From assembly GCA_035710515.1 (NCBI GenBank), contig DASTDE010000001.1, forward strand, positions 806,001 to 870,000: DNA of 64,000 bases, read 5' to 3'. Under the pieces are notes generated by a model, which worked only from the letters and a program-made list of their open reading frames with translations, was not told where the DNA came from and ran no database searches. Below are positions 1 through 64,000 of this stretch, one piece after another. The stretch is from Candidatus Rubrimentiphilum sp. Lineage in GTDB: Bacteria; Vulcanimicrobiota; Vulcanimicrobiia; Vulcanimicrobiales; Vulcanimicrobiaceae. The position numbers and the translations under genes were made by a program. The first letter of the stretch is position 1; each line of letters starts with the position of its first letter.

Positions 1-56
1 TCGACTTCCCATCCGGACGCGTGCACTCGATCCTCTCTCCCATGCGCGACCCTCCC

Positions 57-407
57 TTAAATCGTGGCGCCTTCCTCCGAGTCTTGCCTGTCGAGGTTTT
101 CGATTTTCTCCTTGAGCAGCCACTCGTTGGCGGCGCGGAGCCGTTCCTTCGTCGTGCGCGTCAGCAACCATTGATAGAGCGCATCGTCGGTGGTGTGAAC
201 CTTAATGGCCGCGTCAAACTCGCCCGGGGTGATTCCCCAGCGGTCCATTACGCCTTTGTCCATCGGACACGGATAGATATAGTCGAAGATCGTTCCGGCG
301 GCCGAAGCTCGCGCCTTGTCGTGAAGTCTGGCCAGCCAAAGCGCGTCGCCGATCGGGTCCCGGCCGCGCCGCGGAAAAGTCTTGCCGTCTCGAAAATCAG
401 TTGCCAT
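57..407 (-). CDS. DUF5069 domain-containing protein
   Basis: The 116-residue protein resembles the uncharacterised DUF5069 family over nearly its whole length. It has the opening DFRDGKTFPRRGRDPIG, then WLARLHDKARASAAGTI and DYIYPCPMDKGVMDRWGI. I chose the ATG at 407 because the family block begins right after it; a TTG at 422 would add five residues. No signal peptide or membrane segment is visible, so it is probably cytosolic. The function of the family is unknown. It stands alone, divergent from the membrane protein at 473. The 56 bases before it show no feature I can support. Confidence 0.8.
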   Translation of the reverse strand: MATDFRDGKTFPRRGRDPIGDALWLARLHDKARASAAGTIFDYIYPCPMDKGVMDRWGITPGEFDAAIKVHTTDDALYQWLLTRTTKERLRAANEWLLKEKIENLDRQDSEEGATI

Positions 408-472
408 GGTGGCTGTAACCAAAACCGTGCGGACAGGGATGCAATGAAGCGGCCGTTTGCGAAAGGCGCCCT

Positions 473-1153
473 ATGACCGCATACGCACCCTCGGGGGCTT
501 TGCCGGAAGAACCGCGCTGGCATGCGGCGCTGGCGGCGGTGGCCGCCGTGGTATTGTACACGACACTCCCGCCCAGGATCATCGTCGGCCCGCTGTGGCT
601 GTTGCCCTTACTGGTCTTGGGAATTCTCATTCCGCTGCTCGTTTTGTCGCCGCACCGGCATCGCGAAGGCGAGTGGGCGCGAGTGGCGTCGATCGCACAT
701 ATTGCGGTGCTCACCATTTTCAACATTGCGACGGTCGGACTGTTTATCTATCAGCTGCTGCATCGCAAGCACTCGTTTTCGGGCGAGCAGCTCCTGCTGG
801 CCGCGATCGAGGTGTGGGTGACGAACATTCTGATCTATTCCTTGTGGTTCTGGGAGATCGACGGCGGCGGGCCGGCGGCGCGTTGTCATCAGAGTTTTGT
901 GGACAATCCCCAACGCGGCGATTTCATGTTTTCGCAGAGTTTGCTCGATCCGGAGCTGCGCAAGCGATCGACCTGGCGGCCGCGCTTCATCGACTATCTT
1001 TTTCTCGCATTTACCAATGCCACCGCCTTCAGCCCAACCGATACCTTCCCGCTGACGGGACTCGCCAAGACGCTGATGATGGCGGAGGCTCTAACCGCGC
1101 TGGTAACGATCGCGATCGTGGCCGGACGCGCGGTGAATATGGTCGGCGGCTAG
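473..1153 (+). CDS. multi-pass membrane protein, DUF1345-like
   Basis: A 226-residue integral membrane protein with about five or six hydrophobic segments: two near residues 20-60, one near 70-92, one near 105-125 and one at the C terminus. The stretch FWEIDGGGPAAR and the C-terminal block with TNATAFSPTDT followed by an AK-LM helix resemble DUF1345-like proteins of unknown function. The TNATAFSPTDT segment looks like a re-entrant or channel-like loop, but that is only an impression. AAAGG about six bases upstream is a plausible ribosome binding site. Its 3' end overlaps the convergent DUF4239 gene by 4 bp. Confidence 0.65.
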   Translation: MTAYAPSGALPEEPRWHAALAAVAAVVLYTTLPPRIIVGPLWLLPLLVLGILIPLLVLSPHRHREGEWARVASIAHIAVLTIFNIATVGLFIYQLLHRKHSFSGEQLLLAAIEVWVTNILIYSLWFWEIDGGGPAARCHQSFVDNPQRGDFMFSQSLLDPELRKRSTWRPRFIDYLFLAFTNATAFSPTDTFPLTGLAKTLMMAEALTALVTIAIVAGRAVNMVGG

Positions 1154-1944
1154 GGCTCTAGCCCGCGGTTGTGCATGACCTGGTACGTGTGCATATACGC
1201 AACGGGCTGAATCGCGATGTCGCCACGGAACGGGTAGTCGAGCTCGGCGATGAGCATAAAGATGAGCGAAATTACAGCGGTGAGCGCGGCAACCATGATG
1301 TGCTGCGCGAACGGGCGATCGACTTTAAAGTAGAACGAGAAGAAGATGGTGATGAGTCCGACAGCCAGCATCGCCGACCATAAGACGTTGGGGATGCCGG
1401 TCATGTTGTCGCGGATGCGCTGGCGTCGAGCATCCAAGAAACGCGACGCAAACGCAAGCGCCTGGGACTGAATCAAGCCTGCCTGCGGGGTTGTCGCCTT
1501 CGTGTTCGCCACGATTGCTTGAAGACGGTAGGCAGCGTCGTGGGCGCGCAAACTTTCGCCGCCCTGTTTCATGAGCGGCCACTCTTCCGTCAGCAGCAGC
1601 GACATGTACTCGTCGACGCCGGCCTGAATTTGACCGCGCGACGGTTGCGGCAGGACGCTGGCTATGTGGTATAAGTCCGAGAGCGCTCCGGCCTCAACGA
1701 GCGTGTTTTGTCCGGCGTCATCGTAATCGTGCCACACGCCGGCTACCATAAAGGACATCATCACGGCCAGCACCGTTCCGAGCATTCCAAGAATCGATCC
1801 GGCAACGTCGTTGTGCGTGATCAGATCGTTGCGCGTTAAACGCTCGCGGGTCAGGTGCAATGCCAGGCCGGTGAGCGCGCATGATACGAGCACGACCGAC
1901 GGTATGAGGATCCACGCCGGTAGGGCGTAGACCCACGCCATCAT
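1150..1944 (-). CDS. DUF4239 (bestrophin-like) membrane protein, copy A
   Basis: A 264-residue protein with two N-terminal hydrophobic helices (about residues 8-30 and 48-70), a soluble helical middle and two C-terminal helices (about 190-235). This is the layout of the DUF4239 or bestrophin-like family. HNDVAGSILGMLGTVLAV in the second helix region and LDYPFRGDIAIQP near the C terminus recur almost unchanged in the neighbour at 1944-2735. The ATG overlaps that gene's stop by one base, so the pair is co-transcribed and probably translationally coupled. The function is unknown; an anion-channel role is only suggested by the family name. Confidence 0.8.
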   Translation of the reverse strand: MMAWVYALPAWILIPSVVLVSCALTGLALHLTRERLTRNDLITHNDVAGSILGMLGTVLAVMMSFMVAGVWHDYDDAGQNTLVEAGALSDLYHIASVLPQPSRGQIQAGVDEYMSLLLTEEWPLMKQGGESLRAHDAAYRLQAIVANTKATTPQAGLIQSQALAFASRFLDARRQRIRDNMTGIPNVLWSAMLAVGLITIFFSFYFKVDRPFAQHIMVAALTAVISLIFMLIAELDYPFRGDIAIQPVAYMHTYQVMHNRGLEP

Positions 1945-2735
1945 TAGTAGCCGCCCTCGACGTTATGCATACTGTTCCACGCGTGTTGAAGGGCCGTCGG
2001 TTTTACGGCGATGTCGCCGCGGAATGGGTAATCGAATTCAGCGATCAGCAACATGACCACAGCGATTACCGAGGCGAGCGCGGCGACCATCAAGCGCTGC
2101 TCGAACGCGTTGTCGACGCGAAAATAGTACGAAAAGATGACGACGATGCACCCGACGAAAATAAGCGCCGCCCACACGAGTCCCGGAATTCCGTCATCGT
2201 TGGCGGCGAGGCGCTGACGGCGATAGTCCAAGAAAGCATTTGCCGAATCGAGCGCGTGCGATTGCAGCATGATGACCTCTGACTCTTTGGGGTGAAATGC
2301 CGTAATCGTGTTCAGGACGGCGTATCCCGCATGATAAGCCTCAACGCTATGATCGCCCCTGCGCATCAGCGGCCACTCGACCTTGATCACGAGCTGCATG
2401 TACTTATCAAGACTGGTTTGTATTTCACCACGGGTGGGCTGAGGAAACGCATCGGCGAGGTGGTGCAGGTCGGCCACCGAGTTGGCTTCCTGTTGAACGA
2501 TGTTGGCGGCCACGACATATTGGGTCCACACGTTGATGAACATAAACGAGAGCCCGACGGCGAGGACGGTCCCGATCGTTCCGAAGATCGCGCCTGCCAC
2601 GTCGTTGTGCGGGATCAATTGGCTGCGCCGAATCAGTGTGCGAGCCAAATGGAGGCCGACCAGGGACAGTGCGGTTGCCATAATAACCGCAACTGGGACA
2701 ATAACCCAGACCGGTATGCCGTATAACCACGTCAC
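1944..2735 (-). CDS. DUF4239 (bestrophin-like) membrane protein, copy B
   Basis: A 263-residue paralogue of the downstream gene with the same four-helix layout and shared blocks HNDVAGAIFGTIGTVLAV and FDYPFRGDIAVKP. The frame stays open upstream to 2867, but that would run into the tRNA-Gly gene at 2831-2901. The GTG at 2735 has GAGG five bases upstream and begins right at the first hydrophobic segment (WLYGIPVW), so I take it as the start. The two genes look like a tandem duplication that has since diverged, and they may form a hetero-oligomer (inference). Confidence 0.8.
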   Translation of the reverse strand: MTWLYGIPVWVIVPVAVIMATALSLVGLHLARTLIRRSQLIPHNDVAGAIFGTIGTVLAVGLSFMFINVWTQYVVAANIVQQEANSVADLHHLADAFPQPTRGEIQTSLDKYMQLVIKVEWPLMRRGDHSVEAYHAGYAVLNTITAFHPKESEVIMLQSHALDSANAFLDYRRQRLAANDDGIPGLVWAALIFVGCIVVIFSYYFRVDNAFEQRLMVAALASVIAVVMLLIAEFDYPFRGDIAVKPTALQHAWNSMHNVEGGY

Positions 2736-2830
2736 GCCGCCTCGGTTCTCCGCTGCAACCTCACACTCCGTCGTCGTATTGTAGGACGGGACCGGAGGTG
2801 GGAGGAAACGTGGCCGACGCCCAATCGCGG

Positions 2831-2901
2831 GCGGGTGTGATGTAATGGTAGCCTGTGACCTTCCCAAGGTCGACGCGCGGGTTCGATTCCCGCCACCCGC
2901 T
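2831..2901 (+). tRNA. tRNA-Gly (anticodon CCC)
   Basis: A cloverleaf can be drawn by eye. The acceptor arm is GCGGGTG pairing with CACCCGC, with discriminator base T. The anticodon arm is TGACC-TTCCCAA-GGTCG, giving anticodon CCC. The T arm is GCGGG-TTCGATT-CCCGC. CCA is not encoded. It reads glycine GGG codons and is followed six bases later by tRNA-Cys, so the two are probably transcribed together. Confidence 0.93.
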
Positions 2902-2907
2902 CATTGC

Positions 2908-2979
2908 GGCGACGTAGCCAAGTGGTAAGGCAGAGCTCTGCAAAAGCTCCATTCGGCAGTTCAAATCTGCCCGTCGCCT
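2908..2979 (+). tRNA. tRNA-Cys (anticodon GCA)
   Basis: The acceptor arm is GGCGACG pairing with CGTCGCC, with discriminator T. The anticodon arm is GAGCT-CTGCAAA-AGCTC, giving GCA. The T loop is TTCAAAT between GGCAG and CTGCC. CCA is not encoded. panE starts 11 bases after the 3' end, which leaves little room for a separate promoter. Confidence 0.95.
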
Positions 2980-2989
2980 CAAAGTTTTC

Positions 2990-3934
2990 ATGGTTGTAGT
3001 TTTTGGCGCGGGCGCGATCGGTGGCTTCATCGCCGGCGCGCTGGCGCGTTCGGGTATTGAGGTCGGCGTTGTCGCGCGCGGCCGGCACCTCGAAGCCATC
3101 AAGCAGCACGGCCTTCAGATCGAAAGCGTCTTAGGAAACTTTGAGGCGCGCGTTGCCGCATCGAACGATCTGCGCGACTTTGACGCGACGTATGTTCTGC
3201 TCACGTTCAAATCTCACCAATGGCACGGTGTGCTGCCGCAATTCGAGAAAGCGGTAAAGTCCGGCGCGACGATCGTCACTCTGCAGAACGGTCTACCATT
3301 TTGGTTCGAGCGCGACCGCGCGCTGGAGAGCGTCGATCCCGGCGGACACATTCGCGCGGCAATTCCTTACGAGCAGATCATCGGCGGCGTCGTACACACC
3401 TCGGGAAGCGTGCTGCGGCCCGGATTCATTCGGCAGAGCGGGAACACGCTTTATCCCATCGGCGAACTCGATGGTTCGGTTAGCTCGCGAATTACGGAGC
3501 TGTCCAAGTATTTCGAAGCTGCCGGCCTGCACGCGCCGGTGGAAACGGACATCCGGCGTTTAGTCTGGCGCAAGCTCCTGGGAAATCTCGCGCTGAACCC
3601 GATCAGCGCGCTAACGGGGGCCACGGTGTCGACCATGCTCGACGATCCGCCGACGCGTGCGATCTTGCGCGCTATTATAGAGGAAGGGTTAGCCGTTGCT
3701 CGGGCGGCCGGCACGGAAGTCGGAGTTTCCGCCGAAGAGCGACTCGATATGGCCAGGCACATCGCCGACGTCAAGACCTCGATGCTGCAGGATCTCGAAG
3801 CGGGTAAGCCACTCGAGCTGGAGCCGATATGCGGCGCCACGATCGAGATTGCGCATCAGTATGGCGTACCAGTGCCGCACATTGAAACAGTCTACGCACT
3901 AACGAAGCTGCTGTCATCCGGTATGTCGTCGTGA
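2990..3934 (+). CDS. panE: 2-dehydropantoate 2-reductase (ketopantoate reductase)
   Basis: This enzyme reduces ketopantoate to pantoate with NADPH, in the pantothenate/CoA pathway in the cytosol. The 314-residue length is normal. The Rossmann motif GAGAIGG is at residues 6-12. The catalytic-lysine segment is RLVWRKLLGNLALNP (lysine near 195), followed by ISALTGATVS. The C terminal helical domain carries the conserved PICGATIE block. It begins 10 bases after tRNA-Cys. The last enzyme steps of CoA synthesis are partly represented nearby by coaD at 10072. The panE/ApbA family includes related reductases, so the exact substrate is not certain. Confidence 0.85.
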   Translation: MVVVFGAGAIGGFIAGALARSGIEVGVVARGRHLEAIKQHGLQIESVLGNFEARVAASNDLRDFDATYVLLTFKSHQWHGVLPQFEKAVKSGATIVTLQNGLPFWFERDRALESVDPGGHIRAAIPYEQIIGGVVHTSGSVLRPGFIRQSGNTLYPIGELDGSVSSRITELSKYFEAAGLHAPVETDIRRLVWRKLLGNLALNPISALTGATVSTMLDDPPTRAILRAIIEEGLAVARAAGTEVGVSAEERLDMARHIADVKTSMLQDLEAGKPLELEPICGATIEIAHQYGVPVPHIETVYALTKLLSSGMSS

Positions 3935-3941
3935 GCACGAT

Positions 3942-4003
3942 GTCATCGTGAGGTATCGAACGACCGCGAGCGATAGCGAGCGGCCCTGAGGTATCGAAGG
4001 GCA
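3942..4003 (+). repeat. dispersed repeat, intergenic copy before recG
   Basis: This copy begins GTCATCGTGAGGTATCGAA, continues through a GCGAGCGATAGCGAGC internal palindrome-like block and ends GGTATCGAAGGG. It fills the whole gap between panE and recG. The final GAAGGG lies about five bases before the recG ATG, so the repeat itself may supply the ribosome binding site. Related copies are at 4162, 28976, 43116, 43243, 45566 and 48737. Confidence 0.85.
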
Positions 4004-4005
4004 GC

Positions 4006-6162
4006 ATGAACCTCACGGATCTCGCGGGTGTCGGAAAAGAAACGGCAGAGCGTTTTGTCGAGCTCGGCATCGAAACGCCGCTCGATTTATTGAACGACTT
4101 CCCATTCCGCTACGACGACTTGCGGATCGTTACGCCGGCGGCAGAGCTCGGTATACCCCGACCCCTCGTTACCTCGGGGCCGCTCGCTGTCGCTCGCGCC
4201 CCTTCGACAGGGGCTCAGGACTCGATACCTCACGATGACAAGCGTTCGATACCTCACGATGACAGCGTTGACAGCCCGGAAGAAAATGCCGTCGGTACCA
4301 TCGTCTGGACGCGGGAAAGACGTGCGCGGCGGTTGGCGATCGTTGAAGCGGAGATAGCCGACGACTCCGGCACCTTCGTCGCAAAATGGTTCGGCCGCAG
4401 CTATTTGATGGGCGCCCTGCGCAAAGGCATGCGAGTCTTCGTGCGCGGCCGCACGCAGCGCACGCTGGCCGGGGCCGTTATGAATGTCGCAACCCACAAG
4501 GTGCTGCCTGACGGTGAAAGCTATCGCGGCGAAATCGTGCCGGTCTACCCGGCCGGAAAAGACCTGACCTCGCGCAAGATCCGCCAAGTCGTCCAACGCA
4601 ACTTGCCCAAGCTGCTTGCGCTCGTGGGCGAGGAGCCGCTGCCGAAGGATATACTAAGGAAGCGCAAATTTCCGGCGGTGCAGGACGCATATCGCGAGAT
4701 GCACGCGCCGCAGACTCCTGAGACGGCGGAAAAAGCGCGCGAACGGTTCATCTTCACGGAGTTTTTGGCGCTGGCATTGGCCGCGCAAATGAAACGTCAA
4801 GCACGCGCTATCGAACGCAATGCTCGCGCGCTTCGCGTTCCGGGCGAACTGCTGGCTGAACTGCAGCGCGAGATTCCATTCCCGCTCACCGCCACACAGC
4901 GACGCGTGATCGCCGAGATTTGGAACGACATGGCGCAGGACGCGCCGATGAACCGGCTCTTGCAGGGTGACGTCGGCAGCGGGAAGACACTGGTCGCAGC
5001 GGCGGCGATTCTACTGGCCGCGCGCAACGGCGTCCAGTCCGCTTTGATGGCGCCGACGGAAATTCTGGCTGCCCAGCACGCCGCCAAGCTCTCCCCGCTG
5101 CTGATGCCGTTCGGAATCGCGGTGGAAGCGATCTTCGGCAGCCAAAGCGCGAAGTCACGCGCGAACGCGGTAGCGCGTTTGGCGGGCGGCGAAGCTGCGG
5201 TTGCGATCGGTACGCACGCGTTGCTGACGCAAGGCGTGGATTTCGCGCGCTTGGGGCTCGTCATTATCGACGAACAGCATCGCTTCGGCGTCGAGCAGCG
5301 TGCCCGGCTGCGGGCCAAAGGGACCGCGCCGCACACGCTCCACATGACGGCCACGCCGATACCGCGCACCCTCGCACAATCGATCTACGCGGATCTCGAT
5401 CTTTCCGTGATCGACGAGCTGCCGCCGGGGCGGTCGCCGATAGAGACCTACACGCTGCGCCGCAGCCGCCTGCCGAAAGCCTATGAGTTCGTGCGGAAGA
5501 ACGTGGCGCTGGGACGTCAAGCCTACATCGTTGCGCCGGTAATCGATGAGTCCGAGCATGCACTAACGAGCGTCGTTGCCGAGCAAGAACGGCTGCAGCG
5601 CGAAGTCTTTCCCGAATTGAAACTCGGCCTGCTTCACGGCCGGATGCCGTCGCGTGAAAAAGAGAGCGTCATGCAAAGCTTTGCGCGCAATGAAGTGCAG
5701 GTGCTCGTCTCCACAACGGTCGTTGAAGTCGGCGTAGACGTGCCGAACGCCAGCGTGATGATCGTGCTCGATGCGCAGCGCTACGGGCTTTCGCAGCTGC
5801 ATCAGCTTCGCGGGCGCGTTGGACGCGATACGTCACAGTCGTACTGTCTGCTGATCGCGCCGGATGAGGCCGCCGAGCTCGAACGCCTGCAGATTCTATC
5901 TGAGTCGAGCGACGGGTTCGAAATCGCAGAAGAAGACTTGCGCCTGCGCGGGCCGGGCGAGTTCGCGGGTACGGCGCAATCGGGCTTGGCAAGTTTTCGC
6001 GTTGCAGACTTAGTGCGCGACATCGCTATCTATCGGGATGCAAAGGCCGCTGCAGAAGAGATCGTCGCGCAAGATGCCGGCCTCAGGCTGCCCGCTCATG
6101 CGGGGCTGCGCTTGTTAGTTGAAGGAGAGCCGAGCGCTAGGGCCATGCTGCTCAGCTCTTGA
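4006..6162 (+). CDS. recG: ATP-dependent DNA helicase RecG
   Basis: RecG is a superfamily 2 helicase that remodels stalled forks and branched DNA. The 718-residue protein has a helix-hairpin-helix/wedge-like N terminus, Walker A GDVGSGKT at 321-328, the DEQH box at 422-425 within DEQHRFG, and helicase C motifs including VLVSTTVVEVGVDVPNA and QLRGRVGRD. The wedge (OB) domain is interrupted near residues 53-86 by low-complexity sequence with two SIPHDD units. It is encoded by an antisense copy of the dispersed repeat, exactly in frame. The ATG overlaps the end of another repeat copy. The downstream M16 gene follows after 11 bases. Confidence 0.96.
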   Translation: MNLTDLAGVGKETAERFVELGIETPLDLLNDFPFRYDDLRIVTPAAELGIPRPLVTSGPLAVARAPSTGAQDSIPHDDKRSIPHDDSVDSPEENAVGTIVWTRERRARRLAIVEAEIADDSGTFVAKWFGRSYLMGALRKGMRVFVRGRTQRTLAGAVMNVATHKVLPDGESYRGEIVPVYPAGKDLTSRKIRQVVQRNLPKLLALVGEEPLPKDILRKRKFPAVQDAYREMHAPQTPETAEKARERFIFTEFLALALAAQMKRQARAIERNARALRVPGELLAELQREIPFPLTATQRRVIAEIWNDMAQDAPMNRLLQGDVGSGKTLVAAAAILLAARNGVQSALMAPTEILAAQHAAKLSPLLMPFGIAVEAIFGSQSAKSRANAVARLAGGEAAVAIGTHALLTQGVDFARLGLVIIDEQHRFGVEQRARLRAKGTAPHTLHMTATPIPRTLAQSIYADLDLSVIDELPPGRSPIETYTLRRSRLPKAYEFVRKNVALGRQAYIVAPVIDESEHALTSVVAEQERLQREVFPELKLGLLHGRMPSREKESVMQSFARNEVQVLVSTTVVEVGVDVPNASVMIVLDAQRYGLSQLHQLRGRVGRDTSQSYCLLIAPDEAAELERLQILSESSDGFEIAEEDLRLRGPGEFAGTAQSGLASFRVADLVRDIAIYRDAKAAAEEIVAQDAGLRLPAHAGLRLLVEGEPSARAMLLSS
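4162..4263 (-). repeat. dispersed repeat inside recG, antisense to the gene
   Basis: The reverse complement reads GTCATCGTGAGGTATCGA twice (24-base spacing), then a GCGAGCGACAGCGAGC block and GAGGTAACGAGGGG. This is the same architecture as the copy at 3942 in the opposite orientation. It spans about 102 bases, a multiple of three, so the recG frame is kept. Confidence 0.85.
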
Positions 6163-6173
6163 ATGCGCCCGCC

Positions 6174-8837
6174 ATGAATCGCTTTCGTTTCGGACTAGCC
6201 TCCATCGCGCTGAGTCTGGGATTGTTGGCCTGTCTCAACCAGGCATCGGCCAAATCGCTGACCGTTACCCGCGCAACGCTGCCCAACGGGCTGAAGATCG
6301 TCGTCGTGCACGACTCCCTCGCGCCGGTCGTAACGACGATGCTGAACTACAAGGCCGGTTCCAATGATCAGTCGATCGCAGGGCTCGCGCATGCGACCGA
6401 GCACATGATGTTCCGCGGCAGCCAAACGCTGTCGTCGTCGCAGCTCATGGATTCGGTCGACATTACCGGCGGCAACTTCAACGCCGACACGCAAAGCTCG
6501 ATCACGCAATACTTCTTTACCGTGCCCGCTCAATATCTCGACATCGCGCTGCGCCTCGAACGGTCGCGCGCGACCGGCGCGCTGTTGTCGCAAACGCAAT
6601 GGAACGACGAGCGCAAGGCCATCACCCAAGAGGTCACCCAAGACAACAGCAACGCGTTCTACCGGCTGGTCACCAAGATGCAGGCAACGCTGCTGGCCGG
6701 CACACCCTATGCGAAAAACGGGCTCGGCACCGTCTACGATTTCGCGCACACGATCAACCATCCACAGATCTTAAACTTTTACAAGACCTGGTATCATCCG
6801 AACAACGCGGTCTACATTATCGTCGGCAACGTAGATGGGCCGGCGACGGTCGCGCGCATCCGGCAACTCTTCGGAGACATTCCCGCCGCGAAACTGCCGC
6901 CGCGCGAAGCCGTCAATCTCGGCCCATTGAAGACGCACCTCTATCACGACTTCAGCGACCAGCCGTTCACGGCCGTGCTGCTGGGATACCGTCTGCCCGG
7001 ATTTACCAGCAAAGATTTCGCTGCGGCAAATATTCTGTCCGATATCCTCAATAGCCAGCGCGGCGATCTCTTTGCGCTGACGGCGCAAGGTAAGGCATTG
7101 GGCAGTGAATTCGTTTTGCAGCCGTATGCCAAAGTCTCCGTTGGTTTGGCGCTGATGGTGGTACCGGTGACAACGAAGCCGGAGGTTGCCGACGGCCTAA
7201 TGCGCGGCGTGATCGAGAATTACCGCAAGTGGGGCGTCCCGGCGGATCTCGTGCAAGCGTCGATCCGGCGCGAGATCGCGCAGCTCGAATATAATGCAAC
7301 CTCGATTGAAGGCCTGGCCACAGAGTGGAGCGACGCGGTCGCCGTGCAAGGACTCAGTTCGCCGGATGACATGATTGCCGCGTACAAACGGGTGACGCCG
7401 GCCGACGTGAACCGCCTGTTCCGCACCGCCCTCGCCAGTTCGAAATCGGTGGCCGCGTACGCCGTGCCGAAGAATCTCGGCAAGATGAGCGCGGGCGGCG
7501 GCGCGCTTGCCAAAGAAAACAATTCCATTCCGCCGAGCAAGCACGAGCTGCTGCCGGTTTGGGCGCGCGACGTCTTGGCGCATTTGCAGGTTCCGGCGCA
7601 AACGCTGCATCCCGTCGTAACGTCGTTACCGAACGGCTTGCGCATCATCGTGCAGCCCGACCATTCCACGAACACGGTCACGGTAACCGGCGACATCGAC
7701 AACGATCCCCAGGTTCAAGAGCCTGCGGGTAAAGAAGGCGTCGATTCGCTGACCGGAGATCTTTTTGGATACGGCTCCGCCTCGCGCGACCGTTTGGTCT
7801 ATCAGCGAGAGCTCGATTCGATCGCAGCCAACGAGTCGGGTGGAACGTCGTTTAGTCTTCAGGTACTCAGTGGCGATTTCGAACATGGCGTGCAGTTGCT
7901 CGCCGACAACGAACTGCATCCGCGGTTCGTGCCGCAGTATTTCGACATCGTGAAGAGCCAGGAAGTCGGTTCGCTGACCGGCGTCGAGAATTCGCCGGAT
8001 CATCTGGCTGCGGTCGCCACGGCGAAGGCGCTCTATCCGCCGGGAGATCCGGCGCAGCGTTTCGCCAACACAACCACCATGAGTGCCCTCACGCTCGACG
8101 ATGTGAAGCAGTATTACGCTGCGGCGTACCGGCCCGATCTGACGACGGTCGTCGTGGTCGGCGACGTCACGCCGGCGCGCGCGCGGCAAGTATTGGCGAA
8201 ATACTTCGGCGCATGGACTGCGCACGGGCCAAAGCCGCAGACCGAACCGCCGCCGGTGCCTCCGAATAAGGCGAGTGCAGCCGATATTCCGGCGACCGGT
8301 CGCGTGCAATCCAGCGTGCAGCTTATCCAAACGTCCGGAATCAAGCGCACGAGCGCCGATTGGCCGGCGCTGCAAGTGGCCAACACGATCCTTACCGGCG
8401 GATTCTATTCATCGCTTCTCTACCATGACTTGCGCGAGGTCAAGGGCTACGTCTATTACGTGAGCAGCGGACTGAGCACCGAAAAGACGCGGTCGTCGTT
8501 CAGCGTGAGCTACGGATCCGATCCTTCAAAGGTCGTGCCGGCCCAGCAGCTGGTCGTGGCGGACTTAACGCGTATGCAAAGCCAGCCGGTTGCGGCCGAC
8601 CGTCTACTTCGCGCGAAGGCGCAATTGATGGGTGAGATTCCGATAACTCTTGCCAGCTATGACGGCGTCGGCAGCATCTTGCACCGGTACGCCTCGCTCG
8701 ATCTGCCGCTGAATCAAAACTTGATCGACGCCCGCCGCGAACTCTCGGTGACGGCGTCGCGCGTGGCTGCGGCTATGCGCAAGTGGATTCGTCCGGACGA
8801 TTTCGTCCGCATCGTAACCGGCCCAGGCCCGAAGTAA
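6174..8837 (+). CDS. exported two-domain M16 zinc metallopeptidase
   Basis: An 887-residue protein starting at the ATG at 6174. The N terminus is hydrophobic, and GLLAC is a possible lipobox, so it is likely exported. The first M16 unit has the inverted zinc motif HATEH (about residues 73-77) and a downstream ERKAITQEV that can supply the third ligand. The second unit (from about residue 475) starts SLPNGLRIIVQ, like the first, but has no HxxEH motif; this is the usual active/inactive pairing in this family. M16 enzymes degrade or process peptides. The TAATG overlap couples it to the HAD gene. A TTG at 6159 overlapping the recG stop is an alternative start. Confidence 0.88.
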   Translation: MNRFRFGLASIALSLGLLACLNQASAKSLTVTRATLPNGLKIVVVHDSLAPVVTTMLNYKAGSNDQSIAGLAHATEHMMFRGSQTLSSSQLMDSVDITGGNFNADTQSSITQYFFTVPAQYLDIALRLERSRATGALLSQTQWNDERKAITQEVTQDNSNAFYRLVTKMQATLLAGTPYAKNGLGTVYDFAHTINHPQILNFYKTWYHPNNAVYIIVGNVDGPATVARIRQLFGDIPAAKLPPREAVNLGPLKTHLYHDFSDQPFTAVLLGYRLPGFTSKDFAAANILSDILNSQRGDLFALTAQGKALGSEFVLQPYAKVSVGLALMVVPVTTKPEVADGLMRGVIENYRKWGVPADLVQASIRREIAQLEYNATSIEGLATEWSDAVAVQGLSSPDDMIAAYKRVTPADVNRLFRTALASSKSVAAYAVPKNLGKMSAGGGALAKENNSIPPSKHELLPVWARDVLAHLQVPAQTLHPVVTSLPNGLRIIVQPDHSTNTVTVTGDIDNDPQVQEPAGKEGVDSLTGDLFGYGSASRDRLVYQRELDSIAANESGGTSFSLQVLSGDFEHGVQLLADNELHPRFVPQYFDIVKSQEVGSLTGVENSPDHLAAVATAKALYPPGDPAQRFANTTTMSALTLDDVKQYYAAAYRPDLTTVVVVGDVTPARARQVLAKYFGAWTAHGPKPQTEPPPVPPNKASAADIPATGRVQSSVQLIQTSGIKRTSADWPALQVANTILTGGFYSSLLYHDLREVKGYVYYVSSGLSTEKTRSSFSVSYGSDPSKVVPAQQLVVADLTRMQSQPVAADRLLRAKAQLMGEIPITLASYDGVGSILHRYASLDLPLNQNLIDARRELSVTASRVAAAMRKWIRPDDFVRIVTGPGPK

Positions 8838-9517
8838 TGCCGCCGGTCAAAGCCGTAGGCTTTGACATAGACCACACGCTCGGCATCGACAACAAGCTCG
8901 AACGCGTTGCGTTTCTGCGCTTGCTCGACGCAGTCTGCGAACAAGGCGGGCGCGCTCTAGGAACGCTCGCGCAAGAGAGTGCGCGCATAGACGATCTGCT
9001 CGAACGGCAGCGCAGCGGCGCATTTTCAATCGACGAAGCCGTCGAGCGATTCGCGGCGGAACGCGGCGCGCGCTCGCCGTCGAGTTACGTCGAGCCCTAC
9101 AAACGAATGGCTGTCGAAAGCGTGCCCGAGTTTTTTGTGCCCCAGACCGACGCGCGGATGGTGCTTGCAGAACTAAAGCGCCGCCACATTCCGTGCGCTA
9201 TCTTGAGCAATGGCTGGCCGGCGCTGCAAGAAAGAAAAGCGCAGTCCTTAGGCTTTGACGGACCGGTGCTCGTCGGCGAGGGGCCGGGCACGCAAAAGCC
9301 CGGCGCGGCTGCTTTTGCGGCTCTCGCTCGCGCGCTGTCGGCCGAACCCGGCGACGTAGCATACGTCGGCGACAACCCGCGAGCGGATATCGCGGCCGCG
9401 ATCGCCGCGGGAATGCACGGCATTTGGCTCGATGCGGAGGGCGCGGAATATCCGCCGGAGTTGCCGGAGCCAAGCGAAGTTATCCACAGCCTCACGGAAC
9501 TGCTTACGCTCCTGTAG
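8837..9517 (+). CDS. HAD-superfamily hydrolase
   Basis: A 226-residue protein with all four HAD motifs. Motif I is GFDIDHTLG (nucleophile Asp near residue 8), motif II LSNGWP, the conserved lysine is in TQKPG, and motif IV is YVGDNPRADIAAA. These enzymes are mostly phosphatases, and the substrate cannot be read from the sequence. The ATG overlaps the M16 stop (TAATG) and the frame is followed 12 bases later by rsmD, so it sits in an operon from recG to coaD. Confidence 0.85.
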   Translation: MPPVKAVGFDIDHTLGIDNKLERVAFLRLLDAVCEQGGRALGTLAQESARIDDLLERQRSGAFSIDEAVERFAAERGARSPSSYVEPYKRMAVESVPEFFVPQTDARMVLAELKRRHIPCAILSNGWPALQERKAQSLGFDGPVLVGEGPGTQKPGAAAFAALARALSAEPGDVAYVGDNPRADIAAAIAAGMHGIWLDAEGAEYPPELPEPSEVIHSLTELLTLL

Positions 9518-9529
9518 AACTTCGCGCGT

Positions 9530-10075
9530 GTGCCCAAGATCACGGGAGGGAATTTGCGCAGCCGCAAGCTCGGATCGCCCAAGGGATTCAACGTCAGGCC
9601 GACGCCGGGCCGCGTAAAGGAGTCCCTGTTTTCGATCCTGCAGCCGCGCATCGAAGGGTCGCGCTTTCTCGATCTCTTTTCCGGAACGGGCGCCATCGGC
9701 TTCGAAGCGGCCTCGCGCGGTGCGTCATCCGTCGTTTGCGTCGAGGGGCACCGTGAAACCGCCGACGCGATCCAGGAAGCCGCGAACGAACTCGGCATAC
9801 AGGACGTGGTGACCGTTGTCGGAGCGCCGGTCGATCGCGCCCTCTACCGGCTCGATCCGGCGTTCGATATCGTGTACGCGGATCCGCCGTACGCGGGCGA
9901 ACTGCCGTCGCAAATGTTCCGCCTGCTGTTGGAGCGCAATTTGCTCGCGCCGGACGCGCTGGTGATCTACGAGCATAGCGCTCGCATGATTCTGCCCGAC
10001 GTACCGGGGTACCGCAGCGTCCGCGAAGAAGTCTATGGCGATGTCGCTTTGGCTTTCTTCACGCCGGTAGGATGA
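9530..10075 (+). CDS. rsmD: 16S rRNA (guanine(966)-N2)-methyltransferase RsmD
   Basis: RsmD methylates G966 of 16S rRNA using S-adenosylmethionine. The 181-residue protein has the family N terminus with ITGGNLRSRKL and RPTPGRVKESLFSIL, the SAM motif FLDLFSGTGAIGFEA and the catalytic N-methyltransferase motif ADPPY near residues 119-123. The start is GTG. It overlaps coaD by ATGA, the same rsmD-coaD pair seen in many bacteria. Confidence 0.94.
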   Translation: MPKITGGNLRSRKLGSPKGFNVRPTPGRVKESLFSILQPRIEGSRFLDLFSGTGAIGFEAASRGASSVVCVEGHRETADAIQEAANELGIQDVVTVVGAPVDRALYRLDPAFDIVYADPPYAGELPSQMFRLLLERNLLAPDALVIYEHSARMILPDVPGYRSVREEVYGDVALAFFTPVG

Positions 10076-10560
10076 AGGCGGTCTATCCGGGCTCTTTCGA
10101 TCCGCCGACCAACGGTCATCTCGACGTCATCGAACGCGCGTGCCGGTATTTCGACGAACTCGTCGTGGCAGTTGTCGTGAATCCGCAAAAGCGCGAACCC
10201 ATGTTCACGCTCGAAGAGCGCGAAGCGATGATTCGCGACTCTGTGGCGCACCTGGCGAACGTACGCGTCGAACATTTCCGCGGTCTGCTGGCGGATTATG
10301 TTCGCAAGGAACACGCGGCAGTGATCATCAAGGGTTTGCGGGTGGTTTCCGACTTCGAGAGCGAGATGTCGACGGCGCTCATGAACCGGGCGCTGTCGGA
10401 CGTCGATACGATGTTTTTGATGTCCGACCAACGATATTCGTTCGTCAGCTCGAGCATCGTAAAAGAAGTCTTTTTTCTTGGCGGCGACGTTGGGGCGCTG
10501 GTGCCGGATCCTGTGATGCGGCTAATGGCGGCTAAACGCGCGAGCTTACGCACTACGTAA
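10072..10560 (+). CDS. coaD: phosphopantetheine adenylyltransferase
   Basis: CoaD makes dephospho-CoA from 4'-phosphopantetheine and ATP, the penultimate step of CoA synthesis. At 162 residues it has the nucleotidyltransferase motif GSFDPPTNGHLDVI near the N terminus, the FRGLLADY and IIKGLRVVSDFE substrate loops, and the C-terminal FVSSSIVKEV motif. Its start is coupled to the rsmD stop by ATGA. Confidence 0.96.
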   Translation: MKAVYPGSFDPPTNGHLDVIERACRYFDELVVAVVVNPQKREPMFTLEEREAMIRDSVAHLANVRVEHFRGLLADYVRKEHAAVIIKGLRVVSDFESEMSTALMNRALSDVDTMFLMSDQRYSFVSSSIVKEVFFLGGDVGALVPDPVMRLMAAKRASLRTT

Positions 10561-10573
10561 ACGGAGGAACCTC

Positions 10574-11131
10574 ATGTCGGTCTATCGCGTTTTGGACAAA
10601 CTGGAAGCATACGTGCACGATGGAACTTGGCTGCCCGCGGGCTACCGGATTCTGAGCGAAGAGCGCTTGATGGAATTCGTCGAAAAGGTGCGCTCCTCGC
10701 TGCCCGAGGAGATGGGCCGCGCTAAGATCATCGCCAAAGATCAAGATCGCATGCTGCGCGCCGCGCAAGAGAAGGCGCAGACGATCGTAAGCGAGGCCGC
10801 CAGCAAACATGAAGAGCTGCTCGACGATCACGAGATCGTCCAGCGAGCGCGCACCACCGCGGATGTAATTCTGCGCGAAGCCGAAGAACGCGCGCGCAAG
10901 GTGCGCGAGGGCGCCGATCAGTACGCGCTGCAAATGCTCGGAACGCTGGAGAATCGGCTGGCGGGCGCGCTTGGCTCCATCCGCAAAGGGCGGGAAGCGC
11001 TGGCGCCACGCGCGCAGACCGAACCGGCCCAGCCGATGGCCGATGCGGCTGCCAAGAGCAAACGCGCGGCGTTCGATGCGCAAGCCAGCGACGAAACGAC
11101 GGCGCTCGAATCGGTCGAGGTCGTTAAGTAA
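10574..11131 (+). CDS. coiled-coil protein of unknown function
   Basis: A 185-residue hydrophilic protein with a strong upstream GGAGG. After a conserved-looking start (VYRVLDKLEAYV and a glycine/proline turn), residues about 30-140 are highly charged and heptad-like, rich in E, K, R and A. The appearance is like ATP synthase subunit b or DivIVA-type coiled coils. No signal peptide or membrane segment is present. It lies between coaD and the YlbL-type protease, where comparable coiled-coil proteins occur in other genomes. A scaffolding role is possible, but I do not recognise a defined family. Confidence 0.6.
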   Translation: MSVYRVLDKLEAYVHDGTWLPAGYRILSEERLMEFVEKVRSSLPEEMGRAKIIAKDQDRMLRAAQEKAQTIVSEAASKHEELLDDHEIVQRARTTADVILREAEERARKVREGADQYALQMLGTLENRLAGALGSIRKGREALAPRAQTEPAQPMADAAAKSKRAAFDAQASDETTALESVEVVK

Positions 11132-11137
11132 GCTTCG

Positions 11138-12130
11138 ATGCGGCTGCACCTGGCCCGTAACCGGGTCGCGATTTATGTAGCCGCTGCTTGTCTGCTGGCG
11201 CTGTGCGCTTTTATTCCGACGCCCTACTCGCTGATACTCCCGGGGCGCGCGGTCGATCTTGCCGATGTCGTGTCGCTGGGCGGCGGACACCCGGCTCAAA
11301 CGCGGCTCTATTTGACCGACGTGCGATTTGCGACGCGCGTTACGCCGCTCGAGTTGCTCAGCGCGTTCCTCCCCGGCGTGCGAGTCGTTTGGACGAACGA
11401 CATTCTGCCGAGCGGCGTGAGCATGACGCGCTATGAAGGCGTCGAGCGTGAGGCGATGAGCGAAAGTCAAACGATTGCGGCCGCCGTGGCGGAGCGCGCC
11501 GCCGGTTATCACGTTCCCTCTCCGCGTAGCCGCGTGATGGTTGTCTATTTCGTTCCGCACAGCCGCGCTTCGCAAGTCTTGCGTCAGCTCGACATTCTGG
11601 CGGCGGTTGACGGCAAATCAATCTCATCGAGTTCGGATCTGCAAAAGGCCCTGCGCCGTGTGAAGGCCGGTACGGTGGTGCACGTTGGGCTGTTCCGAAA
11701 CGGCGGCCGGAGGATCGCCGCCGTTCAAACGACAGCCTATCGAGGCAGAACCGTCTTGGGCACCTACCTTACGACGATCTACGAACGGCCACGCCTACCC
11801 GTCGGCGTCTCCTTCCATTTGCCGCACGTGGCAGGGAGCTCCGGCGGCCTGATGTTTGCGCTTGAAATCTACCGCTCGCTCAAACGTCAGCCGCTGCCCG
11901 GCGAATTGCGTATAGCCGGCACCGGCACAATTGCGTACGACGGAAGCGTCGGGCCAATCGAGGGCGCTGCGCAGAAAGTGGCAGCTGCACGCGCTGCCGG
12001 CGCGAGCCTGTTCCTCGTGCCCGCCGAGAACTACGCGGAAGTCAAAGGCACGGGCGGCATCCACGTTGTCCCGGTCGCCAGTTTTAATCAGGCGGTTCAC
12101 GCAGTCGCTTCGGCAGCTATTCCACAGTAG
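11138..12130 (+). CDS. PDZ and Lon-type serine protease, YlbL/SepM-like
   Basis: A 330-residue membrane-anchored protease. One N-terminal transmembrane helix (about 9-26) is followed by an extracytoplasmic region. A degenerate PDZ domain (about 125-200) contains DILAAVDGKSISSSSDL, and the C-terminal part is a Lon-like protease domain. The Ser-Lys dyad is visible: the serine in VAGSSGGLMFAL (near 235) and the lysine of AAQK (near 280). SepM/YlbL proteins process exported peptides or substrates near the membrane. It starts six bases after the coiled-coil gene. Confidence 0.85.
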   Translation: MRLHLARNRVAIYVAAACLLALCAFIPTPYSLILPGRAVDLADVVSLGGGHPAQTRLYLTDVRFATRVTPLELLSAFLPGVRVVWTNDILPSGVSMTRYEGVEREAMSESQTIAAAVAERAAGYHVPSPRSRVMVVYFVPHSRASQVLRQLDILAAVDGKSISSSSDLQKALRRVKAGTVVHVGLFRNGGRRIAAVQTTAYRGRTVLGTYLTTIYERPRLPVGVSFHLPHVAGSSGGLMFALEIYRSLKRQPLPGELRIAGTGTIAYDGSVGPIEGAAQKVAAARAAGASLFLVPAENYAEVKGTGGIHVVPVASFNQAVHAVASAAIPQ

Positions 12131-12165
12131 CGGCACTGGTGCTAGACTGGCTTCAGGAGGCCGTT

Positions 12166-12537
12166 ATGAAACGAGTTCTTCTTTTTGGGATCGCAGCCGT
12201 GAGCGCGTTGGCGCTGAATTGTCCGGCCGCCTCGGCGGATTCGCAGACCTTCAATCCGGGATTGGTCCACGCAAACGCGTCGATGCCGGTCAACCATCCA
12301 ACGGATTATTCCACGAGCTGGCGCGGCATGGGAAACTTCAATCCGGGATTAGGTTTTCGTCAGCAGGCCGTTTTGTGCCACGTTCAATCGGTATTTGGAA
12401 CAAATACGTCCGGCACGATGACGCCCGGCATGGGCGCGCCGCGCCCGATTGAGGTCGTTTACGTTGCGCGATTGGGATCGACGTGCGGGATGGCGCCGTT
12501 CTACGGCTACGGCTTTATGTCCCCAATCAGCCCTTAG
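12166..12537 (+). CDS. small exported protein with repeated FNPGL motif
   Basis: A 123-residue protein whose ATG at 12166 is preceded by AGGAGG, a near-perfect ribosome binding site. Residues 1-24 form a signal peptide ending ASA. The mature part repeats TFNPGL and NFNPGL and holds two cysteines that could form a disulphide. No family is recognised. Its last 4 bases overlap the convergent regulator gene. Confidence 0.65.
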   Translation: MKRVLLFGIAAVSALALNCPAASADSQTFNPGLVHANASMPVNHPTDYSTSWRGMGNFNPGLGFRQQAVLCHVQSVFGTNTSGTMTPGMGAPRPIEVVYVARLGSTCGMAPFYGYGFMSPISP

Positions 12538-13493
12538 ACCGGCGGCGCTTGCACGTTCTGCGCGAAAGCTTCGAGCTTCGCGCGATCGATCGCTTTGACG
12601 CGTCCGCGGTCGAGTTCGACTGCATTCGCATTCTTTAAGCGCAGCAGCGCGCGAGCCGCCATGTCGCGCACGGTGCCTGCCGCCGCCGCGATCTGAGCTT
12701 GCGATAGGTTTTCCACGCCGGGCAAGCCGCGCGTCATACCGACGGATGCGCGCGCATAACCGAGCAAGAATTTTGCGACGCGCTGCAGCACGTGGGCGAA
12801 CGCAAGGTCGGCAATCGTGTCGATGGATCGCCGGCGTGCCTGCGATGCTTCGGAAAGAAAACCGAGCGCGAGTTCCGCGTCGTTTCTGCAGGCGTGCAGC
12901 ACGGCCTCGCTTGGCAGCGTCATGATCGTTGCGTCGGTTAAGGCCTCGGCGCGAGTCGTTGCGCCGCCCGTATCGAAGGTGCCGCTGTCGTTGAGCGTGT
13001 CATGCGTGAGCCGCTCGCCCAAAGTATGCGTCTTGCCGTCCGGCGAGAGCAGCGTGAGGATGACTTTTCCGCTCTTGACGATCCCGAGATACGGCCACAC
13101 TTCGCCTTCATCGAAGATCGTTTCGCCCGCGCGGTAAGTCCGTTCCGACATTTGGCCGGCGAGGTCGCGCAGCGTGCTGGCTTTGGCGCTCGCGAACGGC
13201 GCGACGTGCTGCAGCAGCGCTTCGGGCTCGGCATTTTCGTCGATCCGCTCGACGCGGATGGTCCACCGGTTGGATCCGAGGTTGCGCGCATCCCAGGAGA
13301 ACTTGCCGGGCCGCAGCTGCGAGAGCTCGTTGCGCAAGGCCCTCGGATCGTTCTCTTCGTTGATCTCCAGGATTGCGCCGAGGGTGAGCTTGTCGAAGGC
13401 TTCTAGGATCTGTTCCGTTCGGTTTGCGGGCTGAAGCGAGCGAGCGTCAATGGCGATCGCCGCCGGCCGGTTCATAGGCATCGGGCGAGTCAT
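12534..13493 (-). CDS. CRP/FNR-family regulator with N-terminal DUF2249 domain
   Basis: A 319-residue protein with three parts. Residues about 8-80 look like DUF2249 (IDARSLQPANRTEQILEAFD, then a ND-P-L and PGKFSWDA block). Residues about 100-215 are a cyclic-nucleotide-binding fold (AGETIFDEGEVWPYLGIVKSG). The C terminus is a Crp-type winged helix (LSQAQIAAAAGTVRDMAARAL). DUF2249 proteins are often linked to nitrogen-oxide or anaerobic respiration genes, which suggests redox or NO sensing (inference). The frame is open to 13730, but homology starts near the ATG at 13493, which leaves 40 bases to the divergent thiolase. Confidence 0.8.
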   Translation of the reverse strand: MTRPMPMNRPAAIAIDARSLQPANRTEQILEAFDKLTLGAILEINEENDPRALRNELSQLRPGKFSWDARNLGSNRWTIRVERIDENAEPEALLQHVAPFASAKASTLRDLAGQMSERTYRAGETIFDEGEVWPYLGIVKSGKVILTLLSPDGKTHTLGERLTHDTLNDSGTFDTGGATTRAEALTDATIMTLPSEAVLHACRNDAELALGFLSEASQARRRSIDTIADLAFAHVLQRVAKFLLGYARASVGMTRGLPGVENLSQAQIAAAAGTVRDMAARALLRLKNANAVELDRGRVKAIDRAKLEAFAQNVQAPPV

Positions 13494-13533
13494 TTGGGGG
13501 GTTCGCGGCGGGCGCCTGCAAAAGGCTTGGCTC

Positions 13534-14733
13534 GTGGCTGACAACGACGTGGTGATTCTCGCCGGCGCGCGGACGCCGTTCGGCAACTTTGGCGGAGTGC
13601 TGGCTGACCGTACGGCCACGGATCTTGCGGTGGCCGCCGCGGACGCGGTGATTGCCCGCAGCGGGGTCCCGAAGGAGCGCATAGACGACATCGTGTTCGG
13701 CAACGTCATGCAGACGAGCGCCGATGCCATTTACCTTGCGCGCCATGTCGGGCTGCGCGCCGGAGTTCCGGTGGGAACGCCGGCGCTGACGCTCAACCGG
13801 CTGTGCGGCAGCGGGCTGCAAGCAATTCTCACCGCTGCGAATTCATTGCGCCTGGGACAGAGCACATATGCGCTCGCCGGGGGCACCGAATCCATGAGCC
13901 AAGCGCCGCACGTCGTGCGCGGCGGACGCAAGGGCTTCGCGCTCGGCGTGGGCGTTAAATTCGAAGACACGCTGTGGGAGGCGTTGACGGACTCGTACAA
14001 CGGGATGCCGATGGCGATTACCGCGGAGAATCTCGCGGATCGCTACAAGATTGCGCGCGAGGAATGCGATGAGTTCGCGCTTCGCTCGCAAGAAAATGCG
14101 CTGCGCGCCCAAAGCGACGGATACTTTGCCGAAGAGATCGCGCCGGTTGAAGTAAAGGATGCTAAGGGGCAGCCGGTGATCGTCGACAAAGACGAAGGAC
14201 CGCGCCCGGGGCTTTCGATGGAGAAGCTGGCCAAACTTCCGCCGCGTTTTCGCAAAGACGGCGTGGTTACGCCCGGAAACGCGAGCGGCATTACCGACGG
14301 CGCGGCGGCCGTTGTGCTAACCACGGTGAAACAAGCGAAAGCCGATGGCTTGCAATGGATCGGCAGGCTCGTGGGAGCGAGCGTGGTGGGCGTCGATCCG
14401 GATATTATGGGCATCGGACCGGCTGTTGCGATTCCGAAAGCGCTGACCGATGCCGGCGTGAAGCGCACCGACGTTGCGATCGTAGAGATCAATGAAGCGT
14501 TCGCGCCGCAAGTGCTGGCGTGCCTCAAGGCGATGGAGTGGTCCGATCTCGCCGGCGGAAAGATCAATCCGCATGGCGGCGCAATCTCACTCGGACATCC
14601 GCTGGGGGCCTCCGGCGCGCGACTTGCATATACCGCGTTGCATCATCTCCGGCAAAACGGCGGCGGGTACGCCGTCGCATCGGCGTGCATCGGCGGCGGT
14701 CAAGGAATTGCAGCCGTTCTTACAGCGGAATGA
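13534..14733 (+). CDS. acetyl-CoA acetyltransferase (thiolase)
   Basis: A 399-residue thiolase that condenses two acetyl-CoA or cleaves 3-ketoacyl-CoA. It has the nucleophilic cysteine in LNRLCGSGLQAI (near 91), the HPLGASGAR histidine block and the C-terminal CIGGGQG cysteine. I chose the GTG at 13534 because family homology (VVILAGARTPFGNF) begins there; the frame continues upstream into the regulator region. It is followed by a thioredoxin-like gene overlapping by ATGA. The enoyl-CoA hydratase at 16438 may serve the same pathway. AtoB, PhaA and FadA cannot be told apart here. Confidence 0.92.
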   Translation: MADNDVVILAGARTPFGNFGGVLADRTATDLAVAAADAVIARSGVPKERIDDIVFGNVMQTSADAIYLARHVGLRAGVPVGTPALTLNRLCGSGLQAILTAANSLRLGQSTYALAGGTESMSQAPHVVRGGRKGFALGVGVKFEDTLWEALTDSYNGMPMAITAENLADRYKIAREECDEFALRSQENALRAQSDGYFAEEIAPVEVKDAKGQPVIVDKDEGPRPGLSMEKLAKLPPRFRKDGVVTPGNASGITDGAAAVVLTTVKQAKADGLQWIGRLVGASVVGVDPDIMGIGPAVAIPKALTDAGVKRTDVAIVEINEAFAPQVLACLKAMEWSDLAGGKINPHGGAISLGHPLGASGARLAYTALHHLRQNGGGYAVASACIGGGQGIAAVLTAE

Positions 14734-15257
14734 ACTTTAGGCGCCTCTTAAGTCTCCGGTTCCTCATCGACGCGCTTGCGGTGTGCCTCGTGCTGTTTAT
14801 CGCGTACCGGCTGCTGGTAGCGCCTCGCGTTTTATCGGAAAGCAGCGCCTATCCGGCGCCTGCTGTTCGGTATCAAACGCTGACCGGCGCGCCCTTCGAT
14901 TTGGCCAAGCAGCGCGGGCACGTCGTGTTTCTCGAGTTTTATGCCTCATGGTGCACGCCGTGCAGAGTCTCGCTGCCGCTGGTGGAATCGTTCGCGCGAT
15001 CGCACCCGGAGGTGCAAGTTGTGCCCGTAGATGTGGGCGAGCCGCGCGAAGTGGCGGCCGCATTTGCGCACGATCTGGGGCTGGCGAAGGTGGCTATCGA
15101 TCCGCGTGCGCTGTCACGTGGCTTCTTTCAACTCGATGGCTTCCCGACGATGGTCGTTATCGACGGGCGCGGACGAATTCGTGCCACTTGGCAGGGCCTT
15201 AACCCGGCGGTGCAGCTGAACATGGCGCACGCCGCAAAGACGTTAGCGCTGCTCTAG
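14730..15257 (+). CDS. membrane-anchored thioredoxin-like (TlpA/ResA) protein
   Basis: A 175-residue protein with one N-terminal transmembrane helix (about 10-30) and a periplasmic thioredoxin fold. The active site FYASWCTPCRVSLPL carries a CxxC pair, and the cis-proline loop is DGFPTMVVID. Such proteins reduce or oxidise disulphides outside the cytoplasm, for example in cytochrome c maturation. The ATG overlaps the thiolase stop. The last 15 bases overlap the convergent coiled-coil ORF. Confidence 0.87.
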   Translation: MNFRRLLSLRFLIDALAVCLVLFIAYRLLVAPRVLSESSAYPAPAVRYQTLTGAPFDLAKQRGHVVFLEFYASWCTPCRVSLPLVESFARSHPEVQVVPVDVGEPREVAAAFAHDLGLAKVAIDPRALSRGFFQLDGFPTMVVIDGRGRIRATWQGLNPAVQLNMAHAAKTLALL

Positions 15258-15446
15258 AACTGAAACTCGCCTTTCAAAGGCGTCAAAGCGCAGATCGACT
15301 GAATCGAATCGGCGATTAATCTTGTCTTCCAGGTGTTCGAACCGGTCGCTCATTTCGGCTCGCAGATTTGCAAACCCGAGAGCAGTCGCATCGCGCAAAT
15401 CAATGAGCGTTGTCATGATGTCTTCCAATGTGTAACTGTTTGCCAT
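15243..15446 (-). CDS. small coiled-coil protein
   Basis: A 67-residue ORF from the ATG at 15446, or 71 residues from 15458. After TLEDIMTTLIDLRDATALGF the rest is a heptad-like amphipathic helix rich in F, R, E and D (FDSVDLRFDAFERRV). Small proteins of this layout are common and uncharacterised. No convincing ribosome binding site is visible, and it overlaps the thioredoxin-like gene tail-to-tail. It is plausible but not certain. Confidence 0.5.
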   Translation of the reverse strand: MANSYTLEDIMTTLIDLRDATALGFANLRAEMSDRFEHLEDKINRRFDSVDLRFDAFERRVSVLEQR

Positions 15447-15492
15447 TACCGGAACCATACGGTGCGACTATTGCCGGAATATTTCCTTTTTG

Positions 15493-16428
15493 TTAATGCC
15501 AGTTGCCGTCGACCTCGGCCATGAGCGTGCGGCCGGGCGTTGCGGTAAAGCCCGGAAGTTCATAGTGCAAGACGTTGTCGTACGGCTTGGCGTAGATCGG
15601 GCCGATCGGTTCGCGGGCAAACCCAATCGTCAGATCGTACGTTAAAGTGTCGTCCAGCACGAATGGAAACCAGATGTCGATCGTCGTGCCTGGCTGAAAG
15701 GTTACCGGTGACGACCCATCGATCTCAAAATGGAAATAGACTACGGCGGTGGCTACAAATTCATACGTCGTTGGATACGGAATAATCTCGACTGGCGTCG
15801 GCGGCCGGGCGTACGGAGTATGGAATGCTCCATTCTTTGAGTTGTTGGCTGAGTAATGTACGGCGATTTCGTATCCCGACGTATCCCAACGAAAACTGCT
15901 CAGCTGCGCGCCTTCAGGTTTGATGATTTGAAGGTTGGGGATGTCATACGTAGCAACATCGCACGACGGCACAAACCGACGTGCACCAGCACGCACGTCG
16001 GCGTTATGCTTCGCTTGGGCCACAAGAGACGCCGGCAAGCCGGCCTCAGACAGAAACGCAACTGTCGGCCCTGGGGGCACCAATAGTCGCCGATCCCCTT
16101 GCAACGGATAGGACGTCGACCCGCCGCTCCAGCAGCCGCCGGTTTTATCGATGTCGAAGGCATCCCACCAGCGATCGAGCGTGCGGATCAGGCCCATCAT
16201 CCCATGGCCGGAGCCAACGTCCCACGAAAGAAGAGCTGCATCCTTGACGACTACTACGTCCGCGATCTTGGTATTCTTCGGGTCTGCCTTAACGTGCCGC
16301 GCCCGGTGCGCCAACAAGCGCTGAGCTACAAAACGAACTTCGTGAACATCACCGCGCGGTCCAAAGTCATCCGCTAAAGCGCACTGGGTCGTGGCAAGAA
16401 GCGCGAGCAAGATGAGCGCGTGGCGCAC
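15493..16428 (-). CDS. exported protein of unknown function
   Basis: A 311-residue protein with a clear signal peptide (about 1-19, ending ALA). The mature part has two halves. The first contains KDAALLSWDVGSGHGMMGL and several cysteines. The second is beta-rich, with HYELPGF near the end. I recognise no domain. It lies just downstream of the enoyl-CoA hydratase on the same strand with a 9-base gap, but no functional link is evident. Confidence 0.7.
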   Translation of the reverse strand: MRHALILLALLATTQCALADDFGPRGDVHEVRFVAQRLLAHRARHVKADPKNTKIADVVVVKDAALLSWDVGSGHGMMGLIRTLDRWWDAFDIDKTGGCWSGGSTSYPLQGDRRLLVPPGPTVAFLSEAGLPASLVAQAKHNADVRAGARRFVPSCDVATYDIPNLQIIKPEGAQLSSFRWDTSGYEIAVHYSANNSKNGAFHTPYARPPTPVEIIPYPTTYEFVATAVVYFHFEIDGSSPVTFQPGTTIDIWFPFVLDDTLTYDLTIGFAREPIGPIYAKPYDNVLHYELPGFTATPGRTLMAEVDGNWH

Positions 16429-16437
16429 AGTCGGCGG

Positions 16438-17232
16438 CTAGTTACCCTTCCAAGACGGCTTGCGCTTTTCTAAAAAGGCGCCTGTGCCTTCCTTAAAATC
16501 GTTCGTGCCCACCAGCCCGCCGAATTCGACCGCTTCGAGCTCCAGCGCATCGGCAATCGAGAGATGCGCGCCGGAGTTTATTGCGCGCTTACAGCCTTCA
16601 ATCGCCAGCGGCGCCTTACTTGCGATCGTGTTCGCGATCCGCTTGGCTTCGTCGAGCAGCTGCGCTTGCGGCACGACCTTTTGCACCAGTCCGATGCGCA
16701 GCGCTTCCGCCGCGTCGATCGTCTCGCCGGTTAGGCAGAGATACATTGCCATGCCTTTTCCAACGAGCCGTGTCGTGCGCTGTGACCCGCCATACCCTGG
16801 AATCAAGCCGAGGTTCACTTCGGGCTGTCCGAACTTCGCGTTCTCGCTTGCAATCATGATGTCGCCTGCCATCGCAAGTTCGCAGCCGCCGCCAAGTGCG
16901 AAACCATTGACCGCCATGATGACGGGCTTGGTCAGGCGCTCGATTTGCAGCGTGACGGCTTGACCGGAGCGGGCCTTGGACGCGCCCTGGAACGGGCTGC
17001 GAAGCGCGTTGAGCTCGCCGATGTCGGCGCCGGCGGCAAAAGCTTTACTTCCCGCGCCCGTGATTACGATCGCACGTACCGACGCGTCGGAGTCCAGTTG
17101 CGTTAAGGTCTGCTTAAGGTCGTCGAGCAACGCGGCGTTGAGCGCATTGAGAACGCTTGGGCGGTTCAGCGTGACGATCGCAACGGCTCCGTCGCGCTCG
17201 ACGAGGATCGATTGGTCCGTTTCGGGATTCAC
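16438..17232 (-). CDS. enoyl-CoA hydratase/isomerase (crotonase family)
   Basis: A 264-residue crotonase that hydrates 2-enoyl-CoA in fatty-acid or related acyl-CoA metabolism. The oxyanion-hole segments are AFAAGADIGEL and GFALGGGCELAMA. Both catalytic glutamates of classical hydratases are present, in GGCELA and in GQPEVNLGLIPGYGG. The nearby thiolase and the expected beta-oxidation partners fit, but the substrate chain length cannot be told. Crotonase paralogues with other activities exist, although the two glutamates favour a hydratase. Confidence 0.9.
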   Translation of the reverse strand: MNPETDQSILVERDGAVAIVTLNRPSVLNALNAALLDDLKQTLTQLDSDASVRAIVITGAGSKAFAAGADIGELNALRSPFQGASKARSGQAVTLQIERLTKPVIMAVNGFALGGGCELAMAGDIMIASENAKFGQPEVNLGLIPGYGGSQRTTRLVGKGMAMYLCLTGETIDAAEALRIGLVQKVVPQAQLLDEAKRIANTIASKAPLAIEGCKRAINSGAHLSIADALELEAVEFGGLVGTNDFKEGTGAFLEKRKPSWKGN

Positions 17233-17250
17233 CGGTTCCGAATTGTCTAA

Positions 17251-17278
17251 TTGCGTGCGGGGAACCTTGCGGTTATAC
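17251..17278 (+). promoter_or_regulatory. predicted promoter of phoU
   Basis: TTGCGT at 17251-17256 and TATACT at 17273-17278, 16 bases apart, resemble sigma-70 -35 and -10 boxes. The ATG at 17286 is only eight bases beyond the -10 box, so transcription would begin at or next to the start codon, giving a leaderless mRNA. No ribosome binding site at proper spacing is seen, which agrees. Confidence 0.5.
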
Positions 17279-17285
17279 TGTGAGG

Positions 17286-17921
17286 ATGCGTACGGCTTAT
17301 CACGAGGCGCTGGAATCTACTCGGCTCGACGTCGTTCGGCTTGGCGCGCTCGCCGGCGACGCCGTTCGCGTCGCCGTGGATGCGCTTGAGCGGCGCGATA
17401 CGTCGGCTGCCGCGCGCGTCGTCGCGGGCGACGACATGATCGACGATCTGCGCCGCAAGATCGAAGCGTCGTGCATCGAGCTGATTTGGCGCCAGCAACC
17501 GGTGGCGGGCGAGCTGCGTGAGATCGCGGCGATGCTCGAAATTGCCACCGACTTGGAGCGCGTCGGCGACTACGGCGTGGACATCGCCAAGCATGCCATC
17601 AAACTCGCGGACGTCCCATTGCGCCCGGTACGCGTCGAGATCGATCGCATTGCCAACCTTGCGCATGCGACACTGGTGGACGCCATGCGCGCCTATACGG
17701 AACGCGACGCGGAGTTAGCTTCGCGGGTGATCGAAGAGGACGATGAAATCGATCGGCAGTACAAACGCGGCGTGCAGGCGCTCGAAGGGGAGATGCAGGC
17801 CGACCCGGAGATGGTGCCGGCCGGTGCGCGCATTCTCTTTGTACTGGCAGAGCTGGAGCGCGTCGGGGACCGGGCGAACAACATCGCCTGGCATACAAAG
17901 GAAATGACCGGGGACATTTGA
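17286..17921 (+). CDS. phoU: PhoU-family phosphate signalling protein
   Basis: A 211-residue all-helical protein with the two PhoU repeats, each carrying the metal-binding E-D-D pattern and a C-terminal ATDLERVGDYGVDIA or AELERVGDRANNIA motif. PhoU damps phosphate uptake through Pst and PhoR. No pst or phoBR genes are in the window, so it is separated from its usual partners. The start could be the ATG at 17286 (probably leaderless) or the in-frame GTG at 17280. It overlaps the aminotransferase by TTGA. Confidence 0.88.
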   Translation: MRTAYHEALESTRLDVVRLGALAGDAVRVAVDALERRDTSAAARVVAGDDMIDDLRRKIEASCIELIWRQQPVAGELREIAAMLEIATDLERVGDYGVDIAKHAIKLADVPLRPVRVEIDRIANLAHATLVDAMRAYTERDAELASRVIEEDDEIDRQYKRGVQALEGEMQADPEMVPAGARILFVLAELERVGDRANNIAWHTKEMTGDI

Positions 17922-19042
17922 CGACCCCGCTCCCACGCGAACTCTTCGCAGTCACCGAATCCTTTACGTATCTCAATCACGCCGCCGTCGGCGTTCTCCC
18001 GCAGCCAACGCATCATGCACTGGAAGGGTTTCTTGCGGCGCATGCGGCGGGCGGCGTCATGGGCACGTTTGCCTACGAGCGCAAAATGCCGGAGTACCGC
18101 GCGCGCATCGCGCGTTTTATCGGCGCCCGGGCCGGCGAGATCGCAGTCTTGCGCAACACCGGCGATGGCGCGAATGCGATTGCGGGCGGCGTGTCATGGG
18201 CGCCGGGCGATGAGCTGATCCTGCCCGACAACGAATTCCCCGCCAACGTTCAGGCTTGGCTGCGTCTGCGTAAACTCGGCGTGAACGTGCGCTTTGTGAA
18301 TTCCCAGCAAGCGCGTTTGACTCCGGACGTCTTACGCGAGCACATTTCGCCGCGAACGAAGGTGGTCGCCGTCTCGTGGGTCTCGTTCGAGGATGGCTAT
18401 CGCCACGATCTCGCGGCGCTCGCCGAGGTCGCTCATAGCGTGGGCGCGCTTTTTTGCGTCGATGCTATTCAGGGCCTGGGCGCCTTCCCGCTTGACGTAC
18501 AAGCCTGTAACATCGACGCGCTGTATTCGGGAGGCGCGAAATGGCTGCTCGCCTTACAAGGCGTCAGCTTCTTGTACGTTCGCGCAGATCTGATCGAACG
18601 CTTGGAGCTTGCGTCGCCGGGCTGGCGTTCGACCGCGGACATGTGGGATTTCCTGGAGTACGACCAGCCTTTTGTGGCGGACGCGACGCGCTTTGAGGGT
18701 GGAACGCCGAATTTTATCGGAGCGCTCTCCTTGGCGGAATCCATCGACGTGATCGACCGTGCGGGAACTTCACAGATCGCCGCGCACGTTCTTGAGCTGA
18801 CGGATCGCCTCGTGGACGGATTGAAACGGCTAGGCGCGCACATCGCAAGCGTGCGCGGTGAAGGCGAATCGTCGGGGATCGTGACCTTTATGCTGCCGGA
18901 CACGGATTCGGTCGAGCTCGGCAGGAAACTCCAGCACGAAGGTTTCGTTACGACTTACCGCGCGGGCGGAGTTCGCGTCGCGCCGCACGGTTACAACACG
19001 CACGAAGAAATCGATGCGCTGCTCCAAGCGATTGGCGCATAG
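17918..19042 (+). CDS. class V aminotransferase (cysteine desulfurase-like)
   Basis: A 374-residue PLP enzyme of the NifS-like fold. It has the N-terminal TYLNHAAVGVLP, a VSWVSFEDGYRHDL strand, the cofactor aspartate in FCVDAIQGLGAF and the PLP lysine in YSGGAKWLLALQG. No conserved desulfurase cysteine loop is obvious, so it may be an aminotransferase, lyase or epimerase of this group rather than IscS. TTG start overlapping the phoU stop. Confidence 0.82.
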   Translation: MTTPLPRELFAVTESFTYLNHAAVGVLPQPTHHALEGFLAAHAAGGVMGTFAYERKMPEYRARIARFIGARAGEIAVLRNTGDGANAIAGGVSWAPGDELILPDNEFPANVQAWLRLRKLGVNVRFVNSQQARLTPDVLREHISPRTKVVAVSWVSFEDGYRHDLAALAEVAHSVGALFCVDAIQGLGAFPLDVQACNIDALYSGGAKWLLALQGVSFLYVRADLIERLELASPGWRSTADMWDFLEYDQPFVADATRFEGGTPNFIGALSLAESIDVIDRAGTSQIAAHVLELTDRLVDGLKRLGAHIASVRGEGESSGIVTFMLPDTDSVELGRKLQHEGFVTTYRAGGVRVAPHGYNTHEEIDALLQAIGA

Positions 19043-19053
19043 AGAAAGGAAGC

Positions 19054-19713
19054 ATGATGCTCCCGCTGATGTTTTTGCTGGCGGCCGCGACCGCACCCGC
19101 GGCGCCCGCCGACGGGGTCTACACGTACACGGTGACCGTCGCCGGAGAAAGCACGGGAAAGACGGCCATCACGCTGACGCATACGGCGGCCGGCGTGCAG
19201 CTGACCGAATCGGCGGCCGGCTCGTTCGGCGGTTCGGATTTTTCGGCCACGTCGAGTCTGGCGCTGGACGGGACGCTGGCGCCCGCGAGCTATTCGGCGA
19301 TCTACAATCCGCCGGGCCGGACCGTTCACGCCGCGATTGCGTTTAACGGGGCCACCGCGAACGAAACCGCCGACAATGGCGCGCTAAAGTTCAATCTTGG
19401 CGCGGATACCAAACACTTTGTAGTGCTGGACGGCACGCTCTTTTCGGGTTTCTTTATTCTGCCGGCGCAACTGCAAGCGTGGAGCACGCCGCCGGTCATG
19501 GCGCTCTCGCCGATGTTCGGCCATGCCGGTTCGATTGCCGTAGACGCGGCGCTCAGAGCCGATCGTCCCAAAGGCGTTCCCGCCCGCGACCTCGCGCTGT
19601 CCGTCAGCGATCCCGTGCAGTTCACGCTGTGGTACGATCCGTCGACGCTTATCGTCGACGAGCTCGACGTGCCGCTGCAGAGCGCATCGTACGTGCGCTC
19701 AGGCGCGCGTTAA
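19054..19713 (+). CDS. exported protein of unknown function
   Basis: A 219-residue protein with a signal peptide (residues 1-18, hydrophobic, ending around APA) and a beta-rich mature part that begins GVYTYTVTVAGESTG. This is suggestive of a periplasmic lipocalin- or DUF3108-like barrel, but I cannot assign it. GAAAGGA lies upstream of two consecutive ATGs. The 3' end overlaps the convergent methyltransferase by 15 bases. Confidence 0.65.
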   Translation: MMLPLMFLLAAATAPAAPADGVYTYTVTVAGESTGKTAITLTHTAAGVQLTESAAGSFGGSDFSATSSLALDGTLAPASYSAIYNPPGRTVHAAIAFNGATANETADNGALKFNLGADTKHFVVLDGTLFSGFFILPAQLQAWSTPPVMALSPMFGHAGSIAVDAALRADRPKGVPARDLALSVSDPVQFTLWYDPSTLIVDELDVPLQSASYVRSGAR

Positions 19714-20502
19714 GAGTATCTCCGAATAGTCGCGCGTGAGAAGATCGTCCGCGGCGCATGCGATCGGGCGCCGGCGGCGCTCGTCCAACCGCTGGAGCGC
19801 AAAGTTCCACTGTTCGAAGCGGCGCAGCTCCGCCGCCGGATCGTAACCGGCACTGCGCAAGAACTTCGGACAAAACTCCATGAGCACCATCAGCGGATGC
19901 GCTGCGTCCGCGAAGAGCGTCAGCCCGCCGTTGAGAATCCACGTTTCGGCGCCCTCAGCGTCGATTTTTACGAAATCAAAAGAAGTGCCGCGCGCTTGTA
20001 TGAGAGCGTCCACCGTCGTCACTTCAACCCTTAAGGCTTCGCGTTCCGATTCGCGCAGCTGCTCGATCTGCTGCAAACCCGCAACGAGCGTACCGCCGCC
20101 CCGATGGCGCTGCGCGCGGGCAAACTCAGCGAAACCGGCTGTCTCTCCGACCGCTCTGCGGTCGATAGTAGCGCGATCGGCAAAACCGTTGATTTCGACG
20201 TTGTCCTCGGCGATTTGCGCCAGATCGGGATCGCACTCAAAGGCGTAAACTGAACCGGCGGGGCCGGTTTGCCGCGCGAGCAGTAAGGTAAAGTAGCCGA
20301 CGTTCGCGCCGATCTCGAGCACATGCATTCCCGGCCTAATCACGTGGCGCAGCGTGGCCTCGGTCCACTCTTCCCACACCCCGTCGAGAATCAGGTGCGG
20401 TGAAATGCAGACGTCATTTGAATCCACGTACATCTTGAAGCCGTTGGCGGTTCGTATAAGGACGCGGTTTCCGCCGACGAAAGTGCCGGGGGTTCTGGCC
20501 AT
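19699..20502 (-). CDS. FkbM-family SAM-dependent methyltransferase
   Basis: A 267-residue protein with the SAM-binding motif VLEIGANVGYFTLLLA, the acidic strand VYAFECDPD and the FkbM signature FVKIDAEGAE. Members usually O-methylate sugars or polyketides, and the acceptor is unknown here. The C-terminal part contains extra R-rich sequence. The ATG at 20502 is preferred to that at 20517 because the first five residues of the longer form look unconserved. It diverges from the DUF1264 gene. Confidence 0.85.
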   Translation of the reverse strand: MARTPGTFVGGNRVLIRTANGFKMYVDSNDVCISPHLILDGVWEEWTEATLRHVIRPGMHVLEIGANVGYFTLLLARQTGPAGSVYAFECDPDLAQIAEDNVEINGFADRATIDRRAVGETAGFAEFARAQRHRGGGTLVAGLQQIEQLRESEREALRVEVTTVDALIQARGTSFDFVKIDAEGAETWILNGGLTLFADAAHPLMVLMEFCPKFLRSAGYDPAAELRRFEQWNFALQRLDERRRRPIACAADDLLTRDYSEILLTRA

Positions 20503-20562
20503 GACTCCCGCTTGCACGGATTTTCGGCCGCTTCCTGGAAGATGGGCTTATCGGAGGTGCTC

Positions 20563-21078
20563 ATGAACAAATCCCTGATCGCCCTGGTAATTTCTCTTGC
20601 GTTCGGCCTTGGTTTCTTCGCTTCGCGTCTGCAGCCGAACGTCGCGTCCGCGTCGCCGGCCGGCATGCCGTCTGCGGGTTGGACGCTGCACATCGACGCC
20701 CTGAAACACTTCGGCCCCGGCCACCCGACTCAGATCGCGCACCATTGGTGCAAGGGCGGACTCGCCGGCGGCATCCTGGAGTGTCAGATCTACGACTCGG
20801 ACGCTTCAAACGCGCGGCTGGTAGAGATCGAAACGATCGTCCCGGCCGCCGTCTGGAAGGCGTTTCCGAAATCCGAGCAAGCGCTGTGGCACTACCACCG
20901 CGTGGAGATTCCGCTCGTTCACGCCACGCTTCCCGGAATGCCGCCGGCGCAGCAGAAGAAAGTCGTCGCGTCGCTGTTGGAGACGTACGGCAAGATTTGG
21001 ATGCTCTGGGATCCGGAGAGCACGAAAGACGGCATGCCGACGGGGACGCCGTCGATCGTGGTATTACCGGCGCACTAA
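20563..21078 (+). CDS. exported DUF1264 protein
   Basis: A 171-residue protein with an N-terminal hydrophobic segment (about 5-22) that is likely a signal anchor. The rest matches the DUF1264 (OBAP-like) pattern: HHWCKGG, LECQIYDSD, NARLVEIETIV, FPKSEQALWHYHRVEIP and YGKIWMLWDP. The family's role is not established. The ATG at 20563 has GGAGG upstream. It is convergent with the ATP-grasp-like gene, with 4 bases between the stops. Confidence 0.82.
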   Translation: MNKSLIALVISLAFGLGFFASRLQPNVASASPAGMPSAGWTLHIDALKHFGPGHPTQIAHHWCKGGLAGGILECQIYDSDASNARLVEIETIVPAAVWKAFPKSEQALWHYHRVEIPLVHATLPGMPPAQQKKVVASLLETYGKIWMLWDPESTKDGMPTGTPSIVVLPAH

Positions 21079-21082
21079 CGCC

Positions 21083-22516
21083 TTAGTTGCCGTCGGGTTT
21101 TATGATGCTGGGCGCCATGACCGCATCGGTCATGCCGTGAATTAAACGTTTGTCCGCGGGCGCGACCGTGGCGAGAATTCCACCCAGCTGAACCGCGTCG
21201 TTGACCACAAAGAAGTACGGACACAGACGCACGCGGCCGTCGAACGTGCGCACTTCGTCGGCGGCGCGGTCAAGGTAGGTCTGGCGCACGCGCTTTCCTT
21301 TATAGAAGCGCTGCAGAATACGCGGCGTGTGGTCGTATTCGCGGATCGCTTCCTGTAAGGTCGCGACCCATTCGTCCTTGGTCAGATCGTTGGCCACGCG
21401 AACGCCGCGCGATCCCCACGCCAACTCTGAAAAACCGGAAGGCTTGACCACGTAATCGCGTTCGGTTTTCGTGAGCTCCGCCAGTTGCATCCAATCCGAA
21501 ACGGGCGTGCCGTTCGCTTCGAGTCCGGCTATTACGGCTTGCGGCGGAAGCGGTCGCGGATCGATTACCCACGTCTCCGGAAAGAGCTGCTTCAGATGGT
21601 CGTAGGCGGCGCTGCCCATCTCGGCTTTCCACAGTTTGGCCAGCGCGGGATGATGGAACAGCGCGAAGGCAAGTTTTTCCTCGAGTTGCGCTTTCGGCGG
21701 AGGCGTCATCGTCACGCGATTGTGCCGCGCGGAGTAGAGCATGAGTTCTTGTTTCGGTACGTTGAGCAGATCGAAGAGCTCGAAGTTCCGGTAGAGCGCG
21801 TCGATCTTTTGCTCGCGGCCGTCGGGCAGGCGCACGAAAAGCGCCTCCTCGGTGAAGAGTATCTCCTGCGGCTTGCAAAGATAAGCGTCAAGTTGCGCCA
21901 CGCGCACCAGCGCATCGGCCATCCACTGCATCTCCGGCCGGTAATCACCGGATTCGTCCGAGACGACGATCGCAAGGGCGGGTTTTTCTTTTCCGGTCGC
22001 CGATTCGATCATCGCGGCAAACGATCGGGCGATGCCGTCGGCTCCGCCCACGCTGTCCATGCCGAGCTTGCAATACGCCTCGGACATCGCACCTAAGAAG
22101 CCCATGCCGCCCGGCACGCTGTCGAGCTCGCTGGAGATGAATCCATCGTCGGTGAGAATTAAGTCCGGACGAATAATGCCGGGCAGATCTTGCCGGAAGC
22201 GATTCTGGCGTGAAAGCCGGATAATGTGCTCGGGTTTCCCGCGATCCAGATATTCGGCGATGAACGCTGGAGCGGTGCCGCGCGCGCTTCGATTATAGAG
22301 CGCATTCAGCGCGCGATAGAAGAGCAGAAGGTTGTTGCCGATCGTTTCGATCCGCTCGAGCGTGCGCGGCGATAATGCAAACGGCTCGGGGCTGATGCGC
22401 CACGGGATCCGCTCGTCTGCGGTTTCTACCTTAAACAGTCCGGACGGGATCGCGTCGTAAAGAAAGTGCGCTTGGTCGCGAGCCGTGAGATTGGGGGCGT
22501 AAGCCGTACAGGGCAT
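21083..22516 (-). CDS. ATP-grasp-like protein, unassigned
   Basis: A 477-residue cytosolic protein. The region RDYVVKPSGFSELAWGSRGV (about 355-375) looks like an ATP-grasp nucleotide-binding strand and loop. Later LQRFYKGKRVRQTYLD and VRLCPYFFVV fit the second half of such a domain, and the N-terminal half has LTDDGFISSELDSVPGG. The order recalls glutathionylspermidine synthase or circularly permuted ATP-grasp ligases, which join a carboxylate to an amine or thiol. I cannot name substrates. The ATG at 22516 is chosen; the next upstream start would lie at 22558. A long hairpin lies in its leader at 22628-22710. Confidence 0.6.
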   Translation of the reverse strand: MPCTAYAPNLTARDQAHFLYDAIPSGLFKVETADERIPWRISPEPFALSPRTLERIETIGNNLLLFYRALNALYNRSARGTAPAFIAEYLDRGKPEHIIRLSRQNRFRQDLPGIIRPDLILTDDGFISSELDSVPGGMGFLGAMSEAYCKLGMDSVGGADGIARSFAAMIESATGKEKPALAIVVSDESGDYRPEMQWMADALVRVAQLDAYLCKPQEILFTEEALFVRLPDGREQKIDALYRNFELFDLLNVPKQELMLYSARHNRVTMTPPPKAQLEEKLAFALFHHPALAKLWKAEMGSAAYDHLKQLFPETWVIDPRPLPPQAVIAGLEANGTPVSDWMQLAELTKTERDYVVKPSGFSELAWGSRGVRVANDLTKDEWVATLQEAIREYDHTPRILQRFYKGKRVRQTYLDRAADEVRTFDGRVRLCPYFFVVNDAVQLGGILATVAPADKRLIHGMTDAVMAPSIIKPDGN

Positions 22517-22627
22517 GCAGTTAGCCTCGACAGCCGTCGGGGATCTTGGACATGCCAAACGCTATGTAGAGTCGCCGCATCAAAGCCTTAAAATACCCCG
22601 ATTGCCCGTTTGGGTTGCACCACTTGG

Positions 22628-22710
22628 CGAGGCTAGGAACCGGGATAGCCCGGCGCTCGCTTTTTGGTCAGGTTAATCGCTCGGCCGGACTATCCCGGCT
22701 TCCAGCCTCG
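22628..22710 (-). promoter_or_regulatory. long imperfect hairpin in the leader of the ATP-grasp-like gene
   Basis: Arms 22628-22654 and 22684-22710 are inverted copies of 27 bases that match at 23 positions, sharing CGAGGCT, CCGGGATAG and CCGGC. The loop is 29 bases. It lies between a gene ending at 22717 and the ATG at 22516, so on the minus strand it would form in the 5' leader or read-through RNA. It could be an attenuator, a riboswitch stem or a repeat. No U-tract follows it on that strand. The remaining bases to 22516 show nothing else clear. Confidence 0.55.
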
Positions 22711-22716
22711 GCTGAC

Positions 22717-23106
22717 CTACTTGACGGTGATGGCCCCCGGAGTAAGGAGGGCGCTCTCGACGTGGACCAGGCCGCCCCGGTAGACCAGCGTCAGATGGAG
22801 GGTACCATCCAGCCCGACGCGGCTTAAGGCCACGTCCTCGATGACGCGCGAAGCGGTCTCGCCGGCGATGAACTGCAGCGTGCTTTGCTGGGTGAACGAG
22901 CCGCGCGCCGTGGCATACGTCGCCACAACTTGGACCGGCAAATCGTGCCCGGCGGCCGCAGCTGCTTCGCCCGAGACGCAGTAGCTGGCGGTCAGCGGCG
23001 TGCCCTTGATGGGAAGCGTTTCACGCGTGCAGCGCCCGGTCTGTGCCGAAGCGGCGCTCGCAACGCAGAGCGCAAGGAGAAGCGTGAGGGACGAGCGGCG
23101 ATACAT
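22717..23106 (-). CDS. small exported protein of unknown function
   Basis: A 129-residue protein with a standard signal peptide (RRSSLTLLLALCVASAASA) from the ATG at 23106. The mature domain is small and beta-rich, with two cysteines (GRCTRE and SYCVSG). No family is recognised. The frame is open further upstream to 23199, but the signal peptide fixes the start. It diverges from the HAD gene at 23208. Confidence 0.68.
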   Translation of the reverse strand: MYRRSSLTLLLALCVASAASAQTGRCTRETLPIKGTPLTASYCVSGEAAAAAGHDLPVQVVATYATARGSFTQQSTLQFIAGETASRVIEDVALSRVGLDGTLHLTLVYRGGLVHVESALLTPGAITVK

Positions 23107-23207
23107 GCTACAGAAGTCTCCATTAAGGACAACGAGAGCTGCGCCTTCAAAGGTTGCATGCCGGCCCGGCGGGCCTTCTTTTGACGCGAGGGTATACAAT
23201 CTTACCG

Positions 23208-24026
23208 ATGTCTTTTGACCTGATCGCGCTGGACCTCGACGGAACGCTCCTGGATTCGCAGGAGCGGGTTTCGCCGCGTAACCGGCGCGCCATCGAGGCC
23301 GCGCTGGCTTCCGGCATCCGCATCGTACTCGTGACGGGCCGCGGCGTAGATATGCCGATTCGCGTCAGCAGCGAGCTCGGATTGAATCTGCCGGTGATCT
23401 GCTGTCACGGCGCGCTGACGAAAGACTTCGGAGCGAACCGTACGCTCGGACATATTCCGGTTCCGCTGCAATATGCCAAACCCATGGTCGAATTCTCGGA
23501 GCGCGAAGGACTTTCGATTGCAATCTATGCCGAAGAAAGTTTTTACCGGCTCGAAGGTTCGAAGCTGCACATGGACGACATGCGCGGCCCGGCTTGGAAA
23601 ACCGTCACTACATTTGCGGATGTGCTGCACACCGCGCCGACGTTCATCCGTTTCATGGGGCGGGAATCGGTGGCGGCCATGGAGCGAGAGTTCTGCGATC
23701 TGCCGCTGCACTTCAAATACGAGACGTGGCTCGACTTCGTCGAGTGCGCGGTCACGAGCCGCGATGCGACCAAACAGCGTGCGCTCGCGCGACTGTGCGC
23801 GGACTTTCAAATTCCGGCCGAACGCGTACTGGCCATTGGGGACTCGCGGAACGACGTGCCGATGCTGCGATGGGCGGGTGCGGGTGTTGCCATGGGCAAC
23901 GCGCTGCCGGAAGTGCGCGAGGCAGTCAAATTCGTCACGGCCAGTAACGAAGAAGACGGCGTGGCATTGGCGATCGAGCGTTTTGCATTGACGCCGGATC
24001 CGCAAAAGAAAAAGCGTATCGCGTGA
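23208..24026 (+). CDS. Cof-type HAD phosphatase
   Basis: A 272-residue HAD hydrolase of subfamily IIB. It has motif I IALDLDGTLLDS, motif II VLVTGRG, an inserted cap (about 80-190), the lysine in TKQRALARL and the C-terminal GDSRNDVPMLRWAGAGVAMGNA. Members dephosphorylate sugar phosphates or flavin precursors; the substrate is unknown. A TATACAAT sequence lies just upstream, possibly a -10 box, with no matching -35. GTGA overlap with moaD. Confidence 0.87.
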   Translation: MSFDLIALDLDGTLLDSQERVSPRNRRAIEAALASGIRIVLVTGRGVDMPIRVSSELGLNLPVICCHGALTKDFGANRTLGHIPVPLQYAKPMVEFSEREGLSIAIYAEESFYRLEGSKLHMDDMRGPAWKTVTTFADVLHTAPTFIRFMGRESVAAMEREFCDLPLHFKYETWLDFVECAVTSRDATKQRALARLCADFQIPAERVLAIGDSRNDVPMLRWAGAGVAMGNALPEVREAVKFVTASNEEDGVALAIERFALTPDPQKKKRIA

Positions 24027-24265
24027 AAGTGCGCGTGCTGGGGTTCGCGCGGCTGCGCGAGTTGCTCGGCGCATCGCGCGATGTGGACCTGCCGCCGGAC
24101 GCAACCGCTGCGACGCTTTGGAAGGCATTGGCTGAAGGCTGCGATGGATTGCCGGAGCTGGCGGGATCGACGCGCATCGCCCGCAATGGCCGTATCGTGA
24201 ATCCGTCGGAACCCCTTGCTGATGGCGACGAGATCGCGCTGCTGCCGCCGGTAGGCGGCGGGTAA
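24023..24265 (+). CDS. moaD: molybdopterin synthase sulfur carrier subunit
   Basis: MoaD is a ubiquitin-fold protein whose C-terminal glycine is thiocarboxylated and gives sulfur to MoaE for molybdopterin synthesis. It has 80 residues and ends LLPPVGGG, with the required GG. GTG start overlaps the HAD stop. It is directly followed by moaE (TAATG) and, two genes later, by the MoeB-like activator that would adenylate it. Confidence 0.92.
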   Translation: MKVRVLGFARLRELLGASRDVDLPPDATAATLWKALAEGCDGLPELAGSTRIARNGRIVNPSEPLADGDEIALLPPVGGG

Positions 24266-24696
24266 TGTTCGCCATCGTGCGCGAGCCGATCGACGTCGCG
24301 GCGATCGCGCAGAGTGTGCGCAGTGATGCCTGCGGGGCGGTCATTTCGTTTGCCGGGGTCGTGCGCGAGCGGTCCGATGACAACCGCGATGTGACCGGCC
24401 TGTCGTACGAAGCGCACGAGGCGATGGCGCGCGAAGAATTCGAACGGATTGCCGCCGAGGCGCGCGAGCGTTTCGGTCCGTGTGAGATCGCCATCGTGCA
24501 TCGCACCGGCGACTTGAAGGTCGGCGACGTCTCCGTCGCGGTGGCTGTGGCTGCTCCGCATCGCGCCGCTGCATTTGACGCTTGCGAATACGCAATCGAC
24601 GAACTGAAGCGCCGCGCGCCGATCTGGAAGAAAGAACATTATGTCAGCGGCGCCAGCACCTGGCGAACCAATCAAGAGGGCGCGGACCGGGCGTGA
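24265..24696 (+). CDS. moaE: molybdopterin synthase catalytic subunit
   Basis: MoaE converts cyclic pyranopterin monophosphate to molybdopterin with sulfur from MoaD. At 143 residues it has the family blocks GAVISFAGVVRERSDD, YEAHEAMA, IVHRTGDLKVGD and the C-terminal APIWKKEHYVSGASTW with the active-site lysine pair. The stop is overlapped by the GTG of the next gene. Confidence 0.95.
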   Translation: MFAIVREPIDVAAIAQSVRSDACGAVISFAGVVRERSDDNRDVTGLSYEAHEAMAREEFERIAAEARERFGPCEIAIVHRTGDLKVGDVSVAVAVAAPHRAAAFDACEYAIDELKRRAPIWKKEHYVSGASTWRTNQEGADRA

Positions 24697-25409
24697 AACT
24701 CGATCTCTTCCGGGTCACGGGCCGGCGCAATGAGGTCGCGGTCTTGGCGTACGAGCCGCGGCGCGCGCGCAACGTCTGGATCGTCGCCGGTCACGGGTAC
24801 TCCAGCTCGAAACAGAATCTCGACCTGCTCTGCTATTTTCTTGCAAGCCACGGTTACGGCGTGTTCAGTCTGGATTTTCCGGGACATAAACTTGGCGCCA
24901 GCGGCGGCAGGCTGGATGATCCGGACGACCTGTTGGACGCCATGGGAACCGTTGTATCGCATGTGCGCGACCGTCACGAGGGCCCCGTCTATGCGATGGG
25001 CCACAGCATGGGGGCGATGACGGCGATTCTTACCGCTGCCGCCGATCCCACTATCGCCGGCACGATCGCGATCGCGACCGGTTTTGGAAGGCCCACGGCG
25101 CTCGACGCGTTGCGCGAAAAAGGCGCTACGGACTTTCGCGCAGCCTATGTGGACGGATTGCCGCTACCGGATCTGGTTCGCGGCGTGGACGACAAATTCA
25201 ACGAAGCGCTGCCGAAATTGGCCGGGCGCCCGCAGCTCTACGTCGCCGCCGAGCGCGATGCGATGGTCAACCGGAGCAGCGTCGAAGACTTATATAACCG
25301 TGCTTCCGAACCAAAGACGTTCGTCACCGTCGCGAGCGATCACACCTACGCCGCCGAGAACGCGCGCGGCGAAGTGCTGCAATGGCTGAACGCATTGCAT
25401 CCCCGGTAG
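24693..25409 (+). CDS. alpha/beta hydrolase
   Basis: A 238-residue hydrolase with the nucleophile elbow GHSMGAMT (Ser near 103), an oxyanion segment IVAGHGYSSSKQNLD near the N terminus and the acid/histidine region AERDAMVN and SDHTYAAE. The start is a GTG that overlaps the moaE stop. The gene is embedded between moaE and the MoeB-like gene, overlapping the latter by 28 bases. An esterase or thioesterase connected with the cofactor pathway is possible, but nothing in the sequence shows it. Confidence 0.82.
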   Translation: MKLDLFRVTGRRNEVAVLAYEPRRARNVWIVAGHGYSSSKQNLDLLCYFLASHGYGVFSLDFPGHKLGASGGRLDDPDDLLDAMGTVVSHVRDRHEGPVYAMGHSMGAMTAILTAAADPTIAGTIAIATGFGRPTALDALREKGATDFRAAYVDGLPLPDLVRGVDDKFNEALPKLAGRPQLYVAAERDAMVNRSSVEDLYNRASEPKTFVTVASDHTYAAENARGEVLQWLNALHPR

Positions 25410-26503
25410 TGCGGGGCTTGCGGCGGTACAGCCGCCATTTGCTTATTCCCGAAGTCGGCGTCGCCGGACAGGAGCGTTTGGCTTTGTCGCGCGTGCTCTG
25501 CATCGGCGCCGGCGGCTTGGGGTCACCGGCGTTACAGTATTTGGCAGCGGCCGGCGCCGGGCGTCTCGGGATTGTCGATGACGACGTCGTCGACGAAAGC
25601 AATCTTCAGCGCCAGACGCTCTTTAGCACCGCCGACATCGGTGCAAAGAAAGCGGAAGTCGCCGCGCGGCGCGTGCGCGAGCTGAATCCGCTAATCGCGG
25701 CCGACGCGATCCCGGTGCGGTTCGATGCAAGCAACGCGCGGGAGCTGGTGCGGTTGTACGACGTCGTGCTGGATTGCACCGATCGCTTCGAGACGCGCTA
25801 TGCGGTCAACGACGCGTGCTGGCTGGAAAACAAGCCGGACGTCTATGCTTCAATCTTTCGGTTTGACGGACAGGTGAGCGTTTTTTGGCGCGAGCGCGGG
25901 CCGTGTTATCGCTGCTTGTTCGCGCAGTCGCCGCCGGCCGGCAGCGTGCCGACGTGCGCCGAGGGCGGCGTGCTCGGGGTCCTGGCCGGAATAACCGGCG
26001 CATTTCAGGCGAACGAAGCGCTGAAAATTATTCTAGGCATCGGCGAACCGCTCTTCGGGCGCCTGATGCTGATCGATGCGCTGGGCGCGCGCACGCGCGA
26101 CGTCACGTTCGAACGCGATGTGGAATGCGCTTTGTGCGGCGACAACGCCGGTATTTCGGATGTTACGGACGGTGCGCCCGAGAGACAAGCGTCGGAGTTC
26201 GAGGAGATCGACGCCGCCGATTTGGACGAAGCGATGAAGGGCGCGATCTTGTTGGACGTGCGCGAGCCTCACGAAGTGGCCTTCGGCGTTTTGGATGGAG
26301 CGCTGCACGTGCCGGCGTCGGCGCTGCCCGAACGGCTGCACGAGCTCGATTCGGCCAAATCGTATATCGTGGCGTGCCGCGTGGGGCAGAAGTCCGCCTG
26401 GGCGATGCGATTCTTACGCGACGCCGGTTTCCGGCGCACCGTGCATTTGCGCGACGGCTTGCTCGCGTACGCGGCGCGGCATCCGGACTTCGAGTTTTTC
26501 TAG
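25382..26503 (+). CDS. moeB: molybdopterin-synthase adenylyltransferase with rhodanese domain
   Basis: A 373-residue ThiF/MoeB-type enzyme that adenylates the MoaD C terminus, fused to a rhodanese domain. The nucleotide site is GAGGLGSPALQYLAAAG, then DDDVVDESNLQRQ, the zinc cysteines CYRCLF and CALCGD, and CAEGGV. The C-terminal rhodanese (about 275-373) has LLDVREPHEVAFG and the active cysteine in IVACRVGQKS. This is the MoeZ or UBA4-like architecture that can also supply sulfur. It may also serve ThiS-like proteins. Confidence 0.9.
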   Translation: MAERIASPVVRGLRRYSRHLLIPEVGVAGQERLALSRVLCIGAGGLGSPALQYLAAAGAGRLGIVDDDVVDESNLQRQTLFSTADIGAKKAEVAARRVRELNPLIAADAIPVRFDASNARELVRLYDVVLDCTDRFETRYAVNDACWLENKPDVYASIFRFDGQVSVFWRERGPCYRCLFAQSPPAGSVPTCAEGGVLGVLAGITGAFQANEALKIILGIGEPLFGRLMLIDALGARTRDVTFERDVECALCGDNAGISDVTDGAPERQASEFEEIDAADLDEAMKGAILLDVREPHEVAFGVLDGALHVPASALPERLHELDSAKSYIVACRVGQKSAWAMRFLRDAGFRRTVHLRDGLLAYAARHPDFEFF

Positions 26504-27372
26504 AACTTCAGGCGGCCCTCGCCGATCAGGATCGTCTGTCCGCCGACGTCAACGTGCAGATTGTCGCCGGCGCCCTCCAACCGCACGTGCAAGACGCTGC
26601 GCCTTCCAAGCTTCACGCCTTGTTCGCTGACGAACGAGCCGCGCCTTACATCGATGGCGCCATAACGCGCGAGGTACGCAAAGAGCGGGCCCGTCGCGCT
26701 GCCCGTGGCCGGGTCTTCACCGATGCCGCTCATCGGCGCAAACATTCTGGCGTACGTTCCCCGATCCGTCACGGCGAAGACGAAGATCCCGACGATCTCC
26801 CAATCGACCGATGCATCGAGACGGGTTGCTTGAAAAGCGGCACGATCGACGGTTTGCGGATCGTTGAGCGCAATGTAGAGAAAAGGACTGCCGGCGGAAA
26901 GGATCTGTGGCGGCAGTTTTTCGTCGAGGTCTTCCGGCGTTACGCTGATTGCCGCCGCACAGCGTTCGCGATCGATCTCTTCCAGGAACGTCACGGGCGG
27001 CGTCCGCAGCCACGCGAAGCACGCGCCGTTTTGACGCTCGATCCGCACGGCGACATCGCCGACGCGTTCGCCCAGCGCGAACTCCGTTTGTCCGGGCGGA
27101 ACCCATTTGAGCACTTCAGCGATCGCGAAGGTCGCGCCCACCGTCGGGTGTCCGGCGAACGGTATCTCGCGCCCCGGCGTAAAGATGCGCAACTCGGCCG
27201 GTCTCTTTGGATCGTTGGTGCGCTTTAAGAAGACGGTCTCGGCGATGTTGAGTTCGTTGGCCACGCGCTGCATCGCCGCATCGGGCAGGTGCTGCGAAGC
27301 GACTGCCAGCTGGTTCCCGGTAAACGGCTCCTCGGCGAAAACATCAAAGAGTAGATATGAGATCTCGGTCAT
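26500..27372 (-). CDS. PhzF-family isomerase
   Basis: A 290-residue protein of the PhzF/diaminopimelate-epimerase-like fold. It has LLFDVFAEEPFTGNQLAV at the N terminus with the conserved glutamate region (NIAETVFL), FAGHPTVGA and the second-domain FAPMSGIGEDPATGSATG. These enzymes isomerise small compounds, and most are of unknown substrate. The frame extends to 27744, but homology begins at the ATG at 27372, 18 bases from the divergent aldo/keto reductase start. Confidence 0.9.
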   Translation of the reverse strand: MTEISYLLFDVFAEEPFTGNQLAVASQHLPDAAMQRVANELNIAETVFLKRTNDPKRPAELRIFTPGREIPFAGHPTVGATFAIAEVLKWVPPGQTEFALGERVGDVAVRIERQNGACFAWLRTPPVTFLEEIDRERCAAAISVTPEDLDEKLPPQILSAGSPFLYIALNDPQTVDRAAFQATRLDASVDWEIVGIFVFAVTDRGTYARMFAPMSGIGEDPATGSATGPLFAYLARYGAIDVRRGSFVSEQGVKLGRRSVLHVRLEGAGDNLHVDVGGQTILIGEGRLKF

Positions 27373-27390
27373 GACGAGAAGCTTCCGCCG

Positions 27391-28239
27391 GTGACGCGGA
27401 AACCTTTTGGCCAAACGGCCGTTGCTGTGCCGGTTATCGGGCAAGGCACGTGGGACATTCCCGAGAGCGGGCACCGGCGGGCCGAGGCGATGCGCGCGCT
27501 GCGCCGTGGAGTCGAGCTGGGCATGACTCATATCGACACCGCGGAGATGTACGGCGCCGGGGCCGCCGAGGAGATCGTCGGCGAGGCGCTGGCAGCCGTT
27601 CCGCGCGACTCGCTTTTTATCACGACCAAAGTTCTTCCCGAGAACGCTACATATAAAGGAACGATCGCGGCCTTGGAGCGTTCGTTGAAGCGGCTGCGCA
27701 TGGAGTACGTCGACCTGTACTTGCTGCACTGGGCCGGTTCGCATCCGCTCGCCGAAACGATGCGCGCGTTAGAGGATCTCGTTCATCAGGGAAAGACGCG
27801 TTTCATCGGCGTCAGCAATTTTGATGTAGACGAAGTGCGTGAAGCCGAGTCGCACCTGCGCAAGGTTAAACTCGCATCCAACCAAGTGCTCTACCACCTG
27901 GCCGAGCGCGGCCCCGAAGTGAACCTGCTGCCCTACTGCCGCGAGCGCGGGATCGCGCTTGTCGCGTACACGCCGTTTGGCCGCGGGCGCGTGCTGGGTC
28001 CGGACTCGCCGGGAAAACCGGAGCTCGAACGCATTGCAAACAAACACGGAAAAACCGCGCGGCAGGTGGCGCTGAACGCATTAACTCGCGACGCCGCCGT
28101 CTTCACAATTCCCAAAGCTGCAACCGTTGCGCACGTCGAGGAAAACGCCGGCGCCGCGGGGTGGGAGATGGACGCGGAAGACGTGGCGGCGATCGACGCC
28201 GCCTTTCCCGTAGTCGAAGGTCCCCTTGCAACGTTGTGA
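27391..28239 (+). CDS. aldo/keto reductase
   Basis: A 282-residue NADPH-dependent reductase. The catalytic tetrad is visible: Asp and Tyr in THIDTAEMYGAG, Lys in ITTKV and His in LYLLHW. The cofactor loop has a VALNALTRD and FTIPKAAT segment near the C terminus. GTG start. It overlaps queG by 14 bases. The substrate is unknown. Confidence 0.9.
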   Translation: MTRKPFGQTAVAVPVIGQGTWDIPESGHRRAEAMRALRRGVELGMTHIDTAEMYGAGAAEEIVGEALAAVPRDSLFITTKVLPENATYKGTIAALERSLKRLRMEYVDLYLLHWAGSHPLAETMRALEDLVHQGKTRFIGVSNFDVDEVREAESHLRKVKLASNQVLYHLAERGPEVNLLPYCRERGIALVAYTPFGRGRVLGPDSPGKPELERIANKHGKTARQVALNALTRDAAVFTIPKAATVAHVEENAGAAGWEMDAEDVAAIDAAFPVVEGPLATL

Positions 28240-29407
28240 TCCGGCCGCGATTAAAAAGCTCGCGCGAGAGAAGGCGCTGGAGCTTGGCGCGTCCGATGTG
28301 CGCGTAGCCTCTGCTCATGATGGCGGCGCTGTTCGCGCGTCGTTGCGCGAGTCGTTTGCGCGCGGCGACCTCGCAACTTGGCCGTACGACGACGAGTATG
28401 CGCGCAAGGCGGCCGATCCGTCGCACGTGCTGCCCGACGCGCGCAGCGTGATCTGCATCGCGGTGTCCTACGGTGGCGATACGCCTGAAGTTCACCCTCT
28501 CGAAGGGCGAGTTTCAAACTACGCGTGGTCCGCGGATTACCACCAACGCGTGAAGTCGCTCCTGCGCGAGGTCGCAGCCCAAATCGACGCAGCCGCCGGT
28601 GCGCCGGTTACGGCGATTGCCTGCGACACCAAACCGATCGCCGAGCGCGCCTTCGCGGCGCGCGCCGGCCTGGGCTGGATTGGAAAGCACACCAATCTCA
28701 TATCGCCTCGCTTTGGTTCGTTCGTCTTCCTCGGCGAGATCGTTACGAAACTCGAGCTGCCGCCGGATTCGCCGCTGAAAAAAACGTGCGGCTCATGCAC
28801 GCGCTGCATTCCGGCGTGCCCCACGGGCGCGCTCCGCGGCGACTACACGATCGATGCGACGCGCTGCATCGCCGATTTAACGCAACGCACGGACGCGATT
28901 CCGCGCGATATGCGGCCACTGATTGGCACGTGGGTCTGGGGCTGCGATCTCTGTCAACTCGCATGCCCTCCGAATGTCATCCTGAGCTTGTCGAAGGACC
29001 CTGAGCACGGCGCGGTAAGCGCCGCTGACGAGGGGACGCACATAGCGCAGCCATCCAAAGAAACCTCGACTCCGGAACTCGTTCGCTTGCTGCATTTGCG
29101 CAGCAGTGAGTTTAAACGACACTACGCTCGCTCGGCGATGGGCTGGCGCGGTGGTGCGATATTGCGGCGCAACGCCGCCGTCGCGCTCGGAAATGCACTG
29201 GATCGAGCCGCAGTCCCGGCGCTCGCGCGATCGTTGGAAGAGGACCCGCACGCGCTCGTGCGCGCTCACGCCGCGTGGGCGCTCGGACGCATCGGTTCGC
29301 CCGCTGCGATCCAGGCGCTGCAGCTCCGCCACGATTCGGAGGCCGATCCATCGGTACGCGAAGAGATTGAATCGGCGCTGGAACCGTTCGCTATCGCCGG
29401 GCGTTAA
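28226..29407 (+). CDS. queG: epoxyqueuosine reductase with C-terminal HEAT repeats
   Basis: QueG reduces epoxyqueuosine in tRNA to queuosine using cobalamin and two 4Fe-4S clusters. The clusters are in CGSCTRCIPACP (residues 188-199) with C214, and WGCDLCQLACPP (C240, C243, C247). The catalytic domain ends near 250, and HEAT-like repeats (NAAVALGNAL and AAWALGRIGSPAA) follow. Between them lies NVILSLSKDPEHG, the translation of a dispersed repeat copy. The start is likely the TTG at 28226, the only start in reach of the conserved N terminus. The gene for cobalamin adenosyltransferase is at 51133. Confidence 0.92.
   Translation: MQRCDPAAIKKLAREKALELGASDVRVASAHDGGAVRASLRESFARGDLATWPYDDEYARKAADPSHVLPDARSVICIAVSYGGDTPEVHPLEGRVSNYAWSADYHQRVKSLLREVAAQIDAAAGAPVTAIACDTKPIAERAFAARAGLGWIGKHTNLISPRFGSFVFLGEIVTKLELPPDSPLKKTCGSCTRCIPACPTGALRGDYTIDATRCIADLTQRTDAIPRDMRPLIGTWVWGCDLCQLACPPNVILSLSKDPEHGAVSAADEGTHIAQPSKETSTPELVRLLHLRSSEFKRHYARSAMGWRGGAILRRNAAVALGNALDRAAVPALARSLEEDPHALVRAHAAWALGRIGSPAAIQALQLRHDSEADPSVREEIESALEPFAIAGR
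28976..29036 (+). repeat. dispersed repeat inside queG, sense orientation
   Basis: GTCATCCTGAGCTTGTCGAAGG begins this copy, followed by ACCCTGAGCACGGCGCGG and a GCGCCGCTGACGAGGGG tail. It encodes VILSLSKDP and the following residues (about 251-270), between the cluster-binding domain and the HEAT repeats. The same type of insertion peptide is known from annotated proteins of other bacteria. Confidence 0.85.
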
Positions 29408-29415
29408 GGAGCGGC

Positions 29416-30057
29416 ATGCAGATTTCACGATTTCTCGCCGCCGTCGCCATAGCGGCCACGCTCTTGCTGGGCATGAGCCCAATCAGTCGAGCCGCTGAGC
29501 CCGTCAGCCCCGCGCTTCAGAAGCTCATCGCGTTAAACGATCGCCTCCACAGTTATACTGCGGACGTTCGCGCGGACGTTGTGATGCATTCCTTTCCGTA
29601 CCTCGGCGCGACGCTGACCGGCACGTACTACCACAAAGAGCCGAACAAGAACAAGATCGTCTTCACCGGCGGAGTTCCTCTGATTGCGAACCAGTTCAGC
29701 AACGTCTACCCGCGCGTGGAGAGCCCGTCACGCTGGAACGACGTCTACGCCATTACGGTTGTAAAGGACGACGGGAAGTACACGAGTTTTAAAATGGTGC
29801 CTCGCAATCCGGGCCGTATCGAGCACGTTGATGCCAAAGTTGCGGACCAGTCCGGCGAACTCGCAGAGCTGCGTTGGAACTATACCGGCGGCGGGTACGC
29901 GACGCTGGACCAAAGCTACGGCAAAGTCGGCGCATACTGGCTCGTCACGCATCAAACGGGTCACTTCCAAGACTCCAACTATAACGCGGACGTCACCTCG
30001 ACGTTCAGCAATTTCAAAGTAAACGCCCAGATCCCCGACTCAATCTTCGCGGAGTAG
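29416..30057 (+). CDS. exported LolA-like protein
   Basis: A 213-residue protein with a signal peptide ending SRAAE. The mature part begins LNDRLHSYTADVRADVVM, typical of LolA/LolB-like lipid-binding folds that hold hydrophobic groups, and continues with several beta-strand segments. LolA shuttles lipoproteins to the outer membrane; here only a similar fold is indicated. GGAG lies upstream of the ATG. A palindromic element starts one base after the stop codon. Confidence 0.6.
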   Translation: MQISRFLAAVAIAATLLLGMSPISRAAEPVSPALQKLIALNDRLHSYTADVRADVVMHSFPYLGATLTGTYYHKEPNKNKIVFTGGVPLIANQFSNVYPRVESPSRWNDVYAITVVKDDGKYTSFKMVPRNPGRIEHVDAKVADQSGELAELRWNYTGGGYATLDQSYGKVGAYWLVTHQTGHFQDSNYNADVTSTFSNFKVNAQIPDSIFAE

Positions 30058-30222
30058 GCTCGCTCCGAGAAAGACCCTGCTCCCGAGAACCGCTGGCAAA
30101 ATTACGTCCTGAAATTTTGCCGCTTGACTGCTTTCTCGAGATAACAAAGTTTTGAAGTCGACATCCTGTCGAGCTCGAGAAAGTCAGACATTCTCGGGAG
30201 CAGGGTCTTTCTCGCAGCGAGC
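30058..30222. repeat. 165-bp element of nested palindromes upstream of moaA
   Basis: Outer arms 30058-30089 and 30191-30222 are inverted and match at 31 of 32 bases. Inside are hairpin 1 at 30095-30121 (9-bp stem GGCAAAATT/AATTTTGCC, 9-base loop) and hairpin 2 with arms 30131-30140 and 30174-30183, which encloses a third perfect 6-bp hairpin at 30158-30172 with a 3-base loop. The whole could fold as a multi-branch cloverleaf in DNA or RNA. Only this copy is in the window. It may be a MITE-like element, a structured RNA or a strong terminator/leader for moaA. Confidence 0.85.
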
Positions 30223-30231
30223 TTCCGGGGA

Positions 30232-30255
30232 CAGGTCGGCCGCCGGGGAGGCCTG
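30232..30255 (+). promoter_or_regulatory. GC-rich hairpin over the purine-rich stretch before moaA
   Basis: CAGGTC at 30232-30237 can pair with GGCCTG at 30250-30255 (with one G-U pair), enclosing GGCCGCCGGGG. GGGGAGG at 30245-30251, the only Shine-Dalgarno-like sequence upstream of the GTG at 30268, is mostly inside this hairpin and is rather far from the start. It may limit moaA translation together with the palindromic element above it (inference). Confidence 0.4.
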
Positions 30256-30267
30256 AATCCACTGGAT

Positions 30268-31284
30268 GTGGCCCTGACGACCATCGATCTGACGCGCGCG
30301 CCGCTGGCCGATCAATTTAACCGTCCAATCACGTACCTGCGTATCTCGGTTACGGACAAGTGCAACTTGCGCTGCATCTATTGCATGCCCGAGAGCGGTT
30401 TGCCGTGGCTGCCGAAGTCAGAGATCCTTACGTACGAAGAGATCGAGGAGATCGTGCGAGCCGCCGCATCGGCGGGCGTTCGCAGCGTACGGCTGTCGGG
30501 CGGCGAGCCGCTGATTCGCCGCGACCTGCACGGCTTGGTATCAGCTATCAATGCGATCGACGGTATCGAAGACATCTCGCTTTCGACGAATGGACTGCTG
30601 CTCGCCGATCAGATCGAAGAGTTGGTCGCCGCAGGTTTGCGCCGCGTGAACGTGTCGCTCGATACGCTGCGTCCCGAACGATTCGAACAGATCGCGCGCC
30701 GGCCGGGTTTGGATCGCGTTCTTGCGGGAATTGACGCCGCGATCGCTCGCGGTTTGGCGCCCGTTAAAATCAACGTCGTCGTCATGCGCGGGCAAAACGA
30801 CGACGAAATTGCAGACCTTGCGGAGTGGACCAAACGGCAATCCGTGTACGTGCGGTTTATCGAAGTCATGCCGGTTCACGAGAACCTCGGCGTGCAGCGC
30901 GATTCCTATGTGAGTTCGGATGAAATCTTAGAGCGCATGCGATCCATCGGCGATCTGCAACCCGTTATCGGTCCGGGCGGAAACGGGCCTGCGCGCTATT
31001 TCGCCTTTGACGGAGCTCCGGGTGCGGTCGGCGTCATCAGCCCGCTGTCGCATGATTATTGCGAGCGGTGCAACCGCGTGCGCCTAACGGCCGACGGACG
31101 ACTGCGATTATGTCTCTTCGGCGATCAGGACATCGATTTGCGCGCGCCCGTACGCAATGGCGCCTCGACCGGCGACCTCGTCGAGATTTTGCGCTCGGCG
31201 ATGCTGATCAAGCCCGAGCGCCATCACTTGCGCCTAGGCGAGACCTCCTCTCGCATGCGGGCCTTCTCCGAAATCGGCGGCTGA
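30268..31284 (+). CDS. moaA: GTP 3',8-cyclase MoaA
   Basis: MoaA is a radical SAM enzyme that starts molybdenum cofactor synthesis from GTP. The 338-residue protein has the SAM cluster motif CNLRCIYC (C near 32, 36, 39), GGEPLIRRDL, LSTNGLLLADQ and the C-terminal second-cluster cysteines in HDYCERCNRVRLTADGRLRLCLF. The terminal GG tail of active MoaA is visible (EIGG). GTG start. The other cofactor genes moaD, moaE and moeB are 4-7 kb upstream on the same strand; moaC was not found here. Confidence 0.95.
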   Translation: MALTTIDLTRAPLADQFNRPITYLRISVTDKCNLRCIYCMPESGLPWLPKSEILTYEEIEEIVRAAASAGVRSVRLSGGEPLIRRDLHGLVSAINAIDGIEDISLSTNGLLLADQIEELVAAGLRRVNVSLDTLRPERFEQIARRPGLDRVLAGIDAAIARGLAPVKINVVVMRGQNDDEIADLAEWTKRQSVYVRFIEVMPVHENLGVQRDSYVSSDEILERMRSIGDLQPVIGPGGNGPARYFAFDGAPGAVGVISPLSHDYCERCNRVRLTADGRLRLCLFGDQDIDLRAPVRNGASTGDLVEILRSAMLIKPERHHLRLGETSSRMRAFSEIGG

Positions 31285-32388
31285 CTAGGGCGTCGCCATG
31301 GCTGCTGCGCTCTTGACGATATAGTCGATTGCGCCGCCATTCCAGTCAAAGACTGTAAAATGATTCGCGCCCGGCGCGAAATCAAATTCCGCGTCACTGC
31401 CGAGCCCAACGAGTTCTTTCTGAAGCAACACGACGGGACGATTCAAATGAAACTGATCGCCCGTTCCAACGATGATGTGTAATTTGCCGCGCAGTTTTGG
31501 CTCGAGGTCGCTCCAATTGCTGCGCAGGATCTGCGCTATGTCATAGTGGTCTTCCCAATATTGGGCGACGGCCGGATCGATAACGCCTGTGCTCCGATTA
31601 AAGAGCGGCAGCGGTTTCCCGTCCTGCCCGCGAGGGCTGAAGACCGCATCAAACGATTCGTACTGTTTTTTCTCCCAGCCGGGTCCCGTCACAAAATGCC
31701 GAAGAGATTGACCGTCGAGCTCGTAGTCGTGGCCGGCCGCGTCGACGAAGAAATTCTGGGAAGGCGTGCGCGTAATATCGGGCCCCAGAAAGTCATGAAA
31801 ATCCACCGGATCGGGCGATATAGACCACTCTGCGCCAAACATGTCGGGATACTTCACTTGCAGCCAGAGTGCAGACCAGCCGCCGGATGAGTGACCGCCG
31901 ACAAAACGGTCCTTTGCGTCTCCGATCGCACGAAAGTACGCTTCGGTCGTCGGAATGAACTCGGTTGTGAGCGCAGCGCCCCACGGTCCGTTGTTAGCCG
32001 AATCCGCGAACTCCTGATGACCCTCGTTGAACATGCCATCCAAGAAAACAATAATGAATTCACGATGCAGCCGGCGCATCGGCCGCTGCCAATCCGCCTC
32101 GGTGGCGTAGTCGAGTTGGCCGGTACCGCCGAAGCCTTGAATCCAATAGAACACCGGATAGCGCTTTTGCGGCTCCTTATAATATGAATCCGGCAGAAGA
32201 ATGTACGCGCTGACGGAGACGGTCTGACCCCAAAATGCACTTAATAGGGGACTCTTCATCGAGGCGTTGAGGTATTGGGGCTCCTTCGAGGCCGCCCCCG
32301 AAAGGGTTGCGGACAACAGAAAAACGGCGGTGGCCAAGACGGTCAACGCCAAGGAGCCCGGTATCGCCGCAGCAGCCGCCCGCCTCAT
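31285..32388 (-). CDS. exported esterase, alpha/beta hydrolase fold
   Basis: A 367-residue protein with an N-terminal hydrophobic signal (about 10-32). The mature part is an esterase D-like alpha/beta fold with the nucleophile motif GGHSSGGWSALWL, YPVFYWIQGFGG and the catalytic His in GANHFTVFDWN. Such enzymes hydrolyse feruloyl, mycolyl or other esters. Its stop codon abuts the moaA stop, and it diverges from the sigma factor gene. Confidence 0.85.
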   Translation of the reverse strand: MRRAAAAAIPGSLALTVLATAVFLLSATLSGAASKEPQYLNASMKSPLLSAFWGQTVSVSAYILLPDSYYKEPQKRYPVFYWIQGFGGTGQLDYATEADWQRPMRRLHREFIIVFLDGMFNEGHQEFADSANNGPWGAALTTEFIPTTEAYFRAIGDAKDRFVGGHSSGGWSALWLQVKYPDMFGAEWSISPDPVDFHDFLGPDITRTPSQNFFVDAAGHDYELDGQSLRHFVTGPGWEKKQYESFDAVFSPRGQDGKPLPLFNRSTGVIDPAVAQYWEDHYDIAQILRSNWSDLEPKLRGKLHIIVGTGDQFHLNRPVVLLQKELVGLGSDAEFDFAPGANHFTVFDWNGGAIDYIVKSAAAMATP

Positions 32389-32494
32389 CGGGTTAGTCTA
32401 CCCGAACTATAACTTCAATCCCGGCCAATGGGCCAAAAGAAGCCGGTCACAACGGGGCGAAGCGGTACGTTACCTGCCAAAGGGGGCCCTGGAC

Positions 32495-33013
32495 ATGGAG
32501 CAGGTCTACCTCGTCACCGGCACGTCGGCCGCGCAGAGCCGAGTTGAAGCGCTCGTTCGCGAGCACCAGACGAAACTCGCACGGTACGTGCGCCGGATGG
32601 TCGGAGATGCGGACGTCGCGCTCGACATCGCACAGGACGTCTTTTTCAGTGCGTACCGCACACTCCAAAGAGAACCCGAACGCCCGTTAACGGCGGGCTG
32701 GCTCTACAAGACCGCGACGAATACGGCCATCTCCTATCTGCGCCGGAAGAAGATCCTGCGCTTCGTGTCCCTCGATCGGGATCACGACGTTCATTCGCTG
32801 CGGATCGACGAACGCAGCACGGCCTCGATGGATCTGCAAGCGGCCATGGCCCGCCTGCCGGCGGAACAAGCCGCCGCGATCATGTTGACTAGTTATGCCG
32901 GGTACTCGTCGCAGGAAGCTGCGGCGATTCTCGGGACGAGCGCGGACGCCGTCCGCCAGCGCGTTTGCCGCGCGCTGCGAACGCTGCGCCTCGTCATGAC
33001 GGAGAAAGTGTGA
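32495..33013 (+). CDS. ECF-type RNA polymerase sigma factor
   Basis: A 172-residue sigma factor of the extracytoplasmic function group. Region 2 has DIAQDVFFSAYRTL and the region 2.4 stretch WLYKTATNTAISYLRRKK. Region 4 ends with AAAILGTSADAVRQRVCRALRTLR, a typical helix-turn-helix. The ATG has AAAGGGGG nearby upstream. It overlaps the downstream anti-sigma gene by GTGA, as sigma/anti-sigma pairs often do. Target promoters cannot be read. Confidence 0.92.
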   Translation: MEQVYLVTGTSAAQSRVEALVREHQTKLARYVRRMVGDADVALDIAQDVFFSAYRTLQREPERPLTAGWLYKTATNTAISYLRRKKILRFVSLDRDHDVHSLRIDERSTASMDLQAAMARLPAEQAAAIMLTSYAGYSSQEAAAILGTSADAVRQRVCRALRTLRLVMTEKV

Positions 33014-34035
33014 GGGAAAGACTGCACAAGGAAATCGAGTCGCTGGCCGGCGCCATTGCGCTCGGCGAAGCGACCGACGCCGACCGGCGCGCGTACCGCG
33101 AGCATATTGCAAGCTGCGCGGACTGTTTGAGCGAGCTCGGCGGCGAGCACGAACTCGCCCGCACTGCCGCGGCCGTCGGCGCCGCGCGCGACACCGAAGT
33201 TTGGGAGCCGCAGCTCGGGAACCTGTTCGAGCGCCGTTCGCGCCGCCCGTCGCAAGTCGTTCGCTTTGCGGCCGCTTTTGCGGTGACGTTCGCAGGCGCA
33301 GCCACGGCGCTGCATTTCTTCACCGTTCGCTCCGCCGCGGCGCCGGACGTACAGCAGCCGGTCATGACCGCCGTCGCGGGCACCACAGTGAAACCGTCGA
33401 ATGCGCACGCGCCCGCGCAGCAAAATCAACGCAGGCTCGGCGTGTACCATAACGTCGTGCTCATCGCGCGCGCACCGGTTGCCCTGCCATATCCGTCGCG
33501 CCCGGTCGATCCGCAAATCGGCGCGAAGGCGCCGGAGATTGCCGCCGTTACGGTCTATCCGCAGACCGCGCCGGCGCCCAAACATTCTTCGAAATCTTCT
33601 GCGCCGAACGTTCCGCTGTGGCGCACCGTATCGCGCATGACGACGACAGCACTAACGGAAACTGCACCGCAAAGAGTGAGCAGCGCCGAGTCGCTGGCGA
33701 TCGGCACATTCCACGCCTCGACGTACGAAGCTGCGCCTATCGGCGGCGAAACCGCCATCAGCCCGCAGCCGCCCATGATTGCATATGCCGAAGGTGCGGA
33801 AGGCACGACGGCTTTTGAAGTTCTCGTCGACGAGCGCGGCTTGCCGACGAAGTGCATCATCACCAAACCCGCGGGATACCGTTTTCTGGACGACGCCGTC
33901 TGCAAAGCCGCGATGAAGGCTCGCTTCTCGCCGAAGACGATCGAGGGACGCGCGGTTCCGGGCGTCTATCGCGACGCATTCACCTTCCGCGTCAGCACCG
34001 CCGCGAGCGACGGGCTTCCCAAGCCGATCCACTAG
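33010..34035 (+). CDS. zinc-finger anti-sigma factor fused to a TonB C-terminal domain
   Basis: A 341-residue membrane protein. The N-terminal domain has the anti-sigma zinc motif HIASCADC (H32, C36, C39), then a transmembrane helix near residues 85-105. A long proline- and alanine-rich periplasmic linker follows, and a TonB-like C-terminal domain (about 262-335: FEVLVDERGLPTKCIITKPAG, LDDAVCKAAMKARFSP and DAFTFRV). The zinc finger would hold the ECF sigma factor until an outside signal acts. TonB-type domains contact outer-membrane partners, so this fusion may sense envelope or cell-surface status (inference). Confidence 0.82.
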   Translation: MRERLHKEIESLAGAIALGEATDADRRAYREHIASCADCLSELGGEHELARTAAAVGAARDTEVWEPQLGNLFERRSRRPSQVVRFAAAFAVTFAGAATALHFFTVRSAAAPDVQQPVMTAVAGTTVKPSNAHAPAQQNQRRLGVYHNVVLIARAPVALPYPSRPVDPQIGAKAPEIAAVTVYPQTAPAPKHSSKSSAPNVPLWRTVSRMTTTALTETAPQRVSSAESLAIGTFHASTYEAAPIGGETAISPQPPMIAYAEGAEGTTAFEVLVDERGLPTKCIITKPAGYRFLDDAVCKAAMKARFSPKTIEGRAVPGVYRDAFTFRVSTAASDGLPKPIH

Positions 34036-34045
34036 CCTGCCCCAC

Positions 34046-34061
34046 CGGGAGAACGCTCCCG
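34046..34061 (+). terminator. short perfect hairpin between anti-sigma gene and cytochrome gene
   Basis: CGGGAG (34046-34051), loop AACG, CTCCCG (34056-34061), then GTTTAGC. The stem is perfect and six base pairs long, but there is no long T run, so it may be a weak terminator or attenuator. Confidence 0.35.
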
Positions 34062-34080
34062 TTTAGCAAAACGCGGCGCA

Positions 34081-34431
34081 ATGCCGTTTCGCGTTCTCGC
34101 GTTCCTGACCGTCGTGGCGGCCGGCTCCGGTCTTGCGGCTTGCAATCGTCAAACCCACAGTTCGACGCGCGCCGCGGCCGTGCAGACGGACGTCCCGGCC
34201 AACGTCGCGCGCGGGAGATCGATTTACGCCGTGCAGTGTTCGGCGTGTCACGGGCGCGACGGCACCGGCGGGCAGATCGGTCCGTCGCTACGGAACGAAA
34301 GCGCGCGGCGCAACGAGGCTGCCGTGCGCGCGATCGTGCTCAACCCCGAACCGCCGATGCCGAAGCTTTATCCGGCTCGCTTGACGCAAGCCGATGTTCG
34401 TGACGTTTCAGCGTTCGTAGAAACGCTCTGA
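34081..34431 (+). CDS. c-type cytochrome lipoprotein
   Basis: A 116-residue class I cytochrome c. The N terminus carries a lipoprotein signal (GSGLAACN, Cys near 21). The heme motif CSACH (residues about 57-61) and GPSLRNES with a downstream methionine (PPMPKLYP) provide the axial ligands. It would act outside the cytoplasmic membrane in electron transfer. The partner oxidase or reductase is not in the window. It overlaps the photolyase start by one base (TGATG). Confidence 0.87.
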   Translation: MPFRVLAFLTVVAAGSGLAACNRQTHSSTRAAAVQTDVPANVARGRSIYAVQCSACHGRDGTGGQIGPSLRNESARRNEAAVRAIVLNPEPPMPKLYPARLTQADVRDVSAFVETL

Positions 34432-35876
34432 TGCCGGCGGCGATCTACCGTTTTGCGCGCGACCTTCGCCTGGACGATCATGCCGGGCTGAGCGCCGCAT
34501 CGGCGCACGGCGATATCGTACCGGTGTTAATCATCGACAGCGACACGAGCAAGCGGCTGAGATCGTCACCCCGGCGAGCGGACTTTTTTTGCGCGGCCGT
34601 CTCATCGCTGGACTCTGCCTTGCGAGAGCGCGGTTCGGCGCTGATCGTGCGCCGTGGCGAAGCCTCGACGATCCTACGCGACCTGATCCGGGAATCGAAG
34701 GCGGAGGCGGTTGCATGGAGCGCGAGTTACGACGGCGCCGGCGCTCAACGCGATACCGAATTGCAAGCCGCCGTGGAAGATGCCGGCGTGCGCGCTCTCA
34801 TCGCGCACGATGCTCCGGCGATCCCGCCCGAAGAAAGCACGGCGGCGCGCAGCTCCGGCGGCGAGGGGTACCGGGCATTCGTTCCTTACTACGAGGTTTG
34901 GCGTGAACTGGCGCCTGGATCGTATGAAGCTCCGCTGCTGCTTTCGTTTGCGCGCGTGCAGTTGCAAAGCGAACCTCTGCCGCAGCCCCAAGAGTTCGGC
35001 GCGCCGGAATCGGAAGCGAAAGCCGGCCCCGCGACGGCGCGTGAAAAACTCGACGCTTTCCTGCGCGGCCCCGCGCTGCAGTATTCGTTTGCACTCAACG
35101 TCCCGGCCGACGATCGTACCTCGCACTTGAGCGTGGATCTTTCGTTCGGAACGCTCGCGGCGCGGACGATCGTCCGAGAAGCGCGCACGCGCATGGACGA
35201 TCCATTCCTTTTGTCCGAAGAACGAAGTTCGCTTCGGTTATTTCTGCGCTCGATCGCGATGCGCGATTTCTTCCTGCAACTCTCATGGTATCATCCGCGG
35301 ACGTCCGATGAAACACTGCAGGAGAAGATGCGCGCGTTTTCGTTCGCTGAGTCGCATCCGCAGCTCGATGCATGGCGCGAAGGGCGGACGGGCTATCCGC
35401 TGATCGACGCGGGGATCCGCCAACTGCGCGCGACGGGGTGGATGCATCCGCGCGTCCGGGCCATGGCGGCGTCGTTCCTCTGCTTTGACTTAGGCGTGGA
35501 TTGGCGCGTCGGTATGGCTGAGTGGGAAACCCAGCTCATTGAAGACGATCCGGCGCTGGCAGTCGGAAATTGGCAATGGATCGCGGGGGTCGGCGCGGAC
35601 CTGGCGGCCTACCCGCGCATTTACAATCCGCGTAAGCAGGCGCGCCGCTTCGATCCGAACGGCGTCTACGCGCGCATTTGGATCGCCGAACTCACAAACG
35701 TTCCGGGAGGCGGCTTCGAGGCGGCGCGCCGGGCTTCGGCGCAAATCGAGTTACCCTTACACGCGACGGCGACGTATCCGCAGCCGGTGGTCGATCACGA
35801 AAAGGCGGCGCGCGATTTCCTAAAGCGCTATCAGCAGTTCGTCAGGCCGGCAGGCGGTCGTCGAGCCAATCGCTGA
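34431..35876 (+). CDS. phrB: deoxyribodipyrimidine photolyase
   Basis: A 481-residue flavoprotein of the cryptochrome/photolyase family that splits UV pyrimidine dimers using light. The N-terminal DNA_photolyase domain has RFARDLRLDDH. The FAD domain has the family blocks GYPLIDAGIRQLRATGWMHP, RVRAMAASFL, NWQWIAGVGAD and YNPRKQARRFDPNG. A cryptochrome without repair activity cannot be ruled out, but the repair family motifs are intact. The 3' end overlaps the next convergent gene by 35 bases. Confidence 0.9.
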   Translation: MPAAIYRFARDLRLDDHAGLSAASAHGDIVPVLIIDSDTSKRLRSSPRRADFFCAAVSSLDSALRERGSALIVRRGEASTILRDLIRESKAEAVAWSASYDGAGAQRDTELQAAVEDAGVRALIAHDAPAIPPEESTAARSSGGEGYRAFVPYYEVWRELAPGSYEAPLLLSFARVQLQSEPLPQPQEFGAPESEAKAGPATAREKLDAFLRGPALQYSFALNVPADDRTSHLSVDLSFGTLAARTIVREARTRMDDPFLLSEERSSLRLFLRSIAMRDFFLQLSWYHPRTSDETLQEKMRAFSFAESHPQLDAWREGRTGYPLIDAGIRQLRATGWMHPRVRAMAASFLCFDLGVDWRVGMAEWETQLIEDDPALAVGNWQWIAGVGADLAAYPRIYNPRKQARRFDPNGVYARIWIAELTNVPGGGFEAARRASAQIELPLHATATYPQPVVDHEKAARDFLKRYQQFVRPAGGRRANR

Positions 35877-36435
35877 TAATCGGTACGCGCACGTCATCAC
35901 CGTGCCAGGCGCGAATTCCATACCAGACGCTAAGCACCATGAAGATCGGCAGCATGAAAGCCAAGAGAAGGTCGGCGCTCCAGCCCAGCGGCGTCGCGTT
36001 AATCAGCGGTAGACGGAGAATGAGCGCGAGCAGCGCGTAGATTCCGTACATTCCAAAATTGAAGCCGATGGCCTGGTAGGCGTGCTTGCGCAGCCGGCGC
36101 GATTGCTTCCGATCGAACAGCGAGATAAGCGCCAGCGGCCAGAGCGGATAGCCCAGCGCAACGAGGGCACGCGACTCTGCGGGATCGCTCGGTTCGGCGA
36201 TGGTCGCGCGAGCCTGCGACGCAGGCTGCTGCTGCGCGCTCCTCCACCATTGCTGGGAGCGCGGCGGGACCTTGCCCGCCACCGATTTCGGCTGCACAGT
36301 CGCCGCATCGATCTTTGCGGCCAGCCGGCAGCTGGGGCATGTTCCGGCCTCGTCGCGACAGGTCGCGCAGATGGCCTTTTGGCAATCCGCGCAGCGCGCT
36401 ACCGACGGAACGTTGCTGTGAAAATAACAGTCCAT
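35842..36435 (-). CDS. B-box zinc-finger membrane protein
   Basis: A 197-residue protein from the ATG at 36435. The first 36 residues carry a B-box-like cluster (CYFH at 3-6, C15, C18, C23, C26 and CPSC near 33-36) that could bind two zinc ions. The rest has several transmembrane segments and a DUF4870-like layout (YPLWPLALISLFDRKQS, then YQAIGFNFGMYGIYALLAL). Proteins of this mix occur in several phyla, and the function is unknown. Confidence 0.7.
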   Translation of the reverse strand: MDCYFHSNVPSVARCADCQKAICATCRDEAGTCPSCRLAAKIDAATVQPKSVAGKVPPRSQQWWRSAQQQPASQARATIAEPSDPAESRALVALGYPLWPLALISLFDRKQSRRLRKHAYQAIGFNFGMYGIYALLALILRLPLINATPLGWSADLLLAFMLPIFMVLSVWYGIRAWHGDDVRVPIISDWLDDRLPA

Positions 36436-36477
36436 TTTTAGCCCCCAAGCAAGTCTTTTCGTTCTCATCTACTCCTA

Positions 36478-36524
36478 AGGGGCGGGAGAGGTTTCGCCCC
36501 TACCGGGCGGCAAGGCAGTTGCGA
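36478..36524. repeat. second repeat type before the ABC exporter
   Basis: A hairpin of 7 bp (arms 36478-36484 and 36495-36501) is followed by ACCGGGCGGCAAGGCAGTTGC and then the ABC exporter ATG at 36525. The block looks like a degenerate intergenic repeat distinct from the GTCATC family. Its right edge runs into the start codon region. Only one copy is seen in the window, so this is a weak call. Confidence 0.4.
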
Positions 36525-38258
36525 ATGACGCGTTCCCGCACGCTGGCGCGCCTGGCTTCCGACGCGCGCCCATACCTCCCAAGCATAGTTACCGCCGTTA
36601 TCCTAGGGACGATCGGCGGTCTCTTGGCGCTCGTGCCGGCTTTGGGTCTGAGCCGGCTGCTGAACAAGGTCGTGATCGCGCATCCGCCCGACATGCACGA
36701 GCTCTACGTCGTTCTGCCCGTCGTCTGGGGCTCGATGATCGTGGCGGCTCTGACGAACTACGGCTCGAGCTATCTGCTGGCGTCGAGCGGGCAAGGACTC
36801 ATCGCGCGGCTGCGCGTGCGGCTCTTCGCAAGACTTCTGCAGCTGCCGCTGCGCGAGTTCGACAAGTGGCGTCCGGGCGAACTGATCGCCCGCTTCAGCA
36901 CCGACATGCAGATGATGACGGACGCCGTGACGATCTCGCTGCCGCAATTGATTACGACGTCCGTGACCTTCTTGTCGTCGTTTGCGTACATGCTCTACCT
37001 CGATTGGGTGCTGACGCTGTCGCTGATCATCGTAGCGCCCATCGCGTCCTTCTCGGTTTCGCGTTTTCAGCTGCTGATATCGGGTGCGACCACTCGTGCA
37101 CAGCAACGCATCGCCGATCTTTCGGCCAATCTCACCGAAGTGTTGAGCGGCCAGCGCGTCATCAAAGCGTTTGGGCGCGAAGAGTTCGAAACGCGGCGGT
37201 TCTCGACGCGCAACGACGAGTATTTCTCGACCTACATGAAGCTGACGCAGTTCATTCAGACGCAGCCCGTGGTGATATCGGCGCTTATGTCGAGCGCGGC
37301 CGCGCTGATCATCTGGCTGTCGATTCGCGAGGTTATCCTCGGCCGGCTCAATCCGGGCAACTTGTTAGCATATTGGCTGCTGCTCGTGAACCTGGTGAAT
37401 CCGCTGAACCGGTTCGCGGCGTTTGTCGGGGATCTGGAAAAAGCAATCGTCGGGTCGGGACGCGTTTATGGGCTTCTGGACCTGCCGGCCGAGCGCGCCG
37501 ATAAACCCGGCGCGGTTGCATTGGGCAAAGTACAAGGCCGTATTACGTTCGAAAACGTGAACTTTTCCTACGAGCCCGGATCGCCGGTGCTGCAAGACTT
37601 CAGCGCAAATGTCGGAGCCGGCGAGATCGTCGCGCTCGTCGGGCCGTCGGGCGCCGGCAAGACGACGATCGTAAATCTCGTGCCGCGGTTTTTCGAGCCG
37701 CAGTCGGGGCGCATCACGGTCGACGGTGTCGATCTGGCCGACGTGCGTCTGCGCGAATTGCGCGACTCGATCGCGATCGTACCTCAAGAGGCGCAGCTCT
37801 TCCGCGGCAGCATCGCCGACAATATCCGCTACGGGCGCTTGGACGCCACCGACGCCGAGGTGTTGGAGGCCGCGCGCGAGGCCAATGTGGATGAGTTCGT
37901 CGCCGGATTCCCCGAGGGCTACGCGACCGAAGTCGGCGAGCGCGGATCACGCCTGTCGGGAGGGCAGCGTCAGCGGGTTTCGATTGCGCGTGCCATATTG
38001 CGCGATCCACGCATTCTTATATTAGATGAAGCCACGAGTTCGCTCGACAGCCACTCGGAAGCGCTTATCGAGCAAGCCTTGGATCAACTGCTGGCGGGAC
38101 GCACGACGCTGATCATCGCACACCGGCTCTCGACGATCCGCCGCGCGAACACGATCCTGTATATCGAGGCGGGGCGCGTCATCGAGATGGGATCGCACGA
38201 GTCGCTCCTGGCACGCGGCGGAGCGTACGCGCGGCTGCACGCAACGCAGTTCGCTTGA
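36525..38258 (+). CDS. ABC exporter (MsbA-like, fused permease-ATPase)
   Basis: A 577-residue half-transporter. The six-helix membrane domain covers about residues 20-320. The ATPase domain has Walker A GPSGAGKTT, signature LSGGQRQRVSIARA, Walker B ILILDEATSSLD and the switch region IIAHRLSTIRRA. It works as a dimer and may export lipid, lipid A core or a drug. The frame is open upstream to 36315 within the B-box gene region, but the ATG at 36525 begins at the conserved part. It overlaps the GT39 gene (TTGA). Confidence 0.9.
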   Translation: MTRSRTLARLASDARPYLPSIVTAVILGTIGGLLALVPALGLSRLLNKVVIAHPPDMHELYVVLPVVWGSMIVAALTNYGSSYLLASSGQGLIARLRVRLFARLLQLPLREFDKWRPGELIARFSTDMQMMTDAVTISLPQLITTSVTFLSSFAYMLYLDWVLTLSLIIVAPIASFSVSRFQLLISGATTRAQQRIADLSANLTEVLSGQRVIKAFGREEFETRRFSTRNDEYFSTYMKLTQFIQTQPVVISALMSSAAALIIWLSIREVILGRLNPGNLLAYWLLLVNLVNPLNRFAAFVGDLEKAIVGSGRVYGLLDLPAERADKPGAVALGKVQGRITFENVNFSYEPGSPVLQDFSANVGAGEIVALVGPSGAGKTTIVNLVPRFFEPQSGRITVDGVDLADVRLRELRDSIAIVPQEAQLFRGSIADNIRYGRLDATDAEVLEAAREANVDEFVAGFPEGYATEVGERGSRLSGGQRQRVSIARAILRDPRILILDEATSSLDSHSEALIEQALDQLLAGRTTLIIAHRLSTIRRANTILYIEAGRVIEMGSHESLLARGGAYARLHATQFA

Positions 38259-39772
38259 AGTTTTCGCGCATCGGTCTGTGGTGCGCGCTGGCCGCGTTCG
38301 TTCTTCACGCGGCGGGTAACGCGCATTACGGCTTTTTTCGCGACGAATTGTATTTTATTGTGTGCGGCCGGCATCCGGCCGCCGGGTACGTCGACCAGCC
38401 GTCGCTGACGCCAATCCTGGCGGCGCTGTCGCAATCCTTCGGCATCTCGTTGTTTGCGCTACGTCTGATTCCGGCGGCGTGCGCGGCGATAGCAACCTAT
38501 GCGGCCTGCCTTCTTACCGAAGAATTCGACGGCGGCGCCTTCGCGCAGATAGTTGCGGGCGTCGTTACGATCGTCGCGCCGGAGCTGATGGCGCTCGGTT
38601 CTCGCTTGTCGCCGGATTCGATCGAGTTGTGGACGTGGCCGCTGATCGCGCTCGTGACGTTACGCATCACGCGCGGCGCCGATACACGCTGGTGGCTGGC
38701 GGTTGGCGCGCTCTCCGCCGTTGCATTTTGGGGCAAATACACCGTCGTCTTTTTCGTCGCGGCGTTGTTGGTCGGATTGCTGCTGACGCCGCAGCGGCGC
38801 GCCCTCTGGTCGACCTGGTTCGCCGCGGGAGTGGCGTTGGCGATTGCACTCGTCTTGCCGAATGTCGTGTGGCAGGTTCAGAACAATTATCCGATGCTGC
38901 AGCTGCTGCACAACGACTACGGAAAGTTCGTGTTCGAGAACCCGCCGTTTCCGCTGCAGCAGATCCTGATCATGAGCCCTCTGCTCTCGGCCGTGTGGCT
39001 TGTCGGCCTGGTCTGGCTGCTAGCCGTTCGCGGCACACGCTTCATGGGGATCGCCTACCTTGCGCTGATCGCAGTCATGTGGCTGCTCGATGCGAAAAAT
39101 TATTACGCAGCGCCGGTCTATCCGTATCTCATCGCGGCAGGCGCGATTCCGATCGAGCGCTGGACGATCTCATCCCGCGCTTGGCGCGGTGCGGCCATCG
39201 CGGCAGTTCTGCTGTTCGCGATTCCGTCAACGCCGTTCGTGCTGCCCATCTTGCCGATGCGCACGTTCGTCGCGTATCAGGAAACGCTGGGCCGCATCTT
39301 TCACCTGCGCTTTCATTTCGATCCTCGTGCAGGCAACGACGTTCCGGTTCAACACTTTGCGGATATGACGGGCTGGCCCGAACTCACGGCAACCGTTGTG
39401 AGCGTCTATGGCAGCCTTCCGTCTGCGGACCGCGCGCAAGCTGCAATCTTCGCGCACAGCGCCGGTGAGGCCGCGGCGATCGACGTGTACGGAAAACGCT
39501 ATGCTCTGCCGCCCGCCCTCAGCGGCAACGACAACTATTGGATCTGGGGTCCGCGCGGCTACAGCGGGAACGTGCTCATCGACGTGAACGGAGATCCGGC
39601 GACTGATCGATTCCGCTTCCGCTCCGTCCAACTCGCCGCGGTTTTCCGAAACCCGTATGCCATGCCGTACGAAAACAACGTGCGGATCTATGTCTGCCGC
39701 GGAATCCGCGAACCGCTCGCAGCGCTGTGGCCGCAACTGCGCGACTACAGCTACGGGCTTGAAGAGCTGTGA
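38255..39772 (+). CDS. membrane glycosyltransferase, GT39/ArnT-like
   Basis: A 505-residue protein with about eleven transmembrane segments. An early loop has the acidic catalytic motif [21 protein letters not shown], which resembles the metal-binding DE motif of PMT/ArnT enzymes. A large hydrophilic domain follows the last helix. These transfer sugars from polyprenyl-phosphate donors to lipids or proteins outside the membrane. TTG start overlapping the ABC gene stop. A functional link between transporter and transferase is likely (inference). Confidence 0.82.
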
Positions 39773-39788
39773 AGCGAAGGAGAGTCTC

Positions 39789-39944
39789 ATGCTCGTGCTC
39801 ACCCGTAAAGTGAATCAGTCGATCGCAATCGGCGACGACGTGCGGATCGTTGTCGTGGCAATCGAGGGCGACCAGGTCAGGCTCGGCATCGAGGCACCCC
39901 GCGAGGTCGCCGTCGACCGGTCGGAGGTTCGCGAGAAGTCCTAA
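39789..39944 (+). CDS. csrA: carbon storage regulator CsrA
   Basis: A 51-residue RNA-binding translational regulator. [15 protein letters not shown] at the N terminus and [18 protein letters not shown] at the C terminus are the family signature, with the L4/R6 and R44 positions used for RNA contact. It is about ten residues shorter than E. coli CsrA, lacking only the variable tail. GAAGGAGA precedes the ATG. No flagellar genes (its common neighbours) are in the window. The next gene on the plus strand is rpsB. Confidence 0.9.
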
Positions 39945-39947
39945 GGC

Positions 39948-40130
39948 CTAGGCGGCCGGCTCGTAGTCCGGCGGCTGGTCCGGCGGCCCCGGCTCGCCCG
40001 GATCCCAGGCGGGCTCGGGCTGGGCGGGTGGCGGCGACTGTTCAGGCCGGTCGGGCGGTGGCGCCTCCGGCTGCCCGGGAGGCCCCATCGGCGGGCGGTA
40101 CTCTGCACTCATTGGGGCTGTTGTTCCCAT
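39948..40130 (-). CDS. proline-rich short ORF, doubtful
   Basis: A 60-residue ORF from the ATG at 40130 (75 residues from 40175, 54 residues from 40112) made mostly of P, G, E, D and Q ([19 protein letters not shown]). No domain or signal is visible, and no clear ribosome binding site precedes it. It ends 3 bases from the csrA stop. GC-rich low-complexity sequence can keep such frames open by chance, so I list it weakly. Confidence 0.35.
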
Positions 40131-40144
40131 CTGCGCCGGGGGCA

Positions 40145-40265
40145 TGTTATAATCGCGCGGCTGCGTAGGCAGCACACTTCGCCCGGCATGGAGGCTGGGC
40201 GCGATGGCCTCACAAGTGGCCGGAGCCAGGATGGCCGCCGGTCCGGGGTCAGAGAGGGACTTGTC
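40145..40265 (+). promoter_or_regulatory. promoter and structured leader of the rpsB operon
   Basis: TGTTATAAT at 40145-40153 is an extended -10 box (TGn plus TATAAT at 40148-40153). A 112-base leader follows with the hairpin CGCCC/GGGCG (around 40179-40201) and a second G/C-rich stem with GGCC repeats. Ribosomal protein operons commonly use such leaders for feedback by S2, which is possible here (inference). The rest of 39945-40145 holds only the doubtful proline-rich ORF. Confidence 0.55.
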
Positions 40266-41060
40266 TTGTCAGTTATTTCCATGCGCGCGCTGCTCGAAGC
40301 CGGCGTGCACTTCGGTCACCAGACCCGCCGCTGGAATCCGAAGATGAAGCCGTACATCTTTCAAGAGCGTAACGGCATCTACATCATCAATCTTTCCCTC
40401 ACCGTCCAAAAACTTCGCGAAACGTACGACGCTGTCAAACAGATGTCGCGCGAAGGCAAAGTCGTGCTGTTTGTCGGCACGAAGAAACAAGCACAGGACG
40501 TTGTGAGAGAAGAGGCCGAGCGCGCGGGAACCTATTTCGTCAACCAACGCTGGTTGGGCGGAACGCTCACCAACTTCGCTACAATTCAAAAACGCATCTC
40601 GCGCCTGCGCGAACTCGAAGGCATGAAACAGCAAGGCGACTTCGAGCGGCTTCCCAAGAAAGAAGTCGCGAAGTTGCAGGACGAGATGAACAAACTCGAG
40701 CGCTTCCTGGGCGGCATCAAAGACATGCACCGCCTTCCCGACGCGATCTTCATCGTCGACCCGAAGAAGGAGCGCATTGCGGTGCTCGAAGCGCGCAAAC
40801 TCAAGATTCCGATTATCGCGGTGATCGACACAAACTGCGATCCCGACGAGATCGACTATCCGATTCCCGGCAACGACGACGCCATCCGCGCCGTCAAGCT
40901 CATGGTATCGAAAATTGCCGACGCAATCATCGAAGGCAAGACCGAGACGGAGAGCTCGCTCGACGTCACGGAATACGACGGTACGAGCGTCGACTATAGC
41001 GGCTTCGAAGAAGAACCGGTGACGACGCTGGCCGAAGCCGAGGCGGAGGCAACGGTTTGA
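40266..41060 (+). CDS. rpsB: 30S ribosomal protein S2
   Basis: S2 of the small ribosomal subunit, 264 residues. The start is TTG ([19 protein letters not shown]), the usual beginning of S2. Conserved blocks include [24 protein letters not shown] and [14 protein letters not shown] 30-residue acidic tail follows. The frame is open further upstream to 40188, but S2 homology starts here, and GAGGGA lies about nine bases before. It is the first gene of the translation/isoprenoid operon. Confidence 0.97.
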
Positions 41061-41662
41061 GCTTGGCTTACCAACCAAAAGCGGACGAGATCAAAAAACT
41101 GCGCGAGGCCACCGACGCGCCGATGATGGATTGCAAACGTGCGCTCGCAGAGGCGGACGGCGATTTCGACAAGGCGCGCGAAGGGCTGTTGGCCCGTGGC
41201 GCCGCGCAGGCGCAGAAGAAAGCCGACCGCGCAGCCAACGAAGGCCTCGTTGCTAGTTACATCCACGCGGGCGGCAAGATCGGCGTGCTGGTCGAGGTGA
41301 ACAGCGAGACCGACTTTGTGGCGCGCAACCCGAAGTTTAGCGAATTGACCCGCGACATCGCGATGCATGTCGCCGCCATGTCCCCTCTCTACGTGGACCG
41401 CGAAAGCGTCCCGCCGGAGGTCGTCGAAAGTGTGCGGCAGGAGCTGGCGGGCACGGTTCCGCCGGGAAAACCGGCAGAGATCGCAGCGAAAATTGTCGAG
41501 GGAAAAATGAACAAGTGGTTTGAGGAACACTGTCTTCTCGACCAACCGTTCGTCAGAGACGACACCATAAGCGTCGGCGATTTAATCAACCGCCTCGTCG
41601 GCGTTCTGGGCGAGAACATCAAGGTGCGCCGCTTCACGAAGTACGCACTGGGAGATCGCTAA
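41057..41662 (+). CDS. tsf: elongation factor Ts
   Basis: EF-Ts exchanges GDP on EF-Tu. At 201 residues it is the short form known from Thermus and Cyanobacteria-type bacteria. It has the N-terminal UBA-like domain with [20 protein letters not shown] and the core [16 protein letters not shown] start overlapping the rpsB stop. Confidence 0.96.
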
Positions 41663-41666
41663 AGCG

Positions 41667-42419
41667 ATGGCCGCGCAGCCGAGATTCCGCCGCGTCCTGT
41701 TGAAGATCTCCGGAGAGGCGTTCGCCGGAACAGAATCCGGCATCGACGTCACCACGACCGACGAAATGGCCAAACAGGTGGCCGAGGTCAGCCGCGAGGG
41801 CGTTTCCGTCGCCATCGTCGTTGGCGGCGGTAACATCTGGCGCGGAAAGGTCCACGAGGAAGCCGGCATGGACCGCGCGACTGCCGACTACATGGGCATG
41901 CTCGCCACCGTTATTAACGCACTCGCCTTGCAAGACTCACTCGAAAGAACGGGCATTCCGGCGCGCGTGCAAACCGCGATCGCCATGCACCAGATCGCCG
42001 AGCCGTACATCCGGCGCCGCGCAATCCGCCATCTCGAAAAGGGCCGCGTCGTGATATTTGCAGGCGGCACGGGCAACCCGTACTTTACAACCGATACGAC
42101 CGCGGCGCTGCGCGCAGTCGAAGTGAACGCCGAGGCATTGCTGAAGGCGACGCGGGTTGACGGCATCTATACCGCCGATCCCAAAAAGGATCCCACCGCG
42201 ACACGTTTCGATCAGCTCCCCTATCTGGAGGTGCTGCAGCGAGGTTTGGAAGTGATGGACAATACGGCGCTGACGCTCTGCATGGATAACAACCTGCCGA
42301 TCATCGTTTTCGATATGGCCGTGCCGGGCAACATCCGCCGCGTCATCTGGGGCGAATCGATCGGCACGACGGTCGGAAAGTCCAGCGTGCTCACGTTCGC
42401 CGGATCGGCCGGTTCGTAA
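41667..42419 (+). CDS. pyrH: uridylate kinase
   Basis: PyrH phosphorylates UMP to UDP. It is a 250-residue amino-acid-kinase-fold protein with [24 protein letters not shown], the [22 protein letters not shown] nucleotide site and [14 protein letters not shown]. The last base overlaps the frr ATG. Confidence 0.97.
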
Positions 42420-42973
42420 TGGCCGACAGTTTTAAAGAAGCCGAAGGCAAGATGACCAAGTGCGTCGATGCGACGCGCGCGGAATTCGCCGCGATTCGCA
42501 CGGGCCGGGCGACGCCGGCACTGCTCGACCGCCTGCATGTTGAAGCCTACGGCACGTCGGTGCCGCTCAAACAAGTCGCCACGGTAAGCGTCCCGGATCC
42601 GCGTTCACTCATGATCGCCGCGTTCGACCGCAACACGGTGGGCGATATTCGCAAAGCCATCGAGAAGAGCGACTTGGGCCTGACGCCCAACGTGGACGGC
42701 AATTCGATCCGTCTGTCGATTCCGGCACTCAACGAAGAACGCCGCAAAGACCTGGTTAAAATCGTCAAAAAGAAAGGCGAAGACGGCAAGATTGCCGTCC
42801 GCAACGTTCGTCACAAAGTGCATGACGATCTGCGCGCGCAGCTCAAAGATCACGAGATCACCGAGGACGACAACAAACGCATGCAGGACCAGCTCCAAAA
42901 AACGACCGATCGCTTCATCAAAGAGATCGATCAGCTGGTCGCTGCCAAAGAAAAAGAGATCATGGAGGTATAG
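42419..42973 (+). CDS. frr: ribosome recycling factor
   Basis: RRF splits post-termination ribosomes together with EF-G. The 184-residue protein starts at the ATG in the pyrH stop overlap and has GRATPALLDRLHVEAYG, PLKQVATVSVPDPRS and the C-terminal helix ending EIMEV. The stop TAG is followed in the same frame by a small ORF. Confidence 0.97.
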   Translation: MADSFKEAEGKMTKCVDATRAEFAAIRTGRATPALLDRLHVEAYGTSVPLKQVATVSVPDPRSLMIAAFDRNTVGDIRKAIEKSDLGLTPNVDGNSIRLSIPALNEERRKDLVKIVKKKGEDGKIAVRNVRHKVHDDLRAQLKDHEITEDDNKRMQDQLQKTTDRFIKEIDQLVAAKEKEIMEV

Positions 42974-42997
42974 GAGCTGCTTGAAGAGCTGGTCCTC

Positions 42998-43225
42998 ATG
43001 CCCGAAGTCCAAGCGCGCCGGATGCTCTCCGGCCGCATTGGCGCATTTTCCGTCCTCGCGCCCGTAGGCTCGTTCGCCGGAAAAGGCACACTACGCGTGC
43101 TACGCGTCACCACTTGTCATGGTGAGGTTGCTTGTCATCCTGAGGTATCGAAGGACCCCGAGGTAACGAGGGGCGAGCAACTCGAGCTAACCTGCGGCTA
43201 TGAATCCTACGAGCGCATTAACTGA
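42998..43225 (+). CDS. small conserved-looking ORF interrupted by a repeat
   Basis: A 75-residue ORF in frame with frr, 24 bases after its stop. Residues 1-36 (PEVQARRMLSGRIGAFSVLA, then GTLRVLRV) and 60-75 (LELTCGYESYERIN) look like ordinary coding sequence. Residues about 40-59 (CHGEVACHPEVSKD) are the translation of a dispersed repeat. The stop overlaps the uppS ATG by one base (TGATG), which argues that it is translated and coupled. I do not recognise the family. Confidence 0.6.
   Translation: MPEVQARRMLSGRIGAFSVLAPVGSFAGKGTLRVLRVTTCHGEVACHPEVSKDPEVTRGEQLELTCGYESYERIN
43116..43176 (+). repeat. dispersed repeat between frr and uppS, in the small ORF
   Basis: GTCATGGTGAGG at 43116 and GTCATCCTGAGGTATCGAAGG at 43134-43154, then ACCCCGAGGTAACGAGGGG. 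It belongs to the same family as the recG and dxr copies. A facing partner with CTCAGGATGAC at 43243-43266 lies inside uppS, so the two form an inverted pair around the end of the small ORF. Confidence 0.85.
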
Positions 43226-43983
43226 TGGCTCGAGTATTGCAGCCCTTCGTCTCCGCTCAGGATGACAAAACGGAACTCGATCTCGCCAAGCTCCCGCGTC
43301 ACGTCGCGATCATTATGGACGGCAACCGCCGGTGGGCGAAAAGCCGGGGTGTGCCCGCGATAGAAGGTCACCGTCGCGGGATGCTTGCGCTGCGAGAAGT
43401 AACGCGCGCGTGCAGCGATCTCGGCATTCCGATTTTAACCGTCTACGGTTTCTCCACCGAAAACTGGCGCCGCGACGCGACGGAGATCTCGCTGTTGCTC
43501 GACCTGTGCGTGTATTTCGCGCAGAACGAACTCATCGAACTGAGCCGCAATAACGTACGCGTAAACGTTATCGGCGCGTATCGCGCCCTGCCGCAGAGTT
43601 CGCGAGAGGCTCTCGATCGCTTGATGGAGCGAACCGCCGGCAATACCGGTCTGGTGCTCAATCTGGCCGTCAACTACAGCGCTCGCGCCGAGTTGCAGCG
43701 CGCGGTCAAAGCGATTGCGGCGGATGTGGCGTCTGGCGTTTTGCAGCCCGACGCGATCGATGACGCGACCATTTCGTCGTATCTCTACACCGCCGATCAG
43801 CCCGATCCGGACATGCTCATCCGTCCGGGCGGCGAGCACCGGCTCTCAAACTTTCTTCTTTATCAACTCGCTTACACCGAGCTCGTGATGAGCGACGTGT
43901 TCTGGCCGGACTTTGGAAGGGACGAATTCATGCGTACGCTGCTGGAGTTTCAGAAGCGGCAGCGGCGCTTCGGGGGCGCGTGA
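43225..43983 (+). CDS. uppS: isoprenyl (undecaprenyl) diphosphate synthase
   Basis: UppS makes undecaprenyl diphosphate, the carrier for cell-wall sugars. The 252-residue protein has the catalytic HVAIIMDGNRRWAKSRG (Asp near 33), LTVYGFSTENWRR, RPGGEHRLSNFLLYQLAYTEL and the terminal RFGGA. Residues about 7-14 (PFVSAQDD) come from a reverse-orientation repeat copy at 43243-43266, and no other start lies between the ATG at 43225 and the conserved core. The stop overlaps the cdsA GTG. Confidence 0.95.
   Translation: MARVLQPFVSAQDDKTELDLAKLPRHVAIIMDGNRRWAKSRGVPAIEGHRRGMLALREVTRACSDLGIPILTVYGFSTENWRRDATEISLLLDLCVYFAQNELIELSRNNVRVNVIGAYRALPQSSREALDRLMERTAGNTGLVLNLAVNYSARAELQRAVKAIAADVASGVLQPDAIDDATISSYLYTADQPDPDMLIRPGGEHRLSNFLLYQLAYTELVMSDVFWPDFGRDEFMRTLLEFQKRQRRFGGA
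43243..43266 (-). repeat. dispersed repeat arm at the uppS N terminus
   Basis: The reverse complement reads GTCATCCTGAGC then GGAGACGAAGGG. It is the outer core of the same repeat family, in frame in uppS and pointing toward the copy at 43116. Confidence 0.7.
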
Positions 43984-44781
43984 ACACGGCGACCCGGCGC
44001 GTCCTCGTCGGGATCGCGCTTGCCGTCGTCGGGCTGGGTTCGGTGTTCGTGCCGATCGCATTTTACGTTGTGATCTTGGCGGTCGGCGCGGTGAGTCTCT
44101 ACGAGTTAGCGCGGCTGTGCGAAATCAAAGGAACGCCCCTGGAATATCAAGTCGCCATCCCGGGCGTACTGATCTACATTCTGCTGAGCATATTCGGCTT
44201 GCTGTCGCGCTGGGAGGGCGTGCTGCTGGCGTCGGTCGTGCTGGTGGCGTTTTGGCTGGGGATGTACGGCGAGCAGAAAGGTTACTTCGCGCGCACCGCT
44301 TACACGTTGCTGGCGGTCTTGTACATCGGCAAACTGCTGACGTACTTCATTTTTATCCGGCAAGTACCGGGTCGAGGGTTGGATTGGACGCTGTTCGTGA
44401 TCGTGCTGATCGCACTGACGGACATCTTGGCGATGGTCATCGGCTCGCTGATTGGACGCACGAGTCTGACGAAGATCTCACCCAAGAAAACCGTGGAGGG
44501 TTCGGCCGGAGCTCTGGTGTTGGTAACGGCGATTGGGGCCTTTCTCGGAACGACGCCGTACTTGGGCATGCAGTGGTGGCAAGGCGCGGCGCTGGGCGCG
44601 GTCACGTGTTTGGCGGCGCAGGCCGGCGACTTGGTAGAGTCGGCGCTGAAACGCGACGCCGGCGTGAAGGATAGCGGCACGGTGATACAAGGCCATGGCG
44701 GTGTGCTCGATCGTTTCGACTCGTATCTTTTCGGCGGCATGGCGTTCTACGGCATGCTGCACGTGATCGGATTGCTTCCCT

Positions 44782-44789
<8 letters not shown>
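43980..44789 (+). CDS. cdsA: phosphatidate cytidylyltransferase
   Basis: CdsA makes CDP-diacylglycerol for phospholipid synthesis. The 269-residue membrane protein has about eight transmembrane segments and the C-terminal CDS signature (GDLVESALKRDAGVKDSG then HGGVLDRFDS). GTG start overlapping uppS. Its stop overlaps the dxr start by 8 bases. Confidence 0.95.
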
Positions 44790-46011
<1,222 letters not shown>

Positions 46012-46015
46012 CGAT

Positions 46016-47158
46016 ATGTATATAATGATGATTCTCGCCGCAATCACGCTCACGAGCGTCGCGAAGGTCGCGCTCTTCATACTCGTGCTCTCGGTGCTCG
46101 TCGTGCTGCACGAATACGGACACTTTATTCTGGCCCGCCTCAGCAAGGTGCGCGTGCTCGAATTCTCGGTCGGCTTCGGTCCGAAGCTCCTCGGCTGGAC
46201 CAGTCCGCGCAGCGGCACCGCGTACTCGTTGCGCGCGCTGCCCTTGGGCGGCTACTGCGCGATGTACGGCGAGGACAACAAAACCTCGGAAGCCGAGCAG
46301 CAGCGTGAGTTCCGTGAAGAAGCGCCGGCGTATGAAGAAGACAATTTCCAATCCAAGAATCCGTGGACGCGCCTGGCCATTATCGCCGCCGGACCGATCG
46401 CGAACTTTATTCTTTGTCTGGCCATTCTGTTCGTCAGCGCCGTCGCATTCGGCGTGCAAGGCGACCAGTATCAGCCGCGCATCGGCCCGTTAAGCCCGAA
46501 CATGCCCGCACAGCGCGCCGGCATGCACGCCGGCGATAAGATCCTGCAGATCAACGGGCAGGTGATAAGCAACGGAAACCAGCTCGTGAAGATCATTCAC
46601 TCATCGCTGAACAAACCGTTGCGCGTCACGTACGACCACAATGGCGACGTGCGCACGGTGTCGGTCACGCCCGCGCCTTGCCCGGCTCCAAAAGCGGCTG
46701 AAGGATGTTTGGGCTTCCAGCCGGTGGCGGTGTTCGAACGCGTCGGATTGGGTGAGGCCGCGCGCGCTTCGCTTGCGAATTTCGTCTTCATCGGACGGCA
46801 AGTCTTCGGGAGCCTCGCGCTCCTGGTGAGCCATCCGGTGCAGTACGGAGGCCAGGTGTCGGGGGTCGTGGGCATGGGGCAGGCGGCCATGTCCATTCAG
46901 GACTTCGGCTGGGGTCCGTACCTGTTTTTTGCGGCACTGATCTCGTTTGCGCTGGGCCTTTTCAACTTCTTGCCCCTGCCGGCGCTCGACGGCGGCCGCG
47001 TCGCCTTCATCATCGCCGAGCTGGTGCGCGGAAAACCCGTCGATCCGGAGAAAGAGGCCTTAGTGCACATCACGGGGTTCGCCGTGCTGATCGCGCTGAT
47101 GCTCGTCATCAACTTCTATAACGTCGTGCAGATCTATCAAGGAAAGGGACCGTTCTGA
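46016..47158 (+). CDS. rseP: RIP metalloprotease RseP (site-2 protease)
   Basis: An intramembrane zinc protease that cleaves anti-sigma factors and other membrane proteins. The 380-residue protein has the catalytic HEYGH in the first helix (H32, H36), a PDZ domain (about 155-215, with RAGMHAGDKILQINGQV) and the C-terminal LPALDGGRV motif. TATATAAT overlaps its start region, but it also sits 4 bases after dxr. It may process the ECF anti-sigma factor at 33010 (inference). Confidence 0.95.
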   Translation: MYIMMILAAITLTSVAKVALFILVLSVLVVLHEYGHFILARLSKVRVLEFSVGFGPKLLGWTSPRSGTAYSLRALPLGGYCAMYGEDNKTSEAEQQREFREEAPAYEEDNFQSKNPWTRLAIIAAGPIANFILCLAILFVSAVAFGVQGDQYQPRIGPLSPNMPAQRAGMHAGDKILQINGQVISNGNQLVKIIHSSLNKPLRVTYDHNGDVRTVSVTPAPCPAPKAAEGCLGFQPVAVFERVGLGEAARASLANFVFIGRQVFGSLALLVSHPVQYGGQVSGVVGMGQAAMSIQDFGWGPYLFFAALISFALGLFNFLPLPALDGGRVAFIIAELVRGKPVDPEKEALVHITGFAVLIALMLVINFYNVVQIYQGKGPF

Positions 47159-48279
47159 TTCGCTTAAGGCGTAAAAGCAAACCGGTCTTCTTGCAAAACA
47201 AGACCGGAAAGGACGACGCCAAGTCCGTTTGGATCGGCGGCGACCATCCTATCGTCGTGCAGACCATGACGACGACGGACACCGGCGACGCCGACGCGAC
47301 GCTCGCGCAAATCTATGGGCTGGCCATGGAAGGCGCCGAAGTGGTCCGCGTCACCGTGAAAGATGCGCCCGATGCGGCGGCCATGCCGGCCATCGTTTCG
47401 CGCTCGCCTGTTCCGATCGTTGCCGACATTCATTTCGATCATCGCATGGCGCTGGCGGCAATTGAAGCCGGCGTTGCCAAGCTGCGGCTCAACCCGGGCA
47501 ACATCCGCGACTACAATAAGACGAAGGAAGTCGTCGAAGCGGCCAAAGCGCGCGGCATCCCGATTCGCATCGGCGTCAACATGGGATCGCTGGCGCCCGA
47601 CCTGGAGAAGACGCTCGGGCACACCCCCGAAGCGATGGTCGAGTCCGCGATGCGTCACGTCGAGATTCTGGAAGACTTGGCGCACACCGACATCGTCATT
47701 TCGCTCAAAGCGCACGACGTGATGACCACGGTCGCAGCATACCGTTTGATGGATCGCCGCCTTCGCGAACGCGACACGCCGTACGCGCTGCACTTGGGAA
47801 TCACGGAAGCGGGGCTGCTGCGCGACGGAACGATAAAGTCGTCGGTCGGCCTGGGCATCTTATTGTTTGAAGGCATCGGCGACACGATCCGGATTTCGCT
47901 CGCCGCCGACCCGATCGAAGAGGTTCCGGCCTGCTGGAGTCTGCTGAAATCGTTGGGCTTGCGCGAAAAAGGGTTTGAAATCACCGCCTGTCCGTCATGC
48001 GGCCGCGCCGAGATCAGCGTGCTGGAGTTGGGCGAGAGCGTCGAAGCGATCGCCAAAGAATATACGGCGCCCGTCAAAGTTGCGGTCATGGGGTGTGTGG
48101 TGAACGGTCCGGGTGAATCGAAGATGGCCGACGTCGGCGTGGCCGGCGGCAAAGGCAAAGGCGCCATCTATCGCGCGGGCGAGTTGGTCGGAACGTTCCC
48201 GGAAGATCAGCTGCTCGCAGCGCTTCGCCTCGAGATCGAAAAAGTGATCCGAGAAAAGTACCCGGAGCATGCGGTATAA
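47155..48279 (+). CDS. ispG: 4-hydroxy-3-methylbut-2-en-1-yl diphosphate synthase
   Basis: IspG is a 4Fe-4S enzyme near the end of the MEP pathway. About 374 residues with GGDHPIVVQTMTTTDT, LRLNPGNI and the cluster cysteines in CPSCGR and CVVNGPGE. The first usual start codon is the TTG at 47191, but the family's N-terminal RRKS motif lies upstream of it in the same frame. I therefore extend to a CTG at 47155 that overlaps the rseP stop; an ATT at 47158 is the alternative. Confidence 0.85.
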   Translation: MIRLRRKSKPVFLQNKTGKDDAKSVWIGGDHPIVVQTMTTTDTGDADATLAQIYGLAMEGAEVVRVTVKDAPDAAAMPAIVSRSPVPIVADIHFDHRMALAAIEAGVAKLRLNPGNIRDYNKTKEVVEAAKARGIPIRIGVNMGSLAPDLEKTLGHTPEAMVESAMRHVEILEDLAHTDIVISLKAHDVMTTVAAYRLMDRRLRERDTPYALHLGITEAGLLRDGTIKSSVGLGILLFEGIGDTIRISLAADPIEEVPACWSLLKSLGLREKGFEITACPSCGRAEISVLELGESVEAIAKEYTAPVKVAVMGCVVNGPGESKMADVGVAGGKGKGAIYRAGELVGTFPEDQLLAALRLEIEKVIREKYPEHAV

Positions 48280-48730
48280 GGCGCCCGGCTGGAAGACGCT
48301 GGCGGTAACCGCAGTCCTGGCGATCGCGGCATCGATCTCCTATACCCTGGCGAAACCGGTGGAAGTGCGCATTGACGGTCAGCCGATGGTGAGCGACGTG
48401 CCACCCGTGCGAACGAATGCGGAGACAGTATTCGTGCCGCTGCGTCCCTTGAGCGAAGCGTTAGGCGCCGAGGCGCGCTACGATGATAAATCGGGCGACA
48501 TCTTCCTGACGCACGGCGACCAACTCTTACATCTGAAGATCGGCGACCGTCATGCAACGCTGAACGGGATGCCCATGACATTGCTCCACGCGCCGTTCCG
48601 CGTTCGCGGTCGCGCAATGATCGGGTTGCACACAGTCCAGCGCGCGTTCGGCGTTCGCGTGAAATACGACAAGAGCGCATCCCGCGTCGACGTGGACACG
48701 CTAGGCACGGCAGTCTCAGCCAGCCCCTAA
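48269..48730 (+). CDS. copper-amine-oxidase-N-like stalk-domain protein
   Basis: A 153-residue protein with an N-terminal hydrophobic signal or anchor (about 10-30). The rest is the beta-rich stalk-type domain: FVPLRPLSEALGAEARYDDKS, then a repeat with MIGLHTVQRAFGVRVKYDKS. Such domains sit at the cell surface or in the periplasm of Firmicutes-like and other bacteria, and they are usually non-catalytic. It overlaps the ispG end by 11 bases. Confidence 0.75.
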   Translation: MRYKAPGWKTLAVTAVLAIAASISYTLAKPVEVRIDGQPMVSDVPPVRTNAETVFVPLRPLSEALGAEARYDDKSGDIFLTHGDQLLHLKIGDRHATLNGMPMTLLHAPFRVRGRAMIGLHTVQRAFGVRVKYDKSASRVDVDTLGTAVSASP

Positions 48731-48736
48731 CTCCGT

Positions 48737-48797
48737 GTCATGGTGAGCCTGTCGAACCACCCCCGAGCAGTGCGCCTCTGGCGCACGGTGACGAGGG
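48737..48797 (+). repeat. dispersed repeat, intergenic copy
   Basis: GTCATGGTGAGCCTGTCGAACC, then CCCCGAGCAGTGCGCC, TGGCGCACGGTGACGAGGG. This is the queG-type variant, in the gap between two convergent genes where it disturbs no reading frame. Confidence 0.75.
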
Positions 48798-48802
48798 TGC
48801 CG

Positions 48803-49609
48803 TTAGGTAACCGGCACAAGAAGCGCGTAGACGCCGAATCCGATTACGGCTACAAACGCGAACATGTAACCCAGCTGAGCTACCCGCAGAAACGAGCTTT
48901 CTCGCCACCAGTTGCGAGTTTGGTATAGCCAGGCTGCCAGCGATATTAGGCCGATGGCCAGCACGATTGCGAGCACGCGCGGGCCGAACAAGAAAAGCAA
49001 GTGTGCTTCGACGAGCGACGAGAGGATGAGTAGCCCCGACATGATCGTTTGGACGGCAACCATTACCGGATGCATACCTCGCGGAGCACGCGCGACGTCC
49101 GCGTAGCGCGTTTCAACCGAAACAACCGATAGGCAGAGCAGCGCAATCGTTGAGAAGACGATCACATTTGCGAATGGGAGAAACGGGATCGCCGGGAACG
49201 AAAATATTAGGTCCTTCCTTCCGGCTTGGTAGATCTCCAAGCGATTGGACAGCCTTGCGAAACGCGCATACGTGTCCGCAGGGACGGAGATATCTTGGTT
49301 CGCGTCCCATTCCACCTCGCCAGAATAGCTCTGCTCCTTTTCGGCATTGGCGCGGCCCAACACGATCGAAGATGCCGCGAAATTATTTCGCTCCAAGAAG
49401 ATGGTTGCACGGTCTCGAGGTGCGGCTAGATTTGAAAGAGCGTCGTCCTCCGTCGAGCCTTTGCTTTCCGCCGTGATCGCCCACATGTAGCGAGGAACGC
49501 TATCCGGGAACACGGTGCTTTGAGAGAAGACGATATAAAGCACGCTTATCAGCGTCAGCGCCCCGAACACGCAGATAATGACGGGGACTACGCGCGAAAC
49601 GTGCCGCAC
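48803..49609 (-). CDS. membrane protein of unknown function
   Basis: A 268-residue protein. One transmembrane helix near residues 8-28, a soluble extracytoplasmic region (about 30-150) and three or four helices in the C-terminal half. No family recognised. It starts right after the APC permease stop on the minus strand, so it is likely the third gene of that operon and may modulate transport (inference). Confidence 0.62.
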   Translation of the reverse strand: MRHVSRVVPVIICVFGALTLISVLYIVFSQSTVFPDSVPRYMWAITAESKGSTEDDALSNLAAPRDRATIFLERNNFAASSIVLGRANAEKEQSYSGEVEWDANQDISVPADTYARFARLSNRLEIYQAGRKDLIFSFPAIPFLPFANVIVFSTIALLCLSVVSVETRYADVARAPRGMHPVMVAVQTIMSGLLILSSLVEAHLLFLFGPRVLAIVLAIGLISLAAWLYQTRNWWRESSFLRVAQLGYMFAFVAVIGFGVYALLVPVT

Positions 49610-51136
49610 TTAGGCCTCTTGCAGGCCCTCGGGTTCAAGAACGGGGACGACGTCATCCGGATCGGATTTGCGGAAGCCGTAGGCAAAGAAGAAGATCAGG
49701 CCGACGAGAAGCGCGCCCGCAAACCATAGCCAAGTCGTGCGCGAGAGTCCGAATACAGCCAAGAACAGCGAGCACAGGATCCCAAGTATCGGGAAAAGCG
49801 GAACGAACGGCACGCGGAAGCTGCGCGGCAGATCGGGTTTGCGGTGCCGTAAATACAGCACGCCCGCGCACACAACCGTGAATGCAATCAGCGTTCCGAT
49901 GTTCACCAGGTTCAAGAGCTGGTTGAGCGGCACGATGAGCGCCAGTAGCGAAACGGCGATTCCCGTGAGCATGGTTGTGATTGCCGGCGTTTTGAAACGC
50001 GGGTGCACTTTGGCGACGACCGGCGGCAGCATTTTATCGCGCGCCATTACGTAAAAGATCCGCGATTGTCCGAGCAGGGAGCTCAGCGCGACGCTCGTCG
50101 TTCCGGCCAGCACGCCCATCGTGATCACCCAATTCAGCCACGGCATATGCAGCGGAGCGAGCGCATAGACCAGGGGGTTTTTGATCGGCACCTTGTCCCA
50201 CGGCACCGCGCCGACCAGCACCAGCGCCGTCGCGCAGTAGATAACCGTACCGATGGCCAGCGCGCCGATCACGCCCATCGGCACGTCGCGCTGCGGGTTC
50301 TTGCACTCCTCGGCCGTCGTCGTCGCCGTGTCGAATCCGATGTAGCTGAAGAAGACATATGCGGAGATCGCGATGATGCCGTACGGCTGCGCCGAGGACG
50401 AGTAGTCCATCATTCCGCCAAAGGGCTGCAACGCGCCCCATCCATGCGGACTAAAGTTCGCAAAGTTGGCAATGTGCACTAGCGACAGACCCGCGATAAT
50501 GAAGACGATCAGCGCCGAAATTTTCAGCACGACGAAAATGTTGTTGGTCGTGGCGGTTTCGCGGATTCCGATCGAGAGCAAGACGCTGAGCAGAAGTACG
50601 AACAGCGCGCCGAGCAAGTCCACCTGCGAATGCGCGAGATCCCAGTTTTGCGGAATCCACCACGAGCCGTGAATGATCAGCGCCGACTGCTGGGCCCAAT
50701 AGGGAAGCGGCAGGCCGAACGTCTTTAGGACGTCTTGAAGCGCCGCAGAAAACTGCTGCGCGACCGGAGCGGCGCTGATGCCGTATTCGAAGATCAGCGC
50801 GAAGCCGATAATCCAGGCGAAGAGTTTTCCCATGGTCGCGTACGCATAGGTATAGGCGCTGCCCGCGACGGGCACCATCGCGCCGAGCTCGGCGTAACAG
50901 AGCGCCGCAAAGAACGACGTGAGCCCGGCCAGCAAATACGAAACGATGACAGCCGGACCGGCGCCTTTGACGCCGGTTCCGATCGTGGTGAAAATGCCGC
51001 CCCCGATCATCGTCCCGAGACCGATGGCGACGAGGTCCTTCGCGGTCAGCGCGCGCCGCAAAATCTTACGCTTGCCGAGTTCCCGCAGCTTCTCGACATT
51101 CGTTGTTTGGAATAAACGGGCGCCGAACGAACTCAT
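49610..51136 (-). CDS. APC-family amino acid permease
   Basis: A 508-residue transporter with about twelve or more transmembrane helices. The first helix has GLGTMIGGGIFTTIG, then YAELGAMVPVAGSAYTYAYA and the central SYIGFDTATTTAEECKNPQRD block, typical of cationic amino acid (CAT/YfnA-type) permeases. The frame extends upstream, but the ATG at 51136 overlaps the cobalamin adenosyltransferase stop (ATGA). The substrate is probably an amino acid and cannot be specified. Confidence 0.88.
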   Translation of the reverse strand: MSSFGARLFQTTNVEKLRELGKRKILRRALTAKDLVAIGLGTMIGGGIFTTIGTGVKGAGPAVIVSYLLAGLTSFFAALCYAELGAMVPVAGSAYTYAYATMGKLFAWIIGFALIFEYGISAAPVAQQFSAALQDVLKTFGLPLPYWAQQSALIIHGSWWIPQNWDLAHSQVDLLGALFVLLLSVLLSIGIRETATTNNIFVVLKISALIVFIIAGLSLVHIANFANFSPHGWGALQPFGGMMDYSSSAQPYGIIAISAYVFFSYIGFDTATTTAEECKNPQRDVPMGVIGALAIGTVIYCATALVLVGAVPWDKVPIKNPLVYALAPLHMPWLNWVITMGVLAGTTSVALSSLLGQSRIFYVMARDKMLPPVVAKVHPRFKTPAITTMLTGIAVSLLALIVPLNQLLNLVNIGTLIAFTVVCAGVLYLRHRKPDLPRSFRVPFVPLFPILGILCSLFLAVFGLSRTTWLWFAGALLVGLIFFFAYGFRKSDPDDVVPVLEPEGLQEA

Positions 51137-51741
51137 CCGCGATCCTCCGGGGGCTGTGACGCAGCGTCCCACTGCGTCTCGGGCGCATCCGCATCCAGAC
51201 TGACTGCGCGCGCCCAAACGAACAGCGCATCCGAGAGACGGTTCAAGAAACGGAGGGTCTCGCCCGAGATTTCCGGTTCCTGCTCCATGAGCGAAATCAA
51301 CAGCCGCTCGGCGCGCCGGCAGATCGTTCGCGCGTAATGCAGATGCGCGCCGGCGAAATCGCCGCCCGGCAAGATAAAGGCGTGCAGCGGTTCGAGATCG
51401 GCCTCGGTTTCGTCTATCCCGCGTTCGAGCGCCGCAATCTCGGCCTCGCCGATCAGCGGCATGCCTGCCCACCGATGCGCAACCGGAGTCGCAAGCTCGG
51501 TGCCCAGGTTGAAGAGCATGTTCTGCGTCCACGCGAGCCACGCGTCGATCCGGCGCATGTCGGCGTCGCTTCGCGCGGCGTCCCGCAAGTGCGAGCGGGC
51601 CACGCCGATGGCGGTGGAGAGCTCGTCGACGGTCCCGTAGGTTTCGATGCGCGGACTGTTCTTGGAAACGCGCTCGCCGCCGACGAGTCCGGTTTGCCCC
51701 GCATCGCCGGCCCGGGTGTAGATGCGCGTTCGCTTCGCCAT
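51133..51741 (-). CDS. cob(I)alamin adenosyltransferase, PduO type
   Basis: A 202-residue ATP:corrinoid adenosyltransferase that makes adenosylcobalamin. It has TRIYTRAGDAGQTGLVGG, YGTVDELSTAIG and the ATP-site block YARTICRRAERLLISLMEQ. The gene product would serve cobalamin-dependent enzymes; QueG, also encoded here, uses cobalamin. It is the first gene of a minus-strand trio with an APC permease and diverges from the GH79-like gene. Confidence 0.9.
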   Translation of the reverse strand: MAKRTRIYTRAGDAGQTGLVGGERVSKNSPRIETYGTVDELSTAIGVARSHLRDAARSDADMRRIDAWLAWTQNMLFNLGTELATPVAHRWAGMPLIGEAEIAALERGIDETEADLEPLHAFILPGGDFAGAHLHYARTICRRAERLLISLMEQEPEISGETLRFLNRLSDALFVWARAVSLDADAPETQWDAASQPPEDRG

Positions 51742-51819
51742 GCTGCTCCTTGCAACGTTCGCGGGCTCCAGGCCTTTTGAAAACGGAACGGACGGCCGGC
51801 GGCGAACGTATGCCAGGGT

Positions 51820-53016
51820 ATGAGCAAGAGCATCGAACGCCGCGCGTTTCTAGCGGCCTGCGCCGCCGTGTCTGCAAGCGCCGCCCTGGGCAACGGCATC
51901 GCCTACGGACAACAAACCGGCTTCTCGTCCGTGAAGGTTCAACTCGACGCCGAACCTTCGGGCCGACGAGTGTTGGCGGAGTTCATGGGCCTGAGCTTCG
52001 AAGCTTCGCTGATACCCGGCGGAGCGTTTTTTAACGGCGGCAACCGCGCGCTGATCGATTACGTCCGCGGGCTGGGCAGCCGTGGCGTGTTGCAATTCAG
52101 CGGCGCGAATCTCAACTCGACCACCTACACCGCCGACGATCTGGCGAAGCTGGCGCAGTTTGCGTCGGCGACCGGCTGGCGCGTTTTGCTTGGTTTGAGC
52201 ATGACTGCGCCTGTATTTAGCGTCGCCGATCAGGCCGCCAAAGCCACTCAGGCGTTGGGACAGCAGCTCTTGGCGTTCGAAATCGGGAACGCTCCCGACC
52301 AGCAGTTCAAAGATTACGGTTCGTTTCTGTCCGCGTTTCGCGCGCGCGTCTCGTCGATAAGCGCTAACGCTCCGACGGCAATGTACGCCGGGCCGGGGAC
52401 GGCCTCGCACCCTGATTGGCTCAACCGGTTTGCGCCGGACGAACGCCCGCAAATCGTGCTGCTCACGCAACAATACAAACACACCGGCGGCGAGGAGAGC
52501 CTGCGTGCCGGCGTGCGAAATATTCCTAAGATCACGGCAGTCACCGATTTGCCGTACCGCATCGAGCAGATCGTCTCGGATCGCAACAATGTGGCAAATG
52601 CATTATGGGCGATTGACTTTGCGTTCGAGCTGGCCGGCAGCGGCGCCGACGGCGCGAACTTTCACGATGATGCCGACGGGCTGCAGCAAGGCGCACTCTA
52701 TCAAGCGCTGCAACTGTTCAAGGAATCGGTTGGTACACGTTTGATCAATGTGAGCCTACAGACTGCGCCCAACAACTTCACCGCCTGGGCAGTGCAGCGG
52801 GACGATGGAACACGTTTAATCACACTGATCAATCGGGATGCGATCGTCGGCGCAACCGTGACGCTGAATGCCGGGCGCGCGCCGAACAACCCGCGAGTGC
52901 GCCGGATAACTGGCTTGAGCACCGACACGACGCAGATCAACGTGGTCGGGTGGCAGCCCGCCGACCTAGCGGATCTTGAAGTGCCGCCTGCCTCCGCAGC
53001 GCTCATAACGCTCTGA
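51820..53016 (+). CDS. exported GH79-like protein lacking catalytic glutamates
   Basis: A 398-residue protein with a signal peptide (RRAFLAACA near 8-16) and a TIM barrel like the GH79 heparanase/beta-glucuronidase family. The expected acid/base segment EIGNEPD reads EIGNAPD here (A158), and the nucleophile segment that normally reads TExN reads TAVT (A240). If the alignment is right, both catalytic glutamates are gone, which points to a binding protein or pseudoenzyme. The stop overlaps the proS ATG by one base. Confidence 0.6.
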   Translation: MSKSIERRAFLAACAAVSASAALGNGIAYGQQTGFSSVKVQLDAEPSGRRVLAEFMGLSFEASLIPGGAFFNGGNRALIDYVRGLGSRGVLQFSGANLNSTTYTADDLAKLAQFASATGWRVLLGLSMTAPVFSVADQAAKATQALGQQLLAFEIGNAPDQQFKDYGSFLSAFRARVSSISANAPTAMYAGPGTASHPDWLNRFAPDERPQIVLLTQQYKHTGGEESLRAGVRNIPKITAVTDLPYRIEQIVSDRNNVANALWAIDFAFELAGSGADGANFHDDADGLQQGALYQALQLFKESVGTRLINVSLQTAPNNFTAWAVQRDDGTRLITLINRDAIVGATVTLNAGRAPNNPRVRRITGLSTDTTQINVVGWQPADLADLEVPPASAALITL

Positions 53017-54479
53017 TGCCCGAACTTCCTGAGCAGGAGCCGCTGGTCAAAGAGATCCCGCCCAAGAGCGCGGATCTCTCTGCGTGGTACACCGCAGTTT
53101 GCTTGAAAGCCGAGCTCGTGTCATACGCTCCGGTGCGCGGCTGCGTTGTCTTGCGCCCGTACGGGTTCGGCCTGTGGGAAAATCTGCAGCGCGAACTCGA
53201 CGCGCGTTTCAAAGAGACCGGGCATGAAAATGCCTATTTTCCGCTGCTGATTCCGGAGAGCTTACTGACGCGCGAAGCCGAGCACGTCGAGGGGTTTGCG
53301 CCCGAAGTTGCGTGGGTTACGCAAGGCGGCCAGGAAAAACTTGACGAGCGACTGGCGATCCGCCCGACGTCGGAGGTGACCGTCGGCGTCATGTACGCCA
53401 AATGGATCGAATCGCATCGCGATCTGCCGGTGCTCATCAATCAATGGGCCAACGTCGTGCGTTGGGAGAAGGCGACGCGGCCGTTTCTGCGCACGATGGA
53501 GTTTCTCTGGCAAGAGGGGCACACCGCACACGCGACCGCCGAGGAAGGGCGCGAGGAAACGGAACGGATGCTCGGAGTCTATCGCGACTTCGCCGAGAAT
53601 GTTGCCGCCGTTCCCGTATATGCCGGCCGCAAGAGCGCGAGCGAGCGTTTTCCGGGCGCCGTTGAAACCTATTCCATCGAAGCGCTGATGCCCGACTGCA
53701 AGGCGCTTCAATCGGCTACCTCGCACGATCTCGGGCAAAACTTTAGCCGCGCCTACGACATTACGTTCAACGACGCCGACCAGCAGGTCAAGTACGTGTA
53801 TACGACGTCGTGGGGGATGTCGTGGCGCATGCTTGGCGGCGTGATTATGGTGCATGGCGACGATCGCGGGCTGCGCATTCCGCCGAAACTCGCGCCCATT
53901 GAAGCCGTCATCGTACCGATTGTCAAAGGCGAGGACCGCGCCGCGCTCGACAAAGCGCAGGAGATCGGAAAGAAGTTGCGCGCCGAAGGCCTGCGCGTGC
54001 GCGTGGACGATCGCGATCGTTCGCCGGGATACAAGTATAGTGACTGGGAGATGCGCGGCGTTCCTTTGCGAATTGAAATCGGACCGCGCGACTTACAGAG
54101 CGGCACGGCGACGATCGTCCGGCGAGACAAACAGAAGGGCGAAGAGGGCTCGAAGACAGCCGTCGCGTTTGACGCGCTCGGTAAGACCTTGCGCGAATTA
54201 CTCGATGCGATTCAAGCGTCCATGTATGCGCAGGCCAAAGAGTTTCTCGCCGCGCACACGTTCGCCGTCAGCGACCGCGCCGAGTTCTTCGAGAAGTGCA
54301 AGAATCGCGCCGGGATGATCGACATTCCGTGGTGCGCCCGGCCCGAGTGTGAGGCCGAAGTGAAGAACAAGACCTCGGCAACCACCCGCAACACGCGCGA
54401 TCTCCAGATCCCGGGCGCGGTGTGCGTCGCATGCGGAGAACCTGCAAAAGTCAACGCGTATTTTGCTCAAAGCTATTAG
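53016..54479 (+). CDS. proS: prolyl-tRNA synthetase, type 3
   Basis: A 487-residue class II synthetase charging tRNA-Pro. It has motif 1 in RPYGFGLWENLQRELD, motif 2 in RWEKATRPFLRTMEFLWQEGHTAHAT and motif 3 in TSWGMSWRMLGGVIMVHGDDRG, with the anticodon-binding domain afterwards and a cysteine-rich C terminus (CVACGEPAK). It lacks the insertion domain of the E. coli type and resembles the archaeal/eukaryotic type. It overlaps the GH79-like gene (TGATG) and the next gene. Confidence 0.95.
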   Translation: MPELPEQEPLVKEIPPKSADLSAWYTAVCLKAELVSYAPVRGCVVLRPYGFGLWENLQRELDARFKETGHENAYFPLLIPESLLTREAEHVEGFAPEVAWVTQGGQEKLDERLAIRPTSEVTVGVMYAKWIESHRDLPVLINQWANVVRWEKATRPFLRTMEFLWQEGHTAHATAEEGREETERMLGVYRDFAENVAAVPVYAGRKSASERFPGAVETYSIEALMPDCKALQSATSHDLGQNFSRAYDITFNDADQQVKYVYTTSWGMSWRMLGGVIMVHGDDRGLRIPPKLAPIEAVIVPIVKGEDRAALDKAQEIGKKLRAEGLRVRVDDRDRSPGYKYSDWEMRGVPLRIEIGPRDLQSGTATIVRRDKQKGEEGSKTAVAFDALGKTLRELLDAIQASMYAQAKEFLAAHTFAVSDRAEFFEKCKNRAGMIDIPWCARPECEAEVKNKTSATTRNTRDLQIPGAVCVACGEPAKVNAYFAQSY

Positions 54480-54981
54480 CCTCGCCGCGATCCTGGTCGC
54501 ACAGCTCTTTCCGACCGCGCCACCCACGGTGGACAAGCTGGATGCTGACGCGCGCGCGTCCGGTAACCGTAAAGCTATTGCCGTCACAATCGGGCGCGCG
54601 CTTTTTAGGACGCGCTGGCCCGCGCAAGTGCTCAACGTCTACGCCGATGGATTTGCGGGGCACGACATTGCCGGTCTACGCGTCAACGGCGAGCACTTTC
54701 ATCACACGTTGACTCGGAGCGAATTCGAAGAAGAGATTTCGTCGCTCGCGCGCGAGACGTTCGCGGCGGCGCCGGTGGACGAGGTGGACATTTGGGTTAG
54801 CGTTCCGCTGGTAGTGGGCAAGGATGTCGTTGTGAGCGGCGACCTCGCAGTGCCCAGTTCCCGCGCAGTCTTCACCGTGAGCGTGCGGCGCGGCGAGAGC
54901 GGCATTTCGTTCATTCGGCGGCTGCACGCAGGCGCCGGAGTCTTTTGGGACCAGGAGTGGGCCCGTACTGCTTTAAAGTGA
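54463..54981 (+). CDS. exported protein of unknown function
   Basis: A 172-residue ORF that starts with TTG inside the end of proS (17-base overlap). Residues 1-18 are hydrophobic and likely a signal peptide. The mature part is a small alpha/beta protein with VTIGRALFRTRW, FEEEISSLARETFAAAP and VDIWVSVPLVVGKDVVVSG. No family recognised. An M16 gene follows 9 bases later. Confidence 0.6.
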   Translation: MLKAISLAAILVAQLFPTAPPTVDKLDADARASGNRKAIAVTIGRALFRTRWPAQVLNVYADGFAGHDIAGLRVNGEHFHHTLTRSEFEEEISSLARETFAAAPVDEVDIWVSVPLVVGKDVVVSGDLAVPSSRAVFTVSVRRGESGISFIRRLHAGAGVFWDQEWARTALK

Positions 54982-54990
54982 AGGGTCCGA

Positions 54991-56247
54991 ATGTATCGTA
55001 AGAGCGTCCTTTCGAACGGCGTCCGCGTCATCACGGAGTCGATGCCCGGCTTCCGTTCCGCCTCGATCGGCATTTGGGCCGACGTGGGCTCGGCCGTCGA
55101 GCAGCCGCAAGTGCGGGGCGTTTCGCACATGGTCGAGCACATGCTCTTCAAAGGTACGGAACGGCGCACCGCGCGCCAGATCGCCGAAGAGATGGACGGC
55201 GTCGGCGGAAACCTGAACGCTTTTACCGATAAAGAAGCGACCTGTTACTACGCCAAGGTCATGGACGTACATCTGCCGCTGGCGGTGGACGTGCTCTGCG
55301 ACATGTTCTTAAATTCGCGGTTCGATCCGTCCGAACTCGGCAAAGAGCAAAAGGTCGTCCTTGAAGAGATCAAGATGTACGACGACTCGCCCGACGAGTT
55401 AATTCACGATCTCTTTATTCAAACGATGTGGCGCGGCAGCAACCTGGGTTCGCCGACGATTGGCTTTGCCGACACGGTGACCAAGCTTTCACAGAGCGAT
55501 CTGCGCGCGCACATGACGCGCCACTATGCGCCCAACTCGGTCGTGGTGGCCGCGGCGGGAAACGTTGACCACGACGCGCTCGCCGAGATGCTCGAAAAAG
55601 CACTCGCGCCGTTCAAGGGTACCTGCGACCTTCCTGTTCCGGAAACTCCGCCGTCCACTCCGGCTTCGCTGTTCCGGCAAAAAGACAGCGAGCAAGCGTA
55701 TTTGGTGCTCGGAACGACGGGGCTTTCGGTGCGCGACGAACGCCGCTATCAGCTTTCGGTACTCGACACCATTTTAGGCGGCGGTATGTCGAGCCGCCTG
55801 TTCCAAGAGATTCGCGAGAAGCGCGGACTCGTCTACACCGTCTATTCTTTCCAAGCCTCGTATCGCGGCGCCGGACTCTTTGCAGTCTATGCCGGCACGT
55901 CGCCGCAGAGCGTGGCCGAGTGCGTCTCGCTCATCGGCGATCAGTTCTTGCAGATGCGACGCCAGCGCGTGGGCGACGCCGAGCTGCGCCTGGCGAAAGA
56001 GCATATTAAAGGAAGCCTCTCGCTTTCGCTCGAGAGCACGTCCGGCCGCATGATTCGCCTCGGACGCAGTGAGTTTTCGCTCGGACGCGACCTGCCGATT
56101 GACGAGATCGTAGCCAAGGTAGAGGCAGTTACGCCGCAAGAGATCCAAGAGCTCGCTCAAGAGCTCTTGAGGGAAGAGAATCTCGGACTCTGCGTCCTCG
56201 GACCCGTCGACGAGGCGTCCGTCGCGTGGAACCGTAGCGCTGCCTAA
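54991..56247 (+). CDS. M16 family processing peptidase
   Basis: A 418-residue zinc peptidase of the mitochondrial processing peptidase/PqqL-like group. The inverted zinc motif HMVEH (about residues 46-50) is followed by the third ligand in VVLEEIKMYDDSPDE. It has both M16 halves, with GGGMSSRLFQEIREKRGLVYTVYSF in the second half. It is likely cytosolic, since no signal is visible. This resembles the peptidase near proS/dapA genes in Firmicutes. It is the single-domain counterpart of the longer protein at 6174. Confidence 0.92.
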   Translation: MYRKSVLSNGVRVITESMPGFRSASIGIWADVGSAVEQPQVRGVSHMVEHMLFKGTERRTARQIAEEMDGVGGNLNAFTDKEATCYYAKVMDVHLPLAVDVLCDMFLNSRFDPSELGKEQKVVLEEIKMYDDSPDELIHDLFIQTMWRGSNLGSPTIGFADTVTKLSQSDLRAHMTRHYAPNSVVVAAAGNVDHDALAEMLEKALAPFKGTCDLPVPETPPSTPASLFRQKDSEQAYLVLGTTGLSVRDERRYQLSVLDTILGGGMSSRLFQEIREKRGLVYTVYSFQASYRGAGLFAVYAGTSPQSVAECVSLIGDQFLQMRRQRVGDAELRLAKEHIKGSLSLSLESTSGRMIRLGRSEFSLGRDLPIDEIVAKVEAVTPQEIQELAQELLREENLGLCVLGPVDEASVAWNRSAA

Positions 56248-56257
56248 TCACGGCGCC

Positions 56258-57145
56258 GTGGCGCTGATCCCGTTTTGGTCCTGGCAGCTTCTCGTCGCCC
56301 TTCTGATCAACGTCGCGGTGCAAGCGATGGCAATTGGCGCATACGCCGCGCGCTTGGCGGGCGTCCGAACCGGACGAATCGCAACGTCGATTTCGCTTTT
56401 CAACCTGTTTATGACCGCCAGCCGTCTGGCAACCCTCGTCTATACCCTGATGCTCGGCCCGCTGTCGGACAGCGCGGGCAACGCGGTGCGCGCCTTGCTC
56501 TCGCGTCATCCGGTGCTGCCGTTCGCGCAGGTGCAAATCGCGGACGTTCAGCACACGTTCGAATTGCAGCTGCGCCTGATTATCGCGGCCGGCACGATCG
56601 GAACCGTTCTTGGAAGCTTGCTGCTGCCGGTGTTCACGTTCATGTACGTGCGGGGCGTCCGGTCCTTCGAGCGCACGAAATCGCTGCCCCACTCACTGGC
56701 GCGCCTGTTCTATCCCAGCGTGATGTTGGAGGTCATGCGACAGATCCGGATTCCGCACTATAGCGAGATATTCTCGTTTTCAGCGCGCAACATTCCAAAG
56801 CGCCTGCTCGTTTTTAACGTGGTTGTCACCGCCGTGTATGCGATCGGCGTGGTAGCCGCGTACTACGCGAGCGTGCTCGACGTAAACGTCGCGCGAACCG
56901 CAATCGGCATCTCCGGCATCATCAACGGAATCGGGACCATCGCCTTTACGTTCTTCGTAGACCCGACCTCGTCGATCATCGTGGATGAGGCCGTAAAAGG
57001 GGAGCGGCCCCATGCCGACGTGAAGGCGATGGTCTTCTATCTGTCGCTGACGGCGATTATCGGCTGGCTGCTGTCCCAGGCGCTGCTTTCTCCCGCTGCC
57101 TGGATCATTGCGGCCGTCGCTCACCTCGTCAATCACGGCCGGTAG
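56258..57145 (+). CDS. lipid II flippase, Amj family
   Basis: A 295-residue membrane protein with about eight helices. The segment AYAARLAGVRTGRIATSISLFNL and SRLATLVYT are characteristic of the Amj (alternate MurJ, YdaH) family that flips lipid II for peptidoglycan synthesis. GTG start 10 bases after the peptidase gene. No murJ is seen in the window, and uppS, which supplies the lipid carrier, is 13 kb away. Confidence 0.8.
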   Translation: MALIPFWSWQLLVALLINVAVQAMAIGAYAARLAGVRTGRIATSISLFNLFMTASRLATLVYTLMLGPLSDSAGNAVRALLSRHPVLPFAQVQIADVQHTFELQLRLIIAAGTIGTVLGSLLLPVFTFMYVRGVRSFERTKSLPHSLARLFYPSVMLEVMRQIRIPHYSEIFSFSARNIPKRLLVFNVVVTAVYAIGVVAAYYASVLDVNVARTAIGISGIINGIGTIAFTFFVDPTSSIIVDEAVKGERPHADVKAMVFYLSLTAIIGWLLSQALLSPAAWIIAAVAHLVNHGR

Positions 57146-57162
57146 ACTTTGAGAACCTCAAC

Positions 57163-57825
57163 ATGAAGAAACAATTCGTTCGTCTAGTACTCTGTGCAGC
57201 GAGTTTGGCATTCGCCACGACCGGCTGCGCCGGCACGATCCAGCGCTGGATCGTGGACACGCGCGTGCACCAGGGTGACACGGCTGTCGCTCGTGGGAGT
57301 TATCACGAGGCGGCGACGGCCTACCGGTTGGCTTTACGCGTTGACCCGACGGATCCGCGCGCGCGCTCCGGATTCTCGACGGTCTCCGCGGACATCGCGG
57401 ACGCCGACTTCCGCACGGGCAACTACGACGATGCGCTGGCAACGATTAACTCGGCGCAGAAGTACGATCCGGCCAGCGTGAGATTGCAAGCGCTCCGTTC
57501 GCAGATCGACGACGCCCGGCTGAAACGCGAGATCGTGCTTTCGAACTATCCGACGTATCGGGCGGCGGGCGCCGATATTCAGGCCGCCTATATCGCGCTG
57601 CGCGCACAGAATACGCTGATCGTGCACAGCTTGCACCGGTTCGCGTATACGTACAACACGCAAGACCTCACGCGCGCGATTGAAGACTCCTACGAGCTCC
57701 AGCGCGACATCATCAAGAATACGAACAGGCTGATCGCGTACCGCCAGCTTGTCGAGTCGGGAGTGCCGGCGACGGAAAAGGCGGCCGCTACGGCTGTTTC
57801 GGGTTCGCTGCTGCCGCTGCCTTAA
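57163..57825 (+). CDS. TPR-containing lipoprotein
   Basis: A 220-residue protein with a lipobox (ATTGCAG, Cys near 22) and tetratricopeptide-like helices (AVARGSYHEAATAYRLALRVDPTDP and ADFRTGNYDDALATINSA). A later helical region has YELQRDIIKNTNRL. Anchored in the outer or inner membrane, it probably mediates protein contacts. Its end overlaps the convergent glycosyltransferase gene by 38 bases. Confidence 0.78.
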   Translation: MKKQFVRLVLCAASLAFATTGCAGTIQRWIVDTRVHQGDTAVARGSYHEAATAYRLALRVDPTDPRARSGFSTVSADIADADFRTGNYDDALATINSAQKYDPASVRLQALRSQIDDARLKREIVLSNYPTYRAAGADIQAAYIALRAQNTLIVHSLHRFAYTYNTQDLTRAIEDSYELQRDIIKNTNRLIAYRQLVESGVPATEKAAATAVSGSLLPLP

Positions 57826-59446
57826 ACGTACACAAGCCGCGCGCAGTGAGCCACTGCCGCGCGAGATGGGCGTGCTCGGCCTTGCGGAATTCGAGCCACG
57901 CTTTTTGGGTGCCGGGCTTGATGCGTTTCAGATCCGTTTCGTAGACGAGCCACTCCGCGTGCGGGTTCACCACGGGAAACCGCTGCATCCAAGCACAGAG
58001 TTCGATGTTCCGGTAGAACCGTTTCCGTTCGATCACGATGAAGTAACGCGAGCCCTTGCGGATCGCGCTCTGCTCGTCGCGCGGAATCCAGACGTACGGG
58101 TCCTCTTCCCAGCCGTAGCGCCCGATGTAGTAGAGTACGGACGGATCGAAATGACCGACCACAACCAGCACGTTCGGCAGCAGCGTTTTGTTGAGCGTTA
58201 TCGCGTTGCGGTAGACGCTCTTTGAGTACGCATAGTACGGCTTGACGATCTGAACGTTCTGATAGCCGATCGCTGCCAACGCCAGAAGGCCCAGCGCGGC
58301 GGCGAGATACTTGAGGTTCCGATCGAGGGCGCTTTGCGAGACCGCGCTAATCAGCCGCGTCGCGAAACCGGCGGCGGCGAGTGCGGCGAGCGGCACGAGC
58401 ACGAACATGTAGTAATCCACGCGCTCGACCGTCACCACGACATAGACGTACGCCAACCCGGCGGCGAGCCACGCCCACAGCAAGGAGCGCGAGCGTGTGA
58501 CGCGTGGCGGCAGCAAGAGCCCCAGCACGGCAAGGGCGGTAACGCCGGGGCCGATCATCGTCCGGGTGAGCTCTCCCAGCATCACGCGAAAACGGAGCGT
58601 TTTTAAAAGGAACGCGGCGCCGTTCTGCAGCGAAGCCTGGAGCGACGGTAAGACGTGCAGCGCGAAGATGCCGCTGGTCCAATGCCACTCGGCGTGCGCC
58701 GCCACAGCCTTGTCGTACAGCGAATAAAGAAGAAGGGGGACGACGATGATCGCCGTCGCCGGCAAAACGCTGAATGTCCGGCCGGATCGGATGCGTTCGA
58801 TCATCAGCACGAGTATGGGCACGAAGACGACGATCGCTACCGGCTTTGCGAGCAGCGCTATCGCCAGCAAGACCGTGCACCAAACCACGCTTCGGGCCCG
58901 CCATCGTTCCTCGTCGAGGACCAAACGGCAGATCGCGTACAGCGCCGCGGTCATGAAAAAGACCATCGCTGCGTCAGGCGTAAAGGTCCGCCCGTAGTAG
59001 ACGCTGCCCGGCATGATCGCGTAAAACAATGCGGCGAGTATCCCCGCGGCCGCGCTCGCGAACAGCCACCGCCCGAAGAACGCCAGCAGCGCGACCGTGC
59101 CCAAACTGAACGCGATCGTGATCAGGCGGCCGAAGATTTCGTGTACGCCGAAGATTTTGTAGAGCGTTGCAGCCAGAAAAGGCACGATCTGCAGCTCCAA
59201 CTCGACGTAGTTCGGCGGCGGGCCGTCGTAGTTGGTCTGCGGGTACAGAATGTTGTATTGAAGCGTTGCGAAGTTCCGCGCAATCGAGGCTTCGTCACCC
59301 TGGCGCCAGCCCGGATGATCCAAGAGCGGATTGTGGATGCCTTTGAGGCGCAGAATCAAACCGATCAGGAGCATCACGGCGACGCCCAGCGTCCATAGGG
59401 CCCGCCGCGTTTGGTCTGCGGTTAGTCTACGTGTTTGAACGTCCAA
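57788..59446 (-). CDS. membrane glycosyltransferase, GT39/PMT-like
   Basis: A polytopic membrane protein of about 552 residues. It has the GWRQGDEASIARNF acidic loop of GT39-type enzymes, several helices and a YYGRTFTPDAAMVFFMTAAL segment. It would transfer a sugar from a lipid donor on the outer face of the membrane. I place the start at the TTG at 59446, overlapping the GtrA gene by 25 bases; the open frame goes up to 59500 and the exact start is uncertain. Confidence 0.8.
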   Translation of the reverse strand: MDVQTRRLTADQTRRALWTLGVAVMLLIGLILRLKGIHNPLLDHPGWRQGDEASIARNFATLQYNILYPQTNYDGPPPNYVELELQIVPFLAATLYKIFGVHEIFGRLITIAFSLGTVALLAFFGRWLFASAAAGILAALFYAIMPGSVYYGRTFTPDAAMVFFMTAALYAICRLVLDEERWRARSVVWCTVLLAIALLAKPVAIVVFVPILVLMIERIRSGRTFSVLPATAIIVVPLLLYSLYDKAVAAHAEWHWTSGIFALHVLPSLQASLQNGAAFLLKTLRFRVMLGELTRTMIGPGVTALAVLGLLLPPRVTRSRSLLWAWLAAGLAYVYVVVTVERVDYYMFVLVPLAALAAAGFATRLISAVSQSALDRNLKYLAAALGLLALAAIGYQNVQIVKPYYAYSKSVYRNAITLNKTLLPNVLVVVGHFDPSVLYYIGRYGWEEDPYVWIPRDEQSAIRKGSRYFIVIERKRFYRNIELCAWMQRFPVVNPHAEWLVYETDLKRIKPGTQKAWLEFRKAEHAHLARQWLTARGLCTFKAAAAANPKQP

Positions 59447-59835
59447 TATTTGTTCAGGAAGAAGTTCACGAGCATGCCGGAGACCGTGGCGACGAACCAC
59501 GTCTTATGCCCGTGACCGAGGTACGGCGAGACGAGCGCCGAGACGCCCAAGCCGACGCCGAGCGCCAGCGCCGAGACGGTGAGGAACTGCGATCCTTCAA
59601 CGAACGCGTGCCCGGATGAGCGGAACGTCCAGTTTCGATTGAAGTAGTAATTCGAAACTCCGCCGGTAAGAAACGCCACGGAGTAAATCACGTAATACTG
59701 CGCCGGCTGTTCGTGATGCGGTACGAGGCGCTGCAGCAGCGTAAAAACGACAAGGTTGACGATGAAGCCCGAGGCGCCGACGATCCCGAACTTGACGAAC
59801 TGGCGCACGCCGCGGCGCCGGGTGACGCTATGCAA
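59422..59835 (-). CDS. GtrA-family membrane protein
   Basis: A 137-residue protein with four transmembrane helices (FVKFGIVGASGFIVNLVVF, YSVAFLTGGVSNYYFNRNWTF, and two more). GtrA proteins are thought to flip polyprenyl-linked sugars used by neighbouring glycosyltransferases. The TTG at 59835 overlaps the PIG-V stop by 8 bases, and the frame is open further to 59904. Placed between two membrane glycosyltransferase genes. Confidence 0.85.
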   Translation of the reverse strand: MHSVTRRRGVRQFVKFGIVGASGFIVNLVVFTLLQRLVPHHEQPAQYYVIYSVAFLTGGVSNYYFNRNWTFRSSGHAFVEGSQFLTVSALALGVGLGVSALVSPYLGHGHKTWFVATVSGMLVNFFLNKYWTFKHVD

Positions 59836-61360
59836 CCCAATACCAGTCGGCAAATAAGACGGTGAAGAGTCCGAGCAGCGGGAGGGAGAGCGCGACGATG
59901 GCATTGTTGACCCGCGGCCGCCCGCCCCAAAGCGCTAAGATCGCGAACATCGGAAAGAGCACGAGCGCGAAGCGCGGCATGCTCATCAGGCTGGACGTGC
60001 ACAGCGGCATCAAAATGGAGAGCGCCATGTAGGCGATGTACGACGGCTTCAGCTTGCGCCATCCGGCCGCGAGCACGCCGATCATCAACGCGGTAAAGAC
60101 CAGTTCGAGCACTTGCTGCGCGACGGTTTGCGGTCCGGCCGCCGTCAGAATCTTGTGAATCGAGTTTCCGACCGATGTCCACGGTGCGGCGAGTTGCCGG
60201 TTCCAATGCGCCTGGACGTGCGTGAAGTAGAGCGGATCGCCGTTGAGGACCCAGAGATAGCCCATGAAGATCAGCAAGCCGAGCGGGATAAAGACAATCG
60301 GCACGAGGTTGCGCGCGCCCGCCGCCAGGTCGTCGCGATACGCGCTCCACCACTCGATCGCAAAGGGCACGACCAGCAGAATCCCTTCGACTCGCGTTAG
60401 CGACGCCAGGAGTCCAATCGCACCTGCCAGCCACCAGCGGCGCTCGCGCATGTAATAGAACGAGGCAACGGTGAGCATGAGGAAGAGCGACTCGGTATAA
60501 ACGGCCGAGAAGAAGACCGCCGTCGGAAAGATCGAGATGTAGAAGATCGCGCGCCGGGCCACCGTGCGGTCGAACTCGTGCTCGACCAGCTTATAAAGGA
60601 AGAGCAGCGCGAAGAAGAACGCGATGTTCGAGATGATGAGCCCTGCGACCAGGTGATTGCCGACGAACTTTGCCAGAATCGCGATCAGCAGTGGAAGGAG
60701 CGGAAAGAACGCCATGTCCGTGCCGTGATAGCCGTTAATCGAGATGTCCAGGTAGTGAACCGCGTCCCAGCGTCCCCAAACGGCCAGAAGCAGCGTGCGG
60801 GATTCTTGCACGTGCGTTCCGGCGCGCTGGCCGATAATGACCGCCGCCAGTTCGGCGATGACGATAATGGCGAAACGCGTGACCAGAAAGTCAACGGTAA
60901 CGTCGCGGACGGTTTCGTTAAAGCGCGCGGCCACGGCCAACTTCGAAATGCAGAACAGCGCGGCGCAATAGACGAAGAGACGGATCCCGCCATGCGTCAG
61001 CCACAGCGGCAAAAAAAACGAAAGCCATAACAGAACGAATACCGACCACGCGATCGCGTCGTATTGCAGCGATCGCTGATACTTGATGCCGGTGCGGGAC
61101 GCAAAATAGTCGCTGTACGCCTGCCATGCCCAGATGGTGCCGACCAAACCGATCACCAGCAGTAGCGGCAGACCCGCGCCGGTGAGCGTTGAATCGTGCA
61201 GCGGTACGACAAATGCGTACCACGCAAAGAATCCAAGCGTGAAGCCCGCGGCTGCAACGCCCGCCAGCGGCGCCCAACCCGCGGCAAGTAAGGCTTGCAG
61301 CGCGTTCGAATGGATGCGAAGAGTGCGTTGTGAATCGTCGAGTTGCACGGATACGTGCAT
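59828..61360 (-). CDS. PIG-V-like membrane mannosyltransferase
   Basis: A 510-residue protein with about ten transmembrane segments. The region with WGRWDAVHYLDIS, AFFPLLPLLIAI and FPTAVFFSAVYTESLFLML is characteristic of the PIG-V (GPI mannosyltransferase 2-like) fold, in bacteria used with polyprenyl-mannose-type donors. The acceptor is unknown. With GtrA and the GT39 protein it forms a three-gene membrane glycosylation operon. Divergent from glpX, 45 bases between starts. Confidence 0.82.
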   Translation of the reverse strand: MHVSVQLDDSQRTLRIHSNALQALLAAGWAPLAGVAAAGFTLGFFAWYAFVVPLHDSTLTGAGLPLLLVIGLVGTIWAWQAYSDYFASRTGIKYQRSLQYDAIAWSVFVLLWLSFFLPLWLTHGGIRLFVYCAALFCISKLAVAARFNETVRDVTVDFLVTRFAIIVIAELAAVIIGQRAGTHVQESRTLLLAVWGRWDAVHYLDISINGYHGTDMAFFPLLPLLIAILAKFVGNHLVAGLIISNIAFFFALLFLYKLVEHEFDRTVARRAIFYISIFPTAVFFSAVYTESLFLMLTVASFYYMRERRWWLAGAIGLLASLTRVEGILLVVPFAIEWWSAYRDDLAAGARNLVPIVFIPLGLLIFMGYLWVLNGDPLYFTHVQAHWNRQLAAPWTSVGNSIHKILTAAGPQTVAQQVLELVFTALMIGVLAAGWRKLKPSYIAYMALSILMPLCTSSLMSMPRFALVLFPMFAILALWGGRPRVNNAIVALSLPLLGLFTVLFADWYWVA

Positions 61361-61405
61361 CTTCTAAAGGAATCGCCTCGCTTCCCCCGGTAGCCCTAAG
61401 AAGTA

Positions 61406-62389
61406 ATGGCGACCATGATCTCGCGTACGTCGACCAGCCCCGTCAATACCCTGGATTTTGTAAAGGTTACTGAAAGCGCGGCGCTCGCGGCGTCGCGTTG
61501 GATGGGCCGCGGCGAGCGCGACAAAGCGGACGGCGCGGCAGTCGAACGCATGCGCGAAGCGCTGGGCGAAATGGAGATCTCGGGCCGGATCGTGATCGGC
61601 GAGGGAGAGCGCGACAAAGCTCCGATGCTCTACATCGGCGAAGAAGTCGGCCGCGGCGGTTTTAAGGTAGACATCGCCGTCGATCCGGTTGAGGGTACGA
61701 ACCTGGTAGCTAATGGTTTGCCGAACTCGATCGCCGTTATGGCAATCGGCGAGCGCGGCTGTCTGCTCAACGCGCCGGACACGTACATGAAGAAGCTCGC
61801 CGTTGGGCCGAAGGCAGGCCCGTTCGTGCACATCGACGCGCCCGTGCGCGAGAATATCGAAGCCGTGGCCAATGCGTTGGAAAAACCGACGAGCGATGTG
61901 ACCGTCGTGATTCTCGATCGGCCGCGCCATGCGGAACTCGTGGCGCAAGTCCGCGAAGCCGGCGCACGCATCAAACTGATCTCGGACGGCGACGTTGACG
62001 CGTGCATCGCGACGGCCGTTCCGGGAACGGGCATTCACGTCGCGATGGGAACCGGAGGCGCGCCCGAAGGCGTGCTCGCGGCTGCGGCCTTGAAATGTTT
62101 GGGCGGGATGTTCATGGGCAAGCTCGAGCCGCGTAATGATGAGGAGGCGCGGCGCGCCCACGAAATGGGGATCGGCGACTTTTCGCAAGTCTTGACGATG
62201 AACGATCTCGTCAAAGGCGAGCATCTGGTCTTCTGCGCGACCGGCATCACCGACGGCGACTTGGCGCGCGGCGTACGCTTTTTCGGCAACAACGCGCGCA
62301 CGCACTCAATCGTCATGCACTCGGACGGTACGCTGCGATTTATCGAATCCGTCCATAGTTTGGGAGCGCGGCCGCAGCATAACCTTTGA
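61406..62389 (+). CDS. glpX: fructose-1,6-bisphosphatase class II
   Basis: GlpX hydrolyses fructose 1,6-bisphosphate in gluconeogenesis; some homologues also accept sedoheptulose 1,7-bisphosphate. The 327-residue protein has IGEGERDKAPMLYIGEEVG, the metal site DPVEGTNLVANG and the substrate segments SDGDVDACIATA and GTGGAPEGVLAAAAL. The stop overlaps the next start by TTGA. Confidence 0.95.
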   Translation: MATMISRTSTSPVNTLDFVKVTESAALAASRWMGRGERDKADGAAVERMREALGEMEISGRIVIGEGERDKAPMLYIGEEVGRGGFKVDIAVDPVEGTNLVANGLPNSIAVMAIGERGCLLNAPDTYMKKLAVGPKAGPFVHIDAPVRENIEAVANALEKPTSDVTVVILDRPRHAELVAQVREAGARIKLISDGDVDACIATAVPGTGIHVAMGTGGAPEGVLAAAALKCLGGMFMGKLEPRNDEEARRAHEMGIGDFSQVLTMNDLVKGEHLVFCATGITDGDLARGVRFFGNNARTHSIVMHSDGTLRFIESVHSLGARPQHNL

Positions 62390-63807
62390 AAACTCGCAAG
62401 AAGCACGACCTGATTGTCGTGGGCGCCGGCTCCGGCGGATTTGCCGCCGCGCGCACCGCGCGCGATCTTCACGCTGACGTAGCCCTGATCGACCATGGTC
62501 CGCTGGGCGGGTTGTGCATTTTACGCGGCTGCATGCCGAGCAAAACGCTGCTCGCGTCGAGCGACGCGATTACGGATATGCGCGAGGCGATCGAACTGGG
62601 AATTCACGCGGGCGACATCTCCATCGATTTCCCGCACATCATGCAGCGCAAGCACGAGTTGATTCGCAGCTTCGCGGACTACCGCATCGAAGGCTTGCGG
62701 CAATTTCCGCTCTACGAAGGCCCGGCGCGCTTCATCAGCCCGCATGAAGTCGAAGTGGGTGGTGATGTCGTGCTGGAGGCCAAGAAGTTCATCATCGCAA
62801 CCGGCAGCGTCGTCGCGCCGGCGGCGATTCCCGGATTGCCCGAAGCCGGATTCATCGACAGCGACGCGGCGCTGGAATTGGAGAAGCTGCCCGAATCGCT
62901 GATCGTTCTGGGCGGCGGCTACACGGCGTGCGAGTTAGGGCAATTCTTCGCGCGCATGGGCGTGAAGACGACGATCGTGATCCGCAGCCCGCATTTGCTG
63001 TCCGGCGAAGATCACGATATCGGCGAAAGCCTGACGGAGTACTTCCGCGGCGAAGGGATCGAAGTGCATACCACCACGCAGATCGTGCGCGCGAGCGTCC
63101 GCAACGGCAAGAAGGTCGCGCACATCGTTCATGACGGCGTGGACGGCGAGATCGAAGCCGAAGAGTTTCTGTACTGCCTGGGGCGCGTGCCGAACATCGA
63201 GGGACTGAATCTCGCGGCGGCCGGCGTGCTGGAGCACAATATTACGGGCGTCAAGACCGACGGCACCATGCGTACCAACAACCCGGATTTCTACGCGATC
63301 GGCGATGTCGCCGGCAAACATATGCTGGTGCACGTCGCGATCTATGAAGGCGAAGTAGCTGCGCGCAATGCGCTAACGGGTGCTAACGAGGAAGCCGATT
63401 ACTCGCTGACGGGCGCACACACGGTCTTCAGCGATCCGCAAGTCGCGGTGGTCGGGCATACCGAACGCGAACTGCAAAGCAAGGGCGTCGCGTACGTCAA
63501 GGGCGCGTACGACTTCGCCGAGCATGGCAAAGCGCAGTGCATCGGCAAGACCAAAGGGTTTGTGAAGATGATGGCCGCGGCAGGCGACGGCAAGATTCTG
63601 GGCGCGGCGGTGTTAGGTCCGCACGGTTCGGATCTGATTCACGAGATGATCGTGGCGATGCGCTACGACGCGACGGTGGCGCAGTTCATGTGCATTCCGC
63701 ACTTGCACCCGACGCTCGCTGAGATTTGGACGTACCCGGCTGAAGAGTGCGCGGCCAAACTGGAGATGGCCGGCCCGGGTCAGATCGATCCCGAGGTAGC
63801 GCTCTAG
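62386..63807 (+). CDS. dihydrolipoamide dehydrogenase-like oxidoreductase
   Basis: A 473-residue FAD disulphide reductase. FAD site VVGAGSGGFAAARTA, redox-active CILRGCMPSK (cysteines near 45 and 50), the NAD site LIVLGGGYTACELGQF and the C-terminal His-Glu in HLHPTLAEIWTYPAEE. It could be Lpd of a 2-oxoacid dehydrogenase, mercuric- or similar reductase-like. TTG start coupled to glpX. Confidence 0.88.
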   Translation: MKTRKKHDLIVVGAGSGGFAAARTARDLHADVALIDHGPLGGLCILRGCMPSKTLLASSDAITDMREAIELGIHAGDISIDFPHIMQRKHELIRSFADYRIEGLRQFPLYEGPARFISPHEVEVGGDVVLEAKKFIIATGSVVAPAAIPGLPEAGFIDSDAALELEKLPESLIVLGGGYTACELGQFFARMGVKTTIVIRSPHLLSGEDHDIGESLTEYFRGEGIEVHTTTQIVRASVRNGKKVAHIVHDGVDGEIEAEEFLYCLGRVPNIEGLNLAAAGVLEHNITGVKTDGTMRTNNPDFYAIGDVAGKHMLVHVAIYEGEVAARNALTGANEEADYSLTGAHTVFSDPQVAVVGHTERELQSKGVAYVKGAYDFAEHGKAQCIGKTKGFVKMMAAAGDGKILGAAVLGPHGSDLIHEMIVAMRYDATVAQFMCIPHLHPTLAEIWTYPAEECAAKLEMAGPGQIDPEVAL

Positions 63808-64000
63808 TGAACGTTGCGATCGTTCAGACCAAACCGCGCAAGGGCAAGTATCGCGAGAACTTGCAAGAGCTGCGAAAGGTGTTCGCGCAAGTGGCCGCCG
63901 AGCCCGTGGACCTCATCATTCTTCCGGAAGCGGCGCTGACCGGATACTTCTTGGAAGGCGCGGTCTACGAACTGGCGATGAACGCGCAGGCCTTCGCCGA
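63807..64000 (+). CDS. carbon-nitrogen hydrolase (nitrilase superfamily), partial
   Basis: Only the first 64 residues lie in the window, running off the end. They start at a GTG that overlaps the preceding stop by one base and read VAIVQTKPRKGKYRENLQ and then LIILPEAALTGYF, the catalytic-glutamate segment of nitrilases. The Cys and Lys of the triad lie beyond the window. It may be an amidase or the NAD synthase glutaminase domain. Confidence 0.8.
   Translation, partial: MNVAIVQTKPRKGKYRENLQELRKVFAQVAAEPVDLIILPEAALTGYFLEGAVYELAMNAQAFA

Follow-up and report, generated by a model that had tools for sequence, protein, structure and literature searches.

Comparative evidence for a dispersed family of intergenic palindromes with variable arms and an invertible conserved core in Candidatus Eremiobacterota

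The window, the whole stretch of 64,000 nucleotides analysed here, contains at positions 30058-30222 a palindrome which, by comparison of about 133 copies, we assign to a previously unrecorded family of structured, dispersed, invertible and intergenic elements in one family of Eremiobacterota. The best reading, to which we give a probability of about 0.4, is a dispersed invertible RNA element presenting candidate CsrA-type hairpins, its transcription and CsrA binding being predicted.

The palindrome is real. It is the top-scoring inverted repeat in an ungapped scan of the 64 kb window, and the fold of 30040-30280 reaches -125.9 kcal/mol against -82.3 +/- 5.0 kcal/mol for shuffled versions (n=200, z -8.7, 0/200 as stable). 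An earlier, sequence-only reading had described outer arms matched at 31 of 32 bases and a TCCTG common to the loops; both descriptions are borne out, the former by 30058-30089 against 30191-30222 with 101 nt between, the latter in P2 and P5. Of its three inner hairpins, P2 and P5 are present together with stem P3, and the third (P4, about 30141-30153) is weak and behaves unlike the other stems across copies. The pair adjoining the loop in P2 of the window copy is T.T. The features are:

30058-30222, no strand assigned: whole element, 165 bp (inverted repeat, fold, and covariance-model match at 30074-30206, 138 bits)
30058-30089, no strand assigned: left outer arm P1, sequence specific to the locus, 31/32 bases pairing with the right arm
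30090-30190, no strand assigned: conserved core, 101 nt (second copy in the genome, family-wide conservation)
30092-30123, minus strand: hairpin P2, minus-strand loop C[AGGAC]G, the five-base A-GGAX form (plus-strand 30105-30111)
30128-30187, no strand assigned: stem P3, enclosing P5 (30128-30140 paired with 30174-30187)
30143-30157, no strand assigned: conserved AACAAAGTTTTGAAG, almost without change among 28 copies and perhaps forming a weak hairpin (P4)
30158-30172, minus strand: hairpin P5, minus-strand loop C[AGGAT]G (plus-strand 30162-30168), a strict A-GGAX site
30191-30222, no strand assigned: right outer arm P1, complementary to the left arm
39789-39944, plus strand: csrA gene, 51 aa, candidate partner outside the element (PF02599, 84.2 bits)

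BLASTN against the genome and its relatives recovers scattered copies within this genome and in other species of its genus. The second copy in the genome is found as a 94% identical stretch, and the left arm (30058-30089) has no further match in the genome at E <= 1. A covariance model (R1), built from 28 copies and used to search the genome and 98 relatives, finds four copies in the window's genome (Candidatus Eremiobacterota) and matches in 39 of the relatives, all of one family, with no match in the other families among the 98. Two sister genomes of another genus (g7) hold 33 and 26 copies among the matches listed. Many contigs of G046 (L177, L179 and others) end within the core, so that its copy number is probably underestimated. 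Named matches to an exact pattern are mostly Candidatus Eremiobacterota; 7 of the 37 lie in records without that label (Chlorobiota, Pirellula, Gloeocapsa and Prochlorococcus among them, two labelled just "bacterium"), and some of these are probably due to chance. No copy was found in the viral contigs, plasmids and phages searched, and carriage by phage or plasmid was rejected for want of a match. In the covariance alignment 47 of 52 consensus pairs have changed on both sides; paired cells amount to 94.9%, against 71.5% in shuffled alignments and 34-48% with partners slid, some of the margin over the slid alignments being expected because the model structure derives from the same sequences.

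The MITE-like repeat proposed by the sequence-only reading is accepted as a dispersed repeat, with four copies here and up to 33 in relatives, and not as a MITE. The terminal arms differ in every copy, so that the shared terminal inverted repeats of a MITE are missing; the empty sites of L002 carry no target-site duplication, clean empty sites being few and the G046 site of L142 possibly a deletion; and many loci are old and vertically inherited.

Core and arms appear to have separate histories. The arms comprise 3055 Watson-Crick pairs in 91 copies and are mostly 24-56 bp long; their sequence is different at every locus, with near-perfect complementarity kept. Orthologous loci were identified through their flanks. 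For the closest species pair, G012 and G046, orthologous cores are 92-100% identical (most 97-100%), flanks 88-94% and arm segments 73-100%. The ortholog is the best match in every case, and the loci of this pair are therefore taken as vertically inherited; within genus g1 the ortholog is the best match for most pairs, not all. Orthologous cores are mostly 97-100% identical against about 93% for coding flanks, which points to purifying constraint on the core. Among paralogs with a core identity of at least 95%, arm likeness is 0.57, against 0.56 after shuffling, and the window copy and the second copy of its genome have 99% identical cores and unrelated arms. Two accounts fit: copying or conversion of cores between loci, leaving the arms behind, or very fast drift of the arms. 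Long core-less hairpins are rare, with 6 in about 1 Mb of sequence that is partly redundant; arms thus go with the core, and insertion of the core into existing hairpins was rejected on the same ground. An origin of the arms as inverted target duplications, hinted at by L142 versus G046, was also set aside: the L002 arms are missing at its empty sites, and a deletion may account for the G046 site. It is doubtful that L002 is a fresh insertion, as an orthologous copy (L100) exists in another genus.

Some single loci deserve mention. Short core-less palindromes lie where relatives have the element in L161 (G005, site of L002) and in L154 (G001, before moaA), the latter a 22-bp palindrome kept where the outer arms would sit; both are possibly remnants of lost elements. 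In G002 (L168) the site of L002 is occupied not by the element but by an additional gene, about 800 bp long and an alpha/beta-hydrolase as judged by eye. At the locus after rho, L006, L015, L109 and L116 form one orientation group and L112 and L113 the other, and their cores belong to different subfamilies (64-77% identity), a pattern resembling exchange of the core while related arms stayed in place.

Both core orientations relative to the flanking genes occur at 13 of 25 orthologous loci, and ortholog pairs with flanks at least 85% identical divide into 19 with the same and 21 with opposite orientation. Direct reading of L142 against L171 and L187 gives flanks in the same direction and cores on opposite strands, at a core identity of 1.00. 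Assembly error may mimic inversion in metagenome assemblies where perfect arms exceed the k-mer length, although inversions are common in genus g1 too, where the arms carry mismatches. Paired, two-sided arm changes are seen between orthologs. Template switching between inverted repeats is known to make arms alike and to turn spacers round (PMC8604942, PMC8794818); homogenised arms and inverted spacers are both found here between close relatives, and by this analogy template switching is likely to be the cause of inversion and arm matching. The published inverted spacers measure a few bases, whereas here a spacer of 101 nt has apparently been inverted repeatedly.

The two strands are not equivalent. 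Arm mismatches on the plus strand comprise C.A 130, C.T 62 and C.C 29 against G.T 23, G.A 10 and G.G 5, i.e. 221 with C and 38 with G, about 6:1. Within the inner 32 bp of the arms the ratio is 210:25, and farther out it is about 1:1. The same bias is present in P2, P3 and P5, and between orthologs G>A and T>C both exceed their counterparts. If folding of the minus strand matters, an excess of C-type mismatches and of G>A and T>C is what is expected, and RNA of the minus strand is the more stable in 118 of 132 copies. These comparisons show a constraint specific to minus-strand folding; mutation bias alone is less likely, with G loss and C gain both contributing to the asymmetry. P4 (30141-30153) is reversed, with G.T 34 versus A.C 5 on the plus strand, opposite to all other stems, so that a different role is possible for the conserved AACAAAGTTTTGAAG.

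The loops of P2 and P5, read on the minus strand, match the CsrA consensus sequences (PMC7705225). An A(N)GGAX loop on a C-G pair, the five-base form included, is a high-affinity CsrA/RsmE site (PMC4005645). Counted with at least three stem pairs, such loops number 208 on the minus strand and 0 on the plus strand of 133 copies, against 0.0015 per core in shuffled cores; each of the four copies in the window's genome has one strict site. The csrA gene lies 9.6 kb from the element. CsrA is matched in G000 and most of the family, and has no match in G015, G048 and some less complete copy-bearing genomes. Two strict sites occur in 3 of 19 copies from G015, G031, G033 and G048, which have no CsrA match, versus 77 of 114 elsewhere; a scarcity of two-site copies where CsrA is unmatched is only suggestive, as few genera are involved and some genomes are incomplete.

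According to the RNA/CsrA reading, template switching between the arms during replication would keep the arms complementary and invert the core. The minus strand would work as RNA, made by read-through from neighbouring genes when orientation allows, and its two hairpins would bind CsrA, so that each copy could act as a CsrA decoy or as a CsrA-responsive 3' region, switched on or off by inversion. The E. coli rRNA operons are a published precedent for multi-copy CsrA-binding RNA made by read-through (PMC8144298). The main weakness is that core orientation does not follow gene direction (about 18 to 13 at co-directional loci); for that reason the sense transcript of many copies, the window's included, would carry the complementary strand. 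The mismatch bias, moreover, is alike in all gene contexts, whichever strand the neighbours transcribe, which is not predicted for a read-through RNA. Genus g10 (G015, G048) keeps copies despite lacking a CsrA match, and G.A and G.G are enriched on the minus strand to the same degree as G.U, a pattern that a DNA hairpin explains no worse than RNA wobble does.

These same observations (indifference to gene direction, equal bias in all contexts, equal excess of G.T, G.A and G.G) speak for an element acting at the level of DNA, as does its dispersal in g7. The folded minus strand would be recognised as single-stranded DNA by a recombinase or a structure-specific protein, its GGA loops being read by protein, and the element would be mainly selfish or site-like. 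The DNA structure target of the sequence-only reading thus returns, in a single-stranded form, as a serious rival, if a somewhat unlikely one. Its difficulties are the conservation of cores at old loci, unexpected for dead selfish copies, the match of the loop shape to a known RNA-binding site, the absence of copies from viral contigs, plasmids and phages, and the lack of a REP-type Y1 transposase. The latter (PF01797) is missing from all g1 and g7 genomes and from 59 of the 61 family genomes searched, and a RAYT-REP system was rejected accordingly.

Position relative to genes bears on a further alternative. By a simple gene caller of our own, 36 loci are flanked by convergent genes, 32 by co-directional and 3 by divergent ones, and the arms lie at stop codons or close to them. 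The neighbours, named from sequence by us, are housekeeping-like (rho, nuoD-nuoE, pyrK-pyrD and others). The 3'-end position, the near absence between divergent genes, the copies inside operons such as nuoD-nuoE, the long stems of free sequence and the ERIC and NEMIS precedents (PMC2229807) would all suit a REP/ERIC-like 3'-end or intercistronic mRNA hairpin that serves stability or processing (e.g. by RNase III on the long stem) independently of orientation. Core and loops would then be minor, and their standing as the most conserved part would be left unexplained, as would the minus-strand bias; we consider this explanation distinctly improbable. A strong terminator was rejected, as copies are found within operons.

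The palindrome is not an element of moaA. Its left arm follows directly on the upstream stop (TAG, 30055-30057), as the sequence-only reading had it, and the downstream gene is indeed moaA; the upstream gene, called LolA-like, could not be confirmed as such and encodes a 213-aa protein without a Pfam match. The GC-rich sequence covering the Shine-Dalgarno of moaA is not part of the element, and by eye relatives do not share it in the corresponding intergenic region. A molybdenum-cofactor regulatory RNA of moaA, also proposed, could appeal to the 45 bp between element and gene and to the same site being filled in 4 of 7 same-genus species, and is highly improbable: the Rfam covariance models find only two tRNAs in the window, with no Moco RNA motif and no other family at gathering score, and only chance snoRNA matches around the element at E up to 10, G001 and G004 lack the element before moaA, and other copies follow unrelated genes, a distribution wrong for a Moco riboswitch.

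Other repeats in the window were noted as well. A dispersed TGTCATCCTGAG / TGTCATCGTGAG repeat occurs at 28975-28986, 43133-43144 and 43256-43267 and in one-mismatch forms at 3941, 4229, 4253, 45586 and 45607, which makes 8 places in 64 kb where 0.13 would be expected; the ORF 28226-29407 contains one of them, coding for ...NVILSLSKD... At 3937-4268, near two tRNA genes, long inverted repeats with arms of 26 and 37 bp are nested and consist partly of the TGTCATCGTGAG repeat, and 22628-22710 holds an imperfect 27-bp inverted repeat with a 29-nt spacer.

That the copies form a genome-wide set of invertible candidate CsrA-binding 3' elements, each flipped by template switching between its own arms, is the fullest version of the RNA/CsrA reading and a doubtful one. 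If true, the transcripts carrying CsrA decoys and the amount of free CsrA would vary between lineages, like a distributed phase variation without a recombinase. Should the RNA/CsrA reading hold, the family would be a new means of distributing the binding sites of a global regulator along a chromosome, and this in a phylum for which most knowledge comes from metagenomes. In any case the family is a large natural collection of cases for studying template switching between inverted repeats, a process mostly observed with spacers of a few bases, and for studying how apparent compensatory change arises.

Among known systems, YPAL / RU-2 of Yersinia (about 168 bp; PMC2229807) resembles the element in being of similar size, palindromic, intergenic and dispersed, and in being thought to be transcribed with upstream genes. 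It has target-site duplications of 3-26 bp, whereas the empty sites read here have none, and differs from the element, whose arms vary per copy and whose core is conserved and inverting. REP sequences with Y1 transposases (PMC3733652) are likewise palindromic repeats outside genes, but measure 20-40 bp against 165 bp, and the Y1 family is absent from the g1 and g7 genomes searched. RsmZ and CsrB-type RNAs (PMC4005645) share A(N)GGAX loops of five or six bases on a C-G closing pair; the element, in contrast, presents two sites in each copy, shows no sequence relation to Rfam families, and occurs as many dispersed copies with no obvious promoter of their own and no fixed orientation. ERIC and NEMIS/Correia (PMC2229807) are also small and dispersed, and their transcripts form long stem-loops beside genes, but they possess terminal inverted repeats and target-site duplications, whereas the ends of the element are its variable part: the usual rule for repeats is reversed, with ends that vary and a middle that is conserved.
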